DNA from: an uncultured Planctomycetota bacterium
GTDB taxonomy: Bacteria; Planctomycetota; Brocadiia; CAIUPP01
Length of the DNA: 64,000 nucleotides
Reading direction: 5' to 3'
NCBI GenBank assembly: GCA_903901045.1
Contig: CAIUPP010000130.1
Span: forward strand, 1 to 64,000
The translations under genes and the position numbers were made by a program. Shown here piece after piece: positions 1 through 64,000 of this stretch (the stretch's first letter is position 1; each line of letters starts with the position of its first letter). The notes beneath the pieces were generated by a model. The model ran no database searches. It was given only the letters and a program-made list of their open reading frames with translations, and was not told the DNA's origin.

Positions 1-108
1 ATCTGGGTCCCCCACGACTCGCTTCGCTCGCCGTGGGCTACTATCCGTCACCCCCTGCGGGGGTTCGCAGAATGATTTCAAGAGAGCAAAACAGCTTCTA
101 CTCTTCCA
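1..108. other. Left-edge intergenic segment with hairpins
   Basis: No gene is visible. The segment holds two dyads: CCCACG at 11-16 pairing with CGTGGG at 32-37, and the compact ACCCCCTGCGGGGGT at 50-64. Both lie just past the stop codon of the minus-strand gene that ends at 109. They could end its transcript, but no U-run follows in that direction. They resemble the short palindromic repeats scattered through the window. Confidence 0.4.
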
Positions 109-1311
109 TCAGCGTCCGAGCCGCTTCAGCGTCCAGTACGCGTTGAGCCAGGCGATATGCCCCTCGGCCCAGAAGGTGTTCCGGTAGTCGCCGCCGGCCA
201 CCATCGGACTGATCTTGTCCAGGCGCTGTCCGCGGCTGAGATGATAGAAGTCGCCGCGCTTGTTGTAGGTCGTCAGCAGCTCGGCGATCATCTTGTCATA
301 GCCCCGTTCGGGCAGCAGAGCGTGCGCCGTACACAAATGGTGGGCGCAATAAGCGTTCATCTGGAACCGGGTGGGGTTGCCGACGAAGGCCTGCCCCTCC
401 CGGAAGAGCGCCACCATGTTGTCCGCGCAGGTCCGCGCGCACAGAAGCCAGAACTCCCGGTGGTCCGGGCGCAATTCCATCAGGCGCTGAAGGCATTCCA
501 GCGCCAGGCCGTTGCCGTTCAAGCACACCCGGCGCGTGGGCGCCGACAGGTGCTGGCTGAGTTCCAGCCAGAGGTTGAAACCCTCCAGGTATTTCCGGCG
601 CGGGACAATCGAGTAAGCCAATGCGTTCAGGTAAAGGAAGTAACCCGCAGGGTGCGCGCCCGCTTTCTTCCAGTAGTTGCAGATGCCGAAGTAGCCGGCG
701 GTGTAATCGTGATCGATCCACCAGTCGGCAAAGGACAGGATCATCTCCTTGATCATCTGCCGCTCCGACGGAGTCGCCGCTTCCCGGCTGAAGGCGTCGA
801 TCCCCTGGGTGATGTCGCAGTACTGGTCCACGCTGCATTCGAATACTTCCGCCACCTCGCGGATTCCCCCGTACGGCTTGGGCATCCAGCCGCGCCCCCA
901 TTGGTGGTCCCGGGCGCAGTTGTTCCAGAGCAGCGCCAGCGCCTCCAGCGTCTTGCGGGCGTGTCCCAGCACCTTGGGGTCCTTCGTGACGGCGTACTTG
1001 TTCAACATGGCGCGAAGGTACTTGCCGCTGGCCTGGCCGGTGTTCTCATAGTTCAACCAGACCGCTTTCAGGCGGCGCGGCGCCGCCGCATATTCCGCGT
1101 GCGTGCCGAACCCATGCGGCCGGTCGGGAACGTCCTTCTCCTCCAGGGGCTGCATGTCGCGGCCGTTCACTCCCGACCTCAGGATGCCATCCTTGTCCCG
1201 GAAGATCCGCTCGATAACCTCCTGGGCGGTGCGCTCGACTTCTTCGAGCGTGCGCCCGTAAACCTTGGGCGGATACGTCAACATGCACACGTCGCGGGTC
1301 ACTTTTTCCAT
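109..1311 (-). CDS. Hypothetical all-helical protein, possible alpha/alpha-barrel sugar enzyme
   Basis: A 400-residue protein without a signal peptide, so probably cytoplasmic. The ATG at 1311 follows an AGGAG six bases upstream. It is rich in Trp, Tyr, His and Cys, and the predicted helices carry motifs such as WNNCARDHQWGRG and GICNYWKK. This pattern resembles the six-hairpin (alpha/alpha)6 folds of polysaccharide lyases and unsaturated-sugar hydrolases, but no diagnostic catalytic motif could be assigned. It lies 99 bp downstream of the large exported LamG/glycosidase-like gene on the same strand and may be co-transcribed with it. A carbohydrate role is inferred only from fold resemblance and neighbours. 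Confidence 0.6.
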   Translation of the reverse strand: MEKVTRDVCMLTYPPKVYGRTLEEVERTAQEVIERIFRDKDGILRSGVNGRDMQPLEEKDVPDRPHGFGTHAEYAAAPRRLKAVWLNYENTGQASGKYLRAMLNKYAVTKDPKVLGHARKTLEALALLWNNCARDHQWGRGWMPKPYGGIREVAEVFECSVDQYCDITQGIDAFSREAATPSERQMIKEMILSFADWWIDHDYTAGYFGICNYWKKAGAHPAGYFLYLNALAYSIVPRRKYLEGFNLWLELSQHLSAPTRRVCLNGNGLALECLQRLMELRPDHREFWLLCARTCADNMVALFREGQAFVGNPTRFQMNAYCAHHLCTAHALLPERGYDKMIAELLTTYNKRGDFYHLSRGQRLDKISPMVAGGDYRNTFWAEGHIAWLNAYWTLKRLGR

Positions 1312-1410
1312 GATTGTCTCCTATGTGCATCCGACGCCCGGCGGGACAACTCCAGGGCGCCCGTTGGCCGAGCAGCGAAGTCCTCGGCGGCGGAAAGGGA
1401 CTTCGCGCAA

Positions 1411-4400
1411 TCACCGGCCGCCGAACACAAACTCGCCGAAGTTGGCGTCGATGTTGTAGAACCCACCCCCCTTGTATGCCCAACCGGAGAGGTCGGCCGG
1501 ACCGCCTTGCCGGAAGAGTCCGACAATCCAGGCGTCGCCGGGCTTGGGCGCGGCCAGGCCGAAGTCCGCCCAGGGGATCGCCACTTCCGCGGTCCAGTCC
1601 GCCTGGAACTCGAAGCCGGTCGCCGCTTTCCACGTGCCGTTCCAGTCGATATCTTCAAAATGAACTTTCGGGTCATTATACACCGCGTCCCACTGTCCGC
1701 CGCCGGCGTTCAGACAGAATTGGTAAACCTTGTTGACCCCTTTGGGCATGATGTAGATCTCGATGTTGGGGGGCTGGCAGCACTGGCGGTTGTCATGCGT
1801 GAGCTTCGACGGCAGCCGGAGGATCGCTTCGTTGCAGCGCGCGGCGAGGTAGAGGTTCTTCTCATCGTATCCGGCATAGAATACCGTTTCAGCCCCGGCC
1901 ATGTCCAGACGGGCCGCCTTCGCCCAGGTCTCATCCTTAAGCGTGCCGTTCAGGGAGGGTGCGGCGGCCAGGTACGGGACCTCCGCCCGCTTTCGCTCGA
2001 CCTTGGCGACCTCTCCTTCGCCGGCCGGGCGCGCGATGAACCGGAGGTCCGACACGTACAGTTCCCCCGCCGGCAGCGACCAGCAGAAGGTCGACGTGGC
2101 TTCCCATTTCGCCTTCGGATGCGTATCGAACTCCTCCTCCAGAATGGTGAATTCCTTCCAGCCGGCGAAGTCGAGCGGAATCTTCTTGACGAAGGCGTTG
2201 GCGCCGTTGCCGAACTCAAAGGCCATCACCCCCTTGGCCGTTCCCGGATTGACCTTGAACGTGACGCCGCGCGTTCCCTTGAAGGGCCTGTTGAAGGGGC
2301 TGTCGAGCCGTCCCGCGCCGGTCATCTTCCAGCACGGCAGCCCGTCCAATCGGTCGGCAACGATCTTCGGCGCGCCTCCATCGATCATGTAGCTCAGCGA
2401 GTAATCCTGGTACTCATTGCGCGTGGGAGGGGTCAGCCCCTTCGGCCCGCCGGAGCCTTTGGCCTGGGTGACGACGACCTGGGAGCTCCCCTTGCCGACG
2501 GGGACTTTGGCGAAGCAATGCGTCCCCAGCGCCAGCGTTTCGCAGGTCGCCGCCTTCCCATTCACCGTCGCCTGCGCCTGCTTCCAGCCCGGCGGCAGGA
2601 GCGCGAGGATTTCCGCCGCGTCTGCCTCGCTCCGCACAGACACGGTGACGTCGCTCCGCCCCATCTTCCCCTCGATCACCACGCCGCGCCCTGCGGCCAT
2701 GAGGTAATGCATCCGCCGGGCGTTGACGGAATAGACGAAGCCCGGGGTCTGGCTCAGCGTCACCATCCGCATCAGGTTGTACTTCATCGCCGGGGCCGTC
2801 ACCTTCAACGCGCCGTTCTCGGGCGTCAGGATGTCAAACTGCAGCGCCACGCTCTCCACGGACTCGCGCAGCGGCTGCGTCCAGTCCATGAGGTAGTTCA
2901 GGTGCGGGATGAGCGGCTGAATCTGCCAGGCATACACCGGCTGTTGCGGATCCAGATCCAGCCCCGCCAGCGAGAGCGTGACGGTCTCGCTCCGTTCCTC
3001 CTTCGCATGGTTGACCAGCGGCAGGAGCGTGCTCTTGCCCTGCCTGAGGAGGGCGCTCTCCAGCGTCTGCGTCTCCAGCTTCCACCAGTTCGGGTGGACG
3101 TTGTCATTGGCGAGCAGTTCGTTCTCCTTGATCTCGTAGGACAGGTCGGCGGTGAGGAGCGTATGTGAGATGCCCAGGGGGGACCAGAGTGTGCCGAGGT
3201 GCGGCTTGAGGCCGTACATGGCGTAATGGTTGGAGTGGCCCTGGGAGCTCCAATAGAGGAGGCAGCCGATGTTCGGCGCGCGCATGCAGCGGGCCGTGAT
3301 GTAGGCCACGTTGGCCATCGTGCGCCAGTCCTTCTGATCGACCGGGTCGGCGGCCCCGCCATACTCGAAGAACCCGCCGTGCGAAGTGTCGGGGTAGCAG
3401 CCGCCGTTCTGAAAATGGGCCTTGCCCGCCTCTTCCGCCACCAACTTCATGCCGCGCAGGATATTGTGAGCGTGGTAGTTGTGGACGTAGTTCATCTCCG
3501 GGAAGAAGTTGAGCGCCTCGCCATGGGCGCCGTCCACGTAGGTGAAATCCACGTCGTAATCCTTCAGAATCGCCCGGCGCTGGTTAAGGATGAAGTCCAC
3601 CTGATCCTGCGTGACGCAGTTCAGGAAGTAGTTGTAAGTTTCCCCGGAGCCGTACTGGCACGGGTCGCCGTTCTGGTTGCGCAGGAGCCACTCCGGATGC
3701 TCCTTGTATGTCCTCGACTTGTCGGAAGCGCTGCCGTACCAAGTGTAGAGCGCCAGGCGGACGCGGGTCGGGTCGATCTCGTGCAGGCGCTTGAGGTCGG
3801 CGTTGATCGACTCGGCGCTGCGCTCGGCGCTCTTTCCGGGGGTCCGATACAGCGGAAGGACCGGGCCATGGGTGGCATAGTCACCGGTGCTCATGACGTC
3901 GGAGAGAGGCGAGGCCAACTCTTCGTCGGAGGCAAAATCGGTCAGGAGGCCGGCAATACGGCATTCGGCTCGGTTGGTCTTGTAGGCCACCCCGTCATAG
4001 TCGTAGCCGGCGACCGTCTTGATGTGGCGCCACCAGTCCGGGACCTTGCTCCTGGCCATCTCGACCATATCCGGCAGGTTCATCAAGTGCTCGTGGACCG
4101 CCCGCGGGTCCCCCTCCAGAATGGCCAGGTGCGTTTCGCAGGAAAGGAAGTATCCTTCGCGGATGACGTCGCCGCTGACGAACGCCTCCCATCCCTGCGG
4201 GTCGAAGTAGCCCTGATCGTCAATGAAATCCGGCTGGAATGCGAGGGTGAAGAACCTCTCGTAATGGCCGTTGATCTTGTACCTATAATGGGTGAGGATG
4301 AGATCGGCCTTCGGCTGGTAGTAAGCGAAGAACGCGCTGCAAAGGTCGCGCACCTCCTTGCGCGCCTTGACTGCGCTGCCCGGCGAGAACGGCACGGATC

Positions 4401-5934
4401 CCGTCCCCGGCCCGCTGCCGCCGTCCCAGATCGGCCGGTAGATATAGCCGTCGGCATAGAACTGCGGCGCCATCTGCAGCGCCGAACGCAGGAAGATCAG
4501 CTTGCCGTCGTTCCGGTCGCTCGTGGCGCGGAAATAGACCACCTTCACCACATGGTCCTTTTCCAAACGGTATGACTTCGTCAACTCGATGTCCGGCAAG
4601 CCGGGGTTCGTGCAGAGGATCTCGAAGCCGTCGGGCTTGCCCTCGGCCCCCTGCCGGAAGCCGGTCACCTTGTCCGCCGTCTCCTGGACTCGCGCCCCCT
4701 CCTTGCCGTCGAAGACGTAGATATCGTGGTTTTCGATCACCACGGGCATCTCCTTCGGCAGGTAGCGGAGGCGGAGAATCTGGCCGGTGGCGGGGGAGAT
4801 TTCGCACTCGATTTTGTCGTTTCGCAGAGTCAGCGCCGCCGGCACGGCCGTGCTCGAGCGGTTCTCCGGCGTGCGCGTCAGGCCGATATAAGGCCGGGAG
4901 GGGTACTTGGGAATCTTGAACGATCCGACGGCAATGGCCTCCCCGTTCGGCGCGTGGAGCGTGGCGCGGATCTCGTAATCCCCCGCCGCCCAGTCGGTGG
5001 AGGGGAAGGTGAGCAGCGCCGTGCGCGGATCGTTCAGCGCCGGGAGCGTGCGCGCCGCCACGGCCTTCTCCTGCCCCGCCGGCAGCACTTGAACCTCCAG
5101 CGAGGGTTTGAACGGCAGGGTCTCCGCGCCGGCCAGGTCGAGCGCCACGTGCAGGTTCTTTCCCACGAAAAACGGCAGCGGTCGGAAGCCCACGTCGACC
5201 ACCGGGATCATGTTGTCATCCCTGTTTGCCTCTTCCTGCTTCGTCAGCGCCTGCACCTCCTGCGCCGTCAGCGCGCGGTTGTAGATCCGCAGGTCCGCCA
5301 GCGCCCCCCTGAAGAACATCTGCCGCTCGGCGCCGTACCGGCCCGTGCCCAGCACAAGGTTGACAGGCGTCTCGACCCAGAGGAGCGGGTCCTCCGTGCG
5401 CGCGCGCATGTTGTCCAGAACGCCGTTGATGTAGATTCGCTCCTCGCGCGCTGTCCGATCGTACACTGCCGCCACATGGCTCCAGACGCCGGCCGGCAGC
5501 GCCTGTTTCGAGACCAGGGAGGTCCATTTCTTTTCCGGCGCTTTGGAGATTGTGGTGAAACCCACATTTCCCTTCGCGGTCAGGTAGACGTTGTAGTCCG
5601 CCTTGCCGATGACGTAGTACTTCTCCTGCGAAGGCTTCGGCGCGTCCTGCTTCACCCAGAAGGAAATGCTGAGCGGCCCGGCGATCCCCAGCGAGGGGCC
5701 ATTGCCGCAATCGACGTAGGACTTGACGCCGTCGAATTGCAGCGCGAAGCCCCCCTTCCCCTTCAGCCAGTGGGCTCCGGCGATCTTGGCCGGGTTGTTG
5801 CCGCTCTTGTCGGCCAGCGTCGCGCCGCTCCCTTCGGAGAAGGTGTACCACGCCACCAGGCCCTCTTCGGCCCGCGCGGCGAAACCGGCCACAAAGGTCA
5901 AGAGGCACGCCCACGCTAGCTGACGCATTGACAT
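1411..5934 (-). CDS. Secreted LamG / glycosidase-like / CBM9-like multidomain protein
   Basis: A 1507-residue exported protein. A Sec signal peptide covers about residues 1-22 (core LAWACLLTFVAGFAARA). It is followed by a LamG/concanavalin-type jelly roll (about 25-220, starting LVAWYTFSEGSG). Next come a beta-sandwich (about 235-330), a long mutarotase-plus-TIM-barrel-like central region (about 350-1000, with YVDGAHGEA), further beta domains, and a C-terminal CBM9/DOMON-like carbohydrate-binding domain (about 1320-1507). The ATG at 5934 has an AAAGGA eight bases upstream. The architecture suits a polysaccharide-degrading enzyme acting outside the cytoplasm. The substrate and catalytic acids could not be named. 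It is transcribed away from a FadR-type regulator, with a perfect palindrome between them. Confidence 0.75.
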   Translation of the reverse strand: MSMRQLAWACLLTFVAGFAARAEEGLVAWYTFSEGSGATLADKSGNNPAKIAGAHWLKGKGGFALQFDGVKSYVDCGNGPSLGIAGPLSISFWVKQDAPKPSQEKYYVIGKADYNVYLTAKGNVGFTTISKAPEKKWTSLVSKQALPAGVWSHVAAVYDRTAREERIYINGVLDNMRARTEDPLLWVETPVNLVLGTGRYGAERQMFFRGALADLRIYNRALTAQEVQALTKQEEANRDDNMIPVVDVGFRPLPFFVGKNLHVALDLAGAETLPFKPSLEVQVLPAGQEKAVAARTLPALNDPRTALLTFPSTDWAAGDYEIRATLHAPNGEAIAVGSFKIPKYPSRPYIGLTRTPENRSSTAVPAALTLRNDKIECEISPATGQILRLRYLPKEMPVVIENHDIYVFDGKEGARVQETADKVTGFRQGAEGKPDGFEILCTNPGLPDIELTKSYRLEKDHVVKVVYFRATSDRNDGKLIFLRSALQMAPQFYADGYIYRPIWDGGSGPGTGSVPFSPGSAVKARKEVRDLCSAFFAYYQPKADLILTHYRYKINGHYERFFTLAFQPDFIDDQGYFDPQGWEAFVSGDVIREGYFLSCETHLAILEGDPRAVHEHLMNLPDMVEMARSKVPDWWRHIKTVAGYDYDGVAYKTNRAECRIAGLLTDFASDEELASPLSDVMSTGDYATHGPVLPLYRTPGKSAERSAESINADLKRLHEIDPTRVRLALYTWYGSASDKSRTYKEHPEWLLRNQNGDPCQYGSGETYNYFLNCVTQDQVDFILNQRRAILKDYDVDFTYVDGAHGEALNFFPEMNYVHNYHAHNILRGMKLVAEEAGKAHFQNGGCYPDTSHGGFFEYGGAADPVDQKDWRTMANVAYITARCMRAPNIGCLLYWSSQGHSNHYAMYGLKPHLGTLWSPLGISHTLLTADLSYEIKENELLANDNVHPNWWKLETQTLESALLRQGKSTLLPLVNHAKEERSETVTLSLAGLDLDPQQPVYAWQIQPLIPHLNYLMDWTQPLRESVESVALQFDILTPENGALKVTAPAMKYNLMRMVTLSQTPGFVYSVNARRMHYLMAAGRGVVIEGKMGRSDVTVSVRSEADAAEILALLPPGWKQAQATVNGKAATCETLALGTHCFAKVPVGKGSSQVVVTQAKGSGGPKGLTPPTRNEYQDYSLSYMIDGGAPKIVADRLDGLPCWKMTGAGRLDSPFNRPFKGTRGVTFKVNPGTAKGVMAFEFGNGANAFVKKIPLDFAGWKEFTILEEEFDTHPKAKWEATSTFCWSLPAGELYVSDLRFIARPAGEGEVAKVERKRAEVPYLAAAPSLNGTLKDETWAKAARLDMAGAETVFYAGYDEKNLYLAARCNEAILRLPSKLTHDNRQCCQPPNIEIYIMPKGVNKVYQFCLNAGGGQWDAVYNDPKVHFEDIDWNGTWKAATGFEFQADWTAEVAIPWADFGLAAPKPGDAWIVGLFRQGGPADLSGWAYKGGGFYNIDANFGEFVFGGR

Positions 5935-6153
5935 AGGAACATTCCTTTGAAAGAATGACGGCCAATAACAGGAGGCTCAGGTGATCTCCAGCCGCAGCGC
6001 CCAACGACGCCGGGGAAAATCCCCGGGCGCGCGACGCCGTAGAAGGCGCGCTGTGCTGAACGGTTCATCATCGGACACATGACATGATCTGTGGCTGTAG
6101 TTTCTTCAACTAACTTCGCTTGCGGACACGACTGGAACTCGTTATAGTACGCC

Positions 6154-6179
6154 CGGTCTAGTGGTATTCCACTAGACCG
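6154..6179. promoter_or_regulatory. Perfect 11-bp-arm palindrome, candidate operator
   Basis: CGGTCTAGTGG and its exact reverse complement are separated by TATT. The site lies 7 bp upstream of a TATAAC -10-like hexamer directed at the secreted-protein gene, so it would cover that promoter's -35 region. It is also about 250 bp upstream of the divergent FadR-type regulator, which is the obvious candidate ligand. It does not match the textbook FadR-subfamily spacing. Confidence 0.5.
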
Positions 6180-6255
6180 CGATGGATTGTAGCGGCTGCT
6201 TTCATGATTGTCAATGCGCTCCTGCAAGGGAGAATTGGATGCTGTTTTGCGCTGT

Positions 6256-6312
6256 GGGTCGAGGTGGGGACACAAAACTTTCCTTTGGAGAGTATTGTGT
6301 CCCCACCGGCCC
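6256..6312 (+). repeat. REP-like palindromic element, copy A
   Basis: A 57-bp element: GGGTCGA, then a long hairpin running from GGTGGGGACACAAAACTTTC to its near-complement ending GTGTCCCCACC, then GGCCC. The same unit occurs inverted at 15476-15532, and its core recurs at 58033-58069. The asymmetric flanks (GGGTCGA on one side, GGCCC on the other) are conserved in copies A and B, so the unit has an orientation. Confidence 0.75.
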
Positions 6313-6428
6313 CAGGCAGAATCTATGAGTCCGCCTGCAAAGAAATCGCTTCGCTCGCAATGAGGTGACGCCGCGCTCAAGTGAACCTTTCCCGGAAATT
6401 GGCGCTGCTCTTCGACTCGGAGAATCGC

Positions 6429-7163
6429 ATGCTAAGGCCCATTCAACGCGAGTCGCTTGTGAATCACGCCGTTACGACGATTCACAACTATATTATCGAC
6501 GAGGCCATGCAACCCGGCGACCAGTTGCCGCCCGAGCGGCAGTTGGCCGGAGCGCTGGTCATCAGCCGTGTGACACTGCGAAATGCCCTGGCCATCCTGG
6601 AAGGAAAGGGCGCTATCAAGCGCGACCGCGGCCGGGCGACCGTGGTGGCCTCCCTGGTGGGCATCCCCCACATGGGCAGCCCCGCAAAACTGCGCCGCGA
6701 ACTGAGCCGGTTGATGGAGCTGCGCTTTGCGGTTGAGGTCGGCGCGGCCGAATACGCCTGCCGGGGGCGGACGGATGAACAGGTCGCGCGACTCCACGCG
6801 CTGGTCGATAAGATGGCCAAAGAAAATCTGGCCGGACACCCCGTCAGCGAATACGACGTGCAATTCCATCTCATTCTGCTCGAATGCGCCGGCGAGTCCT
6901 TTGTCGAGAGTTTCGGCGACACGGTCCAGGAGTTCTTTCGGTTGAGCACGCTGGCTCGACCCTGGTTGATCGCGCGCGGCCAGTCGGAACAGATCGTCGC
7001 GGAGCACAAGGCCATCCTGGCTGCCCTGCAGAAGCGGGACGCCGCCGGGCTTCGCCAACTGCACCTTCAGGCGCAGGAGCGGGATCCCGTCACCGACCTG
7101 CCGAGCGATCCGTCCGCCGCGCCTGCGCCGGAACCGGACGCTGCGAAGCGGGAAGGGCATTGA
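6429..7163 (+). CDS. FadR-type GntR-family transcriptional regulator
   Basis: A 244-residue cytoplasmic regulator. The N-terminal winged helix-turn-helix is clear (about residues 10-70; PGDQLPPERQLAGAL, then SRVTLRNALAILEGKGAI). A helical FCD effector-binding domain follows (about 85-220; MELRFAVEVGAAEYAC, then EYDVQFHLILLECAG). The ATG at 6429 is chosen because CGGAG lies six bases upstream; an in-frame GTG at 6381 has no such site. FCD-domain regulators usually sense sugar acids or other organic acids. It heads a plus-strand catabolic cluster and is divergent from the secreted glycosidase-like gene, so it probably controls one or both. Ligand unknown. Confidence 0.85.
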   Translation: MLRPIQRESLVNHAVTTIHNYIIDEAMQPGDQLPPERQLAGALVISRVTLRNALAILEGKGAIKRDRGRATVVASLVGIPHMGSPAKLRRELSRLMELRFAVEVGAAEYACRGRTDEQVARLHALVDKMAKENLAGHPVSEYDVQFHLILLECAGESFVESFGDTVQEFFRLSTLARPWLIARGQSEQIVAEHKAILAALQKRDAAGLRQLHLQAQERDPVTDLPSDPSAAPAPEPDAAKREGH

Positions 7164-7179
7164 TCGAACCTTTTGCCGG

Positions 7180-7199
7180 CCCGGGCGGAACCGCCCGGG
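7180..7199 (+). other. Intergenic hairpin after the GntR gene
   Basis: A perfect nine-base stem (CCCGGGCGG, AA, CCGCCCGGG) sits in the 65-bp gap between the regulator and the amidohydrolase. It has no T-run, so it could be an attenuator or processing site that lowers downstream expression rather than a true intrinsic terminator. Confidence 0.45.
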
Positions 7200-7228
7200 T
7201 CAGCCATCCATAAGGAAGGGTCTGCACG

Positions 7229-8056
7229 ATGGACAGGTTATGCAACGCGGTGGACGTGCATGCTCATTTCGGGCAGAGCGTTCTCGGCGCGCCCTCGCTT
7301 CTGGGACAACCGCCGGAGGGGACGCCCGCGCGCGTCGTGGCGCGAGCGCGCGCCGCCGGGGTGCGGCTGACTTTCGTGTCGGCGCTGCAGGCGCTGTGGC
7401 CCCGCGGAGCCGGGAACCCGATCCAGGGCAACCTGGCCGCGGTGCGCGCGGTGGACGAATTCCCGGAGGACCTGCGTTTCTGGTGCGTGCTGAGCCCGAA
7501 GCAGGAGGAGACGTTCGCCCAGGCGCGCGAGCTGCTCACGCATCCCCGCTGCATCGGCCTCAAGGTCCATCCGGTGGAGCATCGGTACGAGATACGGGAG
7601 TTCGGAACCCGGATATTTGAATTCGCCGCCGAGCGAGGGGCCATCGTCCAGAGCCACAGCGGCGAGCCGGGATCATGGCCGGCGGATTTCGTGCCGCTGG
7701 CGGACGCGTTCCCCACAGTGCGGCTGATCCTGTCGCACCTCGGTTGCGGGGCCGACGGGCTGCTGGACCACCAGGTCCGCGCAGTCAAGGCCGCGCGGCA
7801 TCACAACATCTGGACCGACACATCGAGCGCGCAGTCCATGCGGGCGGACCTGATCGAGCGGGCGGTCGCGCTGATCGGAGCGGATCGCATCCTCTTCGGC
7901 ACCGACTCGCCCCTCTACTCGACGGGCGCGCAGGTGGCGCGGATCGCCCTGGCCGAACTCACCGAAAAGGAAAAAGCCGCCATCTTCCGCGAAAACGCTG
8001 CGTCGCTCTTCGGGCTGGCGAAAGCGGCTCCACGTCCCAAGACGCGATCGAAATGA
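7229..8056 (+). CDS. Amidohydrolase-family (TIM-barrel metal-dependent) hydrolase
   Basis: A 275-residue cytoplasmic protein of the amidohydrolase-related superfamily (amidohydrolase-2 type). The metal-binding HxH is at H11/H13 (DVHAHFG). It is followed by GLKVHP, a QSHSGEPG strand, LSHLGCG and the C-terminal GTDSPLY aspartate strand. Family members are hydrolases or non-oxidative decarboxylases of small acids and lactones. The ATG at 7229 has AAGGAAGGG eight bases upstream. It lies between the FadR-type regulator and the UroD-like gene in the same orientation, suggesting a catabolic operon. Two relatives occur in the window: half of the fusion at 13087-15396 and the truncated gene at the right edge. 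The substrate is not predictable. Confidence 0.8.
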   Translation: MDRLCNAVDVHAHFGQSVLGAPSLLGQPPEGTPARVVARARAAGVRLTFVSALQALWPRGAGNPIQGNLAAVRAVDEFPEDLRFWCVLSPKQEETFAQARELLTHPRCIGLKVHPVEHRYEIREFGTRIFEFAAERGAIVQSHSGEPGSWPADFVPLADAFPTVRLILSHLGCGADGLLDHQVRAVKAARHHNIWTDTSSAQSMRADLIERAVALIGADRILFGTDSPLYSTGAQVARIALAELTEKEKAAIFRENAASLFGLAKAAPRPKTRSK

Positions 8057-8075
8057 AAAGAAGAGGGCGCGCGGC

Positions 8076-9173
8076 ATGGCAGGTCTCATGAACTCAAGGG
8101 AGCGGGTCCAGGCGGTCTTCGAGCGGCGGCTGCCCGACCGCTGCCCCATCGACTTTCGCTGCACGGAGCAGATGCAGGCCAAGCTCATCGCCCAGCTTCG
8201 GCTTCCGGATGCCGAAAGCCTTTATCGGATGATGGGCCACGATTTCCGCTTCGTCCAGCCCCGGCTCAAGGCGCGGAACGTGGGGGAGTACTACGGGCAT
8301 TTCTTCGTCAGGGAGCCGGCGCCGGGACGCTACGTGGACAATTGGGGCATCACATGGCAGCGCGCGGAGATGGAGTCCGGCGACGTGTTCTACGACGTGG
8401 TGGAGGCTCCGCTGCGGGAGGTCCGCTCGGTGCGGGAAGTGGAGCAGTACCCGTTCCCGGACCCCGCCGACGAGTGGGATTTCAGCGGCGTGCGCGCGCA
8501 GGCGGAGCGGTATCCGGAGTACGCCGTGGCCGGCCGCACCTCCGCCGTCTTCGATGACGCCTGGCGCATGCTGGGATTCGAGCGGATGCTTCTCGAAATG
8601 GCGCTGAACCCCGAGCTGGCCCACGCCGTGCTGCGCAAGGTGTGCGACTACTGGATGAAATTCGCGGAGCTTCTGCTGCAGGCGGCCCGCGGGCGGATCG
8701 ATGTGATGTGGAGCTTCGACGACCTGGGCACGCAGAACGGACTGGTGATGTCCGCGGGGATGTGCCGGGAGTTCATCATCCCCCTGGTGAAGGAGCGCGC
8801 CGATCTGTTCCGCCGCCACGGCGCGCACGTCGCCATGCACTCCTGCGGCAGCATTGCGCCCATCGTGGGCGACCTGATGCAAGCCGGCGTGGAATGCCTC
8901 AATCCCATCCAGCCGGCGGCGGGGATGGACCGCGCCCAGCTCAAGGCGCGCCACGGCAACCTCGTTTTTCACGGCTCGGTCGATCAGCAGCGCGTGCTGG
9001 TGCCGGGCAAGCCCGCCGACGTCATTCGCGACACCCGCGAGTGCATCGACGTGCTGGGCCGGGACGGCGGCTACATCGTCGCCGCAAGCCATGAGATCGA
9101 GGCGGACATCCCGGTGGAGAACGTCACGGCCATGTTTCTTGCGGCGCAGGAGTATGGCGTTTATCGGCAATGA
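8076..9173 (+). CDS. Uroporphyrinogen decarboxylase-like protein (MtaA/CmuA-type)
   Basis: A 365-residue TIM-barrel protein of the UroD superfamily. It opens MNSRERVQAVFERR and carries the hallmark HxC at H255-S-C257 (AMHSCGSI), then NPIQ and GGYIVAASHEIEADIP. The HxC places it with corrinoid-dependent methyltransferase relatives that bind zinc, rather than with haem-pathway HemE. The usual third cysteine ligand is not evident; a histidine lies in the corresponding segment. No corrinoid protein is encoded nearby. The start is 8076 (AGAGGG upstream); ATG 8088 is an alternative. A terminator follows immediately at 9177. Possible role in demethylation or degradation of a methoxylated compound, as inference. 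Confidence 0.8.
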   Translation: MAGLMNSRERVQAVFERRLPDRCPIDFRCTEQMQAKLIAQLRLPDAESLYRMMGHDFRFVQPRLKARNVGEYYGHFFVREPAPGRYVDNWGITWQRAEMESGDVFYDVVEAPLREVRSVREVEQYPFPDPADEWDFSGVRAQAERYPEYAVAGRTSAVFDDAWRMLGFERMLLEMALNPELAHAVLRKVCDYWMKFAELLLQAARGRIDVMWSFDDLGTQNGLVMSAGMCREFIIPLVKERADLFRRHGAHVAMHSCGSIAPIVGDLMQAGVECLNPIQPAAGMDRAQLKARHGNLVFHGSVDQQRVLVPGKPADVIRDTRECIDVLGRDGGYIVAASHEIEADIPVENVTAMFLAAQEYGVYRQ

Positions 9174-9176
9174 CCT

Positions 9177-9202
9177 CCCCGCTCAGGTGCGGCGGGGCTT
9201 TT
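9177..9202 (+). terminator. Intrinsic terminator after the UroD-like gene
   Basis: CCCCGC (9177-9182) pairs with GCGGGG (9192-9197) and is followed by CTTTT. It starts four bases after the UroD-like stop codon and lies before the start chosen for the kinase-phosphatase gene. Confidence 0.65.
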
Positions 9203-9220
9203 CGGGAGCATGAAAGCGAT

Positions 9221-11122
9221 ATGAACGCAACTCGGTTACGCGAACTGTTGTCCCAGACGCAGTCGGCGCGCGTGGGGGTCTTTGGCGACTTCTGCCTGGA
9301 CATGTACTGGCTGCTGGATCCCGCGCTGTCCGAGGTTTCCATTGAGACGGGCAAGCGCACGTCGGGCGTGCGCCGGCAGTACGCCAGCCTGGGCGGGGCG
9401 GGGGGCATTGTCGCCAACCTGTCGGACCTGGGCGTCGCCGAAGTTCACGCCGTGGGCGTTCTGGGCAATGACCTGTTCGGCCGCGAAGTGATACGGCTGC
9501 TCAAGGCCCGGCGCGCCGACGTCTCCGGCATGCTCATCCAGGAGGCCGATTGGATCACACCGGTCTACTGCAAGCCGTTCATCGGCGACGAGGAACAGGG
9601 GCGCGTGGATTTCGGCGGGGCGAACGGCCTGACGCCGGACACCGAAAGCGCGCTGCTGAAGGCGCTCGCCGCAATGTCCGCCCGGGTGGATGCGGTCATC
9701 ATCAACCAGCAACTGCCCCGCGGGGTCAACACGGATCGAGTCCTTGAGGGGATCAACCGGCTCGTGGCGGCGCACCCGGAGAGGCTTTTCATCGTGGATT
9801 CGCGAGACCGGAGCGAGGCTTATCATGGCGTGATGTATCGGATGAACGCGCACGAAGCCATGCGGATGTGCGCAACGCCCAAGCCCCGCGAGCAGCGGGT
9901 GCTGCTGGAGGAGGCGCGCCGGTGCATCGAGCGCATCGCGGCGGCCGGCGGCAGGCCGGTATTCCTTTCGCGCGGCGACCGCGGCTCCCTGGTCCGGGCC
10001 GAAGGGACCACTCACGAAATCCCCGGCATCCAGATTCTGAAAGAGGTGGACCCCGTCGGCGCGGGTGATACCAGCATCTCCGCCATTGCCGCCGCGCTCG
10101 CGGCCGGGGCGGCCCCGCTGGAGGCGGCCGAGTTGGCCAACTTCGCCTCCGCCGTCACGGTGCAGAAACTCAAGACCACCGGCACCGCCAACCCGGAGGA
10201 GATCCTGGCGACCGGCTCCGACCCGGATTATATTTTCCGGCCCGAGCTGGCGGACGACCCGCGCGCCGCGCGCTGCTACGAAGGCAGCGAAATCGAGGTG
10301 GTGAGCGGCCCGCTCGGGTCCGAGCCCATCCGCTTCGCGTTGTTCGACCACGACGGCACCCTCTCCACCCTGCGGCAGGGCTGGGAGCCGATCATGGAGG
10401 AGGTCTTCATCCGCTCCATCCTGGGAGCGCGTTACGACAGCTGCGACGAATCGGTCTACGGCCGCGTGGCGAACCGCGTGCGCGAGTTCATCAACCGCTC
10501 CACAGGCATTCAAACCATCAACCAGATGGTGATGCTGGCGGAAATGGTCGTCGAGGCGGGGTATGTTCCGAAGGAGCAGGTCTTGTCTCCCGCCGAGTAC
10601 AAACGCAACTACCTCGCCGCCCTCATGGGCACCGTGCGCCGGCGCGTGGAAAAACTGCAGCGCGGCGAGCTCGACCCGGTGGATTTCACGATCAAGGGGG
10701 CGGCGGAATTCCTGAAGAGCCTGCGGAGCCGGGGAGTGACGCTCTACCTGGCCAGCGGAACGGACCACGAGGATGTCGTCCGGGAGGCGAACGGCCTGGG
10801 TTATGCCGACCTGTTCAACGGCGGAATATTCGGCTCCATCGGGCGCGTTGATCGCGATGCCAAGCGGGAGGTGATCGGCAAGATTCTGTCGAACCCGCAA
10901 CTTTCCGGAGCGGCCCTGGCGTGCTTCGGCGACGGCCCCGTGGAGCTGCGCGAATCGAAGAAGCGCAACGGGCGCGCCGTGGGCGTCGCGTCGGATGAAG
11001 TGCGCCGGTACGGCATGAATCCGGAGAAGCGCTCGCGCCTGATTCGTGCGGGGGCGGACCTCATCATCCCGGACTTCAGCCAGCGCGAGCTCCTGCTGCA
11101 GTTCCTTCGGGTGCGGGCCTGA
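9221..11122 (+). CDS. PfkB-type sugar kinase fused to HAD-family phosphatase
   Basis: A 633-residue fusion. Residues about 1-325 form a ribokinase/PfkB kinase close in style to the heptose-7-phosphate kinase half of HldE: GDFCLDMYW, the GGAGGIVANLSDLG glycine motif, and the catalytic GAGDTSIS near residue 285. Residues about 375-630 form a HAD phosphohydrolase with motif I FDHDGTLS, a threonine/serine strand (YLASGTDHED) and a late acidic loop (CFGDGPVE). ATG 9221 is used; the in-frame extension back to 9170 runs through the preceding terminator. Kinase and phosphatase in one chain suggests sequential steps on a sugar phosphate, or a futile or regulatory pair. HldE itself carries a nucleotidyltransferase instead of HAD. 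Confidence 0.8.
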   Translation: MNATRLRELLSQTQSARVGVFGDFCLDMYWLLDPALSEVSIETGKRTSGVRRQYASLGGAGGIVANLSDLGVAEVHAVGVLGNDLFGREVIRLLKARRADVSGMLIQEADWITPVYCKPFIGDEEQGRVDFGGANGLTPDTESALLKALAAMSARVDAVIINQQLPRGVNTDRVLEGINRLVAAHPERLFIVDSRDRSEAYHGVMYRMNAHEAMRMCATPKPREQRVLLEEARRCIERIAAAGGRPVFLSRGDRGSLVRAEGTTHEIPGIQILKEVDPVGAGDTSISAIAAALAAGAAPLEAAELANFASAVTVQKLKTTGTANPEEILATGSDPDYIFRPELADDPRAARCYEGSEIEVVSGPLGSEPIRFALFDHDGTLSTLRQGWEPIMEEVFIRSILGARYDSCDESVYGRVANRVREFINRSTGIQTINQMVMLAEMVVEAGYVPKEQVLSPAEYKRNYLAALMGTVRRRVEKLQRGELDPVDFTIKGAAEFLKSLRSRGVTLYLASGTDHEDVVREANGLGYADLFNGGIFGSIGRVDRDAKREVIGKILSNPQLSGAALACFGDGPVELRESKKRNGRAVGVASDEVRRYGMNPEKRSRLIRAGADLIIPDFSQRELLLQFLRVRA

Positions 11123-11681
11123 CGTGCGATCCTGAGCTTACCTGCCCCCCTCCCCGTGAATTGACCCAGTCGATGTGAGAGAATCCAGGCGGCCTGAGGT
11201 ATGGCCAGGCCGTTGACGGTCCTGGAGAAGGAGAACGGGCGCCTGAAGCGGTTGGTGGCCGATCAGGCGCTGGAGATTCCGATTCTCAAGGAGGCATCCC
11301 GCCACACTTGTGAGCCTGAGCAGGTTTCCGATCGCCGGGCGTGCATGGCGTTGGACCGACCGTAACGACAACAGGCCGGAGTTTATCGCGAAAGAGATGC
11401 AACGCTGGATGCATGAGGCTCCAGTCGGTACACTGTATATCCAGAAAGCCGAAGCCCTCGCCAAGTTCAAAGAGGCGCTGGCCGTCCCGGGGATCGGCGA
11501 ATGGAAGGAGCCGTGCGAGAAGCGAATCAAGGAGCTTGAGGCCGACGCGAAATAGGAAGAGGGGCCGTTGAAGTCATCTGGCCCGGCCGCCCGGGGCTGG
11601 GCGGACGCGCTGAGCGCCCCAGGGGGCAGTGCGTTTTAACAACCCAAAGGGCCGTTGCCACTCGAAAACAAAGGAGAAGAA
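11123..11681. other. Intergenic region with decayed transposase
   Basis: The 559-bp gap between the fusion gene and GH4 contains the IS3 remnant at 11201-11445. Its open frame continues to 11555 with a Lys/Glu/Ala-rich stretch (AEALAKFKEALAVPGIGEW) that is not transposase-like and looks like the tail of another lost gene. The rest is GC-rich with no further features. Confidence 0.5.
11201..11445 (+). pseudogene. IS3-family transposase remnant, internally deleted
   Basis: From ATG 11201 a 54-codon frame reads ENGRLKRLVADQALEIPILK, the typical end of an IS3-family OrfA. It runs directly into VSDRRACMALDRP, the start of OrfB, and stops at 11365. In a second frame the sequence then gives DNRPEFIAKEMQRWMHEAP, matching the DDE-domain DNGPEFIA region near the end of OrfB. 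Roughly 200 codons of OrfB are therefore missing and the frame is broken. No intact ends or target duplications were found, so the insertion is old and inactive. Confidence 0.75.
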
Positions 11682-13034
11682 GTGAAGATTACGGTCATCG
11701 GCGGGGGCTCGTACTGCTGGACGCCCACATTATTCCGCGACATCGTCTGCACCGAGGGGCTCCAAGGCAGCGAGATCGTCCTGGAGGACATCAACCGAAA
11801 GCATCTGGACGATCTGCACCAGTGCTGCAAGGCCATCCTGGCGCAGTTGGGCAAGACAAACCAGTTCAAGCTCCGCGCCACGACGGACCTTTCCGCAGCG
11901 CTTCGCCGGGCGGACTTCGTGATTCTGACGATCACCACCGGCGGCTACGACGCCATGGAGCGCGACCTGAAGATTCCGTACAAGTACGGGATCTGGCAGC
12001 CCGTCGGCGACACCGTCGGGCCCGGCGGCATTTCCCGCGCCCTGCGCAACATCCCCGTCGTCGTGGGGCTTGCCAAAGCCATGGAGCGCTGCTGCCCGAA
12101 CGCCTGGGTGCTCAATATCACCAATCCCATGTCCACCCTGACGCGCTGCATCTGGCGCGAGACGGACATCCGCTGCATCGGCCTGTGCCACGAACTGTAC
12201 GGAACCCTGGCCAAGTTGCAGGAGCTGCTGGGCTGCAAGAACTGGCGCAAGGAGTTCGATTGTGTCAGCGTCGGGGTCAATCACATGCCCTGGATCACCC
12301 GGCTGCGCTGCAACGGCCGGGACGCCTTCCCCCTCCTGCGCAAGGCGCTTCGGGAAGGGAAGGCGCCGGCCGCCGGCAAAGGCCTCGGCACGGCGCTCGA
12401 CCGGACGCTCGTCGGCTCCAACCGCGTGAAGTTCGAGCTCTTCAAGGCTTACGGCGCCCTCCCCGCGGCGGGCGACCGGCACATCGTGGAGTTCTTCCCG
12501 TACTTCTGCACCGAGAAGACGCGCAAGGGCGCGGCGCTGGGCGTCGAGTTGACAACCATCGAAGAACGCCGCCGCAAGTTCACGCCGGACTGGAAAAAGA
12601 ACGTCGCCGAGATCACCCGCGGCAAGAAGAAGGTGAAACCGGAGGTCTCTCAGGAAGCCACCTCGCGGGTCCTCGCCGCGCTGGCGGGGCTGGCCGAATG
12701 GAAGGACATCGTCAATATCCCCAATGCCGGCCAGGTGCCGGGCATTCCGAAGGATGTCATCGTCGAGACCATGGGCCTCATCGCCCGCGACCACGTGTAT
12801 GGCCTGCCCGTGGGGGATGTGCCCCCGGCCATCCTCACCCAGATCGAACGCCACGCCACGAATCAGGAGATGACCGTCGAGGCGGCCCTCACCGGCGACC
12901 GCAACCTCGTCCTGCAGATCATGCTCAACGACCCGCTGTGCGGCTCCATCCGCGACTTCCGCCTGATGGAAAAGATGATGGACGAGATGCTTCTGGCCAA
13001 CCGCCAGTGGCTGCCGCAGTTCTTCAAGAAGTGA
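11682..13034 (+). CDS. Glycoside hydrolase family 4 enzyme, CHE subtype
   Basis: A 450-residue cytoplasmic enzyme of GH4, the NAD+- and Mn2+-dependent glycosidases that work by oxidation, elimination and reduction. Visible marks are the N-terminal Rossmann GGGSYCWTP, the acidic LEDIN strand, TGGYDAMERD, NITNPM, the metal-binding C169-H170-E (GLCHELYG) and GVNHMPW. In GH4 the residues around this cysteine track specificity; CHE is associated with alpha-glucosidase-type members. GTG 11682 is taken because AAGGAG lies five bases upstream; the TTG at 11655 lacks a ribosome site. It follows the IS relic and precedes the amidohydrolase-aminotransferase fusion by about 50 bp, so the two are likely co-transcribed. 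Confidence 0.88.
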   Translation: MKITVIGGGSYCWTPTLFRDIVCTEGLQGSEIVLEDINRKHLDDLHQCCKAILAQLGKTNQFKLRATTDLSAALRRADFVILTITTGGYDAMERDLKIPYKYGIWQPVGDTVGPGGISRALRNIPVVVGLAKAMERCCPNAWVLNITNPMSTLTRCIWRETDIRCIGLCHELYGTLAKLQELLGCKNWRKEFDCVSVGVNHMPWITRLRCNGRDAFPLLRKALREGKAPAAGKGLGTALDRTLVGSNRVKFELFKAYGALPAAGDRHIVEFFPYFCTEKTRKGAALGVELTTIEERRRKFTPDWKKNVAEITRGKKKVKPEVSQEATSRVLAALAGLAEWKDIVNIPNAGQVPGIPKDVIVETMGLIARDHVYGLPVGDVPPAILTQIERHATNQEMTVEAALTGDRNLVLQIMLNDPLCGSIRDFRLMEKMMDEMLLANRQWLPQFFKK

Positions 13035-13086
13035 AGGAGGCCGGCGGCACCGGGGCCTTTCGGGACTAGTGGAAGGAGACGCCGCA

Positions 13087-15396
13087 GTGGTCAAGGACTG
13101 GTCGTTCGAGCAGGAGGACGAAGCGGCGGCCGGGGCCGTCGCAGGCAGGCTCCCGGCCAGCGTGTTCGACGCCCATGCGCACCTCTACAGCAAGAGCGCG
13201 CTGTCCGTTCCTCCCGGCAACATCTTCGCGACAGGTCCCGACGAGGTCACGCCGACGGTCTGGTGGGAATACGCAGGACGCCAGATCGGGGGAGACCGCC
13301 TGAAGGGCGCGCTCTTCCTGCCCGTGCCATTCGTTCCGCCCGAGCGGATTCCGGCGGCCAACGCCTGGATGATGAAGGCGACCGCCGGACTGACCGACTC
13401 CAAGGCGTTCGCGCTCCTTGCCCCGGGCATGTCCCCGGCGGAGGTCGAGCCGCTGCTCGATTTCAGCCAGTTCGCGGGATTCAAGCCATATCACACCTAC
13501 AGCAAGTCCCAGCCGACATTTGACGCGCTCCCGGAAGAGTACATTCCGGAATGGGTATGGCCCCTGGCGCACCAGCGCGGCCTGGCGATGACGCTGCACC
13601 TCGTGCGCGCCGGCGCGATGGCGGACGCGGGGAACCTGCGCTACTTGAGGGAGCATTGCGAGAAGTTCCCCGGCGCGCGCGTGATCCTGGCGCATTGCGG
13701 CCGCGCCTTCCACGCGCCCAACGCGGCGGCAGGCATTGCCGGCCTGCGCGACCTGCCGAACGTCTGGTTCGACCTCGCCGCCATCTGCGAGGAGGAGCCG
13801 ATCCTGGCTCTGCTGGACGCCTGCGGCCCGCGGCGGCTGTTATGGGGAAGCGATTTCCCCGTCTCCGAAATGCGGGGGCGCGCCGTGACGGCAGGGAATG
13901 GATTCTTCTGGGTCACCGCCGCCGAGGTGAAGCCCGGCCCGACGGCTTGCCGGCTGCTCCCCGTGGGGCTGGAGAACCTGCGGGCGGTCATGAGCGCCGC
14001 CGCGCAGTTCGGCCTGAATGCCGGCGATCTGCAGGACCTCTTCGCGGGCAACGCCCGGCGCTTGCTGGGGTTGGCGGCCGAGACTCCCTCCGAGAACCAG
14101 GCGCTCTATCGCCACGCCAAGGAGCGAATGCCCGGCGGCACGCAACTGCGGAGCAAACGCCCGGAGCAGTTCGCGCCGGAACAGTGGCCCCCCTATTTCC
14201 GCGAGGCGCGCGGCTGCGAACTCTGGGACCTCGACGGGCAGCATCTGTACGACATGTCCTTCATGGGCATCGGAAGCTGTCTGCTGGGCTATCGCGACCC
14301 GGAGGTCACCGCGGCCGTCGTGCGCCGCGTCCGGCTGGGGAGCATGTCCACGCTCAACCCGCCCGAGGAAGTCGAGCTGGCGGACCTGTTGTGCGAATTG
14401 CACCCCTGGGCGGAGCAGGTCCGATTCCAGCGCTGCGGCGGAGAGGCGATGGCCGTGGCGGTGCGCATCGCCCGCGCGACCACCGGGCGCACCAAGATCG
14501 CTCTCTGCGGCTACCACGGCTGGCAGGACTGGTACCTGTCGGTGAACCTGGGAGCCGAGAACGGCCTGGAGGGGCATCTGCTGCCGGGGCTGAAGCCCGC
14601 CGGCGTGCCCCCCGAGCTTCGCGGGACGGCGGTCCCCTTCCACTACAATAACATCGCGGAATTCGACGCCGCGCTGAAGGCCTGCGGGAGCGATCTCGCC
14701 GCGGTGGTCATGGAGCCCTGCCGCAACGCCGACCCCGCGCCGGGCTTCCTGGAGCATATCCGGGAACGAACGCGCGCCTGCGGGGCGCTCTGGATCCTGG
14801 ACGAGATCACGGCGGGATTCCGCCTCGCCCTGGGGGGTGCGCACAAGAACTACGGCGTCGCGCCCGATATGGCGGTCTTCGCCAAGGCGATGGGGAACGG
14901 GCATCCGATTGCCGCCGTCATCGGCACGGGCGCGGCCATGCGCGGCGCGCAGGACTCATTCATCAGCAGCACCTACTGGACCGAGAGCGTCGGCCCGGTC
15001 GCCGGGTTGGCGACGCTGCGCAGGATGCAGCAGCACAACGTCCCGGCGCACGTCCGCCGGATCGGGACCCTGGTCCTGGATCACTGGCGTCGCCTCGCTC
15101 AGAAACATGCGCTGCCCGTGGAAGTCGGCGGCTTCCCCTGCCTGGCGCACTTCGCCTTCAAGCACCCCAAGGCGGATGCGCTGCGCACGCTGTACACGCA
15201 GTGGATGCTGGACAGAGGTTTCCTGGCGGGGACCGGCTTCTATCCCTCCTGGGCGCATTCGAGCGAAATCGTCGCCGAGTACGCCGGCGCGGTGGATGAG
15301 GTCTTCGCGCAGATTGCCGAATCGCTCCGCGCAGGCGAGCCGGAGAAGTCTCTGTGCGGCCCCGTGGCCCACACGGAATTCCGGCGGCTGGCCTGA
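13087..15396 (+). CDS. Amidohydrolase fused to class-III (GSA-type) aminotransferase
   Basis: A 769-residue two-enzyme fusion. Residues about 25-330 form an amidohydrolase-2 domain: FDAHAHLYS with H30/H32, GFKPYHTY, ILAHCGRAF and the GSDFPVSE metal strand. Residues about 335-765 form a fold-type-I PLP aminotransferase of the glutamate-1-semialdehyde aminomutase class: RMPGGTQLRSKRP, GYHGWQDWY, the LDEITAGFR aspartate, and the PLP lysine at K600 in AKAMGNG. GTG 13087 has GGAAGGAG eight bases upstream; the in-frame GTG at 13069 has none. The reading frame is continuous through the junction, so this is not two genes joined by error within the given sequence. It probably converts a hydrolysis product directly to an amine. 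Substrate unknown. Confidence 0.85.
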   Translation: MVKDWSFEQEDEAAAGAVAGRLPASVFDAHAHLYSKSALSVPPGNIFATGPDEVTPTVWWEYAGRQIGGDRLKGALFLPVPFVPPERIPAANAWMMKATAGLTDSKAFALLAPGMSPAEVEPLLDFSQFAGFKPYHTYSKSQPTFDALPEEYIPEWVWPLAHQRGLAMTLHLVRAGAMADAGNLRYLREHCEKFPGARVILAHCGRAFHAPNAAAGIAGLRDLPNVWFDLAAICEEEPILALLDACGPRRLLWGSDFPVSEMRGRAVTAGNGFFWVTAAEVKPGPTACRLLPVGLENLRAVMSAAAQFGLNAGDLQDLFAGNARRLLGLAAETPSENQALYRHAKERMPGGTQLRSKRPEQFAPEQWPPYFREARGCELWDLDGQHLYDMSFMGIGSCLLGYRDPEVTAAVVRRVRLGSMSTLNPPEEVELADLLCELHPWAEQVRFQRCGGEAMAVAVRIARATTGRTKIALCGYHGWQDWYLSVNLGAENGLEGHLLPGLKPAGVPPELRGTAVPFHYNNIAEFDAALKACGSDLAAVVMEPCRNADPAPGFLEHIRERTRACGALWILDEITAGFRLALGGAHKNYGVAPDMAVFAKAMGNGHPIAAVIGTGAAMRGAQDSFISSTYWTESVGPVAGLATLRRMQQHNVPAHVRRIGTLVLDHWRRLAQKHALPVEVGGFPCLAHFAFKHPKADALRTLYTQWMLDRGFLAGTGFYPSWAHSSEIVAEYAGAVDEVFAQIAESLRAGEPEKSLCGPVAHTEFRRLA

Positions 15397-15475
15397 GGAA
15401 GAGACGCCCGTCGCGTCACGATCACAGAAGCGTCAGGATGTTCTCCCGGTCGATCCTCTGCCGAAGCTCCGCCGC

Positions 15476-15532
15476 GGGCCGGTGGGGACACAATACTTTC
15501 CAAAGGAAAGTATTGTGTCCCCACCTCGACCC
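15476..15532 (-). repeat. REP-like palindromic element, copy B
   Basis: An inverted copy of the element at 6256-6312, with the same GGCCC and GGGTCGA flanks on swapped sides. Its hairpin arms (GTGGGGACACAATACTTTCC and complement) are perfect here. It fills the space between two convergent genes (stops at 15396 and 15535), where it may act as a bidirectional transcript end. Confidence 0.75.
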
Positions 15533-15534
15533 GT

Positions 15535-16455
15535 TTAGCGGCCCGCCCGCCCGCGAGTGTCCAGGCGGAGGATGGGGCCGCCCCTGGGAAGCGGCACGCG
15601 CTTCCGGTACTCGCCGGCAATCTTCTCGGAGGTGGCCGGAACGAACCGGCATCCCTGCGCTTTGCAGATCCCCTTCGCGGCGGCGATGATTCCCAGCAGC
15701 GTCTCCCGGCGGAAGTTCCGCTTGTCGCCGTAATCGAAAGTGTTGTGCGTGACCGCCTTCAGGTACTTGACCGGAATTTTCTCCCCCGCGCTCAACTGCC
15801 GCAGGACGCTCTTCTGGATCGTGTACCAATGGTTCTTGGCGTCCACGAGCTCGACGCGCAGGTCCTGCGGGTGCGCCCCGCCCCACATGCGGGAACTCGG
15901 GTCGATTGTCGGCGGAACGTCCACGAAATCCACGTCGCCGCAGAGGCAGCGGTTGTAGCGGTGGGGATAGTGCAGGTCCGGCGAGGAATTCCCCCAGACG
16001 CAGGCGCACTGCGGCAGATTGCGCGTCGGGATGGAAACGAGGCCGTGGTTCAGCCCGAGCGACTCCAGCGCCGGATAGGTATGATCGTTGGCGGAACCGT
16101 AACCGGGGGTGAATCCCCGCGGGCGGTAGCCCATATGTTGGGCAAAGAGGCCCATCGCCTCGCCGACGATTTTCACCTGCTCCTCGAACCCGTACACCCC
16201 GAGGAACTCCTGGTAACCCTGATCGGCGGGGTGGACGTGCAGGCCGATCTCATGCCCCTGGGCCTCCAGCTCCTGGTAGATGCGATGGTGGGCCTTCAGG
16301 TCGCTGGGGATGACCTGAAAAGTGGCCTTGATCCCGGCGTCGGCGCAAATCTCGCCGAGGCCGCGAATGGCGCGCGCGCCCAGCTTCGGATCGCGGATGC
16401 TGTGCTGAGTCGCTTCGCAGTCGATTTGAAGAGTGAAATAGAGGGGCGTTTTCAC
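15535..16455 (-). CDS. Polysaccharide deacetylase-family (NodB-like) protein
   Basis: A 306-residue protein of the NodB/CE4 superfamily. The catalytic-base strand appears as LQIDCEATQ near the N-terminus, and the metal-binding motif as HEIGLHVHP around residue 80. A TPGYGSANDHTYPAL strand follows, then a C-terminal THNTFDYGDK. There is no signal peptide, so it is probably cytoplasmic, which is unusual for a cell-wall deacetylase and suits a soluble sugar or amide substrate. GTG 16455 is taken: GGGAG lies eight bases upstream and it overlaps the upstream stop codon by four bases (GTGA), implying translational coupling. It is the last gene of the five-gene minus operon. Confidence 0.8.
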   Translation of the reverse strand: MKTPLYFTLQIDCEATQHSIRDPKLGARAIRGLGEICADAGIKATFQVIPSDLKAHHRIYQELEAQGHEIGLHVHPADQGYQEFLGVYGFEEQVKIVGEAMGLFAQHMGYRPRGFTPGYGSANDHTYPALESLGLNHGLVSIPTRNLPQCACVWGNSSPDLHYPHRYNRCLCGDVDFVDVPPTIDPSSRMWGGAHPQDLRVELVDAKNHWYTIQKSVLRQLSAGEKIPVKYLKAVTHNTFDYGDKRNFRRETLLGIIAAAKGICKAQGCRFVPATSEKIAGEYRKRVPLPRGGPILRLDTRGRAGR

Positions 16456-17609
16456 AATCGAATCTCCCAAAGAAATCCGCTGCGCGCGGGGTGGTCGTTC
16501 TCGCCGGCGTAAAGCATTCCATCGGGCGCGGCGCAGATATCGTGCACCTGCCAGGGGGTGGTTCCCGTCGCCGAGTCGCGCAGGGGGCCCAGCAGTTTCC
16601 ACGCCCCGCTCTTCGGATTGAACTGCAGCAACTCGCAGTTCCCGTCGCGCCCGGTTACGCCGTAGGCCAGGCCCTCCGGAGAGAGACACATGGAGGCAAG
16701 CCGGCTGCGGCGTCCCCCTTCGGAGCCGATGGCCTGGAACAGGAACTGGGCGTCGCCGCCGGCGGGGTCGAGCCGGTACAACGCCCCGCTGCCGCCGCTG
16801 GCGAAAAGAGTTCCCGTGCCGAAGTTGAAGAACGCCTCCGGCTTCACATAGCCGTACGAGCCGTCGGGGTGGAGAAGTCCCTTGTCGAGGTACTCGATGC
16901 GACCCTTGGCCGGATCGAAGCGGAAGAGGCGGTACGTGTCCGCGCCGGAGTGGGACTGCCAGGCGCGCGTGACCGCCCAGACGCCCCAGACGCCTCCCCG
17001 GTCATCCAGACACAGGTTCTCCCCCTGCGCCATGGTCATTCCCGAGCTGATCGGCCCCAGCCAGCGCGATTCCCGAGTGCGGATGTTGAAGGAGACGAGG
17101 TTCTCGGGGGTGAAGGTCTGGCCGTAGAGCATGTCGCGCGATTCATCCAGAATGAGCGACTGGATGTAGAGGTGCGGCATGGGGATGCCGAGCTTGGCGA
17201 TCTCCTTCGTGCCGGGGCTGTAGCGCACGATGCTGGCGCCCGGGGCCTCCCAGAAGCGGTCCACGTCGTGCAGCAGCGCCTGGGTGGCGTAGAGGCAGCC
17301 GTCGCGCGAATCGCGCAGGAGCGAGCGGTGGAACTTGGCGTCGTAGCGGTCGCGCACGCGCCCGTAGCCGCAGTCCACCCATTTCTTTTCGCGCCGGCTC
17401 CATCCCCAGAAGATATCGGCGTCGAAGGAGGTGATGCCGCAGAAGATCGTATCGGTCGCCGGGTCGTGGCAGACGCAGTCAAAACTGATCCAGTCCTTGC
17501 GCCATCCCGGGGAGTTGAGGAAGTCGGAATACTCCCAGCGGTCCTCCACCTCGCGATTCCACTGGTCGCTGAAATCCCGGTCGCGCAGCTTCAAGGCCGT
17601 TACGCGCAT
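16452..17609 (-). CDS. Beta-propeller-like protein of unknown function
   Basis: A 385-residue protein with repeating blade-like segments about 45-50 residues apart (for example DGCLYATQ, RDMLYGQTF, GTLFASGGSGALYRLDP, EGLAYGVTGRDG, DGMLYAGEN). This matches SMP-30/YncE-style propellers. It has no signal peptide. ATG 17609 follows an AAAGGAG about nine bases upstream. Its start overlaps the stop of the preceding 425-residue gene by ten bases, and its stop overlaps the start of the deacetylase, so all three are made as one unit. Propellers of this type are often lactonases or sugar-binding scaffolds; no catalytic metal ligands could be assigned here. Confidence 0.7.
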   Translation of the reverse strand: MRVTALKLRDRDFSDQWNREVEDRWEYSDFLNSPGWRKDWISFDCVCHDPATDTIFCGITSFDADIFWGWSRREKKWVDCGYGRVRDRYDAKFHRSLLRDSRDGCLYATQALLHDVDRFWEAPGASIVRYSPGTKEIAKLGIPMPHLYIQSLILDESRDMLYGQTFTPENLVSFNIRTRESRWLGPISSGMTMAQGENLCLDDRGGVWGVWAVTRAWQSHSGADTYRLFRFDPAKGRIEYLDKGLLHPDGSYGYVKPEAFFNFGTGTLFASGGSGALYRLDPAGGDAQFLFQAIGSEGGRRSRLASMCLSPEGLAYGVTGRDGNCELLQFNPKSGAWKLLGPLRDSATGTTPWQVHDICAAPDGMLYAGENDHPARSGFLWEIRL

Positions 17610-18877
17610 GGCGAAGATCTCCTTTGCGAAAGCTCGGACACGCTTTGGGTGACTTTGGTCAACGCGCTGAAGAACCCGTCGAAGACCTCCGCGATCTCCA
17701 GCGCCGTCTGCTTCTGCCGCCCCGCCTCCCAGTGGCCGGGGGTCAGCCGGACGAACTCGCGCGTGCAGCGCAGCTCTTCGGGAGTGAGCAGCCCCTCGGC
17801 AAGACGGTCCAGCACGGTGGCGGGGTCTTTCAGTTTCACGCCGGCGCGCAGTTCCCAATACACGCCGAAGGGGATATCGAAGAAGCTGCGTTTCAGGCGC
17901 AGCAGTTCATTCTCGATCGGCCAGATGCTGTCGAAGTGCGCCGGGGCGCGCCCGTAGAACTTGAGCCGGCCCTTCATCAGGCGGCAGAAGCGCGCGGCAT
18001 CGAAGACGCGCTGGGCCGGGTTGACGGGCGCCGCGTCCAGGGCCGCTTTCCATTGAGCGACGCCCCCGCGCGCCGCGTCGGGGACCACCGTCAATTCCGG
18101 GGCAAGGCGGCGGCGAAGCATCTCCAGCGCCCCCTCCAATCGGTCCTCCAGGTGCGTCAGCCCCGGCTCCTCGCACAACTCCGGCGTCTCGTAATGGCGC
18201 TCCACGGCGTCGCGCATCTCCTTGAACACCGGCTCGGGGAACATCTCGCAGGCCAGCCGCACGGTCTCCATCTTCCCCGCCACCGGCCGCTTCAGGAGGA
18301 GGCACAGGGCGGACTGGAGCGGCGGGCAGAAGTAGTGCATGAACCGGCTGTGCAGCGGGTACTTGCTCTCGTACGGCCCGAGGTTCACCGCCGGGTCGAT
18401 GGTGCGGTTGTAGCGCCCGTAGAAGAGGCAGAACTTCTTGAGATGGAAGATTTCATCCTGCGCGCCCCAGGGGCGCGCGCCCAGGTACCGCTGCGCCTGC
18501 GCCAGGCGCGGAGGGTCGGCCGTGTCGTAGAACGTCCACTGGGGATACTCGGGATAGAAGCTGGCCGGGTCGGTCAGTTCAGACCAGGTCAGGTTGATCC
18601 CCGGCAGGTGTTCGAGGTTGCGCGCCCAATGCGGGTAGCGCGTGCACAGTTCCAGGTGCACCTGCCCCACGACTTCGGACATGTCGCACCAGTCCCGGAA
18701 GGTCAGACCGTCCTGGACGATGAAGCGCGTGTCGAAATCGCTCAGGCCCGGGATCAAGTCCTCGAACCGCCACTTGGCGGCGATGGCGGCAATGCGCGGA
18801 AAGCGTGTGCGGCACTCGGCGTAGTAGAGGTCGTAGAACCTCCGGAAGTCGTTCTCGGGCCTGGGGGCGAATTTCAT
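17600..18877 (-). CDS. Uncharacterised 425-residue operon protein
   Basis: I do not recognise this family. The protein is cytoplasmic (no signal or membrane segments), helix-rich and high in aromatic residues and cysteine. Features include NDFRRFYDLYYAECRTRFPR at the N-terminus, FRDWCDMSEVVGQVHLELC, KKFCLFYGRYNRTIDP and a helical C-terminus. ATG 18877 has GGAGA seven bases upstream and overlaps the stop of the Gfo/Idh gene by four bases (ATGA). The downstream propeller gene overlaps its end, so it is an integral part of the operon. Context suggests a structural or catalytic partner in processing an amino- or acyl-sugar, but no activity can be assigned. Confidence 0.65.
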   Translation of the reverse strand: MKFAPRPENDFRRFYDLYYAECRTRFPRIAAIAAKWRFEDLIPGLSDFDTRFIVQDGLTFRDWCDMSEVVGQVHLELCTRYPHWARNLEHLPGINLTWSELTDPASFYPEYPQWTFYDTADPPRLAQAQRYLGARPWGAQDEIFHLKKFCLFYGRYNRTIDPAVNLGPYESKYPLHSRFMHYFCPPLQSALCLLLKRPVAGKMETVRLACEMFPEPVFKEMRDAVERHYETPELCEEPGLTHLEDRLEGALEMLRRRLAPELTVVPDAARGGVAQWKAALDAAPVNPAQRVFDAARFCRLMKGRLKFYGRAPAHFDSIWPIENELLRLKRSFFDIPFGVYWELRAGVKLKDPATVLDRLAEGLLTPEELRCTREFVRLTPGHWEAGRQKQTALEIAEVFDGFFSALTKVTQSVSELSQRRSSPCA

Positions 18878-19878
18878 TTCGCAATCTCCGCGATCGCCAC
18901 TTCGCGCCGCTCCCTGGCGGAGCGGTAGAGCGCGTCGATGACCTGATTGGTCTTCGCCCCCTCCTCCGGGGTGACCGCGGGACTTCGGTTCTCCCGGATG
19001 GCGCTGACGAAGTCCTCGATGAGCGGCGCGTGGACGTTCCCGGGGTTCGGCGTGGTCACGTCCACCGAGTTGCGCCCGACGGTCTTGAGGACGGATTCGC
19101 CGTCGTACGGGTGCCACTTCACCTTCGCCTCCGTCCCGACGATCTCGAATTCATGCGACCAGGTCTTGCTGCTCCAGTGGAAGCTGGCGACGACCTGCGC
19201 GCCGCCGGGCATCGTGAGAAGCGCGACGGAGGAGTCCTCCACGGCGTACGGCTGGACCAGCGTCTCGGCCCTGGCAAAGACGGTCTCGGGCAGGCCGAAC
19301 AGGCCGATAAGCACGTCGAACATATGCGTCCCCATGTCGGAAATGGGCCCGCCGCCGGAGCGCTCGGGCACCACGCGCCAGTACTTCGGGTCCTCTTTGG
19401 GCGGGTTGAACCAGGAGAAATACGCCATGCGGATGAGGACCACCCTGCCGAATTCCCCCTTCTGCAGCATCTCGCGCGCCATGGCGTATTTCGGAGCGAA
19501 GCGCCGGAAGTAGGCCGCGCCGCATTTCCGGCCGCTGCGACTTGCCTCCGATACGAGTTGCCTCGCCTCGGGATAGTTCAGCGCCACCGGCTTCTCCACG
19601 AGGACGTGCTTGCCCGCCCGCAGCGCCTGAATCGCCTGCGGCACGTGGAGGAACACCGGCGTGCAGAGGTACACCGCATCGACGTCCGGCGACTTGAGCG
19701 CGTCGGCATATTCCGTGTAAGCCGCCGCGCCACGCGGGGCCGCGGCCGCCTTCGCGCGCTCTTCCACTTTGTCGCAGACGGCGACCAGCCGGCTGCGCGG
19801 CTCCGACTCGATGGCCGGAATCACCCGCTTGTTCGCGATATCCCCCGTCCCAACGACCAGCCAGCGCAATGACGCCAT
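18874..19878 (-). CDS. Gfo/Idh/MocA-family NAD(P)-dependent oxidoreductase
   Basis: A 334-residue soluble dehydrogenase. The N-terminal Rossmann fold shows GTGDIANKRVIPAI, and the family signature lysine is in HVLVEKPVALN around residue 95. The C-terminal alpha/beta dimerisation and substrate domain includes GGGPISDMGTHMFDVL, which holds the usual catalytic Asp-x3-His. Members oxidise or reduce sugars, inositols and sugar nucleotides. It sits three bases after the DegT aminotransferase and overlaps the next gene by four bases. A Gfo/Idh plus DegT pair is the classical arrangement for making amino sugars: oxidise the sugar to a keto sugar, then transaminate. Confidence 0.85.
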   Translation of the reverse strand: MASLRWLVVGTGDIANKRVIPAIESEPRSRLVAVCDKVEERAKAAAAPRGAAAYTEYADALKSPDVDAVYLCTPVFLHVPQAIQALRAGKHVLVEKPVALNYPEARQLVSEASRSGRKCGAAYFRRFAPKYAMAREMLQKGEFGRVVLIRMAYFSWFNPPKEDPKYWRVVPERSGGGPISDMGTHMFDVLIGLFGLPETVFARAETLVQPYAVEDSSVALLTMPGGAQVVASFHWSSKTWSHEFEIVGTEAKVKWHPYDGESVLKTVGRNSVDVTTPNPGNVHAPLIEDFVSAIRENRSPAVTPEEGAKTNQVIDALYRSARERREVAIAEIAK

Positions 19879-19881
19879 CGG

Positions 19882-21051
19882 TCAACCTTTCTTCAAATCG
19901 GCCAGTGTCTGCTTCAGCGCCCAGGCGATGTACTCGCAGTCCGCGTCCGTCGTGCGCGGGAAGATCGGCAGCGAGACCACCTGCTTGCAGGCCTTCGCGG
20001 CCAGCGGGCAGCGCGCCTTCTTCTCGGAGTAGCCGAGTCCGGCGAACGCCTCCCAGCTCCAGACCGCCGGGTAGTGGATGGCCGTAGCCACGCCGTACTC
20101 CTCTTTGAGCCGCTTGGTGAATGCCTCGCGTACGAAAGAAACCTTGTCGGTATTCAAGCGGATGACGTAGAGGTGGCTGCCGTGCTCCGGGCCATGACCG
20201 GCGGGCAGAAGAATCTCCTCCACGCCCCGGAGCAACTCGTTCATCCTGACCATCGCCTTCTGGCGCATGGCGATGACGCGGTCTATCTTGGCCAGTTGCG
20301 TCAGCCCCACGGCGTACTGCGGCTTGGTCATCCGGTAGTTGAAGCCGATGGAGACCACCCGCAGTTGCGCCCCATAGACGTAGCCGAAGGTCTTCTTCTG
20401 GCGCACGATTTCGGCAAACGCCGGGTCGTTGCTCGTCACCGCCCCCCCCTCGCCGAGGCAGGTCATATTCTTGTTGCTCTGGAAGCTGTAGCAACTCCCC
20501 TTGCCCAGCCCGCCGATCGGCTTCCCTTTGTGCTTGCAGCCGACGGCGTGCGCGGCGTCGTAGATGATCGGCACGCCGCTCTCCCGGCTCAGCGCGTCGA
20601 ACGCGTCGATATCCGCCGCCAGCCCGGTAAAGTGCACCGGGATGACCGCCTTCGTCCGGGGGGTGATCCGCTCGCGCGCCGACTTCGGGTCGAGGTTCAT
20701 CGTCACCGGGTCGATATCGGCGAAGACCACCTGCGCGCCCTGGCCGACGGCGGTGCCCGCCGTGCAGACGAAGGTGAGCGGCGTGGTGATGACTTCGTCA
20801 CCCGGCTTGATCCCCAGCGCCATCATGCACAGGTCCAGCGCCGTGCCGCAGGAGTTGACCGCGACCGCCTTGGCCGCGCCCTCATGCCTGGCCAGCGCTT
20901 CCTGGAATTGGTTCTCCTCCGGCAGCGGGAAGAAGTTGCCCGTTTCGCCGCACGCCTGCTCCAGGACGGACTGCGCCGCGCGCGCATCCTCCTGATCGAA
21001 GATGCCGCCCATCGGAAGGAAGGGAACGACGCGCTTTGCCGGATTCTGCAT
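19882..21051 (-). CDS. DegT/DnrJ/EryC1/StrS-family PLP aminotransferase
   Basis: A 389-residue fold-type-I sugar aminotransferase. Visible are NSCGTALDLCMMALG (cofactor phosphate cup), TTPLTFV, the YDAAHAVG aspartate strand, the PLP lysine K194 in SNKNMTCLGEGG, and the C-terminal AIHYPAVWSWEAF segment. ATG 21051 is the first gene downstream of a TTGACA promoter at 21102-21131. Together with the Gfo/Idh gene it would install an amino group on a keto sugar. It shares only general family motifs with the second DegT gene at 25315-26634, which belongs to a different operon. Confidence 0.87.
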   Translation of the reverse strand: MQNPAKRVVPFLPMGGIFDQEDARAAQSVLEQACGETGNFFPLPEENQFQEALARHEGAAKAVAVNSCGTALDLCMMALGIKPGDEVITTPLTFVCTAGTAVGQGAQVVFADIDPVTMNLDPKSARERITPRTKAVIPVHFTGLAADIDAFDALSRESGVPIIYDAAHAVGCKHKGKPIGGLGKGSCYSFQSNKNMTCLGEGGAVTSNDPAFAEIVRQKKTFGYVYGAQLRVVSIGFNYRMTKPQYAVGLTQLAKIDRVIAMRQKAMVRMNELLRGVEEILLPAGHGPEHGSHLYVIRLNTDKVSFVREAFTKRLKEEYGVATAIHYPAVWSWEAFAGLGYSEKKARCPLAAKACKQVVSLPIFPRTTDADCEYIAWALKQTLADLKKG

Positions 21052-21095
21052 GAGATGGACCTTTGCCTGAGAAAACCGCCGGGCGGTACATTATG

Positions 21096-21131
21096 CGGTT
21101 AACTTTACATTGCCCCCCTCCCTCCTGTCAA
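21096..21131 (-). promoter_or_regulatory. Promoter of the DegT operon with overlapping operator-like site
   Basis: On the minus strand, TTGACA (21131-21126) is followed after 18 bp by TAAAGT (21107-21102), a good sigma70-type match. The octamer CGGTTAAC at 21096-21103 overlaps the -10. The same octamer sits just downstream of the divergent lacI-type promoter, at 21368-21375. A LacI-family repressor is encoded next door, so these are candidate operators. Confidence 0.55.
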
Positions 21132-21324
21132 GCGCAGCCCCCAACAGGGAGGCGAAACGCACAGGAGGAAAGAGGCCTTTTGGCGCGGACTATCCTGCCC
21201 GCGCACTGCGTTGTAGGCGCGTAAAAGCAAGCGGAAGAATGCATTATGACCGCGGGCCGGATAAACTGCGCCACTCCCGGGAAGTCTTCCCGCCGTTGCA
21301 TTACCCCCCGGCCCCGGGGACGGC

Positions 21325-21375
21325 TTGGCAGCAGGGAGACCGCGTGCTAGAATCCTGACGGAAAATCCGGTTAAC
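21325..21375 (+). promoter_or_regulatory. Promoter of the LacI-type gene with operator-like site
   Basis: TTGGCA (21325-21330), 17 bp, TAGAAT (21348-21353). The expected transcription start is near 21360, so the CGGTTAAC at 21368-21375 would lie inside the early transcribed region, a normal position for autorepression. The rest of the 333-bp divergent gap (21052-21384) shows only GC-rich sequence. Confidence 0.6.
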
Positions 21376-21384
21376 GAGGTGCCT

Positions 21385-22410
21385 ATGGGAATCACGATTC
21401 GCCAACTGGCCCGCCTCTGCGGCGCCTCCACCGCTGCGGTGTCGCTGGTTCTGAGCAACAAGGACCAGGGGCGCGTGGGGGCGCAGCGGCGCGAAAAGAT
21501 TCTGCGCCTGGCGGAGCAGTACGGCTACCAGTCCAATTCCGCAGCCAAGGGACTGGCCGAAGGGCGCACCTACCGCGTGGCCCTGGCCATCGAGGGGGTG
21601 CTTTCGGACCATGCGATCATCGGCCAGTTCAGTTTCTACGAACGCCTGGGATTCCTCGCTAAGGCGCTCCACGACGCCGGTTACTCCATTGAGATTCTCC
21701 AGGTGGACACGGGCCGCAAGACGGCGGACGTCTGCCGCGACCTGGCGCGCATCGCAGCGGACGGCTTTGTGCTTCTGAACTGGGAGCCGGAGGCCGCCGC
21801 AGCCATTCTGCTCTCGCTGCGCGAGAAGCGCCGCCCCGCCGTGGCCAGCGGCACGCTCCTGCGGGATGACCAGTACACCTGGACGGACGTTGACCGCGCG
21901 GCGGCGTTCGAGGACGCCACGCGCCGGCTGATCCGCGACGGCCGCCGGCAGGTCGTCTTTTTGGATTGCGAGGTCCATCACACGCACTTGCCCGAGAAGC
22001 AGGCGGGATTCCTCAAGGGTGTGCGCGATGAACTGGGGCGGGATGGCAAGCGGTGGATGTTCGCCTCCGGCGGGAGCTCCTACGACGACGTGGTATCGCT
22101 CACTCAGAAAGCGGTTCGCAGGATGCCCGAGGCGCGCGCGTTTCTGCTGACGGACAACTTCTACGCCGCCGCCGTCGAGCACGCGCTGCGCCGCGAGGGG
22201 CTTCATCCCGGCGCGGACTGCCGGGTGATCGGCTTCGGCGACACCGCGCTGGCGGACCGTTGCACGCCGCGGCTTTCACATTACAGCCTTCAGGTCGAGC
22301 GGCAGGTGGAATTCGGCATTGGGGCGCTGCTCGAGGAGATACAGAACCCGGACGCGTTCCAGCCCCGGCATCAGCTCTTCGGGCCAGAGTTCATCGAACG
22401 GGATACCTGA
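21385..22410 (+). CDS. LacI-family transcriptional regulator
   Basis: A 341-residue regulator. The N-terminal helix-turn-helix reads ITIRQLARLCGASTAAVSLV (residues 3-22), followed by hinge helix NSAAKGLAEGRTYRVALA. A periplasmic-binding-protein-like sensor domain comes next (about 60-330), with IIGQFSFYERLGFL, DDQYTWTDVDRAAAFEDATR and VIGFGDTALADRC. The sensor fold implies a sugar-like effector. ATG 21385 has GAGGT four bases upstream; longer in-frame starts overlap the promoter. It is divergent from the DegT/Gfo/unknown/propeller/deacetylase operon and shares a candidate operator with it, so it probably represses that operon until its ligand appears. Confidence 0.87.
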   Translation: MGITIRQLARLCGASTAAVSLVLSNKDQGRVGAQRREKILRLAEQYGYQSNSAAKGLAEGRTYRVALAIEGVLSDHAIIGQFSFYERLGFLAKALHDAGYSIEILQVDTGRKTADVCRDLARIAADGFVLLNWEPEAAAAILLSLREKRRPAVASGTLLRDDQYTWTDVDRAAAFEDATRRLIRDGRRQVVFLDCEVHHTHLPEKQAGFLKGVRDELGRDGKRWMFASGGSSYDDVVSLTQKAVRRMPEARAFLLTDNFYAAAVEHALRREGLHPGADCRVIGFGDTALADRCTPRLSHYSLQVERQVEFGIGALLEEIQNPDAFQPRHQLFGPEFIERDT

Positions 22411-22517
22411 TTCGTTCTCATGCCCCGCCGCCGAGCTTCCACATTCTCAAGCCGTCCGCGCCGGCCCCGCACCTGCCCGCGGCGTTCCCTCCTGCGCGGA
22501 GCAGCGCACCCCCGGAT

Positions 22518-22546
22518 TGACACCGCCCGGCGGGGGTGGTAGAAGG
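22518..22546 (+). promoter_or_regulatory. Sigma70-type promoter of the metallophosphoesterase gene
   Basis: A perfect TTGACA (22518-22523), a 17-bp spacer and TAGAAG (22541-22546). It lies about 80 bp before the start codon in the otherwise featureless gap after the LacI gene. Confidence 0.55.
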
Positions 22547-22627
22547 CCGGTACGTCCTGTTGAGGCGCAACCTTGCCCTGCGTTCGATCCACGCCCTTTA
22601 ACGCCACGCCGAGAGGAGCGCCAAATC

Positions 22628-24367
22628 TTGAGAACCATGAATGCAATTCTTGCGGCCGTGCTGTTCGCGATGCCCTCCATCCTGGTCGCGGGATGCTCGC
22701 ATTGCGCCGCGGGCGGGGAGCGCCATCTCCAGGGATACGCGATCGCCGCCGATGTCTTTACGACGCGCCAGAGGACCGTTGTGCCGGACGCGATCCCTGC
22801 GGGTGCGGAGAAGATATTCCCCTTCGAGATTTCAAAGTACGCGCAGAACGGCTATGGCGTCTGGCACTACGGGCCCGGCCTCGATTGCGTGAAGCGCCTC
22901 GACCTCATGCCGGCGACCTATCCCGGCGCGTCCGTGGCGAATAGCGCGCGCCTCCTCACGTTCTTCACCCTCACCGATATTCACATCACCGACAAGGAAT
23001 CCCCCGCGCAGGCGATCTTCTTCGGCTACAAAGGGGGCGTTTCCTCGGGCTACTCGCCGGTCATGCTCTACACGACGCAGGTCCTCAACGCCGCTGTCCA
23101 GACGATCAACGCCCTTCACAGGGACGACCCCTTCGATTTCGGCCTCTCGCTGGGGGACACCTGCAACAACACGCAGTACAACGAACTGCGCTGGTACATC
23201 GACCTCCTCGACGGCAGGAACATCAACCCGGACTCCGGCGTCAAGGACGATCCGGTCCCCGGCCCGTACAACGATTATCAGGACGAGTACAAGGCGGCGG
23301 GGCTGGACCGCACCATCCCCTGGTACCAGGCCCTCGGCAACCATGATCATTTCTGGATGGGCTTCCTGCCGCCGAACGATTATGTCCGCCAGAGCCTGAT
23401 CGGCGACAAGGTGATCAACCTGGGCAATCCCTTTGTGGATTCGCGCGGCCTGGACAGCCGCGGTTTCTATCTGGGCGCGATGGACGGGCGGACGCTTTAC
23501 GGCGACCTCATCGGCGTCGGGCCGGTCAAGGACTTCGCCGCTCCTCCGACGATCCCCGCCGCCGATCCGAACCGCCGGTCGCTCTCGCGAAAGGAGTGGA
23601 TACGCGAGTTCTTCCATACCTCCTCAAACCCGAAGGGGCATGGGTTCAGCCCGGCCAACATTGACACCGGCTTTGCCTGCTACACCTTCGAGCCGCGACC
23701 GGATATGCCCCTCAAGGTCATCGTGCTCGACGACACCCAGAGCAACGATGACCCCAACGACCCCGACGCGCTCGGCTTCGGTCATGGCTCGTTCGGCTAT
23801 GGACACGGCTCTCTGGACACGGCGCGGTACGACTGGCTCATGAATGAACTGGATAAGGGCCAGGCGGAAGGCAAGCTCATGATCATCGCCGCGCACATTC
23901 CGATCGGGGTCGAGCCGCCGGGCTCCATGGTGGACTGGAACCCGGAGCTTGAAGCGAAGCTGCTCTCCAAACTGCATGCCTGCCCGAATTTCATCCTGTG
24001 GGTCGCGGGGCATCGGCATCTCAACACCGTCACCGCATTCCAATCGCCCGATCCCGCGCATCCCGAACTCGGGTTCTGGGAGGTTGAAACCTCTTCCCTC
24101 AGGGACTTCGCCCAGCAGTTCCGCCTTTTCGACATCGACCGCAACGCCGACGATACCGTGTCCATCATCACGACCGACGTGGATTCCGCCGTCAAAGAGG
24201 GAACTTTCGCCGCGATATCGCGCTCGTATGCCATCGCCGCCCAGCAATTGTTCAAGAACGCGATCAGCCCCTTGCCCACCGGTTCCTATGACGCGGAACT
24301 GGTCAAGCAACTGACCCCCGAGATGCAGGCGAAGATTCACAAATGCGGGTCGACGACGCGGAAATGA
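22628..24367 (+). CDS. Lipoprotein metallophosphoesterase
   Basis: A 579-residue calcineurin-like phosphoesterase. All metal motifs are present: TDIHIT (DxH), SLGDTCNN (GD), ALGNHDH (GNHD), AAHIPIG and VAGHRH (GHxH). The N-terminus is a signal peptide ending in the lipobox LVAGC, so the protein is probably lipid-anchored outside the cytoplasm. TTG 22628 is preferred because AGGAG lies eight bases upstream and it adds a positive charge to the signal; ATG 22637 is the alternative. It resembles a long metallophosphoesterase family found in environmental bacteria, probably acting on phosphate mono- or diesters. It is monocistronic, with its own promoter and a convergent neighbour. Confidence 0.85.
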   Translation: MRTMNAILAAVLFAMPSILVAGCSHCAAGGERHLQGYAIAADVFTTRQRTVVPDAIPAGAEKIFPFEISKYAQNGYGVWHYGPGLDCVKRLDLMPATYPGASVANSARLLTFFTLTDIHITDKESPAQAIFFGYKGGVSSGYSPVMLYTTQVLNAAVQTINALHRDDPFDFGLSLGDTCNNTQYNELRWYIDLLDGRNINPDSGVKDDPVPGPYNDYQDEYKAAGLDRTIPWYQALGNHDHFWMGFLPPNDYVRQSLIGDKVINLGNPFVDSRGLDSRGFYLGAMDGRTLYGDLIGVGPVKDFAAPPTIPAADPNRRSLSRKEWIREFFHTSSNPKGHGFSPANIDTGFACYTFEPRPDMPLKVIVLDDTQSNDDPNDPDALGFGHGSFGYGHGSLDTARYDWLMNELDKGQAEGKLMIIAAHIPIGVEPPGSMVDWNPELEAKLLSKLHACPNFILWVAGHRHLNTVTAFQSPDPAHPELGFWEVETSSLRDFAQQFRLFDIDRNADDTVSIITTDVDSAVKEGTFAAISRSYAIAAQQLFKNAISPLPTGSYDAELVKQLTPEMQAKIHKCGSTTRK

Positions 24368-24429
24368 TCGGGCCGCGAACTGAGCTGGATCAGTCCCCGG
24401 CGTTCCTCGCAGGAAGAGAAGCGCTCCCT

Positions 24430-25245
24430 CTACCGCGCCGGGAGATATTTCAGCGCCTTGCGCAGCGACGCGCCGCTCTCGAGGGCCGGCATGTATTCCA
24501 GCGCAAACACCCCCTGATACCTAAGCGCCTCGATCCGCGCCAGGAGATGCGGATAATTCACTTCGCAGCCCTGTAGTTCATGTCGTCCGGGGACGCCTGC
24601 GGCGTGGAAATGGCCGATCACGTCGATGTTCGCTTCGATGTGGCGGATCAGGTCCCCTTCCATGGTCTGCATGTGATAGCAGTCGAAGAGCATCTTCATC
24701 CGCGGCGATTTCACCGCACGGCAGAGCGCCGCTCCCTCGTCGGAGCTCGTGCAGAAGTAGCCGGCGTGGTCCACGCGGTCATTGAGCGGTTCGAGGAAGA
24801 GGTCGATTCCCGCCTTCTCGGCGCGCTCTGCGGTGGCCTTCAGGCCCTCCAGCACGCTTCGGCGCATGGCGGCGCGGCTCTGGCCGGGAACGACGTTGCC
24901 GGTGCAGACGATGGCGGCGCGAATGCCGGCTTCCTTGCAGAAAGCGAACGTCCTGTCGGTCCGCTTGAGCCATTCCTTCCGGCGCGACGGGCGGGTGAGG
25001 CCGCCGCCCAGCGAGCCGTCCGGGGAGCCGATGACCGCGTTGGTCAGCGTGACCCCCGCCTTCTCCGCCGCTGCGCGCACCTTGCCGGGGTTCTTCGCGT
25101 CGGCCGAGTCGATCCCCTTCCCGTCGAAGGTGCCGTCGATGAACCACATCTCGGCGAAGCGCGCCCCCGCTTCAGCCGCCAGCCCGATGCGCTTGAGAAA
25201 CGGCTGATCCGTGAAGAACATTTCCAGGCAGACCCCAATCTTCAT
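24430..25245 (-). CDS. Hydroxypyruvate isomerase-like sugar isomerase/epimerase
   Basis: A 271-residue TIM-barrel protein of the xylose-isomerase-like superfamily. The metal-site glutamate strand appears as LFLEPLND, then MLFDCYHMQ, and the diagnostic GHFHAAGVPGRHEL near residue 210, which is characteristic of hydroxypyruvate or 2-oxo-tetronate isomerases (Hyi/OtnI type). The final glutamate is in FALEYMP. ATG 25245 has a strong AAGGAGGA five bases upstream. It is the last gene of an operon with XRE-cupin and DegT genes, separated from DegT by a 69-bp gap carrying a perfect hairpin. Confidence 0.82.
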   Translation of the reverse strand: MKIGVCLEMFFTDQPFLKRIGLAAEAGARFAEMWFIDGTFDGKGIDSADAKNPGKVRAAAEKAGVTLTNAVIGSPDGSLGGGLTRPSRRKEWLKRTDRTFAFCKEAGIRAAIVCTGNVVPGQSRAAMRRSVLEGLKATAERAEKAGIDLFLEPLNDRVDHAGYFCTSSDEGAALCRAVKSPRMKMLFDCYHMQTMEGDLIRHIEANIDVIGHFHAAGVPGRHELQGCEVNYPHLLARIEALRYQGVFALEYMPALESGASLRKALKYLPAR

Positions 25246-25263
25246 TCTATTCCTCCTTTTGTA

Positions 25264-25285
25264 GGGGCAAGGCATGCCTTGCCCC
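25264..25285. repeat. Perfect 22-bp palindrome with GCATGC centre
   Basis: Arms GGGGCAAG and CTTGCCCC flank GCATGC. It sits between the DegT stop and the isomerase start, upstream of the isomerase ribosome site. Similar palindromes with the same GCATGC core and different but self-complementary arms occur at 39214-39233, 49372-49391 and 58972-58987. Confidence 0.65.
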
Positions 25286-25314
25286 TGCCGCGCGTCAAGC
25301 CAGTTACGCGTCGC

Positions 25315-26634
25315 TCATTTGAGCGCGCCAAGGACCTTGTTGATCCCGTCGGCGATGGCTTTGCAGTCCCGCGCTGAATACGCCCACTGAATGTCGATCA
25401 TGATCGCCCGCGAAAGGTAATCCAGACATTGCGGGCACATCTTCGGATCGTACTTGGGCAACTCGGACTTGGGCACGCCGCTCCAGGGGAGGCCGTCGGA
25501 GGCCACGGCCTTCCGCCCGAGAATGTGCTCCCAGTAGGCGTAGATGTGCCAGTCCTTCACCTTCTGGTCGTAGATCCCGCCGGCGGGGACCCCCTCCGCC
25601 TGCATCGCCTGGAGCGCCCACTTCGTCTTCTGAATATCCGGCATGAAGAGGATCAGGCAGATTCCCGCGTCTCCCTTCGGGTCGGCCACGCGCTGCAGCG
25701 AAACGCCCTTCGGCAGCTCAAGCGCCTGCGCGATGCGCCGCTTGTTCTGGCGATAGCCCTTCAAGTAACTGCTCGCCTTGCGAATCTGCGCCACCGCCAC
25801 CGCCCCCTGGAGCTCGCTCATCCGGTAGTTCTCGCCGCAGAAAAGCTCCCCCTCGCGCCGCTCCGAGCCGTACCGGTCCGGCCGCCAGCAGGCCGCCGTG
25901 TCGTGCCAGCTCTGCGCGCGCGTGTAGAGCCACTGATCGTTCGTGACGACGAATCCCCCTTCGCCGCTGTTCAGAATCTTGTAGTAGTCGAAGCTGAAGC
26001 AGCCCATCGTGCCGATGCTGCCCAGCATCTTCCCCTTGTACGAGCCCCCCGCCGCCTGCGCCACGTCCTCAATGAGGGCGATCTTGTGCTTCCGCGCGAT
26101 GGCCAGCAGTTGGTCCATCTGCGCCGGCATGCCGCGCATGTGCACGACCGTGATCGCCTTCGTCCGCGGGGTGATCTTGCGCTCGACGTCCCGGGGGTCC
26201 AGCGTCAGCGTGTCATCCACATCCGCGATGACGGGGATCGCGTTGCTTGCGCAGACCGTCGCCGCCGTGGCGAAGAACGTATACGCCGGCACGATCACCT
26301 CATCCCCCGCCCCAACGCCCAGCGCCCGCAGACTCGCGATCAGGGCGGAGGTGCAGGAGTTCACCGCCAGGACGTGCTTGACCCCCAGGTACTTGGCGAA
26401 CGCCTTCTCCGCCTCCGCCACCTTGCTAGGCTTCGGGTTGTAATAACGGAACAGGTGCGGCCCGCGCAGGTTCTTCTCGCTTCGCAGCACCGCCTCCAGT
26501 TTCTTGCGACTGGCCGGGCTGAACTCCCACAGGCTCAGCAGTTCGGCGAGTTCTTCGCGCCCGATCTTCGCAGGATAAGGACCGAGTTTTTCGACGGCTT
26601 TTGCGCCGCCATCTAACGCCAGTTTGTCCATCAT
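25315..26634 (-). CDS. DegT/DnrJ/EryC1/StrS-family PLP aminotransferase
   Basis: A 439-residue fold-type-I aminotransferase, longer than usual because of a C-terminal extension with a CPQC pair (KYDPKMCPQCLDYLSR). Motifs include NSCTSALIASLRALG, PAYTFFATA, the IEDVAQAAGG aspartate strand, the PLP lysine K219 in DYYKILNSGEGG, and ENYRMSELQGAVAVAQ. The start is the first of two adjacent ATGs (26634), with AAAGG seven bases upstream. It follows the XRE-cupin gene by 11 bp, so it is co-transcribed and probably under its control. It likely transfers an amino group to a keto sugar or inosose. Confidence 0.85.
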   Translation of the reverse strand: MMDKLALDGGAKAVEKLGPYPAKIGREELAELLSLWEFSPASRKKLEAVLRSEKNLRGPHLFRYYNPKPSKVAEAEKAFAKYLGVKHVLAVNSCTSALIASLRALGVGAGDEVIVPAYTFFATAATVCASNAIPVIADVDDTLTLDPRDVERKITPRTKAITVVHMRGMPAQMDQLLAIARKHKIALIEDVAQAAGGSYKGKMLGSIGTMGCFSFDYYKILNSGEGGFVVTNDQWLYTRAQSWHDTAACWRPDRYGSERREGELFCGENYRMSELQGAVAVAQIRKASSYLKGYRQNKRRIAQALELPKGVSLQRVADPKGDAGICLILFMPDIQKTKWALQAMQAEGVPAGGIYDQKVKDWHIYAYWEHILGRKAVASDGLPWSGVPKSELPKYDPKMCPQCLDYLSRAIMIDIQWAYSARDCKAIADGINKVLGALK

Positions 26635-26645
26635 CGTAATGCCTT

Positions 26646-27200
26646 TCAGTAGCGCGGAGGGTACCAGACCGTGAGCAGTTGCAGCGGGCGGCACCCGTCG
26701 TTGCGCGCGCGATGCCGCTGCCCCGCTTTGACGTAGAACGCGAACCCCTGGCGGAGCGTCCAGTCTCCCTCCCCCTGGAATTCCAGCCGCAGTTGCCCTT
26801 TCGACAGGAGGACGCCCCCCATGTCGCAGTCGTGCATTTCCCACTCGCTCTCCTTCTCCGAGGGGGCCAGCGTCTCCATCACCATCTGGAACTGAATATC
26901 GCGCCGGCGGGGGAAGAGGAGGCGGTACTCGCGATGCGCGTCGCGGATCGGGCGCATCAGGTCCGGCGCGAAGACCGGCGCGCTCACCGGCGAGCTTTCC
27001 GCCGCAAAGAACGCCGAGAAGTCCGTCCCCAGCGCGCGCAGCACCTTGTGAAGCGTCGCCAGCGTCGGGCTGCTCGTCCCCCGTTCAATCGCCATTAGCG
27101 CAGCAGGAGACATTTCCGCAGTCCGCCCCAGCTCGCGCAGGCCGCAGTTCTTCTCAAGCCGCAGCCGCCGGATCTGTTTGCCGAGTTGTGAAGGTTCCAT
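26646..27200 (-). CDS. XRE-cupin transcriptional regulator
   Basis: A 184-residue regulator. The N-terminal XRE helix-turn-helix (about 4-62) reads LGKQIRRLRLEKNCGLRELG, then MSPAALMAIERGTSSP. The C-terminal cupin (about 110-180) has EWEMHDCDMGGVLLSKGQL and QRHRARNDGC, the second cupin motif. Such proteins sense a small ligand through the cupin and control adjacent metabolic genes. ATG 27200 keeps the standard XRE N-terminus; ATG 27224 is a possible longer start and neither ribosome site is strong. It heads the XRE-DegT-isomerase operon behind a TTGACA promoter at 27258-27287. Confidence 0.82.
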   Translation of the reverse strand: MEPSQLGKQIRRLRLEKNCGLRELGRTAEMSPAALMAIERGTSSPTLATLHKVLRALGTDFSAFFAAESSPVSAPVFAPDLMRPIRDAHREYRLLFPRRRDIQFQMVMETLAPSEKESEWEMHDCDMGGVLLSKGQLRLEFQGEGDWTLRQGFAFYVKAGQRHRARNDGCRPLQLLTVWYPPRY

Positions 27201-27257
27201 CGTTCCTCGCGGTTTCCTCAACATGAGTGTGTGCGCTACTCCTAACAGCCGTTTGTT

Positions 27258-27287
27258 ATACTATCACGCCCTTGCCGCCCCTGTCAA
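27258..27287 (-). promoter_or_regulatory. Promoter of the XRE-cupin operon
   Basis: On the minus strand, TTGACA (27287-27282), 18 bp, TAGTAT (27263-27258). It lies about 60 bp before the regulator start and just outside the MITE at 27325-27570. Confidence 0.55.
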
Positions 27288-27324
27288 CGGGGGGGGGGCG
27301 GTTGGCCGATTTTCCCCTCAAGCC

Positions 27325-27570
27325 CAGGGCAAACGCATCTCAAAAGCGTCGCAGAATGTGGAGTGCGCCGCCGCCGGCGGCGCTTTGGCTATGACGGGGC
27401 GCACGACTCACGGGGGTGGCCCCTGAGAGCGCCGGACTCCACGCCATCCAAAGCGGCGTCGTTGCCGCCGCACTCCACAAACCATTGCGCTCAGCGCGAT
27501 CACAATCATGCATCGCGATCCAGACCCTTGACGCCACAGCCAGCGGCGTTCTTGAGATGCGTTTGCCCTG
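27325..27570. mobile_element. MITE-like element, copy 1 (246 bp, 19-bp TIRs, 10-bp TSD)
   Basis: The ends are perfect 19-bp terminal inverted repeats (CAGGGCAAACGCATCTCAA at 27325-27343 and its complement at 27552-27570). The element is flanked on both sides by the same 10 bases, CCCTCAAGCC (27315-27324 and 27571-27580), as expected for a target-site duplication. Inside, an imperfect 30-bp inverted repeat beginning TGGAGTGCGCCGCCGCC would fold into a large hairpin. It encodes nothing. A close copy of almost the same length is at 46466-46710. It fills most of the 490-bp gap between the XRE regulator and the next secreted protein. Confidence 0.85.
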
Positions 27571-27690
27571 CCCTCAAGCCCGGAAGCCCTAACAACGAGC
27601 GGGGGAGAATGGTACAATCCTGGGCGCTTTTGGAGTGAGTTGGAATTGCCGGAAGTGCAACGGGGTTTTTGCAGGAAAAGGAGAGGAACT

Positions 27691-28731
27691 ATGACGCGCG
27701 CATGGATGGCCGCACTGTTGCTGGTGAGCGCCGTGGCGATGGCTGCGCCTGCGAAGTGGGGCAATGCCGATTGGTCGTACCGGGCGCAACTCTCCGCGTG
27801 CTCGCTGGAGCAGCGCGAAAACCCGATGGTGGAATGGGAAGTGGACTTCGCCGATCTGCTGAGCCGCGCCGGCGCGCAGGGCGCTTTCGACCCCAGTTCT
27901 CCGCGCGTGATGCTCCTCCAGGATGGACAGGAAAAGGAGATGCCCTGCCGCTTCTTCGCCGACACCGACAACCCCGCCAAGGGAACGCTCTGCTGGTTGC
28001 GCATGGGGACCATGCCGGCCAACGCGCTGGACAGCTACAGCATCTACTTTGACGCGGGCGCCGCAAAGCCGGCCAAGGCCTATCCGGAAATGGCCCGCGC
28101 CAAGCCCGTCCAGGCGAAGAACCTGGCGGTCAACGGCTCGCTGACCCTTGCCGACAAGACCGATCCGACCAGGGCGGCGGCCTGGGTCTTCAGCCTCTCC
28201 CCGGCCGACAAGACGAAGGGGGAGTGGATCAAAGAGGGCACCGCCGATCCATATCTCAAGCTGACCGACACAGTCGGCGAGTCCTCCATGGCGGCCGCCG
28301 CGCAATCCGGCGTGGCCGTTGAGCCGGTCAAGCGTTACGCCGCAAGCTGCTGGATGAAGGCGGGGAAGGAAACCAAGGACGGCGCCGTGATCCTGACGAA
28401 CTGGTTCAGCGGCCCCGAAGGAAAGGCCATCACCGGCCCCGATGGCGACTACGGCAATTACAAGATGCAGGGCATCCTGGCGACCACCCCGAACACCGAG
28501 ACCCCCTGGACTTACAAGGCATTCACCGGAATCAACTTCTACGATCCCAAGACCAAGCTCAACGGTCCCACCCCGGACCAGAAGACCCTGCCGGGCACGA
28601 TGCAGGTCCGGCTGGAGGTGGGTGCGATCTACGGCACCGTCGTGGGCAGTTTCTCCGACATCGCCTTCCGCGAAATGCCGGCGGGGACCCCCATCGGCCT
28701 GCGCGTGACCGAGGTGCAGAAGAAGCCGTGA
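27691..28731 (+). CDS. Secreted protein of unknown function
   Basis: A 346-residue exported protein. The signal peptide is clear (TRAWMAALLLVSAVAMAAPA, cleavage near residue 18). The mature part is predicted beta-rich: an early segment WGNADWSYRAQLSACSLEQ resembles domains that open DUF2341-type carbohydrate-associated proteins, and the C-terminal half looks like a carbohydrate-binding jelly roll (RYAASCWMKAG, VRLEVGAIYGTVVGSFSDIA). ATG 27691 has AAGGAG seven bases upstream. A strong hairpin lies 33 bp past the stop. A sugar-binding role outside the cell is plausible but not proven by any motif. Confidence 0.72.
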   Translation: MTRAWMAALLLVSAVAMAAPAKWGNADWSYRAQLSACSLEQRENPMVEWEVDFADLLSRAGAQGAFDPSSPRVMLLQDGQEKEMPCRFFADTDNPAKGTLCWLRMGTMPANALDSYSIYFDAGAAKPAKAYPEMARAKPVQAKNLAVNGSLTLADKTDPTRAAAWVFSLSPADKTKGEWIKEGTADPYLKLTDTVGESSMAAAAQSGVAVEPVKRYAASCWMKAGKETKDGAVILTNWFSGPEGKAITGPDGDYGNYKMQGILATTPNTETPWTYKAFTGINFYDPKTKLNGPTPDQKTLPGTMQVRLEVGAIYGTVVGSFSDIAFREMPAGTPIGLRVTEVQKKP

Positions 28732-28763
28732 CTTTCGATTCCGTCATCCGTTCTTGAGATGCC

Positions 28764-28808
28764 CCCGCACTCGGACGCGGCCGCTTCCGGGTCGCGTTCG
28801 AGTGCGGG
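28764..28808. terminator. Strong hairpin between the secreted protein and the 809-residue gene
   Basis: Nineteen-base arms (28764-28782 and 28790-28808, starting CCCGCACTCG) pair with two mismatches around a seven-base loop, followed by CAATTTCC. The T-run is weak, so it may be a factor-independent terminator of modest strength or an mRNA-stabilising hairpin. Confidence 0.45.
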
Positions 28809-28859
28809 CAATTTCCCCGCCGCGGCGTCCTCCCATGGACACTCAACGGGAGTTGAACT

Positions 28860-31289
28860 ATGACCGACGCAGAGATCGTCCTGCTCAAGAAAAGAGCGGC
28901 GGAACTGTTCACGCAGGCGGACAGACACTGCGTCCGCGACAGCCGCTACAACTATATGGAAATGAAGCGGTTGCGCGCCAAGCTGGCCCGGGCGGAGCCG
29001 CACGAACCCCGGCACTTTCTCCAGATGGCCTTCGCTTATCATCGCCTCGGCCGGGACTGCGAGGCGGAACTCTACTTCGAAAAGGCCGGCGCGCTCGTGG
29101 ACGTGAGCCGGGAGAAGCCGGACCGGCTGACGCCGCGCCGCCGCGACATGAAGACCGTGGCCGCGGAGTGTCTCCTGCAAAAAGCCGGCACCGCCATGGT
29201 GCGGTTCAACGAGTCCGAGGGGCGCATCCTCGGGGCGGCCGCGCGGACGGCGGGGGGGCGATGGGCGCTTCCCGTCCGGTTGGATTGGAAGGCGCTCCGG
29301 GGGGCGGGACGGGAGTATGAAACGGAGATGCTCCTGGACTGCGGCAAGCTCGTCATCGACCCGAAAGGCAAGGTCGTCGACGATCGCGCCGCGGAACTCT
29401 ACCGCGTGGCGCTGACGAGCTTCACGGGGGCGTTCATCGTGCGCCGGACGCGCGGCGCCTTCACCTGCATTTTCCCGCACCAGTACGGGCGGATCATGAT
29501 CGCGCGGCTTCGCCGGCTCGGCGGCGGGGGGAAGGGCGCGGTGCAGGAACAGGGGAACCCGCTTCGCCGGGAGATCGCGGTATCCGGACGCCGCGTGGTG
29601 GTGGAGGATTACGAAAGCGCGTTCACGTTCCACCTGCCGCAAAACGCTTTCTTCGCCCTCCTGGGGCTGACCACCCCCATGCGGAAAGCGTTCGCATCGC
29701 TGAAACAGCCCTCGGTGGTGGTGGCGTTCAATCGCGTCATCGCCGTGCGCCCCTGCGAGGATCCGGAAAACCCGGATGAGGTGCTCCTCGATCCCGGGAT
29801 CAACCGGCTCTATCATGCCGCATTCGAACGCATCCGCAGGAAGGTCCTCCACGGGAAACCATTCCCCCTGGAGGAGCCGTACGAGTTCGATTACGCCGGG
29901 AGTGCGCCGCTGCCGCCGGCCCGGCTGCTGACGGCCAAGGAGCTTGCGCGCGAGCGGTTCGAACGCCCGGCGCTCGACGGCGGATCGGGACCCCTGCAAT
30001 TCAAGGCGGCGCGGCCGGAGGTGCAGGCGTTCATCGAGAGCGCCTACCGGGCCATCATGGATTCCGTCTGGCCGACGCCGGTGAAGGGCGCGTTCAACGG
30101 AAAACCGTTCGAGGGGCGCGTCGCGGAGGCCGGCGCAACGCATTACGCCAACTACTTCATCCACGACGCCTTCCGCAACACGATGGCGATGAGCTACTTT
30201 GACAGCGCGCTGGCCCAGGAGCTCATGCTGACCATGCTGCGTTACGGGATGCACCCGAACGGCGCGTTCCCGAACGGAAAATGCAACAGCTTCCGCTCCG
30301 ACGACTGCCAGTGGATGCACCAGGTCTGGACGCTTTACGACCTGACGCGCGACAAGGCCTGGCTGGCGGAAATCTACGAAGCGCTCGAAAAGCTCGACGG
30401 CTGGTGGGAGCGGTACGCGTTCGTCAAGGAGGCGGGGCTATACACCGGCCGCTACACCGCCCCGGACTACGACTGGCCCGTCCCCGGCGAAGACCGGAAC
30501 GTCTTCTCCGCCGGGCTGAACAGCACGGTCTATATGTCCAAGATGCTCATGGCGCGCATGGCGGAGGAACTGGGCAAGGAGGGCGGGCCGAACCGCGCGC
30601 AAGCCGAGGCCCTGCGCGCGCGCATCAACGACCTCATGTGGGACGATCGGCTCGGGTTCTACTTCAACTACGACGGCCTGACGCGCAAGCTCTTCCGGAC
30701 CAGCGCGCCGGATGGCTTCCTGAAAAGCTCCCTTGTCTACAACCTGCACAACCTGGCCCCCCTGGCCTGCGGCGTGCCGGAGGCGGGGCAGGCGAAGCGC
30801 ATGATGGGCGTGCTGAACGACCCCGCCATCTTCGGCCGCTTCCGCGGAGTGGTGGAGACGGTGAGCGCGAGCGGGTGCGACGAGCGCCGGTTGCGCGTCT
30901 GGCCGTTCCCCAACTGGATCATTCTCCAGGGGCTGCGCCAATACGGCCTGCACCGGGAGGCCGACCGGCTCTCGACGGAGCTCTACAATATGTGCTTCCG
31001 CGCATGGTACGTGCAGGATGATTTCCCGGAGTGCTTCGACGCCACGCACCGCTGCCTGCCGGAGGAGAACCCGTACGTCGGCGGCGTGGGGACGATCTCC
31101 GTGCCGCTGCTCCTGGTGCTGGACCGCATCGGCATCTACCATTCCGCGCTGCCGGACCATCCGGGCTTTCGCACCCGGCCGGTGACGAAGAGCGGCATCG
31201 GGGATCTCTCGTTCCGCTGCCGAATCGCGGGGAAATCGGTCGAAGCGGCGTTCCGGGAAGGCAAAGGTCTGGCGATAACGGCTCGATAG
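28860..31289 (+). CDS. Large cytoplasmic six-hairpin glycosidase-like protein
   Basis: An 809-residue protein without a signal peptide. Residues about 1-100 are helical and TPR-like (ELFTQADRHCVRDSRY, FLQMAFAYHRLGRDCEAELY). A beta-rich middle (about 100-370) precedes an (alpha/alpha)6-barrel-like region (about 390-760) with MDSVWPTPVKGAFNGKPFEG, HYANYFIHDAFRNTM, FNYDGLTRKLFRTSAPDGF and FPNWIILQGLRQYG. That layout recalls trehalase/GH63/GH37-type clan-G enzymes, but catalytic acids were not assigned with certainty. ATG 28860 has GGGAG seven bases upstream. It is followed after 37 bp by another carbohydrate-type protein in the same direction. Confidence 0.7.
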   Translation: MTDAEIVLLKKRAAELFTQADRHCVRDSRYNYMEMKRLRAKLARAEPHEPRHFLQMAFAYHRLGRDCEAELYFEKAGALVDVSREKPDRLTPRRRDMKTVAAECLLQKAGTAMVRFNESEGRILGAAARTAGGRWALPVRLDWKALRGAGREYETEMLLDCGKLVIDPKGKVVDDRAAELYRVALTSFTGAFIVRRTRGAFTCIFPHQYGRIMIARLRRLGGGGKGAVQEQGNPLRREIAVSGRRVVVEDYESAFTFHLPQNAFFALLGLTTPMRKAFASLKQPSVVVAFNRVIAVRPCEDPENPDEVLLDPGINRLYHAAFERIRRKVLHGKPFPLEEPYEFDYAGSAPLPPARLLTAKELARERFERPALDGGSGPLQFKAARPEVQAFIESAYRAIMDSVWPTPVKGAFNGKPFEGRVAEAGATHYANYFIHDAFRNTMAMSYFDSALAQELMLTMLRYGMHPNGAFPNGKCNSFRSDDCQWMHQVWTLYDLTRDKAWLAEIYEALEKLDGWWERYAFVKEAGLYTGRYTAPDYDWPVPGEDRNVFSAGLNSTVYMSKMLMARMAEELGKEGGPNRAQAEALRARINDLMWDDRLGFYFNYDGLTRKLFRTSAPDGFLKSSLVYNLHNLAPLACGVPEAGQAKRMMGVLNDPAIFGRFRGVVETVSASGCDERRLRVWPFPNWIILQGLRQYGLHREADRLSTELYNMCFRAWYVQDDFPECFDATHRCLPEENPYVGGVGTISVPLLLVLDRIGIYHSALPDHPGFRTRPVTKSGIGDLSFRCRIAGKSVEAAFREGKGLAITAR

Positions 31290-31326
31290 CCCCTGGCGGA
31301 TGACCCTGAGCACGAAAGAGTGCACG

Positions 31327-33402
31327 ATGAAACGCGGCGCTGATCCACGGCATGAAACTCCTGCAACACCCGCGAGCGCTGTGCGCCCCTGGGGGGAGCA
31401 GCAATGGCGCATCCTGGGCAATTGGGAGCCGGAGATGTTCCTTCGCCGGCGCGGCGACGGGGCCTTCCTCGACGTGGACGCGCTCTGGCAGGAGCTCCAT
31501 TGCGACGCGGCCATCGCGCGGATGAAACGCATGGGCATCAACCTCTCCCACATCCACTTCCACAAGGGCTATGGACTCGAGCGCGAGGCGGCCTCCATCG
31601 CCGAAGCCAGGGACTGGGCGGCGCGCCTGCACGCGGCGGGGATCCGCGTCGGCGCTTACATCGGCTGCACCTTCTTCTTCGAAACCTTCCACCACCCCCA
31701 GGTCGAGCGCATGCTCATGCAGCACGACGGCGGCGGCTGGGGCGGAGGGCAGTACTTCCGCCGCTTCTGGTGCTACAACAGCCCGGAGGCGATGGAGTAT
31801 TTCAAGGAAGTCATCCGCGTCGCCGTGCAGGAAGTCAAAGCCGACGTGCTGCACTTCGACAACGGGTTCAGCTTCCTCCAGGACCATCTGTGTCATTGCG
31901 AGAATTGCCTGGCGGGGTTCCGCCGGTACGTGCGCGAGGAAGTCCCCGAAGCGATCCATGCCGCCGGCTACGACAGCGCCGAAGAGCTCCTGCCCCCTCC
32001 GAATGGAAACCTGCCGTACCTGGCCGGCATCGAATCGATGAACGAGCCGGTGAGCGCCGCCTGGCTGCGCTATCACGCCGACACGGGGCTCCGGGCCCTG
32101 AAGCTCCTGGCGGAACACGGGCGCGCGCTGTCGCCTGAGGTGGCGATCCTCTACAACGGCGCCAACCTGTGCGGAGTGACCCCCTTCAGCCGGCCCCACC
32201 GTGAAATGGATGCGCTGGAGGCGGTGGACATCACCTGCGTGGAGGACAGCATCGAGAACCCCGTCGGCGTGCTGGCCGATGGCATGCCCGTCTCGCGTTT
32301 CAGGGCGTACAAGGCCGGCGCGCGCGCCCGGACGCGCGTCTGCTACTACACCACCCAGCAGGGGCGCGATGGCGCCCTCATGCTCGCCGAAGCGGCCGCA
32401 TTCAACTACCGCTCCCTCGGCTTTGTCGAAGCCGCCATGCAGGCCAACCACCGGCTGGAGAAGCCGGAGGAATTGGCGTTGATGGACTACCTCGTGCGTC
32501 ACGAGGAGTTGTTTCTCGACCGCGAGCCCTGGCATCACATCGGCGTGGTGCGCCATCACGAGAGCATGCTCCTGAACCCCTGGCCCAGCGCGCTGACCCC
32601 CTACGTGGTGGAGCAGGCGCTCTTCGAGGCGCACTATCCTTTTGCCCTCGTGAACGCCGCCGCCCTCTCCGCCGATGCCCTGCAACGGGAGTTCGACCTG
32701 CTCATCCTGCCGGACTCCAAATGCCTGAGCGACCGCGATCTCGACGAACTGACCGGCTACGTGCGGCAGGGGGGCCGCCTGCTGGTGATCGGCAACTCCG
32801 GCGCCGCCACACCTCTCAACCAGTACCGCCCCACCTGGGGATTTGCGCCCCTGTTCAACCTGAAGAAATGCCCGATGGGCATCGCGAGCCGGTACGAGGA
32901 AACCGCCACCTCGGAGGCGAAGGGAAGCGCTGAAGCGCTCGGCATGGCGCAAGGACGCCTCGGAAAAGGCGAAGCGGCGTACTTCCCGCCGCTGGACTTC
33001 CGCCTGCCCGACCGCGCCCGCACGGCGCGCTTCGGCGGCGCTTTCGAGTGGTACTACCATCCCTACTGGCAGCCGCCCGTAAACGTCGCCGACTTGCTCC
33101 AATCCATCGAGGCATTGCTGGGGAGCCGCAAGCGCGTGGAGACGGAGTTGCCGCGGCACGTCGGCGTCGAGTACTACCGCATTCCCGGGGGATACCGAAT
33201 CCAGATGATCAACTACCGGCACCCCGCGCCGGCCCCCGCCGCCGCCATGACCCTGCGCCTGCCCGAGACGGTCCAGACCGTTGAATGGCAGACGCCCGAA
33301 GGGGATAAGACCCTCGCCGTGGCGCGAAAGCCGGAGGGGGCCGTGGCGCTTTCCATCCCCTCCTTCGACTTGCTGGCGACCATGACCCTGCGGACGAAAT
33401 AG
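31327..33402 (+). CDS. GH42-like TIM-barrel / glutamine-amidotransferase-like protein
   Basis: A 691-residue cytoplasmic protein. The N-terminal half (about 30-350) is a beta/alpha barrel with IHFHKGYGLEREAASIAEAR, GIRVGAYIGCTFFFETFHH, VLHFDNGFSFLQDHLCHCENC and ITCVEDSIENP. A Rossmann-like domain follows (about 410-500) with DLLILPDSKCLSDRDLDELT and GGRLLVIGNSG, like the trimerisation domain of GH42 beta-galactosidases; the end is a beta-sandwich. The cluster CHCENC could bind metal. ATG 31327 is preferred; ATG 31300 is in frame. It may share a transcript with the preceding 809-residue gene. Sugar hydrolysis is inferred from architecture only. Confidence 0.68.
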   Translation: MKRGADPRHETPATPASAVRPWGEQQWRILGNWEPEMFLRRRGDGAFLDVDALWQELHCDAAIARMKRMGINLSHIHFHKGYGLEREAASIAEARDWAARLHAAGIRVGAYIGCTFFFETFHHPQVERMLMQHDGGGWGGGQYFRRFWCYNSPEAMEYFKEVIRVAVQEVKADVLHFDNGFSFLQDHLCHCENCLAGFRRYVREEVPEAIHAAGYDSAEELLPPPNGNLPYLAGIESMNEPVSAAWLRYHADTGLRALKLLAEHGRALSPEVAILYNGANLCGVTPFSRPHREMDALEAVDITCVEDSIENPVGVLADGMPVSRFRAYKAGARARTRVCYYTTQQGRDGALMLAEAAAFNYRSLGFVEAAMQANHRLEKPEELALMDYLVRHEELFLDREPWHHIGVVRHHESMLLNPWPSALTPYVVEQALFEAHYPFALVNAAALSADALQREFDLLILPDSKCLSDRDLDELTGYVRQGGRLLVIGNSGAATPLNQYRPTWGFAPLFNLKKCPMGIASRYEETATSEAKGSAEALGMAQGRLGKGEAAYFPPLDFRLPDRARTARFGGAFEWYYHPYWQPPVNVADLLQSIEALLGSRKRVETELPRHVGVEYYRIPGGYRIQMINYRHPAPAPAAAMTLRLPETVQTVEWQTPEGDKTLAVARKPEGAVALSIPSFDLLATMTLRTK

Positions 33403-33455
33403 GGAATCAGGCCGAAGGCGGGCGCGGTCGACCTTCGGAGGACTTCCCGAAGGCA

Positions 33456-33488
33456 GGGCCGTCGCCGACGGAGATCGGCGCGGCCCTT
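33456..33488 (+). terminator. Hairpin between convergent genes
   Basis: GGGCCGTCGCCGA (33456-33468) pairs, with one bulge, with TCGGCGCGGCCC (33475-33486), followed by TT. A second dyad (CCTTCGG/CCCGAAGG) precedes it. Both lie in the 116-bp gap where the TIM-barrel gene and the second GH4 gene converge. Confidence 0.4.
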
Positions 33489-33518
33489 CCCCCCGGAACA
33501 GAACCTCCTGATCCTCCC

Positions 33519-34901
33519 TTACCGTGCGGGCAGCGAGAACTGGGGCAAGTAACGGCGGTTTGCGCGCAGCAGTTCCAGCCCCATCTTCCGCACAGTGGCG
33601 AAGGGGAGCGCAGCGCAGACCGGGTCGGCGGCCAGCGCCTGCAGCGCGGCTTCCAGATCGCCGGAGATTCCCGCTTCGACCGTGCGCACTTGTATCTGCG
33701 CATACGGAACCAGCATGGGCAGCAGCACCTCGGGCATCGGCCCGACGGTGAACGGCGTGAAGCCGTTCCCGGAGACGCTGCCGAGAGTCTCGACCGCCGC
33801 GCCGCGCGGCAGGTTCTCGATCTGCCCCACGTTGACCATGTTCACCACGTCGCAGAACGACTCGTTGAGAGAGACCGCCTTGATAATATCCGCCGCGGTC
33901 TCGCGCGAAGGCTTCGACGTGAACGGTCCGATATCAGCGGTGCGCCCGCGCTGCCAGAGACGGATGCGCTTCGCCGCATCGCGATACATCCGCTCGCGCT
34001 CCGCGATGGTCGTGCGATGGATATCCAGCCGCTTGAGCTGAGCCTGGCTCGTCATCGTCACGGCGAAGAACTCGCAGGTGTGCCGGTCGGCCAGGTACGG
34101 CAGGTACCCGGTCGACTCGAACAGCTCGGAGGCGAACCACTTGTTGGAGTTCCAGCCCATCGCGTCGGGGCGCGATTCGCGGATGATCTCATTCAGACGG
34201 CGGCCGTGCAGCTTCCGGCGCAGCAGCGGATAGCCCGCCTTGCCTTTCACCTGGAAATCGAGCATCCAGAAGAAATGGTTGAGTCCTCCCACGCGCACCC
34301 GGATATCCTCCTCGCTCTTCACGCCGAAGATCGCCTTGAGGATCTCGTAATTCTCGAACAGCCCGTGGCAGAGGCCCACCACGCGGTTCGGCCCCAGCGC
34401 GTCGGCTAGCACCTTCGTCAGCGCCCCCATCGGGTTGGTGTAATTGAGCGCGTAGGCATTGGGCGCGTAACGGCGGATGAGCGCCGCGTAATCGAGGAAG
34501 ACCGGGATATTGCGCAGCGCGCGCGCCCAGCCGCCCGGCCCCGCGGTATCGCCGACGGTATGGTAGATGCCGTACTTCTGCGGGATCGCCAGGTCATGCG
34601 TCATCGCTTCGAGACGGCCGGTGGAGATGGTGAAGACAACGAAGTCGGCCCCCTCGATGGCGCGGCGGGGGTCGCTCACGGCGCGGACCACCGCGCGGCT
34701 CACTTTCCACTCCCGCAGGCGCGCCTTGAACAGCGCTTCCATCGCCTGCGCGCGCTCGGCGGACAAATCGAGCAGCACGAGATCCATGCGCATCTGTTCC
34801 ATGCCCGGCTTGAAAATGATATCGCGCAGGATCGTCGGGGACCACGGCTGGCTGCCGCCGCCCACCAGGCAAACCTTGATCGACTTCTTCGCGCTCGCCA
34901 T
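33519..34901 (-). CDS. Glycoside hydrolase family 4 enzyme, CHG subtype
   Basis: A 460-residue GH4 enzyme with the N-terminal NAD-binding VGGGSQPWSPT, the LLDLS acidic strand, TISTGRLEAMTHD, NYTNPMGAL, the metal-binding C178-H179-G (GLCHGLFEN) and GLNHFFW. The CHG signature is that described for alpha-glucuronidase/galacturonidase-type GH4 members, unlike the CHE of the gene at 11682-13034. The two are therefore likely paralogues with different sugar preference. ATG 34901 has AAGGAG ten bases upstream; a TACAAT -10-like hexamer lies at 34961-34956. It appears monocistronic. NAD+, a divalent metal and reducing conditions are expected requirements of the family. Confidence 0.85.
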   Translation of the reverse strand: MASAKKSIKVCLVGGGSQPWSPTILRDIIFKPGMEQMRMDLVLLDLSAERAQAMEALFKARLREWKVSRAVVRAVSDPRRAIEGADFVVFTISTGRLEAMTHDLAIPQKYGIYHTVGDTAGPGGWARALRNIPVFLDYAALIRRYAPNAYALNYTNPMGALTKVLADALGPNRVVGLCHGLFENYEILKAIFGVKSEEDIRVRVGGLNHFFWMLDFQVKGKAGYPLLRRKLHGRRLNEIIRESRPDAMGWNSNKWFASELFESTGYLPYLADRHTCEFFAVTMTSQAQLKRLDIHRTTIAERERMYRDAAKRIRLWQRGRTADIGPFTSKPSRETAADIIKAVSLNESFCDVVNMVNVGQIENLPRGAAVETLGSVSGNGFTPFTVGPMPEVLLPMLVPYAQIQVRTVEAGISGDLEAALQALAADPVCAALPFATVRKMGLELLRANRRYLPQFSLPAR

Positions 34902-35165
34902 AACCTTCCATCTCCTTTGTTGAATGCTCAGCTTCTCTCGCCCCATGCACGCTGGATTGTATCATTCTTCCCCGCCGCCGTCTCCTGACCGGCGGTTACG
35001 AGGCAGCCGCGGAACTACCGGGGAATCGGCGGGAATTACGTCGGTGGGGGAGGGACGTTCCGCCAGTTAGGAATTCCCTTATTCATCGAGGCTCTGGTTG
35101 TAATGGCCCATGCGAGAGGCAGCGTTGCCGCGCTTCGAGCCCGCCTGGTGATGGTCGCCACGTCC

Positions 35166-35612
35166 TTACTTCTCGACCCTCTTCTTCAATTCGTCTATGA
35201 CGGCTTTCTCCCAGTATCTCATTGAGTACCAGCGAATGAGCGGAGTGGCGACGACGCGCAGCCATATCTTATGGATAGAAACGCGATAGGTATAGGTGAT
35301 CAATGTTCCCTCGGGATGCGTTGAAAGCAATAACTCCTCATGGCCCGAGGTTCCAAACTTCGGACTATCGTTGTCCGAAACAAATCCTCTTTGAGGGAGA
35401 ATCCGAGTTCGCATCTTCACTGAAAACCTTTGACCGAACGACTTGACCGTCGCGTCCATCTCCAAATAGTCTTCTTCGCGTTTCTTGATGCGAACAGATT
35501 CGGCAACCTTTGGGAAATATACGGGGAACTTCTCAAAATCCGTCATCACCCTGAACACATCGTCGAGAGATGCCTTGATAACCCATTCCTTTTGAAGCGT
35601 AATTTCTTTCAT
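35166..35612 (-). CDS. SRPBCC/START-like ligand-binding protein
   Basis: A 148-residue cytoplasmic protein of the polyketide-cyclase/SRPBCC type, which bind hydrophobic ligands in a deep helix-grip cavity. The pattern is EWVIKASLDDVFRVMTDFEK, then FPVYFPKVAESVRI, a beta-rich middle, and a long C-terminal helix (IRWYSMRYWEKAVIDELKKR). ATG 35612 is taken; ATG 35621 is also in frame. Its base composition is clearly lower in GC than the flanking genes, suggesting transfer. A 17-bp-arm inverted repeat lies 22 bp upstream. Function unknown. Confidence 0.72.
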   Translation of the reverse strand: MKEITLQKEWVIKASLDDVFRVMTDFEKFPVYFPKVAESVRIKKREEDYLEMDATVKSFGQRFSVKMRTRILPQRGFVSDNDSPKFGTSGHEELLLSTHPEGTLITYTYRVSIHKIWLRVVATPLIRWYSMRYWEKAVIDELKKRVEK

Positions 35613-35634
35613 GCATCTCATCTCATAGGGGGAC

Positions 35635-35673
35635 CTCCGAGTAATTTGCAGCGCCACTGCAAACTACTCGGAG
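35635..35673. promoter_or_regulatory. Inverted repeat upstream of the SRPBCC gene
   Basis: CTCCGAGTAATTTGCAG (35635-35651) and its complement with one mismatch (35657-35673) around CGCCA. It lies 22 bp upstream of the SRPBCC start and downstream of the 77-residue gene on the same strand. No T-run follows on either side, so an operator or an RNA structure is as likely as a terminator. Confidence 0.4.
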
Positions 35674-35726
35674 ACCAGGGGGAGTCAGGGCCGGACCGGG
35701 GACATCAAAGCCAGGCTGCATCGCCC

Positions 35727-35960
35727 TCACAACGCTTCCAGGCCAGTCCCATGATCCTTGAGAGCGGTCGTCAACTTCATCCGGCAGGGAGTCATTTCGT
35801 TCATCTTCACCACCGCAGCATGAATCCGTTTGGCCGAGAACCCCTTCTGCCGCTTGGGGTCGAGCTTTGTAAGTATCTTAGACCAGTTGATTTTGACACC
35901 TGGTCCTTGTGCACGAATAAAGTTCCACACTTCCTGCTGGATGTTCGTCAGTTGCGCCAT
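35727..35960 (-). CDS. Small hypothetical protein, 77 residues
   Basis: A compact basic protein that I do not recognise: NIQQEVWNFIRAQGPGVKIN, then WSKILTKLDPKRQKGFSAKR, and IHAAVVKMNEMTP. The spacing of helices and the basic face hint at a small winged-helix or other nucleic-acid-binding fold, as inference only. ATG 35960 has AGAGGA seven bases upstream, which supports it as a real gene. It lies in the lower-GC pocket between the SRPBCC gene and a small zinc-ribbon/micropeptide pair, all on the minus strand. Confidence 0.5.
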   Translation of the reverse strand: MAQLTNIQQEVWNFIRAQGPGVKINWSKILTKLDPKRQKGFSAKRIHAAVVKMNEMTPCRMKLTTALKDHGTGLEAL

Positions 35961-35996
35961 TGGCCTGTCCTCTCACTGTTAAAACCGTATTGTTCC

Positions 35997-36026
35997 CCGC
36001 CGGTCCTTCCAAGGGCCGGCGGTTTT
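35997..36026 (+). terminator. Intrinsic terminator-like hairpin
   Basis: CCGCCGGTCC (35997-36006) pairs with GGGCCGGCGG (36013-36022) around TTCCAA, followed by TTTT. The T-run favours plus-strand transcripts, yet no plus-strand gene precedes it. It may protect the minus-strand genes from antisense transcription or end an unannotated RNA. Confidence 0.45.
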
Positions 36027-36163
36027 GAAACCTGAGGGTATATGGTCGAACGGCCGTCGTCAAGTGATTTTTCGACCGCGTGTTGCTCTTGAAAACCGTT
36101 CCGCTGCGTTGAGCAAGGCTGCAACAGGGCGGAACGATGTCGCCTTCTTGTTTACGAAGCCTG

Positions 36164-36253
36164 TCAACCTTCCTTTGGCGCGGCGTCCTGGGCCGCGACC
36201 GCGCCTCCCATGAGCAGGAGCGCCGCCACAACACCGATGAGCAGCTTCGTCAT
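36164..36253 (-). CDS. 29-residue micropeptide with signal-peptide-like sequence
   Basis: The frame reads [20 protein letters not shown] followed by AQDAAPKEG and a stop. This is a textbook signal or membrane segment with a nine-residue charged tail. GGAAGG lies six bases before the ATG, and the ATG overlaps the stop of the upstream zinc-ribbon frame by four bases (ATGA). Both details argue for translation. It could be a small membrane peptide or the surviving N-terminus of a truncated secreted protein. Confidence 0.4.
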   Translation of the reverse strand: MTKLLIGVVAALLLMGGAVAAQDAAPKEG

Positions 36254-36540
36254 GAAACACCTTCCTGCGAGACAGCGACTGGCGCCTCTGGCGGCGGACA
36301 TGGCGTCTCAGGCGTTGCGGCAACATCGAGTTTCGTGCCACGATGGCCGAAGTGCCTCCAAAGCCATGCGCGCATGTTGCATGCCTGGCAGAGGTCCTTC
36401 ATGAATACCTCCTCCTTCTTGCATCTCGAACACTTCACGGGGGGCTGGGAATGGCCCTCCTTTGCCGCGGTCCGAGGACTCATCATCGTCTCTGGCGCGT
36501 TCTGCAGGAGCGGGGCTTGCGTGCAAGGCGGAATGTCCAT
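36250..36540 (-). CDS. Small zinc-ribbon-like protein
   Basis: A 96-residue frame with two CxxC pairs, [10 protein letters not shown] and [10 protein letters not shown], about 14 residues apart, as in small treble-clef or ribbon zinc-binding proteins. The C-terminus is proline-rich ([13 protein letters not shown]). The start is uncertain: ATG 36540 or 36486, neither with a strong ribosome site, and the frame is open back to 36705. Its TGA overlaps the ATG of the micropeptide. Base composition is lower in GC than housekeeping neighbours. No function can be assigned beyond probable metal binding. Confidence 0.45.
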
Positions 36541-36706
36541 GACTTCACTTGTTCTTTCTTTGACTGGCCGGATGTGTGGCTCGTGAAGACAATGCGAACT
36601 TGGCGTCCGGAGAACATGAAAGGCAAATCGCTGCCGGTGGGAAAGAGAAGCAGGACCGGCGTCTTCCTCAACATTCATAAGGGGAACCGTTCTGTCCTGC
36701 GGCAAC

Positions 36707-36794
36707 TGGCGGAGGGAGAGGGATTCGAACCCCCGGAGCCTTTCGACTCAGCGGTTTTCAAGACCGCCGCCTTAAACCACTCGGCCATCCCTCC
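36707..36794 (-). tRNA. tRNA-Ser (anticodon UGA)
   Basis: The minus strand folds as a class II tRNA. The acceptor GGAGGGA pairs with TCCCTCC. The anticodon stem GCGGT/ACCGC carries loop CTTGAAA, giving anticodon TGA. A long variable arm precedes the T-arm (GGGGGTTCGAATCCC). The 3' CCA is encoded (36709-36707). It would read UCA and other UCN codons. It borders the lower-GC pocket to its left. Confidence 0.95.
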
Positions 36795-36797
36795 GCG

Positions 36798-37241
36798 TCA
36801 AGGGGTCTGCTCGGGAGGCGGCTCTTCCGGCGGAAAGTCGCTCTCCGGCGTCTGCGAGATCGCGCCGAGCACCTTTTCCTCGACGAAAATCGGCGCGCCT
36901 TGCAGCACCGCCAGCGCGATGGCGTCGCTCGGCCGCGAGTCCACCTCCAGGCTCTCCTCCCCCCTCAGGAGCATCAGCTTGGCGTAGAACGTGTCGTTGC
37001 GCAAATCGCAGACGATGACGCGTTCCAGCTTCACGTCGAGGCTCTTCAGGATCAGGCAGATCAGGTCGTGCGTGAGCGGGCGCGGGGTGCGCAGCTCCTT
37101 CACGCCGCGGTCGATCGCCATCGCCTCGTAGATCGAGATCACGATCGGGAAGGCGCGCGGGCCCTCCTTTTCCTTCAGGACGATCACCTGCTTATCGCTG
37201 CGCTCGTTGATAATGATGCGCGACAGTTCAACCTGGATCAT
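36798..37241 (-). CDS. Bifunctional nuclease family protein (DUF151)
   Basis: A 147-residue cytoplasmic protein with the conserved core of the bifunctional nuclease/DUF151 family: [60 protein letters not shown] and [19 protein letters not shown]. Homologues have DNase and RNase activity, and the domain occurs widely in bacteria and plants. A proline/glutamate-rich tail follows the core. ATG 37241 has GGAGGAGG four bases upstream. It is transcribed toward the tRNA-Ser gene, which begins four bases after its stop, and is divergent from purC. Confidence 0.88.
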
Positions 37242-37386
37242 GCCGCCTCCTCCGACGCCTCCGCGCCCTGCACAGACTGCTCAAGTCCACCTTCGCGATT
37301 CTAGCAGAAGGCCGCTTGAAAGCCAACGAACGCCGCGCCGCCGGCACTTGGTCATCATCCATTATCGCTCATCAATGATCCCTCCG

Positions 37387-37415
37387 TTGTGCCTCTTCCC
37401 CCTGCCGTGTATAAT
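37387..37415 (+). promoter_or_regulatory. purC promoter
   Basis: TTGTGC (37387-37392), a 17-bp spacer and a perfect TATAAT (37410-37415). The predicted transcription start gives a leader of about 37 bases before the purC ATG. Confidence 0.65.
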
Positions 37416-37458
37416 CCCCGCGACGAACGGTTCCCGGCCCCTGAGAGAAGGAGTCCCC

Positions 37459-38352
37459 ATGCCTGAGCGCGTGATCCTTGAGACGGAGCTGCCCGGCCTG
37501 AAACGCGTCAACCGCGGCAAGGTGCGCGACATCTACGAAACCGACGGCAAGCTGCTGATCGTCGCCACCGACCGCATCAGCGCTTTCGACAGCATCCTGC
37601 CCACGGGCATTCCGTTCAAAGGGAAGGTGCTCACCGGCCTGACGCTGTTCTGGCTGGAGTTCTTCAAGGGCGCCGTCGAGAACCACCTGGTGACCGCCGA
37701 CGTGGCGCAAATGGGCCCTGCCCTGCGCGGGCAGGAGGAGACGCTGCGCGGCCGCTCCATGCTGGTGCGCAAAGCCAAAGTGTTCCCCATCGAGTGCGTC
37801 GTGCGCGGCTATATGGCCGGCTCCGGCTGGGCCGGCTACCGCAAGAACGGCGCGGTCTGCGGGATCAAGCTGCCCGCCGGCCTCAAGGAATCCGACAAGC
37901 TGCCCGAGCCGATCTTCACCCCCTCCACCAAGGCGGAGAGCGGCCATGACGAGAATATTTCCTTCGACCAGATGGTGAACTCCATCGGGCGCGAGGCGGC
38001 GCAGACCCTGCGCGATAAGTCGCTGGAGGTGTACCGACGCGCGGCGGACTACGCGCGCGGCAAGGGGATCATCATCTGCGACACCAAGTTCGAGTGGGGC
38101 CTGGCCGACGGGCGCGTGATCCTGATCGACGAGGTCCTCACCCCGGATTCGTCGCGCCTCTGGCCCGCCGAAGGCTACGCCCCGGGCCGCGCGCAGCCCT
38201 CGTTCGACAAGCAGTTCGTGCGCGACTGGCTCATCGACTCGGGCTGGAACAAAGAACCCCCCGCGCCGCCGCTGCCCGAGCAGGTCGTCCGCAAGACCAG
38301 CGAGAAATACCGGCAGGCTTACGAAATCCTGACCGGCCGGAAGATCTCCTGA
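37459..38352 (+). CDS. purC: Phosphoribosylaminoimidazole-succinocarboxamide synthase
   Basis: A 297-residue SAICAR synthetase of the longer type, which joins aspartate to CAIR in purine biosynthesis using ATP. The signature N-terminus is [20 protein letters not shown], then [55 protein letters not shown] and [13 protein letters not shown]. These are all near-invariant in the family. ATG 37459 has AGAAGGAG five bases upstream, behind a clear promoter. The CPBP protease gene starts 13 bp after its stop, so the two are likely co-transcribed. Confidence 0.95.
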
Positions 38353-38365
38353 ACGGGAGTTCGCC

Positions 38366-39187
38366 GTGGCTGATGAAGATGAGGATCCGTCTGATCCGTC
38401 CGATCCGTCGGATGAGTTTGAGCCGACCCCCGAAGAACAGGAGGCGCTCGAGCAGGAGCGCCTCGAATCCGAGCGCCGCTACATCAACCTCACGCGTTCC
38501 CTCTCCGTCAGCCTGCTCTTCGTCCTGCCGCTGCTGCTGATCTACGAACTCGGGGTGCTGATCGGCGGCTCCGAGCTCAACGCCGCCGCCGAGCTGATGA
38601 AGAAGCCGATCTCCTGGCTCCAGAGCCACCCCACCAAGCTCTTCGGCGCCGACGCCATGCTGCTGCTGAACAGCCTGCTGATCGTCGTCGCGCTCGTGGC
38701 GGTCTGGCGCGCCAGCCGGCGCAACGCGCTCCGCCTGAGCCCCTACCTCTGGATGCTCACCGAAAGCGGCGTCTATGCGCTGCTGCTGGGCCCCCTGGCG
38801 CTGGCCCCCATCACGGGGCAGTTCCAGTTCTCCGGCCTCACCCCCAACGGCGCAAGCTTCCTGGATGCCCTGGTCGTGGGCGCGGGGGCGGGGCTCTACG
38901 AGGAGGCCTTCTTCCGCCTCATGATCCTGGGGACGATCTACTTCCTTGCCAAAGAACTCGGGAACATGCGCTCCTTCGGCGCGGGAATGCTCGCGCTGTT
39001 CGTCTCCGGCGCGCTCTTCAGCGCCGCGCACTTCATGGTGGGGGAGATGCCCGACCTCGGAGCGTTCATCTTCCGCCTGTCGGCGGGGATGCTCCTGGGG
39101 CTGATCTACCTGACGCGCGGCTTCGGCATTGCCGTCTGGACGCACGCCCTGTTCGATATGTACGTGATGACGCTCACGCCGCGATAG
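38366..39187 (+). CDS. CPBP-family intramembrane metalloprotease
   Basis: A 273-residue polytopic membrane protein of the CAAX-protease/bacteriocin-processing (CPBP, Abi) family. It has about six to seven membrane segments and the catalytic motifs YEEAFFRLM (EExxxR), SAAHFMVG and [10 protein letters not shown]. The cytosolic N-terminal 35 residues are acidic and include [10 protein letters not shown], encoded by three copies of GATCCGTC (38384-38413), a repeat type also seen in intergenic DNA here. GTG 38366 has GGGAG six bases upstream. It probably cleaves a membrane-associated peptide or protein. It follows purC by 13 bp. Confidence 0.85.
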
Positions 39188-39213
39188 CGCAAGGGTCTCC
39201 CTGCTGCGGGTAG

Positions 39214-39233
39214 GGGCGCAGCATGCTGCGCCC
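39214..39233. repeat. 20-bp perfect palindrome, GCATGC core
   Basis: GGGCGCAGCATGCTGCGCCC, identical to the copy at 49372-49391. It lies in the 130-bp gap after the CPBP protease gene, where it could act as a transcript-end hairpin. Confidence 0.65.
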
Positions 39234-39267
39234 TTGCAACGGCCCGCGCATTACAGACCATCCCCCT

Positions 39268-39296
39268 TTGCCGGGGCAGCCCCGGCCTGCTAGAAT
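39268..39296 (+). promoter_or_regulatory. Promoter of the FMN reductase-RnfB pair
   Basis: TTGCCG (39268-39273), 17 bp, TAGAAT (39291-39296). The spacer contains the dyad CCGGGGC-A-GCCCCGG. Confidence 0.5.
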
Positions 39297-39317
39297 CGCG
39301 GCATGGGAGGTTCAGGA

Positions 39318-39899
39318 ATGGCTCACAAGATACTCGCCTTGGCCGGGAGTCCCCGGCGCAACGGGAACTCGGAGACGCTGCTGGATCGCGCCCTCACCGG
39401 CGCGCTGCAGGCCGACCCCGCCGTCGAAGTCCGCAAGATGGTGCTGAACGAACTGAAGTTCGTCCCCTGCCAGAACTGCGGCTTCTGCACCGGGAAGGGG
39501 GTCTGCCGTTACGCCGCCTCCGACGACATGGGGCCGATCTACGAAGCCATCGAGTCGTGCGACCGGTTCATCATCGCCTCGCCGATCTACTTCGCCTGCG
39601 TCTCGGCGCAGCTCAAGGGGATGGTTGACCGCTGCCAGGCGCTCTGGGCGCGCAAGTACCTTCTGAAGCGCCGCCACCCGAACGCCGACCGGCGCGCGCT
39701 GTTCCTGAGCTGCGGCGGTTTCAAGCACGACCGCTACTTCAAGTGCGCGGCGGAAGTGGTCAGCGCCTGGTGCGCGGTGTGCGACGTGAAGCTGGGCGGG
39801 GAGTTGTTCTTCCCCTCCATCGACGGGCGCGGGGAGATCGAGTCGCACCCGACCGCCCTGGCCGACGCGCTCGCGGCGGGCCGCGAATTGATGAAATGA
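39318..39899 (+). CDS. NADPH-dependent FMN reductase / flavodoxin-like protein
   Basis: A 193-residue flavoprotein of the iron-sulfur flavoprotein/FMN-reductase family. The FMN phosphate loop is AGSPRRNGNS near the N-terminus, followed by CQNCGFCTGKGVC, a compact cysteine motif as in iron-sulfur flavoproteins, and then FIIASPIYFACVSAQLKGM. This suggests an FMN plus [4Fe-4S] electron carrier in the cytoplasm. ATG 39318 has GGGAGG seven bases upstream; a second in-frame ATG lies at 39303. Its stop overlaps an in-frame ATG of the following RnfB-like frame (ATGA), so the two are probably translated together and may exchange electrons. Confidence 0.83.
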   Translation: MAHKILALAGSPRRNGNSETLLDRALTGALQADPAVEVRKMVLNELKFVPCQNCGFCTGKGVCRYAASDDMGPIYEAIESCDRFIIASPIYFACVSAQLKGMVDRCQALWARKYLLKRRHPNADRRALFLSCGGFKHDRYFKCAAEVVSAWCAVCDVKLGGELFFPSIDGRGEIESHPTALADALAAGRELMK

Positions 39900-39910
39900 G
39901 GAGAGCGTTT

Positions 39911-40753
39911 GTGGGCCTGATTCCCTCGGCATTGCTGATCATGGGGGTGATGGGAATCCTCTTCGGCATCGGCCTGGCCATCGCCAGCCGGTACTTCCAC
40001 ATCGAGAGCGACTCGCGCGTCGAGCAGCTCATCGCCTGCCTGCCGGGCGCGAATTGCGGCGCATGCGGCCATGCCGGCTGCGAGGGGTACGCGCAGGCCG
40101 TCGCCGCCGGAAGCGCCGCGCCCGACCTGTGCATCCCCGGCGGGCCGAAAGCCGCCCTGGGGCTCGGCCGGATCATGGGCATCGAGGTGGACGTTAACAA
40201 GCAGCCGGTGCGCGCCGTCGTCCATTGCCAGGGGGGAACCGGTCGCTGCGGCCAACGCTTCGCCTACCACGGCTTGGCCGATTGCCGCGCCGCGAACCTC
40301 GTTCAGGGCGGCCCCAAGCGCTGCGAGTACGGCTGCCTCGGCCTCGGGACCTGCGCCGCCGCCTGCCCGTTCGACGCGATCGTGATGGGCGCCGATCTCA
40401 TCCCGGTGATCGACTGGGACAAGTGCACCGCCTGCGGCGCTTGCGTGCGCGCCTGCCCCCGCGCGCTGATCGACCTGCTCCCGGCCAACGTCAGCCATCT
40501 GCTCGCCTGCTCCTCGCAGGACAAGGCCAGCGTGGTCAGGGAGAGCTGCAGCGTGGGCTGCATCGCCTGCTGGATCTGCATCAAGAACGCGCCGGAGGGC
40601 GCCATCGTCAAGAAGGGGAACCTGGCCCAGTTGACCTATCCCCAGGGATGCGATTACAGCCGGGCCGCCGAGAAATGCCCGATGCACTGCTTCGTCAAAG
40701 TGGAAGCCGCCGGAATCGCCTTAATGCATTCGCCGCAAGCGCTGTCACAATAA
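39911..40753 (+). CDS. RnfB-like electron transport protein
   Basis: A 280-residue protein with the RnfB layout: an N-terminal membrane helix (PSALLIMGVMGILFGIGLAI), the [4Fe-4S] domain CLPGANCGACGHAGCEGYA, a linker with CRAANLVQGGPKRCEYGC, then ferredoxin clusters (CAAACPFDAI, CTACGACVRACPRALI, CIACWICIKNAPEGA). RnfB passes electrons in the Rnf complex between ferredoxin and NAD and carries its N-terminus in the membrane. GTG 39911 is preferred (GAGGAG seven bases upstream) over ATG 39896, which overlaps the preceding stop. No rnfA, C, D, E or G gene is in the window, so it is either an orphan or serves another acceptor. Confidence 0.87.
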   Translation: MGLIPSALLIMGVMGILFGIGLAIASRYFHIESDSRVEQLIACLPGANCGACGHAGCEGYAQAVAAGSAAPDLCIPGGPKAALGLGRIMGIEVDVNKQPVRAVVHCQGGTGRCGQRFAYHGLADCRAANLVQGGPKRCEYGCLGLGTCAAACPFDAIVMGADLIPVIDWDKCTACGACVRACPRALIDLLPANVSHLLACSSQDKASVVRESCSVGCIACWICIKNAPEGAIVKKGNLAQLTYPQGCDYSRAAEKCPMHCFVKVEAAGIALMHSPQALSQ

Positions 40754-40807
40754 ATTGTCCTTTATGTCATTGCAGTCCCTTATGTCCTTGTCCTTTAATT
40801 GGCGGCC

Positions 40808-42178
40808 ATGCCCAACACATTGCGCGTAGCGCTCATCAACCCGCCGGTTCCCGGTGCGGGGCGTCGTGAGAAGAGCCTTCCCTCGCTGGCGCTGGCCCAA
40901 CTGGCCGCCGTCGCGCGCGCACAGGGGCACGAAGTGCTCCTGCGGGACGCCGCAGCCGGCGGCGCATCGTTCAAGCGGACCGTGAATGAGATCGTCGCAT
41001 TCCAACCCGACCTGCTCGGCCTGAGCGCCACCAGCGCGACGATCCAGAGCGCCCGCGCCGTCGCCGCCGCCGTGCGCGAGGCGCTGCCCGGCTGCCTGTG
41101 CCTCCTCGGCGGGCCGCACGCCTCCGCCGTCCCGAGAAGCACTCTGGAGGCGAGCCCCGCGCTCGACGCCGCCCTCGTCGGCGAAGGGGAGGAGACGCTG
41201 CTCGAACTGCTCGGCCGCCTGCCCGGACGCAACTTCTCCGGCGTGCGCGGCCTCGTCTGGAGGGACGGCCAGGAAATCCGCTCCGAAGAGCGCCGTCCGC
41301 GCCTCAGCGACCTCAACCTCCTCCCGCTCCCCTGGTGGGAAGGTTACCCCGGCTACCCCGAGGGGTTCCGCGCCGCCGCCGGAGGACGCCGCTGGCCCGC
41401 CTCGTACCTCGTCACCTCGCGCGGCTGCCCTTACCGCTGCACCTTCTGCGACCGCAGCGTCTTCGGCCAGAGCGTCACCAGCTTCAGCGCGGAGTACATC
41501 CTGCGCGCGGTGGATGAGATGGTCCGCCGCTTCGGCGTCCGGGAGCTCGACTTCGAGGACGACCTGTTCACCCTTTACGAGCCGCGCCTGCGCCGCGTCT
41601 GCGAGGGGCTGATCGAGCGGCGGCACGACCTGATCTGGCGCTGCCACGCGCGCGCGGAAGCGGTCGGCGAGGAGTTGTTCCGCCTGATGCAGCAGGCGGG
41701 CTGCCGGCAGGTGACCCTGGGAGTGGAAAGCGGCGATGAGCGCGTGCTGGCGCTGGCGCGCAAACGCCTGCGCCCGGCGCAGATTGCGGAGACGGTCAAG
41801 GCCGCGCACCGCGCGCGCCTGAAGGTGGATGGGTTCTTCATCCTCGGCCTGCCCGGCGAGGATGACGCGGCCATCGAGAAAAGCATTGGTTTGGCCCTCG
41901 AACTCCCCTTCGACGACATCGGCATCGCCTTCCTCGCGCCGCTCCCCGGCTCGGAGGTCAGCGACCGCGCGGAGGAGTGGGGGCGGATGGTCGCCGGGGC
42001 CGAACTGGCGGACACCGCGCGCCCCGTGTACCTCCCCCATGGAATGACCGCCGAGCGGCTCACTCAGGCCCGGATTGAATTCTACCGCCGTTTTCACCTG
42101 CGTCCGCGTCGCATCGGCAGGCTCTTCTGCCGGTTCATCGCCCACCCCCGCGCCACGCTGCGCATGTTGGGCGTGTAA
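40808..42178 (+). CDS. B12-binding-domain radical SAM protein
   Basis: A 456-residue radical SAM enzyme. Residues about 1-140 form a cobalamin-binding-like Rossmann domain (ALINPPVPGAGRREKSLPSL, LLGLSATSATI, LLGGPHASAVP). The radical SAM core begins near residue 190 with TSRGCPYRCTFCDRSVFG, the CxxxCxxC that holds the [4Fe-4S] cluster, and continues through LGVESGDERVL and FFILGLPGED. Members perform methylation, ring rearrangement or methylthiolation, often in envelope lipid or cofactor synthesis. ATG 40808 is used; the ribosome site is weak (GGCGG). It appears monocistronic, after a degenerate short repeat (GTCCTTTATGTC type) at 40752-40795. Confidence 0.88.
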   Translation: MPNTLRVALINPPVPGAGRREKSLPSLALAQLAAVARAQGHEVLLRDAAAGGASFKRTVNEIVAFQPDLLGLSATSATIQSARAVAAAVREALPGCLCLLGGPHASAVPRSTLEASPALDAALVGEGEETLLELLGRLPGRNFSGVRGLVWRDGQEIRSEERRPRLSDLNLLPLPWWEGYPGYPEGFRAAAGGRRWPASYLVTSRGCPYRCTFCDRSVFGQSVTSFSAEYILRAVDEMVRRFGVRELDFEDDLFTLYEPRLRRVCEGLIERRHDLIWRCHARAEAVGEELFRLMQQAGCRQVTLGVESGDERVLALARKRLRPAQIAETVKAAHRARLKVDGFFILGLPGEDDAAIEKSIGLALELPFDDIGIAFLAPLPGSEVSDRAEEWGRMVAGAELADTARPVYLPHGMTAERLTQARIEFYRRFHLRPRRIGRLFCRFIAHPRATLRMLGV

Positions 42179-42339
42179 CGGCGCACGCCAACGCGCCGTC
42201 AATAAATTGTCATCGCGAGCGAGCGCCGCCGGAAACCGCGTTTGCGCGCAAACGGTTATCGGCGCGAACGCGGCGATCTTCCTTGTTCCTCACCCGCTGG
42301 CGGCGCGCACGTTCGCCCTGGCGAGGTCATGGAACCAGC

Positions 42340-43335
42340 TCACTCCCTCGCCGTCTCGACGAACGCCAGCGCGTTCTCCAGCGGGAAATCGTGCGTCAGA
42401 TCGAGGTTGGGGGCCAGGATGTAGCCCCCGCCGCGCGCCAGGAGGTCGCGCTCGCGCCGGACCGTATCGCGTATCTCCCCCGGCGTGCCGTGCCGCAGCA
42501 ACCGCTGCGTGTTGATGCCGCCGAAGAGACACAGATCGCGGCCGAACTCCCTCTTCACCGCGTGCACGTCCATCGCCTCCGCCTGGACCGGGTGCAGAAT
42601 CTCCAGCCCCGCCTCCACCAGGTCCGGCAGGAAGGCCGTGACATCCCCGCAACTGTGCAGCGCCGCGCGCTGGCCGTGCGAGCGAATGCGCGCGAACAGT
42701 TTCTTCAGCCGCGGCTTGATGAACTCCCGGAAGTGCCGCGGCGAAAAGAGCGGCCCGGACTGCTGGCCGTAGTCGTCGCTGATCATGATCGCATCCAGCG
42801 GGAACGGCGCAAGCACGTCGGTCATCTCCAGGCAGAACTCGAGCAGGACGTCGAGCAGCCCGTGGACGAACTGCGGCTCCTCGACCATGTCCACCATCAG
42901 GTTGTCCATCCCGCGCAGGAAATGGGCGCGCTCGAACATCTCACCGCACCAGGCGACCAGGTAGAGGTCGCCGTCGCGCTCGCACGCTTCGCGCAGCCCC
43001 GCGACGCGTTCCGCCGGCCGCAGCGCGGGGCGCTTCACATCGGAGAGGAGGGGGCGCTTGAGCGGATGCTCCAGCGCGTAGCCGCGGTTGATATGCGTCT
43101 CTTTCCAGCGGACTCCCCACTCATCCATGAATTCGTCGTTCGGCAGCGCCACGCGTCCCACCGCCGCCGGCGGCAGACTCCAGTTCAGGTAGTTGCCCAC
43201 CGCGCGGTTGATATCCGTTCCGCCCAGGCGCTGCAGGACGCGCTCCCGCAGCGGCCCGAGGAACAGGACGTGGTAGGGAACCTTCGCCGTTTCGCGATGA
43301 GCGACGGCTTCGCGGGCGATCTCGCGTCGATTCAA
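42340..43335 (-). CDS. Uroporphyrinogen decarboxylase-like protein, TTG start
   Basis: A 331-residue UroD-superfamily protein starting NRREIAREAVAHRETAKVPY. The HxC motif is at H227-S-C229 (ALHSCGDV), with HPVQAEAMD and GGGYILAPNLDL downstream. TTG 43335 is the start: GAGGAGG lies five bases upstream and a good promoter ends just before the leader. The next in-frame GTG (43386) falls inside the -10 hexamer and cannot be used. As for the paralogue at 8076-9173, no corrinoid protein is adjacent. Methyl transfer or decarboxylation of an unknown substrate is inferred. Confidence 0.82.
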   Translation of the reverse strand: MNRREIAREAVAHRETAKVPYHVLFLGPLRERVLQRLGGTDINRAVGNYLNWSLPPAAVGRVALPNDEFMDEWGVRWKETHINRGYALEHPLKRPLLSDVKRPALRPAERVAGLREACERDGDLYLVAWCGEMFERAHFLRGMDNLMVDMVEEPQFVHGLLDVLLEFCLEMTDVLAPFPLDAIMISDDYGQQSGPLFSPRHFREFIKPRLKKLFARIRSHGQRAALHSCGDVTAFLPDLVEAGLEILHPVQAEAMDVHAVKREFGRDLCLFGGINTQRLLRHGTPGEIRDTVRRERDLLARGGGYILAPNLDLTHDFPLENALAFVETARE

Positions 43336-43385
43336 CGGAGCCTCCTCGCAGCGAAAGAGTTGCGCACGCCGACGGCCGGGCCTCA

Positions 43386-43414
43386 CTTATAATTCGGCGC
43401 GGAGCGGCAGTCAA
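43386..43414 (-). promoter_or_regulatory. Promoter of the second UroD-like gene
   Basis: On the minus strand, TTGACT (43414-43409), 17 bp, TATAAG (43391-43386). It gives a leader of about 44 bases and fixes TTG 43335 as the start codon. Confidence 0.7.
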
Positions 43415-43425
43415 GTGCGCGCCGC

Positions 43426-43454
43426 TTGCGGGCCGGGGGGCGGGCGGGTACATT
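43426..43454 (+). promoter_or_regulatory. Weak promoter of the TPR membrane-protein gene
   Basis: TTGCGG (43426-43431), 17 bp, TACATT (43449-43454). It is divergent from, and about 12 bp away from, the UroD-like promoter, so the two are likely to compete or be co-regulated. Confidence 0.45.
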
Positions 43455-43479
43455 AGGCCGCAGGAGGGAGGAGGTCGCT

Positions 43480-45699
43480 TTGGAGCAGTCGCAAACATTG
43501 GAACCCGGACGCTCGCCGCGGCGCGCGGCCCTTGCGCTGATGGCCGTCGCGCTGCTGGCGGCAATGCTCATGGCCGTGCAGCCGGTGCGCAGCCCGGACG
43601 TCTGGCACCACATCGCGTGCGGCAGGCTCGTGACGCAGCAGGGGCCCGCCCACACCGACCCTTTCAGTTGCACCGCGCAGGGGCAGCCCTGGATTCAATA
43701 CGAGTGGCTCGCGCAGCTTGCCATCTACGGCATCTGGACGGCCGGCGGCGCGACCGGCTTGATGCTGATGCAGATCGGCATGATCGGCCTGACGGCCTTC
43801 TTCCTCTTTTGGACCGCACGCGTGCGGCTTGGGTGGAGCGCGCTGTCCCAGCGCGCTAGTACGTCCTTGTGCGGCGGCGCCGCAGCCTTGGCCGTCGCGC
43901 TGGCCTTCTGCGCCGCCTCCGACCGCATCTTCACCCGCCCCGAGCTGTTCAGTTGGGCGATCCTTGCCGCCTGGCTCCTGGCGTTGGAGCAGTTGCGGCA
44001 GGGGCGCTTGCGCTGGATGGCCCTTTTCCCGCTCCTCATGGCGCTCTGGGTGAACCTGCATGGCGCGTGGCCGGCGGGGCTGGCGCTGAGCGGATTGTAC
44101 TGCGGCGCGGAGACCTTCCTTGCGCTGCGGCGCCGCCCATCCGCCATCCATCGCAGGACGCTGACCGCCCTCTGGGGGGCGTTCGGCCTGGCGCTGGCCG
44201 CCACGCTGGCGAACCCCTATGGCGCGCTCATCTGGGAGGTGCCCTTCAAGCTGGCGCAAAGCCCCGAGGTCCGCGCCTCCATCCTGGAATGGCAGAAGCC
44301 GGGCTGGTCCGACTGGCTCGCGCTGCGCAACGTGGGAATGGTGGCGCTGCTGATGGCGCTGATTCTGGCGCCCCGCGCGCTGAAGCTGCGCGACTGGGCC
44401 GTTCTGCTCTTCTTCGGCGCGCTCGCGCTGACCGCGCGGCGTCACATCGCCGTCGCGATGCTGGTCACCGCGCCGCTCCTCGCCGCCCTCCTGGCCGCCG
44501 CCTGGGCAGTGTTGTGCAGGTGCCCCGCAGCTAACACAGAAGGCGCCGATCTCGAAAAATCAGAAATCAGTAATCAGAATTCAGAATTCAGAAATCGTTC
44601 GTCTCTGTATTCTTCTTGTCTCCGCGGTGAACATTCCATATCGGCAACACTCCTCGTCGCCGCCGCCTGCCTGGCGCTCGTTCTCCTCGCCCTCGGCTTC
44701 CGCCTCGAACGCGCGGGCTTCGGCTTGAAGAAGCGCGGCTATCCCATCGCCGCCGCGGACTTCCTCGCGCGCAACCGACTCGACGGCAACCTGTTCAACT
44801 CCTACTCCTACGGCAACTACCTGCTCTACGCGCTCTACCCGGCGAATCACGTCTTCATTGACGGCCGCGTGGACATGTACGGCTCGCGCGTGGTGAAGCT
44901 GTACGACGCCGTGCGCCTGGCCGGGCCCGGCTGGCGCGAACTCCTGGCCCAGTATCACATCACCCTTTGCGTTCTGGAGATCAGCCGCACGACGGACGAG
45001 AAACTGCTCCGCGCGCTCGCCCGTGATCCCGCCTGGGCGCTCGTCTTCTGGGATGCCGACTCGGCCGTATTCCTCCAGCGCGGCCCCGAGCGCGAGGAGT
45101 TCCTGCGAAGCGCGCGCGTCTATTCCTTTTTGCCGGCTCTGTTCAATCCGGACTCGCTGCGCTCGCGCGACGAATTGCTCCGCGCGGAGGCGGAATTCCG
45201 GGCCAAGGTGGCGGAGCAGCCGGATTGCGCTCCGGCGCTCTACGCCCTCGCGCGCGCGGAAGGGGCGCTGGGCCGCCCCGACGAGGCCCGCGCGCTCCTG
45301 CAGAAAGCGCTTGATCTGGAGCCGGAGAACGCCGTGCTCCACTACGAACTCGGGAACCTTCTCATGGAGAAGGGGGCCCTCCCGGAAGCGGAGCAGGCGT
45401 TCCGCCGCGCCATCGCGCTCGGCGGGCAGCAAGGGAGCGCCTACCTCGCGCTCAGCGTCATCCGCCACGGGCAGAAGGACCTGCCCGGCGCCATCCGCGA
45501 GGCGCGCGCCGCGTTGACTTTCGCCCCCGACAACTGGAGAATCCACTGGAACCTCTCGGTCCTCTATGAGGAAACGGGGCGCATTCCGGAAGCGATATCG
45601 GAGGCGCAGGAAGTGTTGAAGCTCCAGCCGAAAATGACCGCCGCCGCCGAGCGGCTGGCCGCCCTGCGCGCGCGCAACGGCGCGGGAGCCGCGCCATGA
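43480..45699 (+). CDS. Polytopic membrane protein with C-terminal TPR domain
   Basis: A 739-residue protein. About ten membrane segments cover residues 20-420, in the style of bacterial O-mannosyltransferase-like GT-C enzymes. Three to four TPR units fill about 600-735 (for example ALYALARAEGALGRPDEARA, AVLHYELGNLLMEKGALPEA). TTG 43480 is chosen because GGAGGAGG lies five bases upstream. Two repeats sit inside the reading frame without breaking it: a hairpin giving WSALSQRAST, and an AT-rich insert giving KSEISNQNSEFRNRSS, both in loops between membrane helices. The next gene, a polyprenol-phosphate glycosyltransferase, overlaps by four bases, pointing to glycan transfer across the membrane. 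Confidence 0.82.
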   Translation: MEQSQTLEPGRSPRRAALALMAVALLAAMLMAVQPVRSPDVWHHIACGRLVTQQGPAHTDPFSCTAQGQPWIQYEWLAQLAIYGIWTAGGATGLMLMQIGMIGLTAFFLFWTARVRLGWSALSQRASTSLCGGAAALAVALAFCAASDRIFTRPELFSWAILAAWLLALEQLRQGRLRWMALFPLLMALWVNLHGAWPAGLALSGLYCGAETFLALRRRPSAIHRRTLTALWGAFGLALAATLANPYGALIWEVPFKLAQSPEVRASILEWQKPGWSDWLALRNVGMVALLMALILAPRALKLRDWAVLLFFGALALTARRHIAVAMLVTAPLLAALLAAAWAVLCRCPAANTEGADLEKSEISNQNSEFRNRSSLYSSCLRGEHSISATLLVAAACLALVLLALGFRLERAGFGLKKRGYPIAAADFLARNRLDGNLFNSYSYGNYLLYALYPANHVFIDGRVDMYGSRVVKLYDAVRLAGPGWRELLAQYHITLCVLEISRTTDEKLLRALARDPAWALVFWDADSAVFLQRGPEREEFLRSARVYSFLPALFNPDSLRSRDELLRAEAEFRAKVAEQPDCAPALYALARAEGALGRPDEARALLQKALDLEPENAVLHYELGNLLMEKGALPEAEQAFRRAIALGGQQGSAYLALSVIRHGQKDLPGAIREARAALTFAPDNWRIHWNLSVLYEETGRIPEAISEAQEVLKLQPKMTAAAERLAALRARNGAGAAP
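43834..43857. repeat. 24-bp hairpin repeat inside the TPR membrane gene
   Basis: The sequence TGGAGCGCGCTGTCCCAGCG plus CGCT is repeated identically at 47876-47899, where it is intergenic. Here it is translated in frame in an extramembrane loop. Confidence 0.7.
44531..44645 (+). repeat. AT-rich degenerate repeat inserted in frame
   Basis: A stretch of AATCAG/AATTCAG units (AATCAGAAATCAGTAATCAG and on), followed by TCTGTATTCTTCTTGTCTCC. Composition is wholly unlike the GC-rich gene around it. Related CAGAAT/ATTCTG-rich sequence occurs intergenically at 47942-47970. The insert length keeps the reading frame open. Confidence 0.65.
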
Positions 45700-46391
45700 A
45701 GCCCGCCGTCGTGCTGCCCACCTACAACGAAGCGGAGAACATCCAACCGCTGATCCGCGCGCTGCTGGAAGCGGAGCCGGCGCTGACGGTGCTGGTCGTC
45801 GATGACAACTCCCCCGACGGCACGGGCAGACTGGCCGACGAAATCGCGGTGAAGGAGCCGCGCGTCCAGGTGCTTCACCGCACCGAGCGGCGCGGCCGCG
45901 GATACGCCGGGGCGGAGGGCTTCTCCTGGTGCCTCGCCCGGGGGTTCGACCCGATCCTCGAAATGGATGCCGACTTCAGCCACGACCCCGCGGCCCTGCC
46001 GCAACTGCTGGCCACATCGCGCGACTGGGAGGTCGTGATCGGCTCGCGCGCCGTCCCCGGCGGCGGCGAGGAAGGGCGCGGCGCGCTGCGCCGGTTCATC
46101 ACCTGGGGAGCGGCGGTCTACCTGCGCGCAATGCTCGGCGTCCGCGTGAAGGACCCCACCAGCGGCTACCGCTGCTTCCGACGCAGCGCCATGGAGGCCG
46201 CGCACCCCGAAACGCTCACCTCCGCCGGCCCCTCCATCGTCACCGAAATGCTCTACCGCGTCCGGCGCTGCCGCATCAAGGAAATCCCGATCCAGTTCAA
46301 GGACCGCCGCGAAGGGCGCAGCAAGTTCAACCTCAAAGCGATGACCGACAGCCTGAAGCTGGCGGCGCGCCTGCGCTTCAGGGGGCGATGA
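45696..46391 (+). CDS. Polyprenol-phosphate glycosyltransferase (GT2, dolichyl-P-mannose synthase-like)
   Basis: A 231-residue soluble GT2 enzyme of the dolichyl-phosphate-mannose synthase type: VVLPTYNEAENIQPLIRALL, VVDDNSPDGTG, the catalytic EMDADFSHDP, and the C-terminal DPTSGYRCFRR and FKDRREGRSKFNL. It would load a sugar from a nucleotide donor onto a polyprenyl phosphate at the inner face of the membrane. It lacks C-terminal membrane helices. Its ATG overlaps the stop of the TPR membrane protein by four bases, so the lipid-linked sugar it makes is probably the substrate of that protein. Confidence 0.9.
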   Translation: MKPAVVLPTYNEAENIQPLIRALLEAEPALTVLVVDDNSPDGTGRLADEIAVKEPRVQVLHRTERRGRGYAGAEGFSWCLARGFDPILEMDADFSHDPAALPQLLATSRDWEVVIGSRAVPGGGEEGRGALRRFITWGAAVYLRAMLGVRVKDPTSGYRCFRRSAMEAAHPETLTSAGPSIVTEMLYRVRRCRIKEIPIQFKDRREGRSKFNLKAMTDSLKLAARLRFRGR

Positions 46392-46465
46392 GCGGCAAAC
46401 TTTCTTCGTGGCCGTGCTCGTCCATTTCCGTCCCTGTCCGCCCGTTGTTCCCCCCGCCGCCGCCC

Positions 46466-46710
46466 CAGGGCCAACGCATCTAAGAAGCGCCGCAGAATGT
46501 GGAGTGCGCCGCCGCCGGCGGCGCTTTGACTATGACAGAGCGCACGACTCAAGGGGATGCGCCCTGAGGGTGCCGGACTCCACGCCATCCAAAGCGGCGT
46601 CCTTGCCGCCGCACTCCATAAACCATCGCGCTCAGCGCGATCACAATCATGCATCGCGATCCAGACCCCTGACGCCACAGCCGGCGGCGCTCTCTAGACG
46701 CGTTCCCCCC
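46466..46710. mobile_element. MITE-like element, copy 2 (245 bp)
   Basis: About nine-tenths identical by eye to copy 1 at 27325-27570 over its whole length, and only one base shorter. The ends are more diverged (CAGGGCCAACGCATCTAAGA left; right end complement GGGGGGAACGCGTCTAGAGA). Ten identical bases, GCCGCCGCCC, flank both sides (46456-46465 and 46711-46720), consistent with the 10-bp target duplication of copy 1, although this sequence is low complexity. The internal TGGAGTGCGCC hairpin is retained. Confidence 0.8.
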
Positions 46711-46728
46711 GCCGCCGCCCGGCCACAG

Positions 46729-46758
46729 TTGAAAACCCTCGCGCTTTTGCTCTATGAT
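46729..46758 (+). promoter_or_regulatory. asd promoter
   Basis: TTGAAA (46729-46734), 18 bp, TATGAT (46753-46758), beginning 19 bp after the MITE copy 2 right end. Confidence 0.5.
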
Positions 46759-46832
46759 AATAGTATGGTGCTGTGAGTCGGCGGCGTCACTCCATCCGCG
46801 CATCCCCATCGGCGGAGAACCCGGAGCCAGAG

Positions 46833-47852
46833 ATGAGAAAGTATTCTGTCGTCGTTGTCGGAATCGGCCTGGTCGGCACGCGCATCCTTCAAGTCCTGCG
46901 CGAGCGGAAGTTCCCGGTCAAGAGCATCAAAGTGCTGGCGCGCAGCGCTCGCACGGAGACGATAGACGGCGTGGACTACGAAGTCGTGCCCGCCTCCGCG
47001 GACGCGTTCGCGGGCGCGGAGTTCGCGCTGTTCGCCGGGACCGAGGGCGCCAAGGGCGCATCGCAGCTCTACGGCTGGGAAGCGGTCAAGCGCGGCTGCA
47101 TCGTGATCGATAACGGCGACGATTTCCGCATGGACGACCGCGTGCCGCTGGTCGTGCCCGAGGTGAACCCCGAGGCGCTGCGCAACCACCAGGGGCTGAT
47201 TGCGGTCCCGAATTGCAGCACCGTGCAGATGGTCGCGGCCCTCGCGCCGCTGCACCGCGCGGCGCGCATCCGCCGCGTCGTCGTCACCACGTTCCAGGCC
47301 GTCAGCGGCACCGGCGGCGCCGCCGTGACCGAGTTGGAGCGCCAGGTGGCCGACGTCCCCGCCGGCAAGCCGGCCAATCCGCAGCAGTACCCGCACCAGA
47401 TCTTCGGCAACGTCATCCCGCAGATCAGCACGCTTAAGGATATCTTCCCAGGCTACTACGGCGAAGAGATCAAGATGATCCGCGAGACGCGCAAGATCCT
47501 CTCCGCCCCGGAGATTGCCGTCAGCGCCACCTGCGTGCGCGTCCCGGTCTACTTCGGCCACTCCGAGGCGATCAACGTGGAGACGGAGAAGAAGCTCACC
47601 GCCGCCCAGGCGCGCGAACTCCTCTCCAAGGCCCCGGGGATCGTGGTCGTGGACGACCCGGCCAAGAGCCGCTACCCCATGCCGCTGGATGCCGCCGGCA
47701 AGGACGAGGTCTTCGTCGGCCGCATTCGCGAGGATTCCTGCCACGCCAACACGCTGGACCTCTGGTGCGTGGCCGACAATATCCGCAAGGGAGCCGCCAC
47801 CAACGCCATCCAGATCGCCGAGAAGATGATTGAGATGGGGCTGGTGAAGTAA
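46833..47852 (+). CDS. asd: Aspartate-semialdehyde dehydrogenase
   Basis: A 339-residue NADP-dependent enzyme that reduces aspartyl phosphate to aspartate semialdehyde, the branch point to lysine/diaminopimelate, threonine and methionine. Marks are the N-terminal GIGLVGTRIL nucleotide loop, LFAGTEGAKGA, the catalytic cysteine C128 in AVPNCSTVQM, FQAVSGTGGAAV, and the RVPVYFGHSEAINVE histidine region. ATG 46833 has GGAG six bases upstream; an in-frame start at 46773 lies within the leader. It is monocistronic behind a promoter next to a MITE. Confidence 0.93.
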   Translation: MRKYSVVVVGIGLVGTRILQVLRERKFPVKSIKVLARSARTETIDGVDYEVVPASADAFAGAEFALFAGTEGAKGASQLYGWEAVKRGCIVIDNGDDFRMDDRVPLVVPEVNPEALRNHQGLIAVPNCSTVQMVAALAPLHRAARIRRVVVTTFQAVSGTGGAAVTELERQVADVPAGKPANPQQYPHQIFGNVIPQISTLKDIFPGYYGEEIKMIRETRKILSAPEIAVSATCVRVPVYFGHSEAINVETEKKLTAAQARELLSKAPGIVVVDDPAKSRYPMPLDAAGKDEVFVGRIREDSCHANTLDLWCVADNIRKGAATNAIQIAEKMIEMGLVK

Positions 47853-47875
47853 CGACCGCCGAATGCGGAACATGG

Positions 47876-47899
47876 TGGAGCGCGCTGTCCCAGCGCGCT
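47876..47899. repeat. 24-bp hairpin repeat, intergenic copy
   Basis: Identical to 43834-43857. AGCGCGCTG and CAGCGCGCT form the stem. It lies in the gap between asd and the MFS gene, together with a degenerate ATTCTG-rich stretch at 47942-47970. Confidence 0.65.
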
Positions 47900-47981
47900 T
47901 GCCGTTATTTCGGCACTCTCAAGTGCGCCGTGCGCACAGCGCATTCTGCTTTCTGCATTCTGCGTTCTCTAAGGCCCCGCA

Positions 47982-49199
47982 ATGCCCGCGCTGATCGGCA
48001 TCCAGCTCTTCCTGCTCCTGCTGGCCCACGCGCTGGGGGACTTCTACGCCTCCTTCTACGGGCCGCTGGTGCCGCACCTGCGCCAGCAACTGGGGCTCAG
48101 CCTGACCATGACAACCGTCATGGGCACGGTGTACCTCTCCATGTCCAACTTCATGCAGCCGGTCTTCGGCGCGCTGGGGGAACGCTACGGACGGCGCAGG
48201 ATCATGGTGACGGGAGTCCTCTGCGCCGCGGTCGGCATGAGCCTGCTGACGACGCCGGGCCGGTTCCACCTGCCGCAGGCGGGGGCGTTCGCCTGCGTCC
48301 TGCTCGCGCTGGTGGGGGGCGCCGTCGGGGTCGGGATGTTCCACCCCAGCGGGGCCGCCATCGCCGGCAGTATCGCCGGACGCAGCCGGTCGAGCGGCCT
48401 GTCGCTGTACATGGTCGGCGGAAACCTCGGGGTGATGCTTGCGCCGCTGGTGATTCCCTGGATACTGAAGGGGAGCGCGGAGAACGTCCTCTTCCTGGCG
48501 ATCCCCGGCGTCGCGGCGGCCCTCCTGCTGGGGACCCTAATGACCCCCGACGCCCCCGCGCCGAAGGAGAAACCCTCCGCGCATCCGCTGCATCTCTGGG
48601 GAATTCTCCGCAAAATCTGGCCGATCCACCTGGACGTCATCCTGCGCTTCACGCCGCTGAACGCCTTTGCCATCATGCTCCCGCTGTACGGAACGCTCTG
48701 CGGCTACACCCTCTTCCAGTCCGGGCTGATCCTGGCGGTCTTCATGTTCGCCGGGGCGCTGGGAGTGGTCTGCGGCGGCGCACTGGTCGAGCGGTTCCCC
48801 GGCACGAGCACCATCGCCTATAGCGAGATCGGCGCGGGGGTCTGCCTCGTGGCCGCCCCGGCAGCGCATGCCTGCTGGCCGCTGATGATCGCGCTGCTCT
48901 TCGTCGCGGGCTTCCTCGTGTACTCGTTGACGCCGCTGCAGATCGCCAACGCGCAGCGGCGCGTCCCCCGCGACGTCGCCGCCGCCTCCGGCATCGTGAT
49001 GGGCCTGGCGTACGGCAACGCCGGGCTGCTGCTGGTCCCGCTCGGGATGCTCGGCGACCACCTCGGCGCGACCCTCGGCTCCGAGCGCATCGCGCTGCAA
49101 TACGTCCTGCAACTCTCCGCAATCACCCTCTTCCTCGCCGCCGCCCTTGTGTTTCTGGTCAAAATGCCGGAACATAGCGCGGAGAAGAGCGGCGTGTAG
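47982..49199 (+). CDS. MFS transporter, fosmidomycin-resistance (Fsr)-like
   Basis: A 405-residue major facilitator with twelve predicted membrane segments. It has the loop 2-3 motif GERYGRRRIM and a helix-4 region VGVGMFHPSGAAIAG that is typical of the Fsr/FsrA-type efflux proteins. The opening FLLLLAHALGDFYASFYGPL also fits that group. The substrate is probably a small organic compound exported by proton antiport, as family knowledge. The start at ATG 47982 has no clear ribosome site. It is flanked by palindromic repeats on both sides. Confidence 0.85.
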   Translation: MPALIGIQLFLLLLAHALGDFYASFYGPLVPHLRQQLGLSLTMTTVMGTVYLSMSNFMQPVFGALGERYGRRRIMVTGVLCAAVGMSLLTTPGRFHLPQAGAFACVLLALVGGAVGVGMFHPSGAAIAGSIAGRSRSSGLSLYMVGGNLGVMLAPLVIPWILKGSAENVLFLAIPGVAAALLLGTLMTPDAPAPKEKPSAHPLHLWGILRKIWPIHLDVILRFTPLNAFAIMLPLYGTLCGYTLFQSGLILAVFMFAGALGVVCGGALVERFPGTSTIAYSEIGAGVCLVAAPAAHACWPLMIALLFVAGFLVYSLTPLQIANAQRRVPRDVAAASGIVMGLAYGNAGLLLVPLGMLGDHLGATLGSERIALQYVLQLSAITLFLAAALVFLVKMPEHSAEKSGV

Positions 49200-49391
49200 A
49201 GCGGGCTTCAGCCCGCTGCATGATGTGGCGCGGACTACGCCCTCGACAGGCTCGGGCCCGCGAGCGAGGTCGAGCGGCCAGTCCGCGTAGCGGGCGGAAC
49301 GCCCGCGGCCGTCGCAGGGACAAGGCATTGCCTTTCCCTATCAGCGGTACACGCGTTCTGCGCCACAACGAGGGCGCAGCATGCTGCGCCC
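49200..49391. repeat. Cluster of short palindromes after the MFS gene
   Basis: In order: AGCGGGCTTCAGCCCGCT (49201-49218), a GGCGCGGACTA/TAGTCCGCG-type dyad spanning about 49228-49290, a GGGACAAGGCATTGCCTTTCCC-type near-palindrome written here only by its arms (GGGACAAGG and CCTTTCCC), and GGGCGCAGCATGCTGCGCCC (49372-49391), identical to 39214-39233. No gene is present. Confidence 0.6.
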
Positions 49392-49427
49392 CTACGCCAG
49401 CTTGTGCCGACAGCCGAGAGGTTACCC

Positions 49428-50861
49428 ATGGAGCGCTGGAACAATAACATTGCGTCGTTGGACGCGCACCTGTTCTCCCCCCCTCGGGCGGAGCGGGGCG
49501 CGCGTGCGTTCCAATGGCTCTTCCTGGGGGCGCTCTTCCTCCTGGGCGCCTGGGCCTGGGCCTGCTTCCTGAACTGCGGCCACCTGGGCATGACCGCCGA
49601 GGACTGGCCGCGCCAGCGCATGTACTTGAGCGCCCTGACGCAGGCCCTGTCCGAGGGAAGAATCCCCTGGCACGTTTCGCGGCAATTCTACGGAATCGAT
49701 TCCTTCCTCGGCGTCCCCGAACTGCTCCTCTCGCCGCAACTGCTCCTGCTGCCCTTCATGGATGCCGGGCGGTTCGTGCTGGTCAACGTGCTGCTGCTCT
49801 ACACCGTCGGCTTCGCCGGACTGCTGCTCATCCGCCGGCGCTGGCGGCTTTCGGCCGCCGCCTTCGCCCTGCTTTTCCTGCTCTTCAACTTCAACGGACA
49901 CATCCTCTCGCACCTCGCGGTCGGGCATCAGTGGACGGGCTACTTCTTCCTCCCCTTCTTCCTTCTGCTCGCGCTGGAAATGGCCGAAGGGAAGCGCGGG
50001 CCGCGCCTGCCGATCCTGGCGGCGCTGGCGCTGAACGCCGTCCTGCTGCAGGGCTCCTTCCACATGATGAACTGGTGCCTGATCTTCCTGGCGCTGATGG
50101 TCCTTTTCATCCCCGCCGCGCGGCGCGCGGGACTCTGGACGATGCTCCTCACCGCGCTGCTGGCGGCCTGGCGAGTGGTCCCGGGGGTCATGGAACTCCA
50201 CGGCGGCGGCTACTCCTTCAAGAACGGCTACCCCAGCCTGTACGATCTTTGGCTCGGCCTGACGAAGCGGTTCGGCCCCGACGGCCCGCAGGTGGGGGGA
50301 ATCTTCGGGCCGGAGCGCTGGTGGGAGTATGACCTGTACATCGGCCTCCCCGCGCTGGCGCTGCTGCTGGGGCTGGGAATCGCCGTGCGCCGCTGCAGGA
50401 GTTGGCGGCTGGAAGCGACGCGCTTCCCCTCCCTGGATGCGCCGCTGGTGGCAATGCTCCTCTGCTCGCTGAGCTACTTCTGGGCGCTCATCGCCATGCT
50501 GCCGCTCCCGCTCGCCAACGCGGAGCGCATCTCATCGCGCTTCTTGCTCATCCCCTTCCTGATGCTGCTGGTGATCGCCTGCGCGCGCGCGCAGGAGGGG
50601 CTGGACCGGCTCGGCCGCTGGCGCTGGCTCTGCCTGCCGCTCCTGGCGGAAATCGGCTTCGAGTTGTTCAACCACGCCCTCCCCTGGCGACTCAGCGAGA
50701 TGGAGCGGCTTCAGCCGGACATGCCCTACGACATCGGCCTGCGCATCATCCAGCGCGCCGAACCGCTGTATCAATGGGGAACCACCGCCGCCGCGGCCAT
50801 CTCACTGGCCACGCTGGCGGCGATGCTGATCCTACTGGCGCGACGGCGGTCGCCTGTGTAG
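49428..50861 (+). CDS. Polytopic membrane protein, GT-C-like
   Basis: A 477-residue protein with about ten to eleven membrane segments. The first outer loop carries the acidic pair GMTAEDWPRQRM and later loops GRIPWHVSRQFYGIDSF and HLAVGHQWTGYFFLPFF, an arrangement typical of GT-C glycosyltransferases and of membrane proteins grouped with them. ATG 49428 has GAGAGG six bases upstream. It is bordered by palindromic repeats and by argS. A role in moving or attaching glycans at the outer face of the membrane is likely by resemblance; the donor and acceptor are unknown. Confidence 0.75.
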   Translation: MERWNNNIASLDAHLFSPPRAERGARAFQWLFLGALFLLGAWAWACFLNCGHLGMTAEDWPRQRMYLSALTQALSEGRIPWHVSRQFYGIDSFLGVPELLLSPQLLLLPFMDAGRFVLVNVLLLYTVGFAGLLLIRRRWRLSAAAFALLFLLFNFNGHILSHLAVGHQWTGYFFLPFFLLLALEMAEGKRGPRLPILAALALNAVLLQGSFHMMNWCLIFLALMVLFIPAARRAGLWTMLLTALLAAWRVVPGVMELHGGGYSFKNGYPSLYDLWLGLTKRFGPDGPQVGGIFGPERWWEYDLYIGLPALALLLGLGIAVRRCRSWRLEATRFPSLDAPLVAMLLCSLSYFWALIAMLPLPLANAERISSRFLLIPFLMLLVIACARAQEGLDRLGRWRWLCLPLLAEIGFELFNHALPWRLSEMERLQPDMPYDIGLRIIQRAEPLYQWGTTAAAAISLATLAAMLILLARRRSPV

Positions 50862-50913
50862 GGGCGGGCTTCAGCCCGCCCACGCGTGCATGGGCTAAAG
50901 CCCGCGCCTACAC
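50856..50913. repeat. 58-bp inverted repeat after the GT-C-like gene
   Basis: GTGTAGGGGCGGG and CCCGCGCCTACAC are outer arms; GGGCTTCAGCCC and GGGCTAAAGCCC are inner dyads. It overlaps the last codons of the membrane-protein gene. A related GCGGGCTTCAGCCCGC unit is at 49202-49217. Confidence 0.65.
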
Positions 50914-51052
50914 TGCCGGGGAACCATTGACTTTCTGAGCCGGTATTGGACAGAATGGCAAGGCAAGGCGCCTGCGCGGTTCGTTGTTGTGAGTCCATTC
51001 CGTCCATCTCGTCCGGTCGTTGTTGATGAATTGAGAGAGAATAGAGAGAGAA

Positions 51053-52753
51053 ATGAAGAACCCCTTCGTTGAAGAGATCGCGCGCCAGCTCGCCGGGCCG
51101 ACCGGCCTTGCCCCCGACCAGGTCGCCCGGTCGCTGAGCATCCCGCCCGCCGAGACGCAGACCGACTACGCCTTCCCCTGTTTCGCGCTGGCCAAAACGA
51201 AGCGCCTGAAGCCCACGGAGATCGCGCAGGAGCTCGCGCAGCACGTGCATCCCGGCGAGTGGATCGAATCCGCCGCCGTGAATGGCCCGTACCTGAACTT
51301 CCGCGTCGCGCGCGGCAAGTTCATCGCCTGGGCGCTGGAGCGCGTCCGCGAAGAGAAGACCTCCTACGGCTGCTCCGACGAAGGCGCGGGCCGGACGGTG
51401 GTCGTCGAATTCTCCAGCCCGAACATCGCCAAGCACCTCGGCGTCCACCACATCCGCAGCACCATGATCGGCAACGCGCTCACCCATATCTTCACCGCGC
51501 TGGGGTACAAAGTCGTCTCTATCAACTTCCTCGGCGACTGGGGAACGCAGTTCGGCATCCTCATGGCCGCCTACCGCAAGTGGGGAACCGCCGCCACGCT
51601 CGAAGGGGACGCCGTCAGCAACCTCAACGCGCTCTACGTGCGGTTCAACCAGGAGGCGAAAGAGAACCCCGCGCTGCGCGACGAGGGACGCGCGTGGTTC
51701 AAGCGCCTCGAAGATGGCGACGCGGAAGCCGTCGCGCTCTGGGAGCAGTTCCGCGCCATCAGCCTCGCGGAATTCCAGAAGGTGTACGACCTGCTCGGCG
51801 TCAAGTTCGAGGTGCTCAGCGGCGAATCGCTCTACGACAAACTCATGCCCGCGACCATCGCGCGGCTGGAGAAACTCGGGCTGGCCAAGATCGACCAGGG
51901 GGCGCTGATCGTCGACCTCTCGACGCACAAGATGCCCCCCGTGATTCTCCGAAAGTCCGACGGTGCGACGCTTTACGACACCCGCGACATCGCCGCCGCC
52001 GAGGATCGCTGGGAGAAGTACCATTTCGCGCGCATGGCGTACGTCGTCGGCGGCGAGCAGAAACTGCACTTCCGCCAGATCTTCACCACGCTGCAAATGA
52101 TGGGCTACGACTGGGCGAAGGAGTGCGTCCACGTGGACTTCGGCATGCTGCGTTTTCAGGGAGCCAAGATGTCCGGCCGGCAGGGGCAGGTGGTGATGCT
52201 GCGCCAGGTGCTCACCGAGGCCATCGACCGCGCGCGCCAGGCCATCGACCAGAAGAACCCCGCGCTGCCGAACAAGGAAGCCGTCGCCGCCGCCGTCGGC
52301 ATCGGCGCGGTGGTCTTCAACGACCTCAAGCGCCAGCGCTCAAAAGATGTGGACTTCGACTGGGACGCCATCCTCAGCTTCGAGGGGGAGACCGGACCGT
52401 ACGTCCAGTACGCGCACGTGCGCCTCTGCAGCATCCTGCGCAAATACGGTCAGCCCGTGGACGCCGCCGCCGACCTCTCGCTGCTCACCGAGCCGGAGGA
52501 ATTCGCGCTGGCCAAAGCGCTCGCCGACTTCAACAGCGTCATCCGCCGCGCCGCCGACGGCTGCGAGCCCTCCGCCGTCAGCCAGTATCTCCTGGAGCTC
52601 TGCGGCCTTTTCAGCACCTACTACCACAAGCACAAGGTGCTCACCGAGGACGCCCCCCTCACCGCCGCGCGCATCCGCCTGGTCGACTCCCTCCGCCAGG
52701 TCATCGCCAACGGACTGCGCCTGCTGGGAATGCAGACGCCAGAGGAGATGTAG
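51053..52753 (+). CDS. argS: Arginyl-tRNA synthetase
   Basis: A 566-residue class Ia synthetase that attaches arginine to tRNA-Arg. The N-terminal additional domain is followed by SSPNIAKHLGVHHIRSTMIG, which holds the HIGH-equivalent. The catalytic core includes NFLGDWGTQFG and the KMSKS-equivalent GAKMSGRQGQVVML, followed by DFDWDAILSFEGETGPYVQY and a helical anticodon-binding end. The usual HVGH is replaced by GVHH, so the first histidine is displaced. The leader contains the GTCC-rich degenerate repeat and a GAGAGAGAAT stretch. ATG 51053 follows GAGAGAGAA. Confidence 0.94.
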   Translation: MKNPFVEEIARQLAGPTGLAPDQVARSLSIPPAETQTDYAFPCFALAKTKRLKPTEIAQELAQHVHPGEWIESAAVNGPYLNFRVARGKFIAWALERVREEKTSYGCSDEGAGRTVVVEFSSPNIAKHLGVHHIRSTMIGNALTHIFTALGYKVVSINFLGDWGTQFGILMAAYRKWGTAATLEGDAVSNLNALYVRFNQEAKENPALRDEGRAWFKRLEDGDAEAVALWEQFRAISLAEFQKVYDLLGVKFEVLSGESLYDKLMPATIARLEKLGLAKIDQGALIVDLSTHKMPPVILRKSDGATLYDTRDIAAAEDRWEKYHFARMAYVVGGEQKLHFRQIFTTLQMMGYDWAKECVHVDFGMLRFQGAKMSGRQGQVVMLRQVLTEAIDRARQAIDQKNPALPNKEAVAAAVGIGAVVFNDLKRQRSKDVDFDWDAILSFEGETGPYVQYAHVRLCSILRKYGQPVDAAADLSLLTEPEEFALAKALADFNSVIRRAADGCEPSAVSQYLLELCGLFSTYYHKHKVLTEDAPLTAARIRLVDSLRQVIANGLRLLGMQTPEEM

Positions 52754-53065
52754 AGAGTGTAGATTGCCCGGCACGCATCGTGCGCCGGAGCCGCAGGTGG
52801 CGCGGACTATCCAGTCCGCGTTGCGGGCCAACGGCCCGCAAAGGTCTCGCCAACGGCTTATCCCCATGCGCGTTACGACAAAGTTGGGTTCGTTTCGCAA
52901 TTTCGCTGTAGCCCCCGACTCCCTCCACCACCTTAAGTTCCGCTCGCCCCGTCTTCGCAGAAGATGCCCCTCCACCCTCATCAGGATTCGTAAGGCAAGC
53001 GAGCATTTCGCCCCGTCCTTGCGACCGGCGCAATCGGCGGATGGCGTTCATACGTCGGCCCGGCG
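52754..53065. other. Intergenic region after argS
   Basis: A 312-bp gap between convergent genes. It holds a GGCGCGGACTATCC/GTCCGCG dyad (52800-52822), a GCGGGCC/GGCCCGC dyad (52823-52839), and a tract that translates backwards as LRNEPNFV-like repeat text (52867-52900). No gene or terminator was identified. Confidence 0.45.
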
Positions 53066-54106
53066 CTACGTCGGCTGCTGCCCCAGCGCCCGCTGCGCGC
53101 ACTGCCATGCTTTCTTGAACTCGATGATCGCCGCCGCGACCCTGCCCTCCGCCGCCAGCGCCTGACCGTTGGCGTAATACTCATTCGCCTTTGCCGCCGC
53201 GGGAATTTCCTGATCGCTGATCGCGTTGATCGCCGTCAGGGCGAGCTGATCGGCCGCCGCGACGAGGTCGTCCATGGCGTCCTGCGCATCCTGTTGAATG
53301 AGGGCGTCGGCCCCCTCTCGCTCCGTAATCGCCTTGGGATGCTTCACGGCCGAGGCGAGCTTGTCAAAGACCGCCTCTCCCTTCCGGCGGTCGAGCGTGT
53401 CCTCGTCCAGCCAGCGGGTCGTCAGGAGGCCGTCTTGAATATCCCGGTAGGCTTTCCAGAGGAGCATATCCTGCCAGGCGTCCCCGGTGGGCCGGTCGGC
53501 GATCACGCTTCCCCGCGCCCTCAGCACCTTGGCTCGCGCCGAGCGGGCCGCGAGGTCGGCATCCGCCGTGAAGTTGTCCATAAGCACCCAGTCGCCCCCG
53601 CCCAGGCTTTGCACCACGACCCGCTTGATCCCCTTCGCGCGGATTCCGAAATAGTCCCCCGCATTGCTGCCCACCAGCGGCGGCATGTCCAGCGTCTCGA
53701 TCACCGCGCCATCCGAATCGTACGCCGTGATGCGCCACCAGACGTCGGACGCCCCCCAGAGAAACGCAAAGGCGTTGACCCTGCGGGACAAGTCGATCAC
53801 CAGAATGGTTGCCGCCGCCTCATCCGGCCCGGTATACAGCGCGCACGCCCCCCGGGTGTTGTAGCCCCCCATGAAGAAGCCGCCGCCGATGTAGAACGGC
53901 GCGTTGCCCGAGAAAGTCGCGCCATCGATCGTCACCGGCGCGGGGAAGACTCCGGTGGGGCCGGAGTCGAAGTTGACGACGCTTCCCCCCTTCACGACAT
54001 CGCTGGGGTCTCCCTGTCCCGTGATCGGAGCCGCGCGGAGAGCCGACGCGCCGAAGAACGCCATCGCCGCCACTGCACAGGCCCAGCCCACCCGCTTCCC
54101 TCGCAT
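53066..54106 (-). CDS. Secreted protein with beta-sandwich and helical C-terminus
   Basis: A 346-residue exported protein. The signal peptide is RGKRVGWACAVAAMAFFGAS followed by ALRAAP. A beta-sandwich (about 35-185) shows VVNFDSGPTG, the glycine-rich FYIGGGFFMGGYN, ITAYDSDGAVIETLDMP, and GIKRVVVQSLGGGDWVLMDNFTA, as in the exported beta-domains common in PEP-CTERM-like proteins, although no sorting tail is present. The C-terminal 140 residues are helical and alanine-rich, with two repeat-like helical hairpins. ATG 54106 has AGGAG seven bases upstream. Function unknown. Confidence 0.7.
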   Translation of the reverse strand: MRGKRVGWACAVAAMAFFGASALRAAPITGQGDPSDVVKGGSVVNFDSGPTGVFPAPVTIDGATFSGNAPFYIGGGFFMGGYNTRGACALYTGPDEAAATILVIDLSRRVNAFAFLWGASDVWWRITAYDSDGAVIETLDMPPLVGSNAGDYFGIRAKGIKRVVVQSLGGGDWVLMDNFTADADLAARSARAKVLRARGSVIADRPTGDAWQDMLLWKAYRDIQDGLLTTRWLDEDTLDRRKGEAVFDKLASAVKHPKAITEREGADALIQQDAQDAMDDLVAAADQLALTAINAISDQEIPAAAKANEYYANGQALAAEGRVAAAIIEFKKAWQCAQRALGQQPT

Positions 54107-54481
54107 GACGTGACTCCTATCCAAGAGGTCTGCCAACAATGCACGGAGTCCGACCCAGCCCGGCCTTTCGCGCGATAGCCGCCTCTTCTCCCCGCGGCCA
54201 ACCGGCCGGACGATATCATATATTTCGCCGGAAAGACAAGCGGAAAACCGCCGCGCGCGTAGTGTATCACATACGCGCGGGACGAGTTGCCCCTTTGTCA
54301 CCCTCAGCGAAGCGAAGGGTCTTTCGGAGCGCTAACCGTTCGCCTTGCGAAAGATTCTTCGTCCGCCAACGGGCGGACTCAGAATGACTTCGCGCGTAAG
54401 TGATACACCTCCGCCCGCTCTCTTGACTGGCCCGCCCGCGTCGCATATCGTCGAAGCGATCCTCCCACTCCCGAGGCAACG
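54107..54481. other. Intergenic region between divergent genes
   Basis: A 375-bp gap dominated by the nested inverted-repeat element at 54262-54408. No promoter matching consensus closely was found for either neighbour; the element may supply or disrupt regulation. Confidence 0.45.
54262..54408. repeat. 147-bp nested inverted-repeat element
   Basis: The outer arms GTGTATCACATACGCGCG (54262-54279) and CGCGCGTAAGTGATACAC (54391-54408) are inverted repeats with one mismatch. The inner arms run from GTCACCCTCAGCGAAGCGAA (54297) and return as GCGAAAGATTCTTCG...CAGAATGAC (to 54388). It encodes nothing. The layout suggests one palindromic repeat inserted into another or a small MITE. Confidence 0.6.
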
Positions 54482-56398
<1,917 letters not shown>

Positions 56399-56603
56399 GT
56401 TGATAAGTCAGCGGCTGCCATTAGTTGCCTCCTCCATCGGCGTCCATCGGCGGATGCCGTTCCTTCGCAACTCCACCCACCGCACCGGCTCATTTGCTCC
56501 TTCCCCGGCGAAAGGTACAATTAGCGCATTCAACTATGCGCAGTCCCCGAACTGCCGGACATCCCGGAGGTTGCGCCTTATCAAGCACATGGAGGAGTAC
56601 TTC

Positions 56604-57341
56604 TTGAATAGCCCGAGCACGCAGCCGCCCGAAGTCGCGCCTCTCCAATCCTGTCACGCCCGCCGGACCACCCGCGGCCGCATCTGGCAGACTCTCGGCG
56701 TGGCGCTGATATTCGGCGTGGCCATGGGGCTTCTGGAAGCCATCTGCGTCATCTACCTTCGCCACTTGCTCAGCCCTTCCGAAAATCCCGTCGCTGCGTT
56801 GAACCGCTTTCCCGTCGAACAAATAAGGGAAGCCAGCACCCTGGTGATGCTCCTGACCGTCGCCTGGCTCGCGGGATTCAACGCCCGGACGCGCCTGGCT
56901 TATTTCTCTCTGCTGTTCGGCATTTGGGACATTACTTACTATGTCGGGCTCAAATGGCTGGCGCACTGGCCGACCTCCTGGCTCGAATGGGACACATTGT
57001 TCCTGATCCCCGTCCCCTGGTACGGTCCCGTCCTTTCCGTGCTGCTGATCAGCGCCTATCTCGTCGGGGCCTGCGTTCTCTGCGTCCTCCGAGAAGACCG
57101 CGGCGCGCCCCTTCGCTGGCGTCCGCTCTCCCTCCTCTTGCAGATGGCCGCGCTCGGCTTCTGGTACTACTCCTTCACCAGCGACTCGGCAACCATCCGG
57201 GCTCACGGCCACGCGGGGGTAAGCTACCCATGGACCCTCCTGGCCTGCGGCCTGCTCTGCGGCTGCTTCAGCATGTTCCTGGCGATGCGTGCCGGAGCGG
57301 ACAAGCGCGCCCCAAACGCGCCGAGCCGTTCCCCCGCGTGA
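56604..57341 (+). CDS. Polytopic membrane protein of unknown function, TTG start
   Basis: A 245-residue protein with about seven membrane segments (for example TLGVALIFGVAMGLLEAICV, VLSVLLISAYLVGACVLCVL and LLACGLLCGCFSMFLAM). A conserved-looking region reads LFGIWDITYYVGLKWLAHWP followed by WLEWDTLFLIPVPWYGP. TTG 56604 is the best start: GGAGGAG lies exactly six bases upstream, whereas ATG 56589 overlaps that ribosome site. A TTGCTC, 16 bp, TACAAT promoter (56494-56521) precedes it. I do not recognise the family. It is followed 61 bp later by the ankyrin lipoprotein, which has its own TATAAT. Confidence 0.7.
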   Translation: MNSPSTQPPEVAPLQSCHARRTTRGRIWQTLGVALIFGVAMGLLEAICVIYLRHLLSPSENPVAALNRFPVEQIREASTLVMLLTVAWLAGFNARTRLAYFSLLFGIWDITYYVGLKWLAHWPTSWLEWDTLFLIPVPWYGPVLSVLLISAYLVGACVLCVLREDRGAPLRWRPLSLLLQMAALGFWYYSFTSDSATIRAHGHAGVSYPWTLLACGLLCGCFSMFLAMRAGADKRAPNAPSRSPA

Positions 57342-57349
57342 ATCCGGGG

Positions 57350-57355
57350 TATAAT
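57350..57355 (+). promoter_or_regulatory. -10 element of the ankyrin lipoprotein gene
   Basis: A perfect TATAAT 47 bp before the start codon. No convincing -35 hexamer lies 16-18 bp upstream, so an activator may be needed. Confidence 0.4.
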
Positions 57356-57402
57356 GTCGGTCGGGGGGATGTCCGGCACTTTCACCGTTCGGAGGAATTG
57401 CG

Positions 57403-57972
57403 ATGCGCAGAGTCATCATTCCGTTGATCTGTTTGGCTCTGACCGGCTGCGCCGCGCCCGGCGCGAAAGGGCACGAGGCCGTGAAAGCCGCGCAGGGGGC
57501 GCTCGTCGCGGCGGTGGACACCGGCGACGTTGCCGCGGCCGCGAAGATTCTCCGATCGAACCGGGGGCTTGCCGACACTTCAGACGGGCAGGGGGGCACG
57601 CTCCTTCTCGCTGCCGCCTTCAGGAATAACACCGCCATGGTCCGGCTGCTCCTGGCGAACGGCCCGGACGCCAACGCGCAGAAGCCCGACGGCTGGACGC
57701 CGCTGCTCTTCGCGGCGCGCAACGGGAACGCGGAAATCGCCCGGGCGCTCCTGGAGAAGGGGGCGCGGGTGGACATGCCCAAAACCGACGGCGGCACCCC
57801 GCTGCACACCGCGGCGTATGAAGGGAAGGCGGAGGTCGCCGCGCTCCTGATCTCCCACGGCGCCGACGTCAACGCCCGCAAGGCCGATGGCATGACCGCC
57901 CTGCGCCTCGCCGCATTAGGAAAGCACGAGGCGGTGATCGACCTGCTCAAGAGCCACGGCGCGAAGGAGTAG
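57403..57972 (+). CDS. Ankyrin-repeat lipoprotein
   Basis: A 189-residue protein. The signal peptide ends in the lipobox LTGC (residues 13-16), so the mature protein is probably lipid-anchored at a membrane. Four ankyrin units follow, with consensus features such as GGTLLLAAAFRNNTAMVRLL, GWTPLLFAARNGNAEIARAL, GGTPLHTAAYEGKAEVAALL and GMTALRLAALGKHEAVIDLL. Such repeats bind partner proteins and have no enzymatic activity of their own. ATG 57403 has GGAGGA six bases upstream. It ends just before a REP-like palindrome shared with the convergent DUF89 gene. Confidence 0.88.
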   Translation: MRRVIIPLICLALTGCAAPGAKGHEAVKAAQGALVAAVDTGDVAAAAKILRSNRGLADTSDGQGGTLLLAAAFRNNTAMVRLLLANGPDANAQKPDGWTPLLFAARNGNAEIARALLEKGARVDMPKTDGGTPLHTAAYEGKAEVAALLISHGADVNARKADGMTALRLAALGKHEAVIDLLKSHGAKE

Positions 57973-58032
57973 AAGCTGTTTTGTTCTGTTGAAACCATCC
58001 CGTCGGCGTCGTCTTCGGCGTGAGACACGGCT

Positions 58033-58069
58033 GGGACACAATACTTTCCTTCGGAAAGTTTTGTGTCCC
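58033..58069. repeat. REP-like palindrome, core copy C
   Basis: GGGACACAATACTTTCC, TTC, then GGAAAGTTTTGTGTCCC: the core hairpin of copies A and B without their outer flanks. It lies between convergent genes, 60 bp after the ankyrin stop and 19 bp before the DUF89 stop. Confidence 0.72.
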
Positions 58070-58088
58070 GATGGCTCCCCCGCGCGCG

Positions 58089-58949
58089 CTACTTCCCCCG
58101 TCCCCTGCTCCGGAGGAAAACGGTGTCCCCGTACTCCACCCCTATCTCCGCGGCAACTTCCGTGCACTTGGCCTTGAGGAGGAAGAAGATCTCCTCGAGC
58201 CGCTCGTTGAGCGTCTCGAAATTCCCCTGTCCCTTGGCGAGGATCAGGTCGGCCGAGGCGAACGCCTCGCGGAACTCCGCGCTGGTGTACTCCCACTCGA
58301 CCCCGATGTAGTCGCTGCCGGTCTCGATGACGCGGACGAGGCCGGTCAGCCCCACCGCGCGCGCATCCTCCATCGTCGCATCGTTGATGATGGGGCCCGA
58401 CTTGACGGAGGCGATGACCTCGCAATGCGGCTTAAGCTGCTCGATGAGGAGGCAGTCGAGGGCGATCTCCCCGGCGTTGTCGCACACGTACAGCAGCCGG
58501 CGGCATTGCCCGAGCCGTTTCGCGAACGCCTCGTAGTGGTCCAGCGTGATGGGATTGTCGGTGATGCGCGCGACGTCGCGCTCCAGGTCGAACACATGGC
58601 CGATGCCCAGGTCGATCACATTGCCGCTGAGCGCCGCCTTGACCGCCATGTGCAGCGGGTCGGGGGCGGAGGCAATCTTGCGCCGCAGCGCCGGCAGGAG
58701 CGAGAGGGCGAGGCGGTTCGTTTCGCGCTTGGCCGCGGCGAAGGGGTCGGCCACGCCGGCGATCTCCCGCGCCACATCGTACGAGACGCGGCTGAGGAAG
58801 GAAGGGGTGCGCTCCAAGTCGAGCCCCTGCATCCGGCGCAACAACTCCTCAAGCCCTCGCTGTTGCAGCGCCGGGTCCGGGGTGGACAGGCGCAGCGCGG
58901 CAAGGCCCTGCTTGACCAGGCAGGGATAGCAGGCAAGACGGCCTTTCAA
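58089..58949 (-). CDS. DUF89 damage-control phosphatase (ARMT1-like)
   Basis: A 286-residue protein of the DUF89 metal-dependent phosphatase family. The N-terminal cysteine pair is YPCLVKQGL-type (CYPC). The core metal site shows VCDNAGEIALD, and conserved strands include ASVKSGPIINDATMEDA, ETGSDYIGVEW and LAKGQGNFETL. Family members hydrolyse phosphosugars and damaged phosphometabolites such as fructose 1-phosphate. The prokaryotic subgroup has the CxxC near the N-terminus, as here. It lies 111 bp after the sugar isomerase gene with a perfect palindrome between, so it may be the last gene of the ABC/isomerase operon or separately expressed. Confidence 0.88.
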   Translation of the reverse strand: MKGRLACYPCLVKQGLAALRLSTPDPALQQRGLEELLRRMQGLDLERTPSFLSRVSYDVAREIAGVADPFAAAKRETNRLALSLLPALRRKIASAPDPLHMAVKAALSGNVIDLGIGHVFDLERDVARITDNPITLDHYEAFAKRLGQCRRLLYVCDNAGEIALDCLLIEQLKPHCEVIASVKSGPIINDATMEDARAVGLTGLVRVIETGSDYIGVEWEYTSAEFREAFASADLILAKGQGNFETLNERLEEIFFLLKAKCTEVAAEIGVEYGDTVFLRSRGRGK

Positions 58950-58971
58950 AATGCACTCCTATCTAAGCGCG

Positions 58972-58987
58972 ACGTGGCATGCCACGT
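58972..58987. repeat. 16-bp perfect palindrome, GCATGC core
   Basis: ACGTGGCATGCCACGT. It shares the GCATGC centre of the palindromes at 25264-25285, 39214-39233 and 49372-49391 but has its own arms. It lies upstream of the DUF89 start. Confidence 0.55.
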
Positions 58988-59060
58988 TATTGCGCGCACA
59001 TTAACCGCGCGAACGACCGAGCGGGCCGGGCTCCTCGCAATGACGGTCCTGGCGCACGGT

Positions 59061-59828
59061 TTACTTGAGGCCCATCTGATGCAGATTCTTCAGACTGATG
59101 GCGAGACTCTCGAAGGGGTCGCGCTCGCATTCATCCTGTTCGACGATGTACCAGCGCACCCCGGCGGCGCGCGCGGCCTCCAGAATGGGGGGCCAATTCA
59201 GGTTCCCTTCCCCCACCTCGGCGAAGATCGTCTTGTCGCGGCGATAGGTCATGTCCTTCAGATGGAGCAGCGTCTGGCGGCCGGCCAGCTTGCGGACCCA
59301 CGCGGCCGGGTCGCCGCCGCCGTGCTGAACCCAGTAGACATCCAGTTCCGCCTGCACGCAGAGGGGGTCGGTGTCGCCATAGATCATATCCATGATGAGT
59401 CGCCCGCCGAGCTTCTCGAACTCGAAGGAGTGGTTATGGTAGGAGAACGTCATCGCCGCCTCGCGCAACCGCCGCCCGGCGCGCTCCATATCCTTCACGA
59501 ATTTCGCCAGCGCGACGGGGTCGCGACGCGCCGCCTCGGGCATGGAGCCGATCGCTGAGTTCGGGCAGCCGAGGATCTTGTGCTCTTCAATCAACTGCTC
59601 GGTCTGCTCGAAAGCCTTCTGCGCGTTGACGTGCGTGGCGCAGATGACGAGCCCCGTGTCGTCGGAAATCTTGCGCAGTTCCTTCGGTTCGATGGGGCCC
59701 AGGCCCGAAGCCTGCGCGGCGTCGTAGCCGAGCTTCTTCACCTTCTTGAAGGTCGCTGCAATATCCGCCGGGGTCTTCAGGAACGCACGCAGGGTGTACA
59801 ATTGCGCCGCCAATACGGTGTCCGACAT
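59061..59828 (-). CDS. Sugar phosphate isomerase/epimerase-family protein
   Basis: A 255-residue xylose-isomerase-like TIM barrel. It begins AAQLYTLRAFLKTPADIAAT and shows the motifs VICATHVNA, FSYHNHSFEFEKL (a signature pair of histidines), QAELDVYWVQHGG, LLHLKDM and the late EVGEGNLNW with the metal-binding glutamate. Members isomerise or epimerise sugars and inositols, or dehydrate 2-keto-inositols. It starts 19 bp after the permease stop, so it is probably on the same transcript as the ABC transporter. No export signal is present. Substrate unknown. Confidence 0.85.
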   Translation of the reverse strand: MSDTVLAAQLYTLRAFLKTPADIAATFKKVKKLGYDAAQASGLGPIEPKELRKISDDTGLVICATHVNAQKAFEQTEQLIEEHKILGCPNSAIGSMPEAARRDPVALAKFVKDMERAGRRLREAAMTFSYHNHSFEFEKLGGRLIMDMIYGDTDPLCVQAELDVYWVQHGGGDPAAWVRKLAGRQTLLHLKDMTYRRDKTIFAEVGEGNLNWPPILEAARAAGVRWYIVEQDECERDPFESLAISLKNLHQMGLK

Positions 59829-59847
59829 GGTCTTTCCTCTCCAGAAA

Positions 59848-60858
59848 TTAACGCCGTCGTCCGAGCAATATCTTGATGAACAGCACGCCGCCCACGATGG
59901 CGGTGATCACTCCCACGGGGATTTCCTGCTTGCTGAACAGGGTGCGCCCCACGGTATCGCATAGCGCCAGAAACGCGCCGCCCAGCAGGAAGCTGGCGGG
60001 CAGCACGATGCGCTGGTCGTAGCCGCTGAGCCGCCGCACGGCGTGCGGGATGATGAGCCCGACGAAGCCGATCGGCCCCGCCAGCGAGACCACCGCGGCG
60101 ATGGTCAGCCCGCTGCCGACGAACGTAAGTCGCTGCACCTGCGCGACTTGCACGCCATGCCCCGCCGCCATTTCCTCGCCGAGCGACAGATGGTTCAGCG
60201 GACCGGCCTGCATGAACAGCAGCGCCAGCCCCGGCAGCAGCAGCGGCAGCACCGGCCCCATCTCGCGATAGCCGACGATGTCGAGGCCCCCCATGAGCCA
60301 GCGGTCCATGCTGATGAGGTTATACGGATCGGCGACGTAGCGGATGAGCATGATGAGCCCGGCGGAGAGGATGCTGATGGTCACCCCCGCCAGCAGCAGC
60401 GTGTTCATGGACATGCCGTGCGGGCGGCGCGCGACGACGTACACGAGGCCGAGGCTGATGGCCGCTCCGACGAAGGAGCAGAGCTGGAGGGAGCTGAACG
60501 GCCCGAAGGAAATCGCCAGCCCCGGCACGGAGAGCGCCAGCACCGCGCCGACGGCGGAGCCGCCGGTGATCCCCAGCGTAAACGGGTCGGCCAGCGGGTT
60601 GCGCAGGATCACCTGGAAGCAGGCTCCCACCAGCGCCAGCGTGCCCCCCGCCAGCAGCGCCAGCAGGACGCGCGGAACGCGCAACTGAAGCAGGATGCTC
60701 CCGAAATCCGGATGCCCCGCCAGAAGGCGCTTGATCTGCGCCGACGCCTCCACCGGCTCGCGCCCGACGAAGGGGCAGACCAGGAACGCCGCCAGGAAGA
60801 GCGCCGCGTAAATCGCCATCACCCAGGTCCAGCGTCGCGCGGTGAGCGGTGCGCTCAT
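59848..60858 (-). CDS. FecCD/BtuC-family ABC transporter permease
   Basis: A 336-residue permease with about ten membrane segments. It shows the family patterns RVPRVLLALLAGGTLALVGA, FQVILRNPLADPFTLGITGG, GFVGLIIPHAVRRLSGYDQR (the ATPase-contact loop) and the C-terminal EIPVGVITAIVGGVLFIKIL. It would form the homodimeric channel for cobalamin, haem or ferric siderophore uptake. ATG 60858 overlaps the ATPase stop by four bases. The order binding protein, ATPase, permease differs from the more common binding protein, permease, ATPase. Confidence 0.92.
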   Translation of the reverse strand: MSAPLTARRWTWVMAIYAALFLAAFLVCPFVGREPVEASAQIKRLLAGHPDFGSILLQLRVPRVLLALLAGGTLALVGACFQVILRNPLADPFTLGITGGSAVGAVLALSVPGLAISFGPFSSLQLCSFVGAAISLGLVYVVARRPHGMSMNTLLLAGVTISILSAGLIMLIRYVADPYNLISMDRWLMGGLDIVGYREMGPVLPLLLPGLALLFMQAGPLNHLSLGEEMAAGHGVQVAQVQRLTFVGSGLTIAAVVSLAGPIGFVGLIIPHAVRRLSGYDQRIVLPASFLLGGAFLALCDTVGRTLFSKQEIPVGVITAIVGGVLFIKILLGRRR

Positions 60859-61658
60859 GGCGTCCCTCCCGGCAGGCCCGGCAGCACGATGGGCCGGCCC
60901 GTCCGCGAATCGCGGTCCACGTGCACCGATTCCCCGTACACCTCCGCCAGCGTCTCCTGCCGCAGCACCTCCTCGGCATTCCCCTCGCGCACCGCACCGC
61001 CGCGGGACAGGAGAAGCAGCCGGTCGCAATAGAGCGAGGCGATATTCAAATCGTGAGTGACCACCGCGACGGCGATCCCCGTCCCCCCCAACTCGCGCAG
61101 CAGCCGGAAGAAACGCGCCTGATGGTGGATGTCCAGCGCGCTGGTGGGCTCGTCCAGCAGCAGCACGCGCGGCTCCTGCGCCAGCACCGAGGCGAGGAAA
61201 ACACGCTGCCGCTCGCCGCCGGAAAGCCGCGAAAGCGACCGCGCGCGATACTCCAGCGTCTCCGTCCGGCGCATCGCCGATTCCACAATGCGCGCATCCT
61301 CCGGCCGCAGGAACCCCAGCCCCGCCAGGTGCGGGAAGCGCCCCATGCTCACCGCCTCCTCCACCGAGTAGTCGAACGCCGACTGCACCTGCTGCGGCAG
61401 ATAGCCCAGCGTGCGGGCCACCTCGCGCCGCGGCAGCGACTCCATGTCGCGCCCCTCCAGGCGCACCTTCCCCTGGCGCGGCGGCAGGATGCCCGCCGCG
61501 ATGCGCAGCAGCGTGCTTTTCCCCGATCCGTTGGGCCCGATGATCGCCAGAATCTCCCCCGCTCGCGCCTCGAAGGAGAGCCCCGCCAGTTCCCACTCCG
61601 AGGCTTCGTAGCGGTAGCCGACTCCTTGCACGCTGAGCAGTCCGGGCGTGGCGTTCAT
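60855..61658 (-). CDS. Cobalamin/siderophore-type ABC transporter ATPase
   Basis: A 267-residue ATP-binding subunit. Walker A GPNGSGKST is at residues 41-49, the Q-loop is LGYLPQQVQSAFDYSVEEAV, the signature is LSGGERQRVFLASVLAQEP, Walker B is VLLLDEPTSALD, and the switch histidine is in VVTHDLN. It powers uptake through the adjacent BtuC/FecCD-type permease. ATG 61658 overlaps the stop of the binding-protein gene by four bases, and its own stop overlaps the permease start, so the three subunits are translationally coupled. Confidence 0.93.
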   Translation of the reverse strand: MNATPGLLSVQGVGYRYEASEWELAGLSFEARAGEILAIIGPNGSGKSTLLRIAAGILPPRQGKVRLEGRDMESLPRREVARTLGYLPQQVQSAFDYSVEEAVSMGRFPHLAGLGFLRPEDARIVESAMRRTETLEYRARSLSRLSGGERQRVFLASVLAQEPRVLLLDEPTSALDIHHQARFFRLLRELGGTGIAVAVVTHDLNIASLYCDRLLLLSRGGAVREGNAEEVLRQETLAEVYGESVHVDRDSRTGRPIVLPGLPGGTP

Positions 61659-62551
61659 GACCGCTCCTTGGGGTGAAGGACATCCGCCAGCCGCCCGGCG
61701 ATCAGGCCGATGCGCGGCCCCGGCACGACGAGGAAGTCCTCGGTGAGCAGGAAGATACGCCCGTCGCGCACGGCCGGAATCTTCGGCAACGCCGCCCAGT
61801 CGGCGATGATCCTCTTGCGCTGTTCCTCGGAGAATTTCTGCGACGGATACGCCTCGATGATGACCTGCGGAGCAAGCTGGATGAGCGATTCCGCGCTGAT
61901 CTGCGGATAGGATTCCTGAACCTCCTCGTAGACGTTCCGGCCGCCTGCCAGCGTGAGCATCTCCGTGAGGAAGCTGGTGCCCCCCGTGGCGAACAGGCCG
62001 CGGGGCGAGCCGGGGGCGCGCCCCACGCAGAAGAAGACGCTGGTCCGCGGCAGCCCCTGCACGCGCGCCCGCACGGCGGCCAGATCGGCCAGGATTTTCT
62101 TCTGAAGCGCGGCGGCGTTCTCCGGCACGCCGAGCCGGTCCCCCAGTTGGCGCACCCCGTCCAGAATGCTCCCCACGCGCAGCATCTTCACGCGCATCAC
62201 CTCGATGCCCCGCTCCGCGCAGAGCTGCTCCACCTTCTCATGCTTCTCCTGAACGATCACCAGGTCCGGCTTGAGCGAGGCGATCTTCTCCAGGTCGGCG
62301 TTGTACTGCGCGCCGACCGTGGGGAGTTTCACCGCCTCGGGGGGATAGACGGTGTACTCGCTGACGCCGACGACGCGATCCCCCGCGCCGAGCGCAAAGA
62401 CCGTCTCGGCGATATTCGGCGCCATGCAGACGATCCGCTGCGGGTAGCCCGTGCGCGCCGCGCCGGGCTTCTCCGCCCGCGACAGCAGCATCGAAAGCGC
62501 CACCGCGATCAGCGCCACCGCCGCCAGAATCACACAGTTCGTCTTGCTCAT
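61655..62551 (-). CDS. BtuF-like periplasmic binding protein of an ABC transporter
   Basis: A 298-residue type III (helical-backbone) binding protein. The N-terminus is a signal sequence or membrane anchor (CVILAAVALIAVALSMLLS). It is followed by QRIVCMAPNIAETVFALGAG, DRVVGVSEYTVYPPEAV, LPTVGAQYNADLEKIASLKP and DLVIVQEKHEKVEQL, then a second lobe with GGRNVYEEVQESYPQISAES. The YxxYPPEA stretch is typical of cobalamin BtuF-like proteins, but siderophore or haem binding is equally possible. ATG 62551 has AGGGTG about four bases upstream. It begins 18 bp after the HigA-type gene on the same strand. Confidence 0.88.
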   Translation of the reverse strand: MSKTNCVILAAVALIAVALSMLLSRAEKPGAARTGYPQRIVCMAPNIAETVFALGAGDRVVGVSEYTVYPPEAVKLPTVGAQYNADLEKIASLKPDLVIVQEKHEKVEQLCAERGIEVMRVKMLRVGSILDGVRQLGDRLGVPENAAALQKKILADLAAVRARVQGLPRTSVFFCVGRAPGSPRGLFATGGTSFLTEMLTLAGGRNVYEEVQESYPQISAESLIQLAPQVIIEAYPSQKFSEEQRKRIIADWAALPKIPAVRDGRIFLLTEDFLVVPGPRIGLIAGRLADVLHPKERS

Positions 62552-62569
62552 GATCACCCTAAGGCAAAG

Positions 62570-62860
62570 TCATACGGCAACGGCAAGCTTCTGCACCCGG
62601 CGCTCGACTTTGTGATGGACCAGGTCGTAAGTCGCATGGAGATTCATCCAGAATTGAGGGCTCGTTCCGAACGCCTTTGCGAAGAGCCATGCCGTCTCCG
62701 GAGTAATCGAGCGCCGGCCGTTGACGATTTCGTTGATCCGCTTGAAACTCACGCCGATGTGCCTGGCGAACGCCAATTGAGTGATCCCCATCGGCTTGAG
62801 GAATTCCTCCAAGAGCATCTCGCCCGGCAACGTGGGGTTCTTCGGCAGCCTGTCCGACAT
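62570..62860 (-). CDS. HigA-type antitoxin / XRE regulator, no adjacent toxin
   Basis: A 96-residue protein of the HigA antitoxin family: PTLPGEMLLEEFLKPMGITQ, LAFARHIGVSFKRINEIVNG (helix-turn-helix), RRSITPETAWLFAKAFGTSP and QFWMNLHATYDLVHH are near-diagnostic. HigA normally follows the HigB RNase toxin gene and represses the operon. Here no toxin precedes it: the upstream DNA is its own promoter and a palindromic repeat. ATG 62860 has GGAGGA eight bases upstream. It is followed 18 bp later by the ABC transporter genes, so it may have become a transport regulator, or it may be a relic of a toxin-antitoxin pair. Confidence 0.9.
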   Translation of the reverse strand: MSDRLPKNPTLPGEMLLEEFLKPMGITQLAFARHIGVSFKRINEIVNGRRSITPETAWLFAKAFGTSPQFWMNLHATYDLVHHKVERRVQKLAVAV

Positions 62861-62886
62861 GCTTTTCTTCCTCCGAGACGGTGTCA

Positions 62887-62916
62887 ATGGTAGACGGATA
62901 CCATCCTACCTGTCAA
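62887..62916 (-). promoter_or_regulatory. Promoter and operator of the HigA-type gene
   Basis: On the minus strand, TTGACA (62916-62911), 18 bp, TACCAT (62892-62887). The dyad ATGGTA-N6-TACCAT (62887-62904) covers the -10 and part of the spacer, a normal place for an autoregulatory HigA site. Confidence 0.55.
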
Positions 62917-62940
62917 TGTCGCGAAAGTCGGGGCCGCTTG

Positions 62941-63061
62941 TGGACTGCGGCGGCAACGACGCCGCTTTGGCTTGGTAAGGACTTGTTCACGCGCAGGACT
63001 TGCTGGGCAGGTATGCCGCGTTCACCAAGAGCCAAAGCGCCGCCGTTGGCGGCGCACTCCA
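62941..63061. repeat. 121-bp inverted-repeat element related to the MITE hairpin
   Basis: Arms of 36-38 bp (from TGGACTGCGGCGGCAACGAC at 62941 and ending GCGGCGCACTCCA at 63061) flank a 47-bp loop. The arms match the internal hairpin of the MITEs at 27325-27570 and 46466-46710, in reverse orientation, but the MITE terminal repeats are absent. It occupies the place where a higB gene would be expected. Confidence 0.65.
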
Positions 63062-63079
63062 TAGAAGGTCGCAAACCCT

Positions 63080-63178
63080 TCATAGGAGCATGATTAGGCC
63101 GTGGGGCGTCTGAACTGTGTACCAGTTCTTGCCGCTGCGAATGTCTTTGATTCCTCTGGGGGAGGTTATTTTCGCCAC
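63080..63178 (-). CDS. Possible 32-residue small protein
   Basis: A GTG-started frame (start 63178) with GGAG seven bases upstream reads AKITSPRGIKDIRSGKNWYT followed by VQTPHGLIMLL and a stop. It is too short for any family call, but it has a good ribosome site and lies between the truncated amidohydrolase and the repeat. It may be the surviving start of a gene cut by the repeat insertion. I do not recognise it. Confidence 0.3.
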   Translation of the reverse strand: MAKITSPRGIKDIRSGKNWYTVQTPHGLIMLL

Positions 63179-63209
63179 GGTTGCTCTCCAATCCGTGAGG
63201 CAGCCTGTC

Positions 63210-64000
63210 CTACAGCCCCAGCACCTTCGCGGCGTTTCCGCTCATGATCTTTTCATGAATATCGTAGCTGATGTGCCCGCTGGCGAGCGCGTCGCGCATG
63301 AAATCGACCAGCGGCGTCTTGTTGCTCGGCGCGCAGATATCCAGCCCGAAGCACAGCCGGTCCTGGAACTCCTCCATGAACCGGTAGCCCCACTCCGGAT
63401 CGCGGGAAACGGAGTTGCAGCCGCTCCCGCCGGACATATCCCCCCACAGGTTCGGGCACTCGCGGAAGAGCCGCGGCAGCGCGCCGCCGGGCAGCACTTT
63501 CCCCGGCGGGTATCCGCCGCGCTCCGCCTCGGAGACCGGCCCCACCTCCGACCAGAAAGCCTGGGAATGCCCCAGGAATTGCAGCTTCGGGAATTTCTTC
63601 AGCGCCCGCTCCAGCCCCTTCAGCCCCGGCTCGCCGATGAGCCCGTACATGCCGAACTCCTTGACGGCGATGTGGAACGTCACCGGCAGGCCGACGGTCT
63701 GGCAGTCTTCCAGCAGCCGCTGGACGCGCGGGTCGTCCCACCAGAGGTTGGCGACGAACTCCCCCATCCCCTTGCATCCGCGCTCCTTGTAGTATTGAAG
63801 CGTCGGGAGGAAGTTGTGGGTGGTGCTGTTGTCCTGGACGCGCGGGTCCACGCAGCAGAACTTGATGAAGCGGTCCGGCCAGCGGTCGCACGCGGCGTGA
63901 ATCTCCGGGTTCGACTGGATGTCCGGCAGCGCCTCGGGGGAGCTCAGCGGCAGGATGCACATCTTGTCCACCCCGCAGCGGTCCATGATGGCGATCAACT
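63210..64000 (-). CDS. Amidohydrolase-family protein, truncated by the window edge
   Basis: The C-terminal 262 residues or so of an amidohydrolase-2 TIM-barrel protein; the N-terminus, where the HxH metal motif should lie, is beyond position 64000. Visible are FIKFCCVDPRVQ, YKERGCKGMGEF, LPVTFHIAVKE, the QFLGHSQAFWSEV histidine strand, NLWGDMSGGSG, and the late RLCFGLDICAPSNKTPL aspartate region, then a typical C-terminal ISGNAAKVLGL-like end (IMSGNAAKVLGL). A metal-dependent hydrolase or decarboxylase is likely. The start and operon membership cannot be seen. Confidence 0.8.
   Translation of the reverse strand, partial: LIAIMDRCGVDKMCILPLSSPEALPDIQSNPEIHAACDRWPDRFIKFCCVDPRVQDNSTTHNFLPTLQYYKERGCKGMGEFVANLWWDDPRVQRLLEDCQTVGLPVTFHIAVKEFGMYGLIGEPGLKGLERALKKFPKLQFLGHSQAFWSEVGPVSEAERGGYPPGKVLPGGALPRLFRECPNLWGDMSGGSGCNSVSRDPEWGYRFMEEFQDRLCFGLDICAPSNKTPLVDFMRDALASGHISYDIHEKIMSGNAAKVLGL

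Follow-up and report, generated by a model that had tools for sequence, protein, structure and literature searches.

A non-coding element with a central hairpin doublet

The window, the whole stretch of 64,000 nucleotides that was analysed, is part of contig C130, in an assembly of 4.77 Mb made of 154 contigs and 94% complete. Between a minus-strand helix-turn-helix/cupin regulator gene and a plus-strand gene of unknown family, it contains a non-coding element of 246 bp with the layout of a MITE (27325..27570, plus strand), referred to below as copy 1. The termini form a perfect inverted repeat of 19 bp, with CAGGGCAAACGCATCTCAA on the left (27325..27343, plus strand) and its counterpart on the right (27552..27570, minus strand). 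Imperfect pairing goes on to 27364, and 83% identity is found when the comparison of the two ends is extended to 40 nt. Immediately outside, the 10-bp target duplication CCCTCAAGCC is present on the left (27315..27324) and on the right (27571..27580), identical at 10 of 10 positions, and the 11th base matches too. The initial annotation had reported at 27315-27580 a MITE with 19-bp inverted repeats and an exact 10-bp duplication, devoid of protein-coding sequence. This element is real, the element proper being 27325-27570, and no protein is evident inside it.

Within copy 1 lies a core of 119 bp (27359..27477, plus strand), composed of two REP-like palindromes of 29 nt placed in inverted orientation on either side of a loop (53-59 nt). 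The first arm, GGAGTGCGCCGCC-GCC-GGCGGCGCTTTGG, is found at 27360..27388 on the plus strand, and the second, which reads GGAGTGCGGCGGCAACGACGCCGCTTTGG on the minus strand, at 27448..27476; the stems of both arms show covariation. The strand of copy 1 folds better than 200 of 200 shuffled sequences (z −6.1). The large internal hairpin, which had been remarked upon as unusual, is therefore present, but it is not an ordinary MITE interior: as described below, it is a separate, dispersed REPIN-like doublet that also occurs outside the MITE.

A second copy, 91% identical to the first, is located at 46466..46701 (plus strand), between a glycosyltransferase gene and a semialdehyde dehydrogenase gene, and carries its own REPIN-like core (46500..46618, plus strand). 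Its left end, at 46466, has one mismatch in the terminal 16 bp, and its right end lacks the expected final 7 bp (TGCCCTG). A GC-rich direct repeat of 19 bp, GTTCCCCCCGCCGCCGCCC, flanks the copy on the left (46447..46465) and on the right (46702..46720), where it overlaps the site of the missing terminus. This copy had been described as extending over 46466-46710 with a 10-bp flank repeat of its own. It is indeed the same element, but the flanking repeat is 19 bp long and the right end is damaged. Both the missing end and the 19-bp repeat could plausibly have arisen after insertion, through repair, or conversion, that drew on the left flank.

Copies and target duplications in the genome

In a BLAST search of the assembly, the subfamily that includes copies 1 and 2, hereafter subfamily A, had 23 matches, either full or at contig edges, with identities of 78-100%. 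Because some of the contig-edge halves come from one insertion, this corresponds to about 20 insertions. One copy, on contig C111, is divergent and still recognisable as subfamily A. A second group, subfamily B, has the ends and the core type of subfamily A and different spacers. It comprises C130:65497-65779, C11:9162-9421, C60:86757-87017, C93:26899-27160 and C11:48786-49016, together with contig-edge halves. The first of these lies just past the window; it is 283 bp long, its flanks match at 7 of 10 positions, and its right REP arm is broken by extra sequence. The terminal sequence itself has 46 matches in the genome at 2 mismatches or fewer, compared to 0 with a reversed control, and the elements are short (110-283 bp), non-coding and multicopy.

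Flanks agreed at 8 or more of 10 positions in 10 of the 16 complete elements, compared to 0 of 240 cross-pairings (maximum 7), and one further copy has a 9/9 target duplication. Copies at contig edges could be rejoined in pairs through matching flanks of 9-10 bp (C34 with C46, C18 with C75, C61 with C20, C100 with C26, C31 with C32, and C103 with C94). Since edge copies rejoin in this manner, we concluded that contigs break at the MITEs. A genome-wide count had been called for in the initial annotation, and is provided by the 23 subfamily-A matches and 46 ends. Two findings had been named there as telling against its reading, a lack of further copies and unduplicated flanks at other copies; both were looked for, and neither was obtained.

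Neither the MITE nor its ends were matched in any of 57 relatives, and the plasmid collection gave no match. Among the sampled genomes, the MITE seems confined to this lineage.

The ends are those of ISAs1 insertion sequences

The end sequence CAGGGCAAACGCATCT, of 16-18 bp, was found in more than 117 stretches of other genomes, and in other phyla it bounds insertion sequences of 1173-1189 bp. In two of these, one of 1189 bp from Chitinophagaceae and one of 1173 bp from Bacteroidia (L122 and L099, respectively), the pair of ends encloses a transposase gene matching the ISAs1 family (NCBIfam NF033564, 1e-117 in both cases). The Chitinophagaceae element is flanked by a 10-bp target duplication, TGGGGGCAAG; the other begins at a contig edge, where the duplication is unreadable. 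ISAs1 elements have ends of 14-22 bp starting with CAGGG and produce a direct repeat of 10 bp (PMC11946415). The MITE agrees with them in end length, CAGGG start and 10-bp duplication, its ends being identical over 16-18 bp to those of the insertion sequences above. It differs from them by its interior, a REPIN-like doublet rather than a gene or unrelated filler, and in that no transposase was found in the genome.

Because the same ends bound ISAs1-encoding elements elsewhere, one of them with a 10-bp duplication, an ISAs1 transposase is the likely mobiliser. The 94%-complete assembly gave no match to NF033564. The transposase gene may have been lost, may be absent from the sampled strain, or may have been lost in assembly, which is possible because repeats break contigs. 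Two matches to an IS4-like or other DDE_Tnp_1 transposase were considered as a possible parent, and neither lies between these ends. That the MITE transposes without a transposase of its own, being mobilised in trans, has good support from three observations: its copy number, its target duplications and the full-length ISAs1 elements with the same ends elsewhere. The same three observations sustain the initial annotation, which had seen direct evidence of transposition at copy 1. Its proposal of a transposase located elsewhere holds as regards mobilisation in trans, but not as regards an ISAs1 gene in this assembly; similarly, the full-length insertion sequence with the same termini that it had suggested searching for was found in other species, and not in this assembly. 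The ISAs1 assignment, and the identification of the internal hairpin as an independent REPIN-like element, are additions to that first description.

Elements that are short and non-coding, share these ends and are flanked by 10-bp duplications were also detected in Nostoc, Gloeocapsa, Legionella, Mucilaginibacter and others. Those of cyanobacteria, including Nostoc and relatives (L101, L104, L125, L146 and L169), are 127-128 bp long; their ends are the same or similar, and their 10-bp duplications are exact. They are possibly the published Nezha (Zhou et al. 2008), which the papers citing it present as a MITE of cyanobacteria (PMC3733652, PMC10969869) and which, according to these citing accounts, is likewise a small, non-coding, inverted-repeat element.

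The core is a dispersed REPIN-like doublet

REP-like arms were found 88 times in the genome (44 per strand), compared to once in the control. They form 38 intact doublets, 23 of them in MITEs and 15 standing alone, with full flanks and no MITE ends; arms outside the 38 intact doublets are mostly at contig ends or decayed. One standalone element, of 121 bp, lies in the window (62941..63061, minus strand). All 15 standalone doublets start with TGGA and end with TCCA (TCTA in one case), and their flanks resemble neither each other nor the MITE spacers. Similarity between their loops (51-60 nt) is at the level of shuffled sequences, except for C130:62941 with C119:1597, and none of these loops matches those of subfamilies A or B above that level. 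Loops within one MITE subfamily, by contrast with the standalone ones, are nearly identical.

Covariation of the arm stems was analysed on a set grouping the arms of this genome and those of distant genomes of the same phylum. In this set, 96% of cells are paired, and 15 double changes were counted against a shuffled mean of 5.7, a comparison that does not amount to a probability because the sequences are related. The arms themselves gave no match in 97 relatives, and a broader arm pattern was found in 3 other same-phylum genomes of 391. One of these, G323, has 7 matches to the pattern, including an inverted doublet. In such distant carriers the stems covary, and the flanks that were read contain no MITE ends; the arm family seems to be older, or to have spread laterally. 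Copies from G323 (L244-L251) and from a second genome, G329 (L242, L245), belong to the same arm family and have stems that are swapped yet complementary, and some of the G323 copies contain an extra inner palindrome.

REPINs are REP doublets forming a hairpin (Bertels and Rainey 2011, PMC3116915). Inverted REP palindromes, a variable spacer, genome-wide dispersal and doublets as the rule are all common to REPINs and to the core described here. The core differs by its location, mostly inside a DDE-type MITE, and by its number, tens of copies rather than hundreds. Classical REPs have a GT(A/G)G head (PMC2817692), which is absent from most standalone copies, where the flanks are mostly TTTGGA or TATGGA. 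As candidate RAYTs for a GGAG-type REP, 6 Y1 transposase genes were inspected, and none has such a REP within the ~1.5 kb on each side. We use the name REPIN-like because the classical head and a RAYT flanked by the same REP were both missing in these searches. A putative RAYT-type Y1 transposase may have spread the core originally.

Assembly of core and shell

Among complete copies, core identity tracks shell identity (r of 0.93 in subfamily A and 0.89 in subfamily B), meaning that core and shell were amplified as one unit. Between the two subfamilies, spacers and loops are no more alike than shuffled sequences, whereas identity is about 90% within each, and this favours two separate captures. 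The loops point in the same direction: they are conserved within each subfamily, but those of A and B are unrelated, as are those of most standalone copies. It thus appears that two lineages of ISAs1-type MITEs each captured a REPIN-like element, probably in independent events, and then amplified it.

We therefore favour, with a probability of roughly 0.85, a MITE with ISAs1 ends, mobilised in trans, whose passenger is a captured and pre-existing REPIN-like core. Both MITE ends would be recognised by a DDE transposase of the ISAs1 family, provided in trans, and insertion would generate a target duplication of 10 bp, sometimes 9 bp. The REPIN-like element, independent in the genome, would have come to lie between two ISAs1 ends, and would since have been copied as a passenger of the MITE. 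Neither an empty site nor an ancestral form of A or B lacking the REPIN was encountered.

Among the alternatives, the one that survives best, although we hold it to be rather unlikely, concerns the number of captures. Subfamilies A and B could descend from one ancestral MITE and a single REPIN capture, the spacers and loop having diverged and the ends and arms having been retained by selection; in its favour, the ends, the arm type and the central doublet are common to both. It is difficult to reconcile with spacers and loops that have diverged down to the level of shuffles between A and B when copies within each remain about 90% identical. Moreover, the divergent C111 copy is still of subfamily A, which indicates a gradual decay inside A and no bridge to B.

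That the central hairpin arose inside an ordinary ISAs1 MITE, standalone doublets being old MITEs without their ends, is already disfavoured and, in our estimate, improbable. Such an origin would agree with doublets being commoner in MITEs than outside (23 versus 15), and with arms that are near-identical in the two settings. All 15 standalone doublets, however, share the same boundary (TGGA...TCCA) amid unrelated flanks, with no trace of a MITE spacer, and similarity of their loops to those of A or B does not exceed that of shuffled sequences. In addition, distant same-phylum genomes have the same arms, covarying stems and at least one inverted doublet, with no MITE ends in the flanks read.

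Slightly less credible again is a core acting as a conserved regulatory RNA or terminator, and not as a mobile REPIN. In favour of this, its hairpins are strong and its stems covary, but no RNA family of Rfam matched at the element, neither a terminator-like site nor a terminator-like T run was found at copy 1, and standalone loops are mostly unrelated to each other. Finally, an IS630-family transposase, first suspected as the mobiliser from a reading frame that abuts the terminal sequence at the end of contig C103 and matches IS630-family C-termini in plasmids, is most improbable and was ruled out as a parent: the end of C103 and the start of C94 have the flank ATGCGAAAC in common and, when joined, make up a single MITE interrupted at TA, in which the frame is nested; the C94 side holds an N-terminal fragment that would suit a transposase of this kind, and IS630 duplicates TA only, not 10 bp. 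This IS630-type element (L038:930-1084 at the C103 end, L012:1-345 at the C94 start) is inserted at a TA inside a subfamily-A terminal repeat.

On the preferred reading, that of an ISAs1-ended MITE with a captured REPIN-like passenger, one selfish element is lodged inside another in both main forms of the MITE, A and B. MITEs and REPINs are usually held to be separate classes, relying on different chemistry (DDE versus Y1 HUH transposases). In this genome, the REPIN-like doublets inside ISAs1-type MITEs outnumber the standalone ones, which shows that an element of one class can be carried by one of the other. It becomes testable whether the hairpin helps the MITE or is simply carried along, and the exact ISAs1 ends, common across phyla, make such MITEs easy to search for.

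Other REP-type hairpins between ISAs1 ends

An element of 110 bp on contig C43 (C43:9444-9553) has the same ends and a different hairpin, starting with GTGGGGACACAATACTTTCC. This hairpin is also present alone on C111 and C130, and it resembles the repeats found around a RAYT-like gene on C54. The C43 element is possibly a third capture, of another REP type. In Flavobacteriales, an element that has these ISAs1 ends and is flanked by a 10-bp duplication (L103:1862-2164) contains three GACCCCGAAGGG-type palindromes in a REP-like layout, and could be a parallel case in another phylum. Given the unrelated loops of A and B, the different hairpin on C43 and the three palindromes of the Flavobacteriales element, a more speculative proposal, to which we attach little confidence, is that ISAs1-type MITEs repeatedly take up REP or REPIN hairpins that aid persistence or transposition, yielding two-layer elements movable by either DDE or Y1 transposases. 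A MITE with another repeat class inside has been reported in Porphyromonas (BrickBuilt, PMC4596501); as outlined in that report, the likeness is that of a MITE carrying a second class of repeat, its cargo being a tandem minisatellite and not a REPIN. The RAYT-like gene on C54 (L094; C54:29539-29877 and surroundings) encodes a Y1 transposase and has AGTCGGGACACAATACTTT-type repeats on both sides, with 5 matches.
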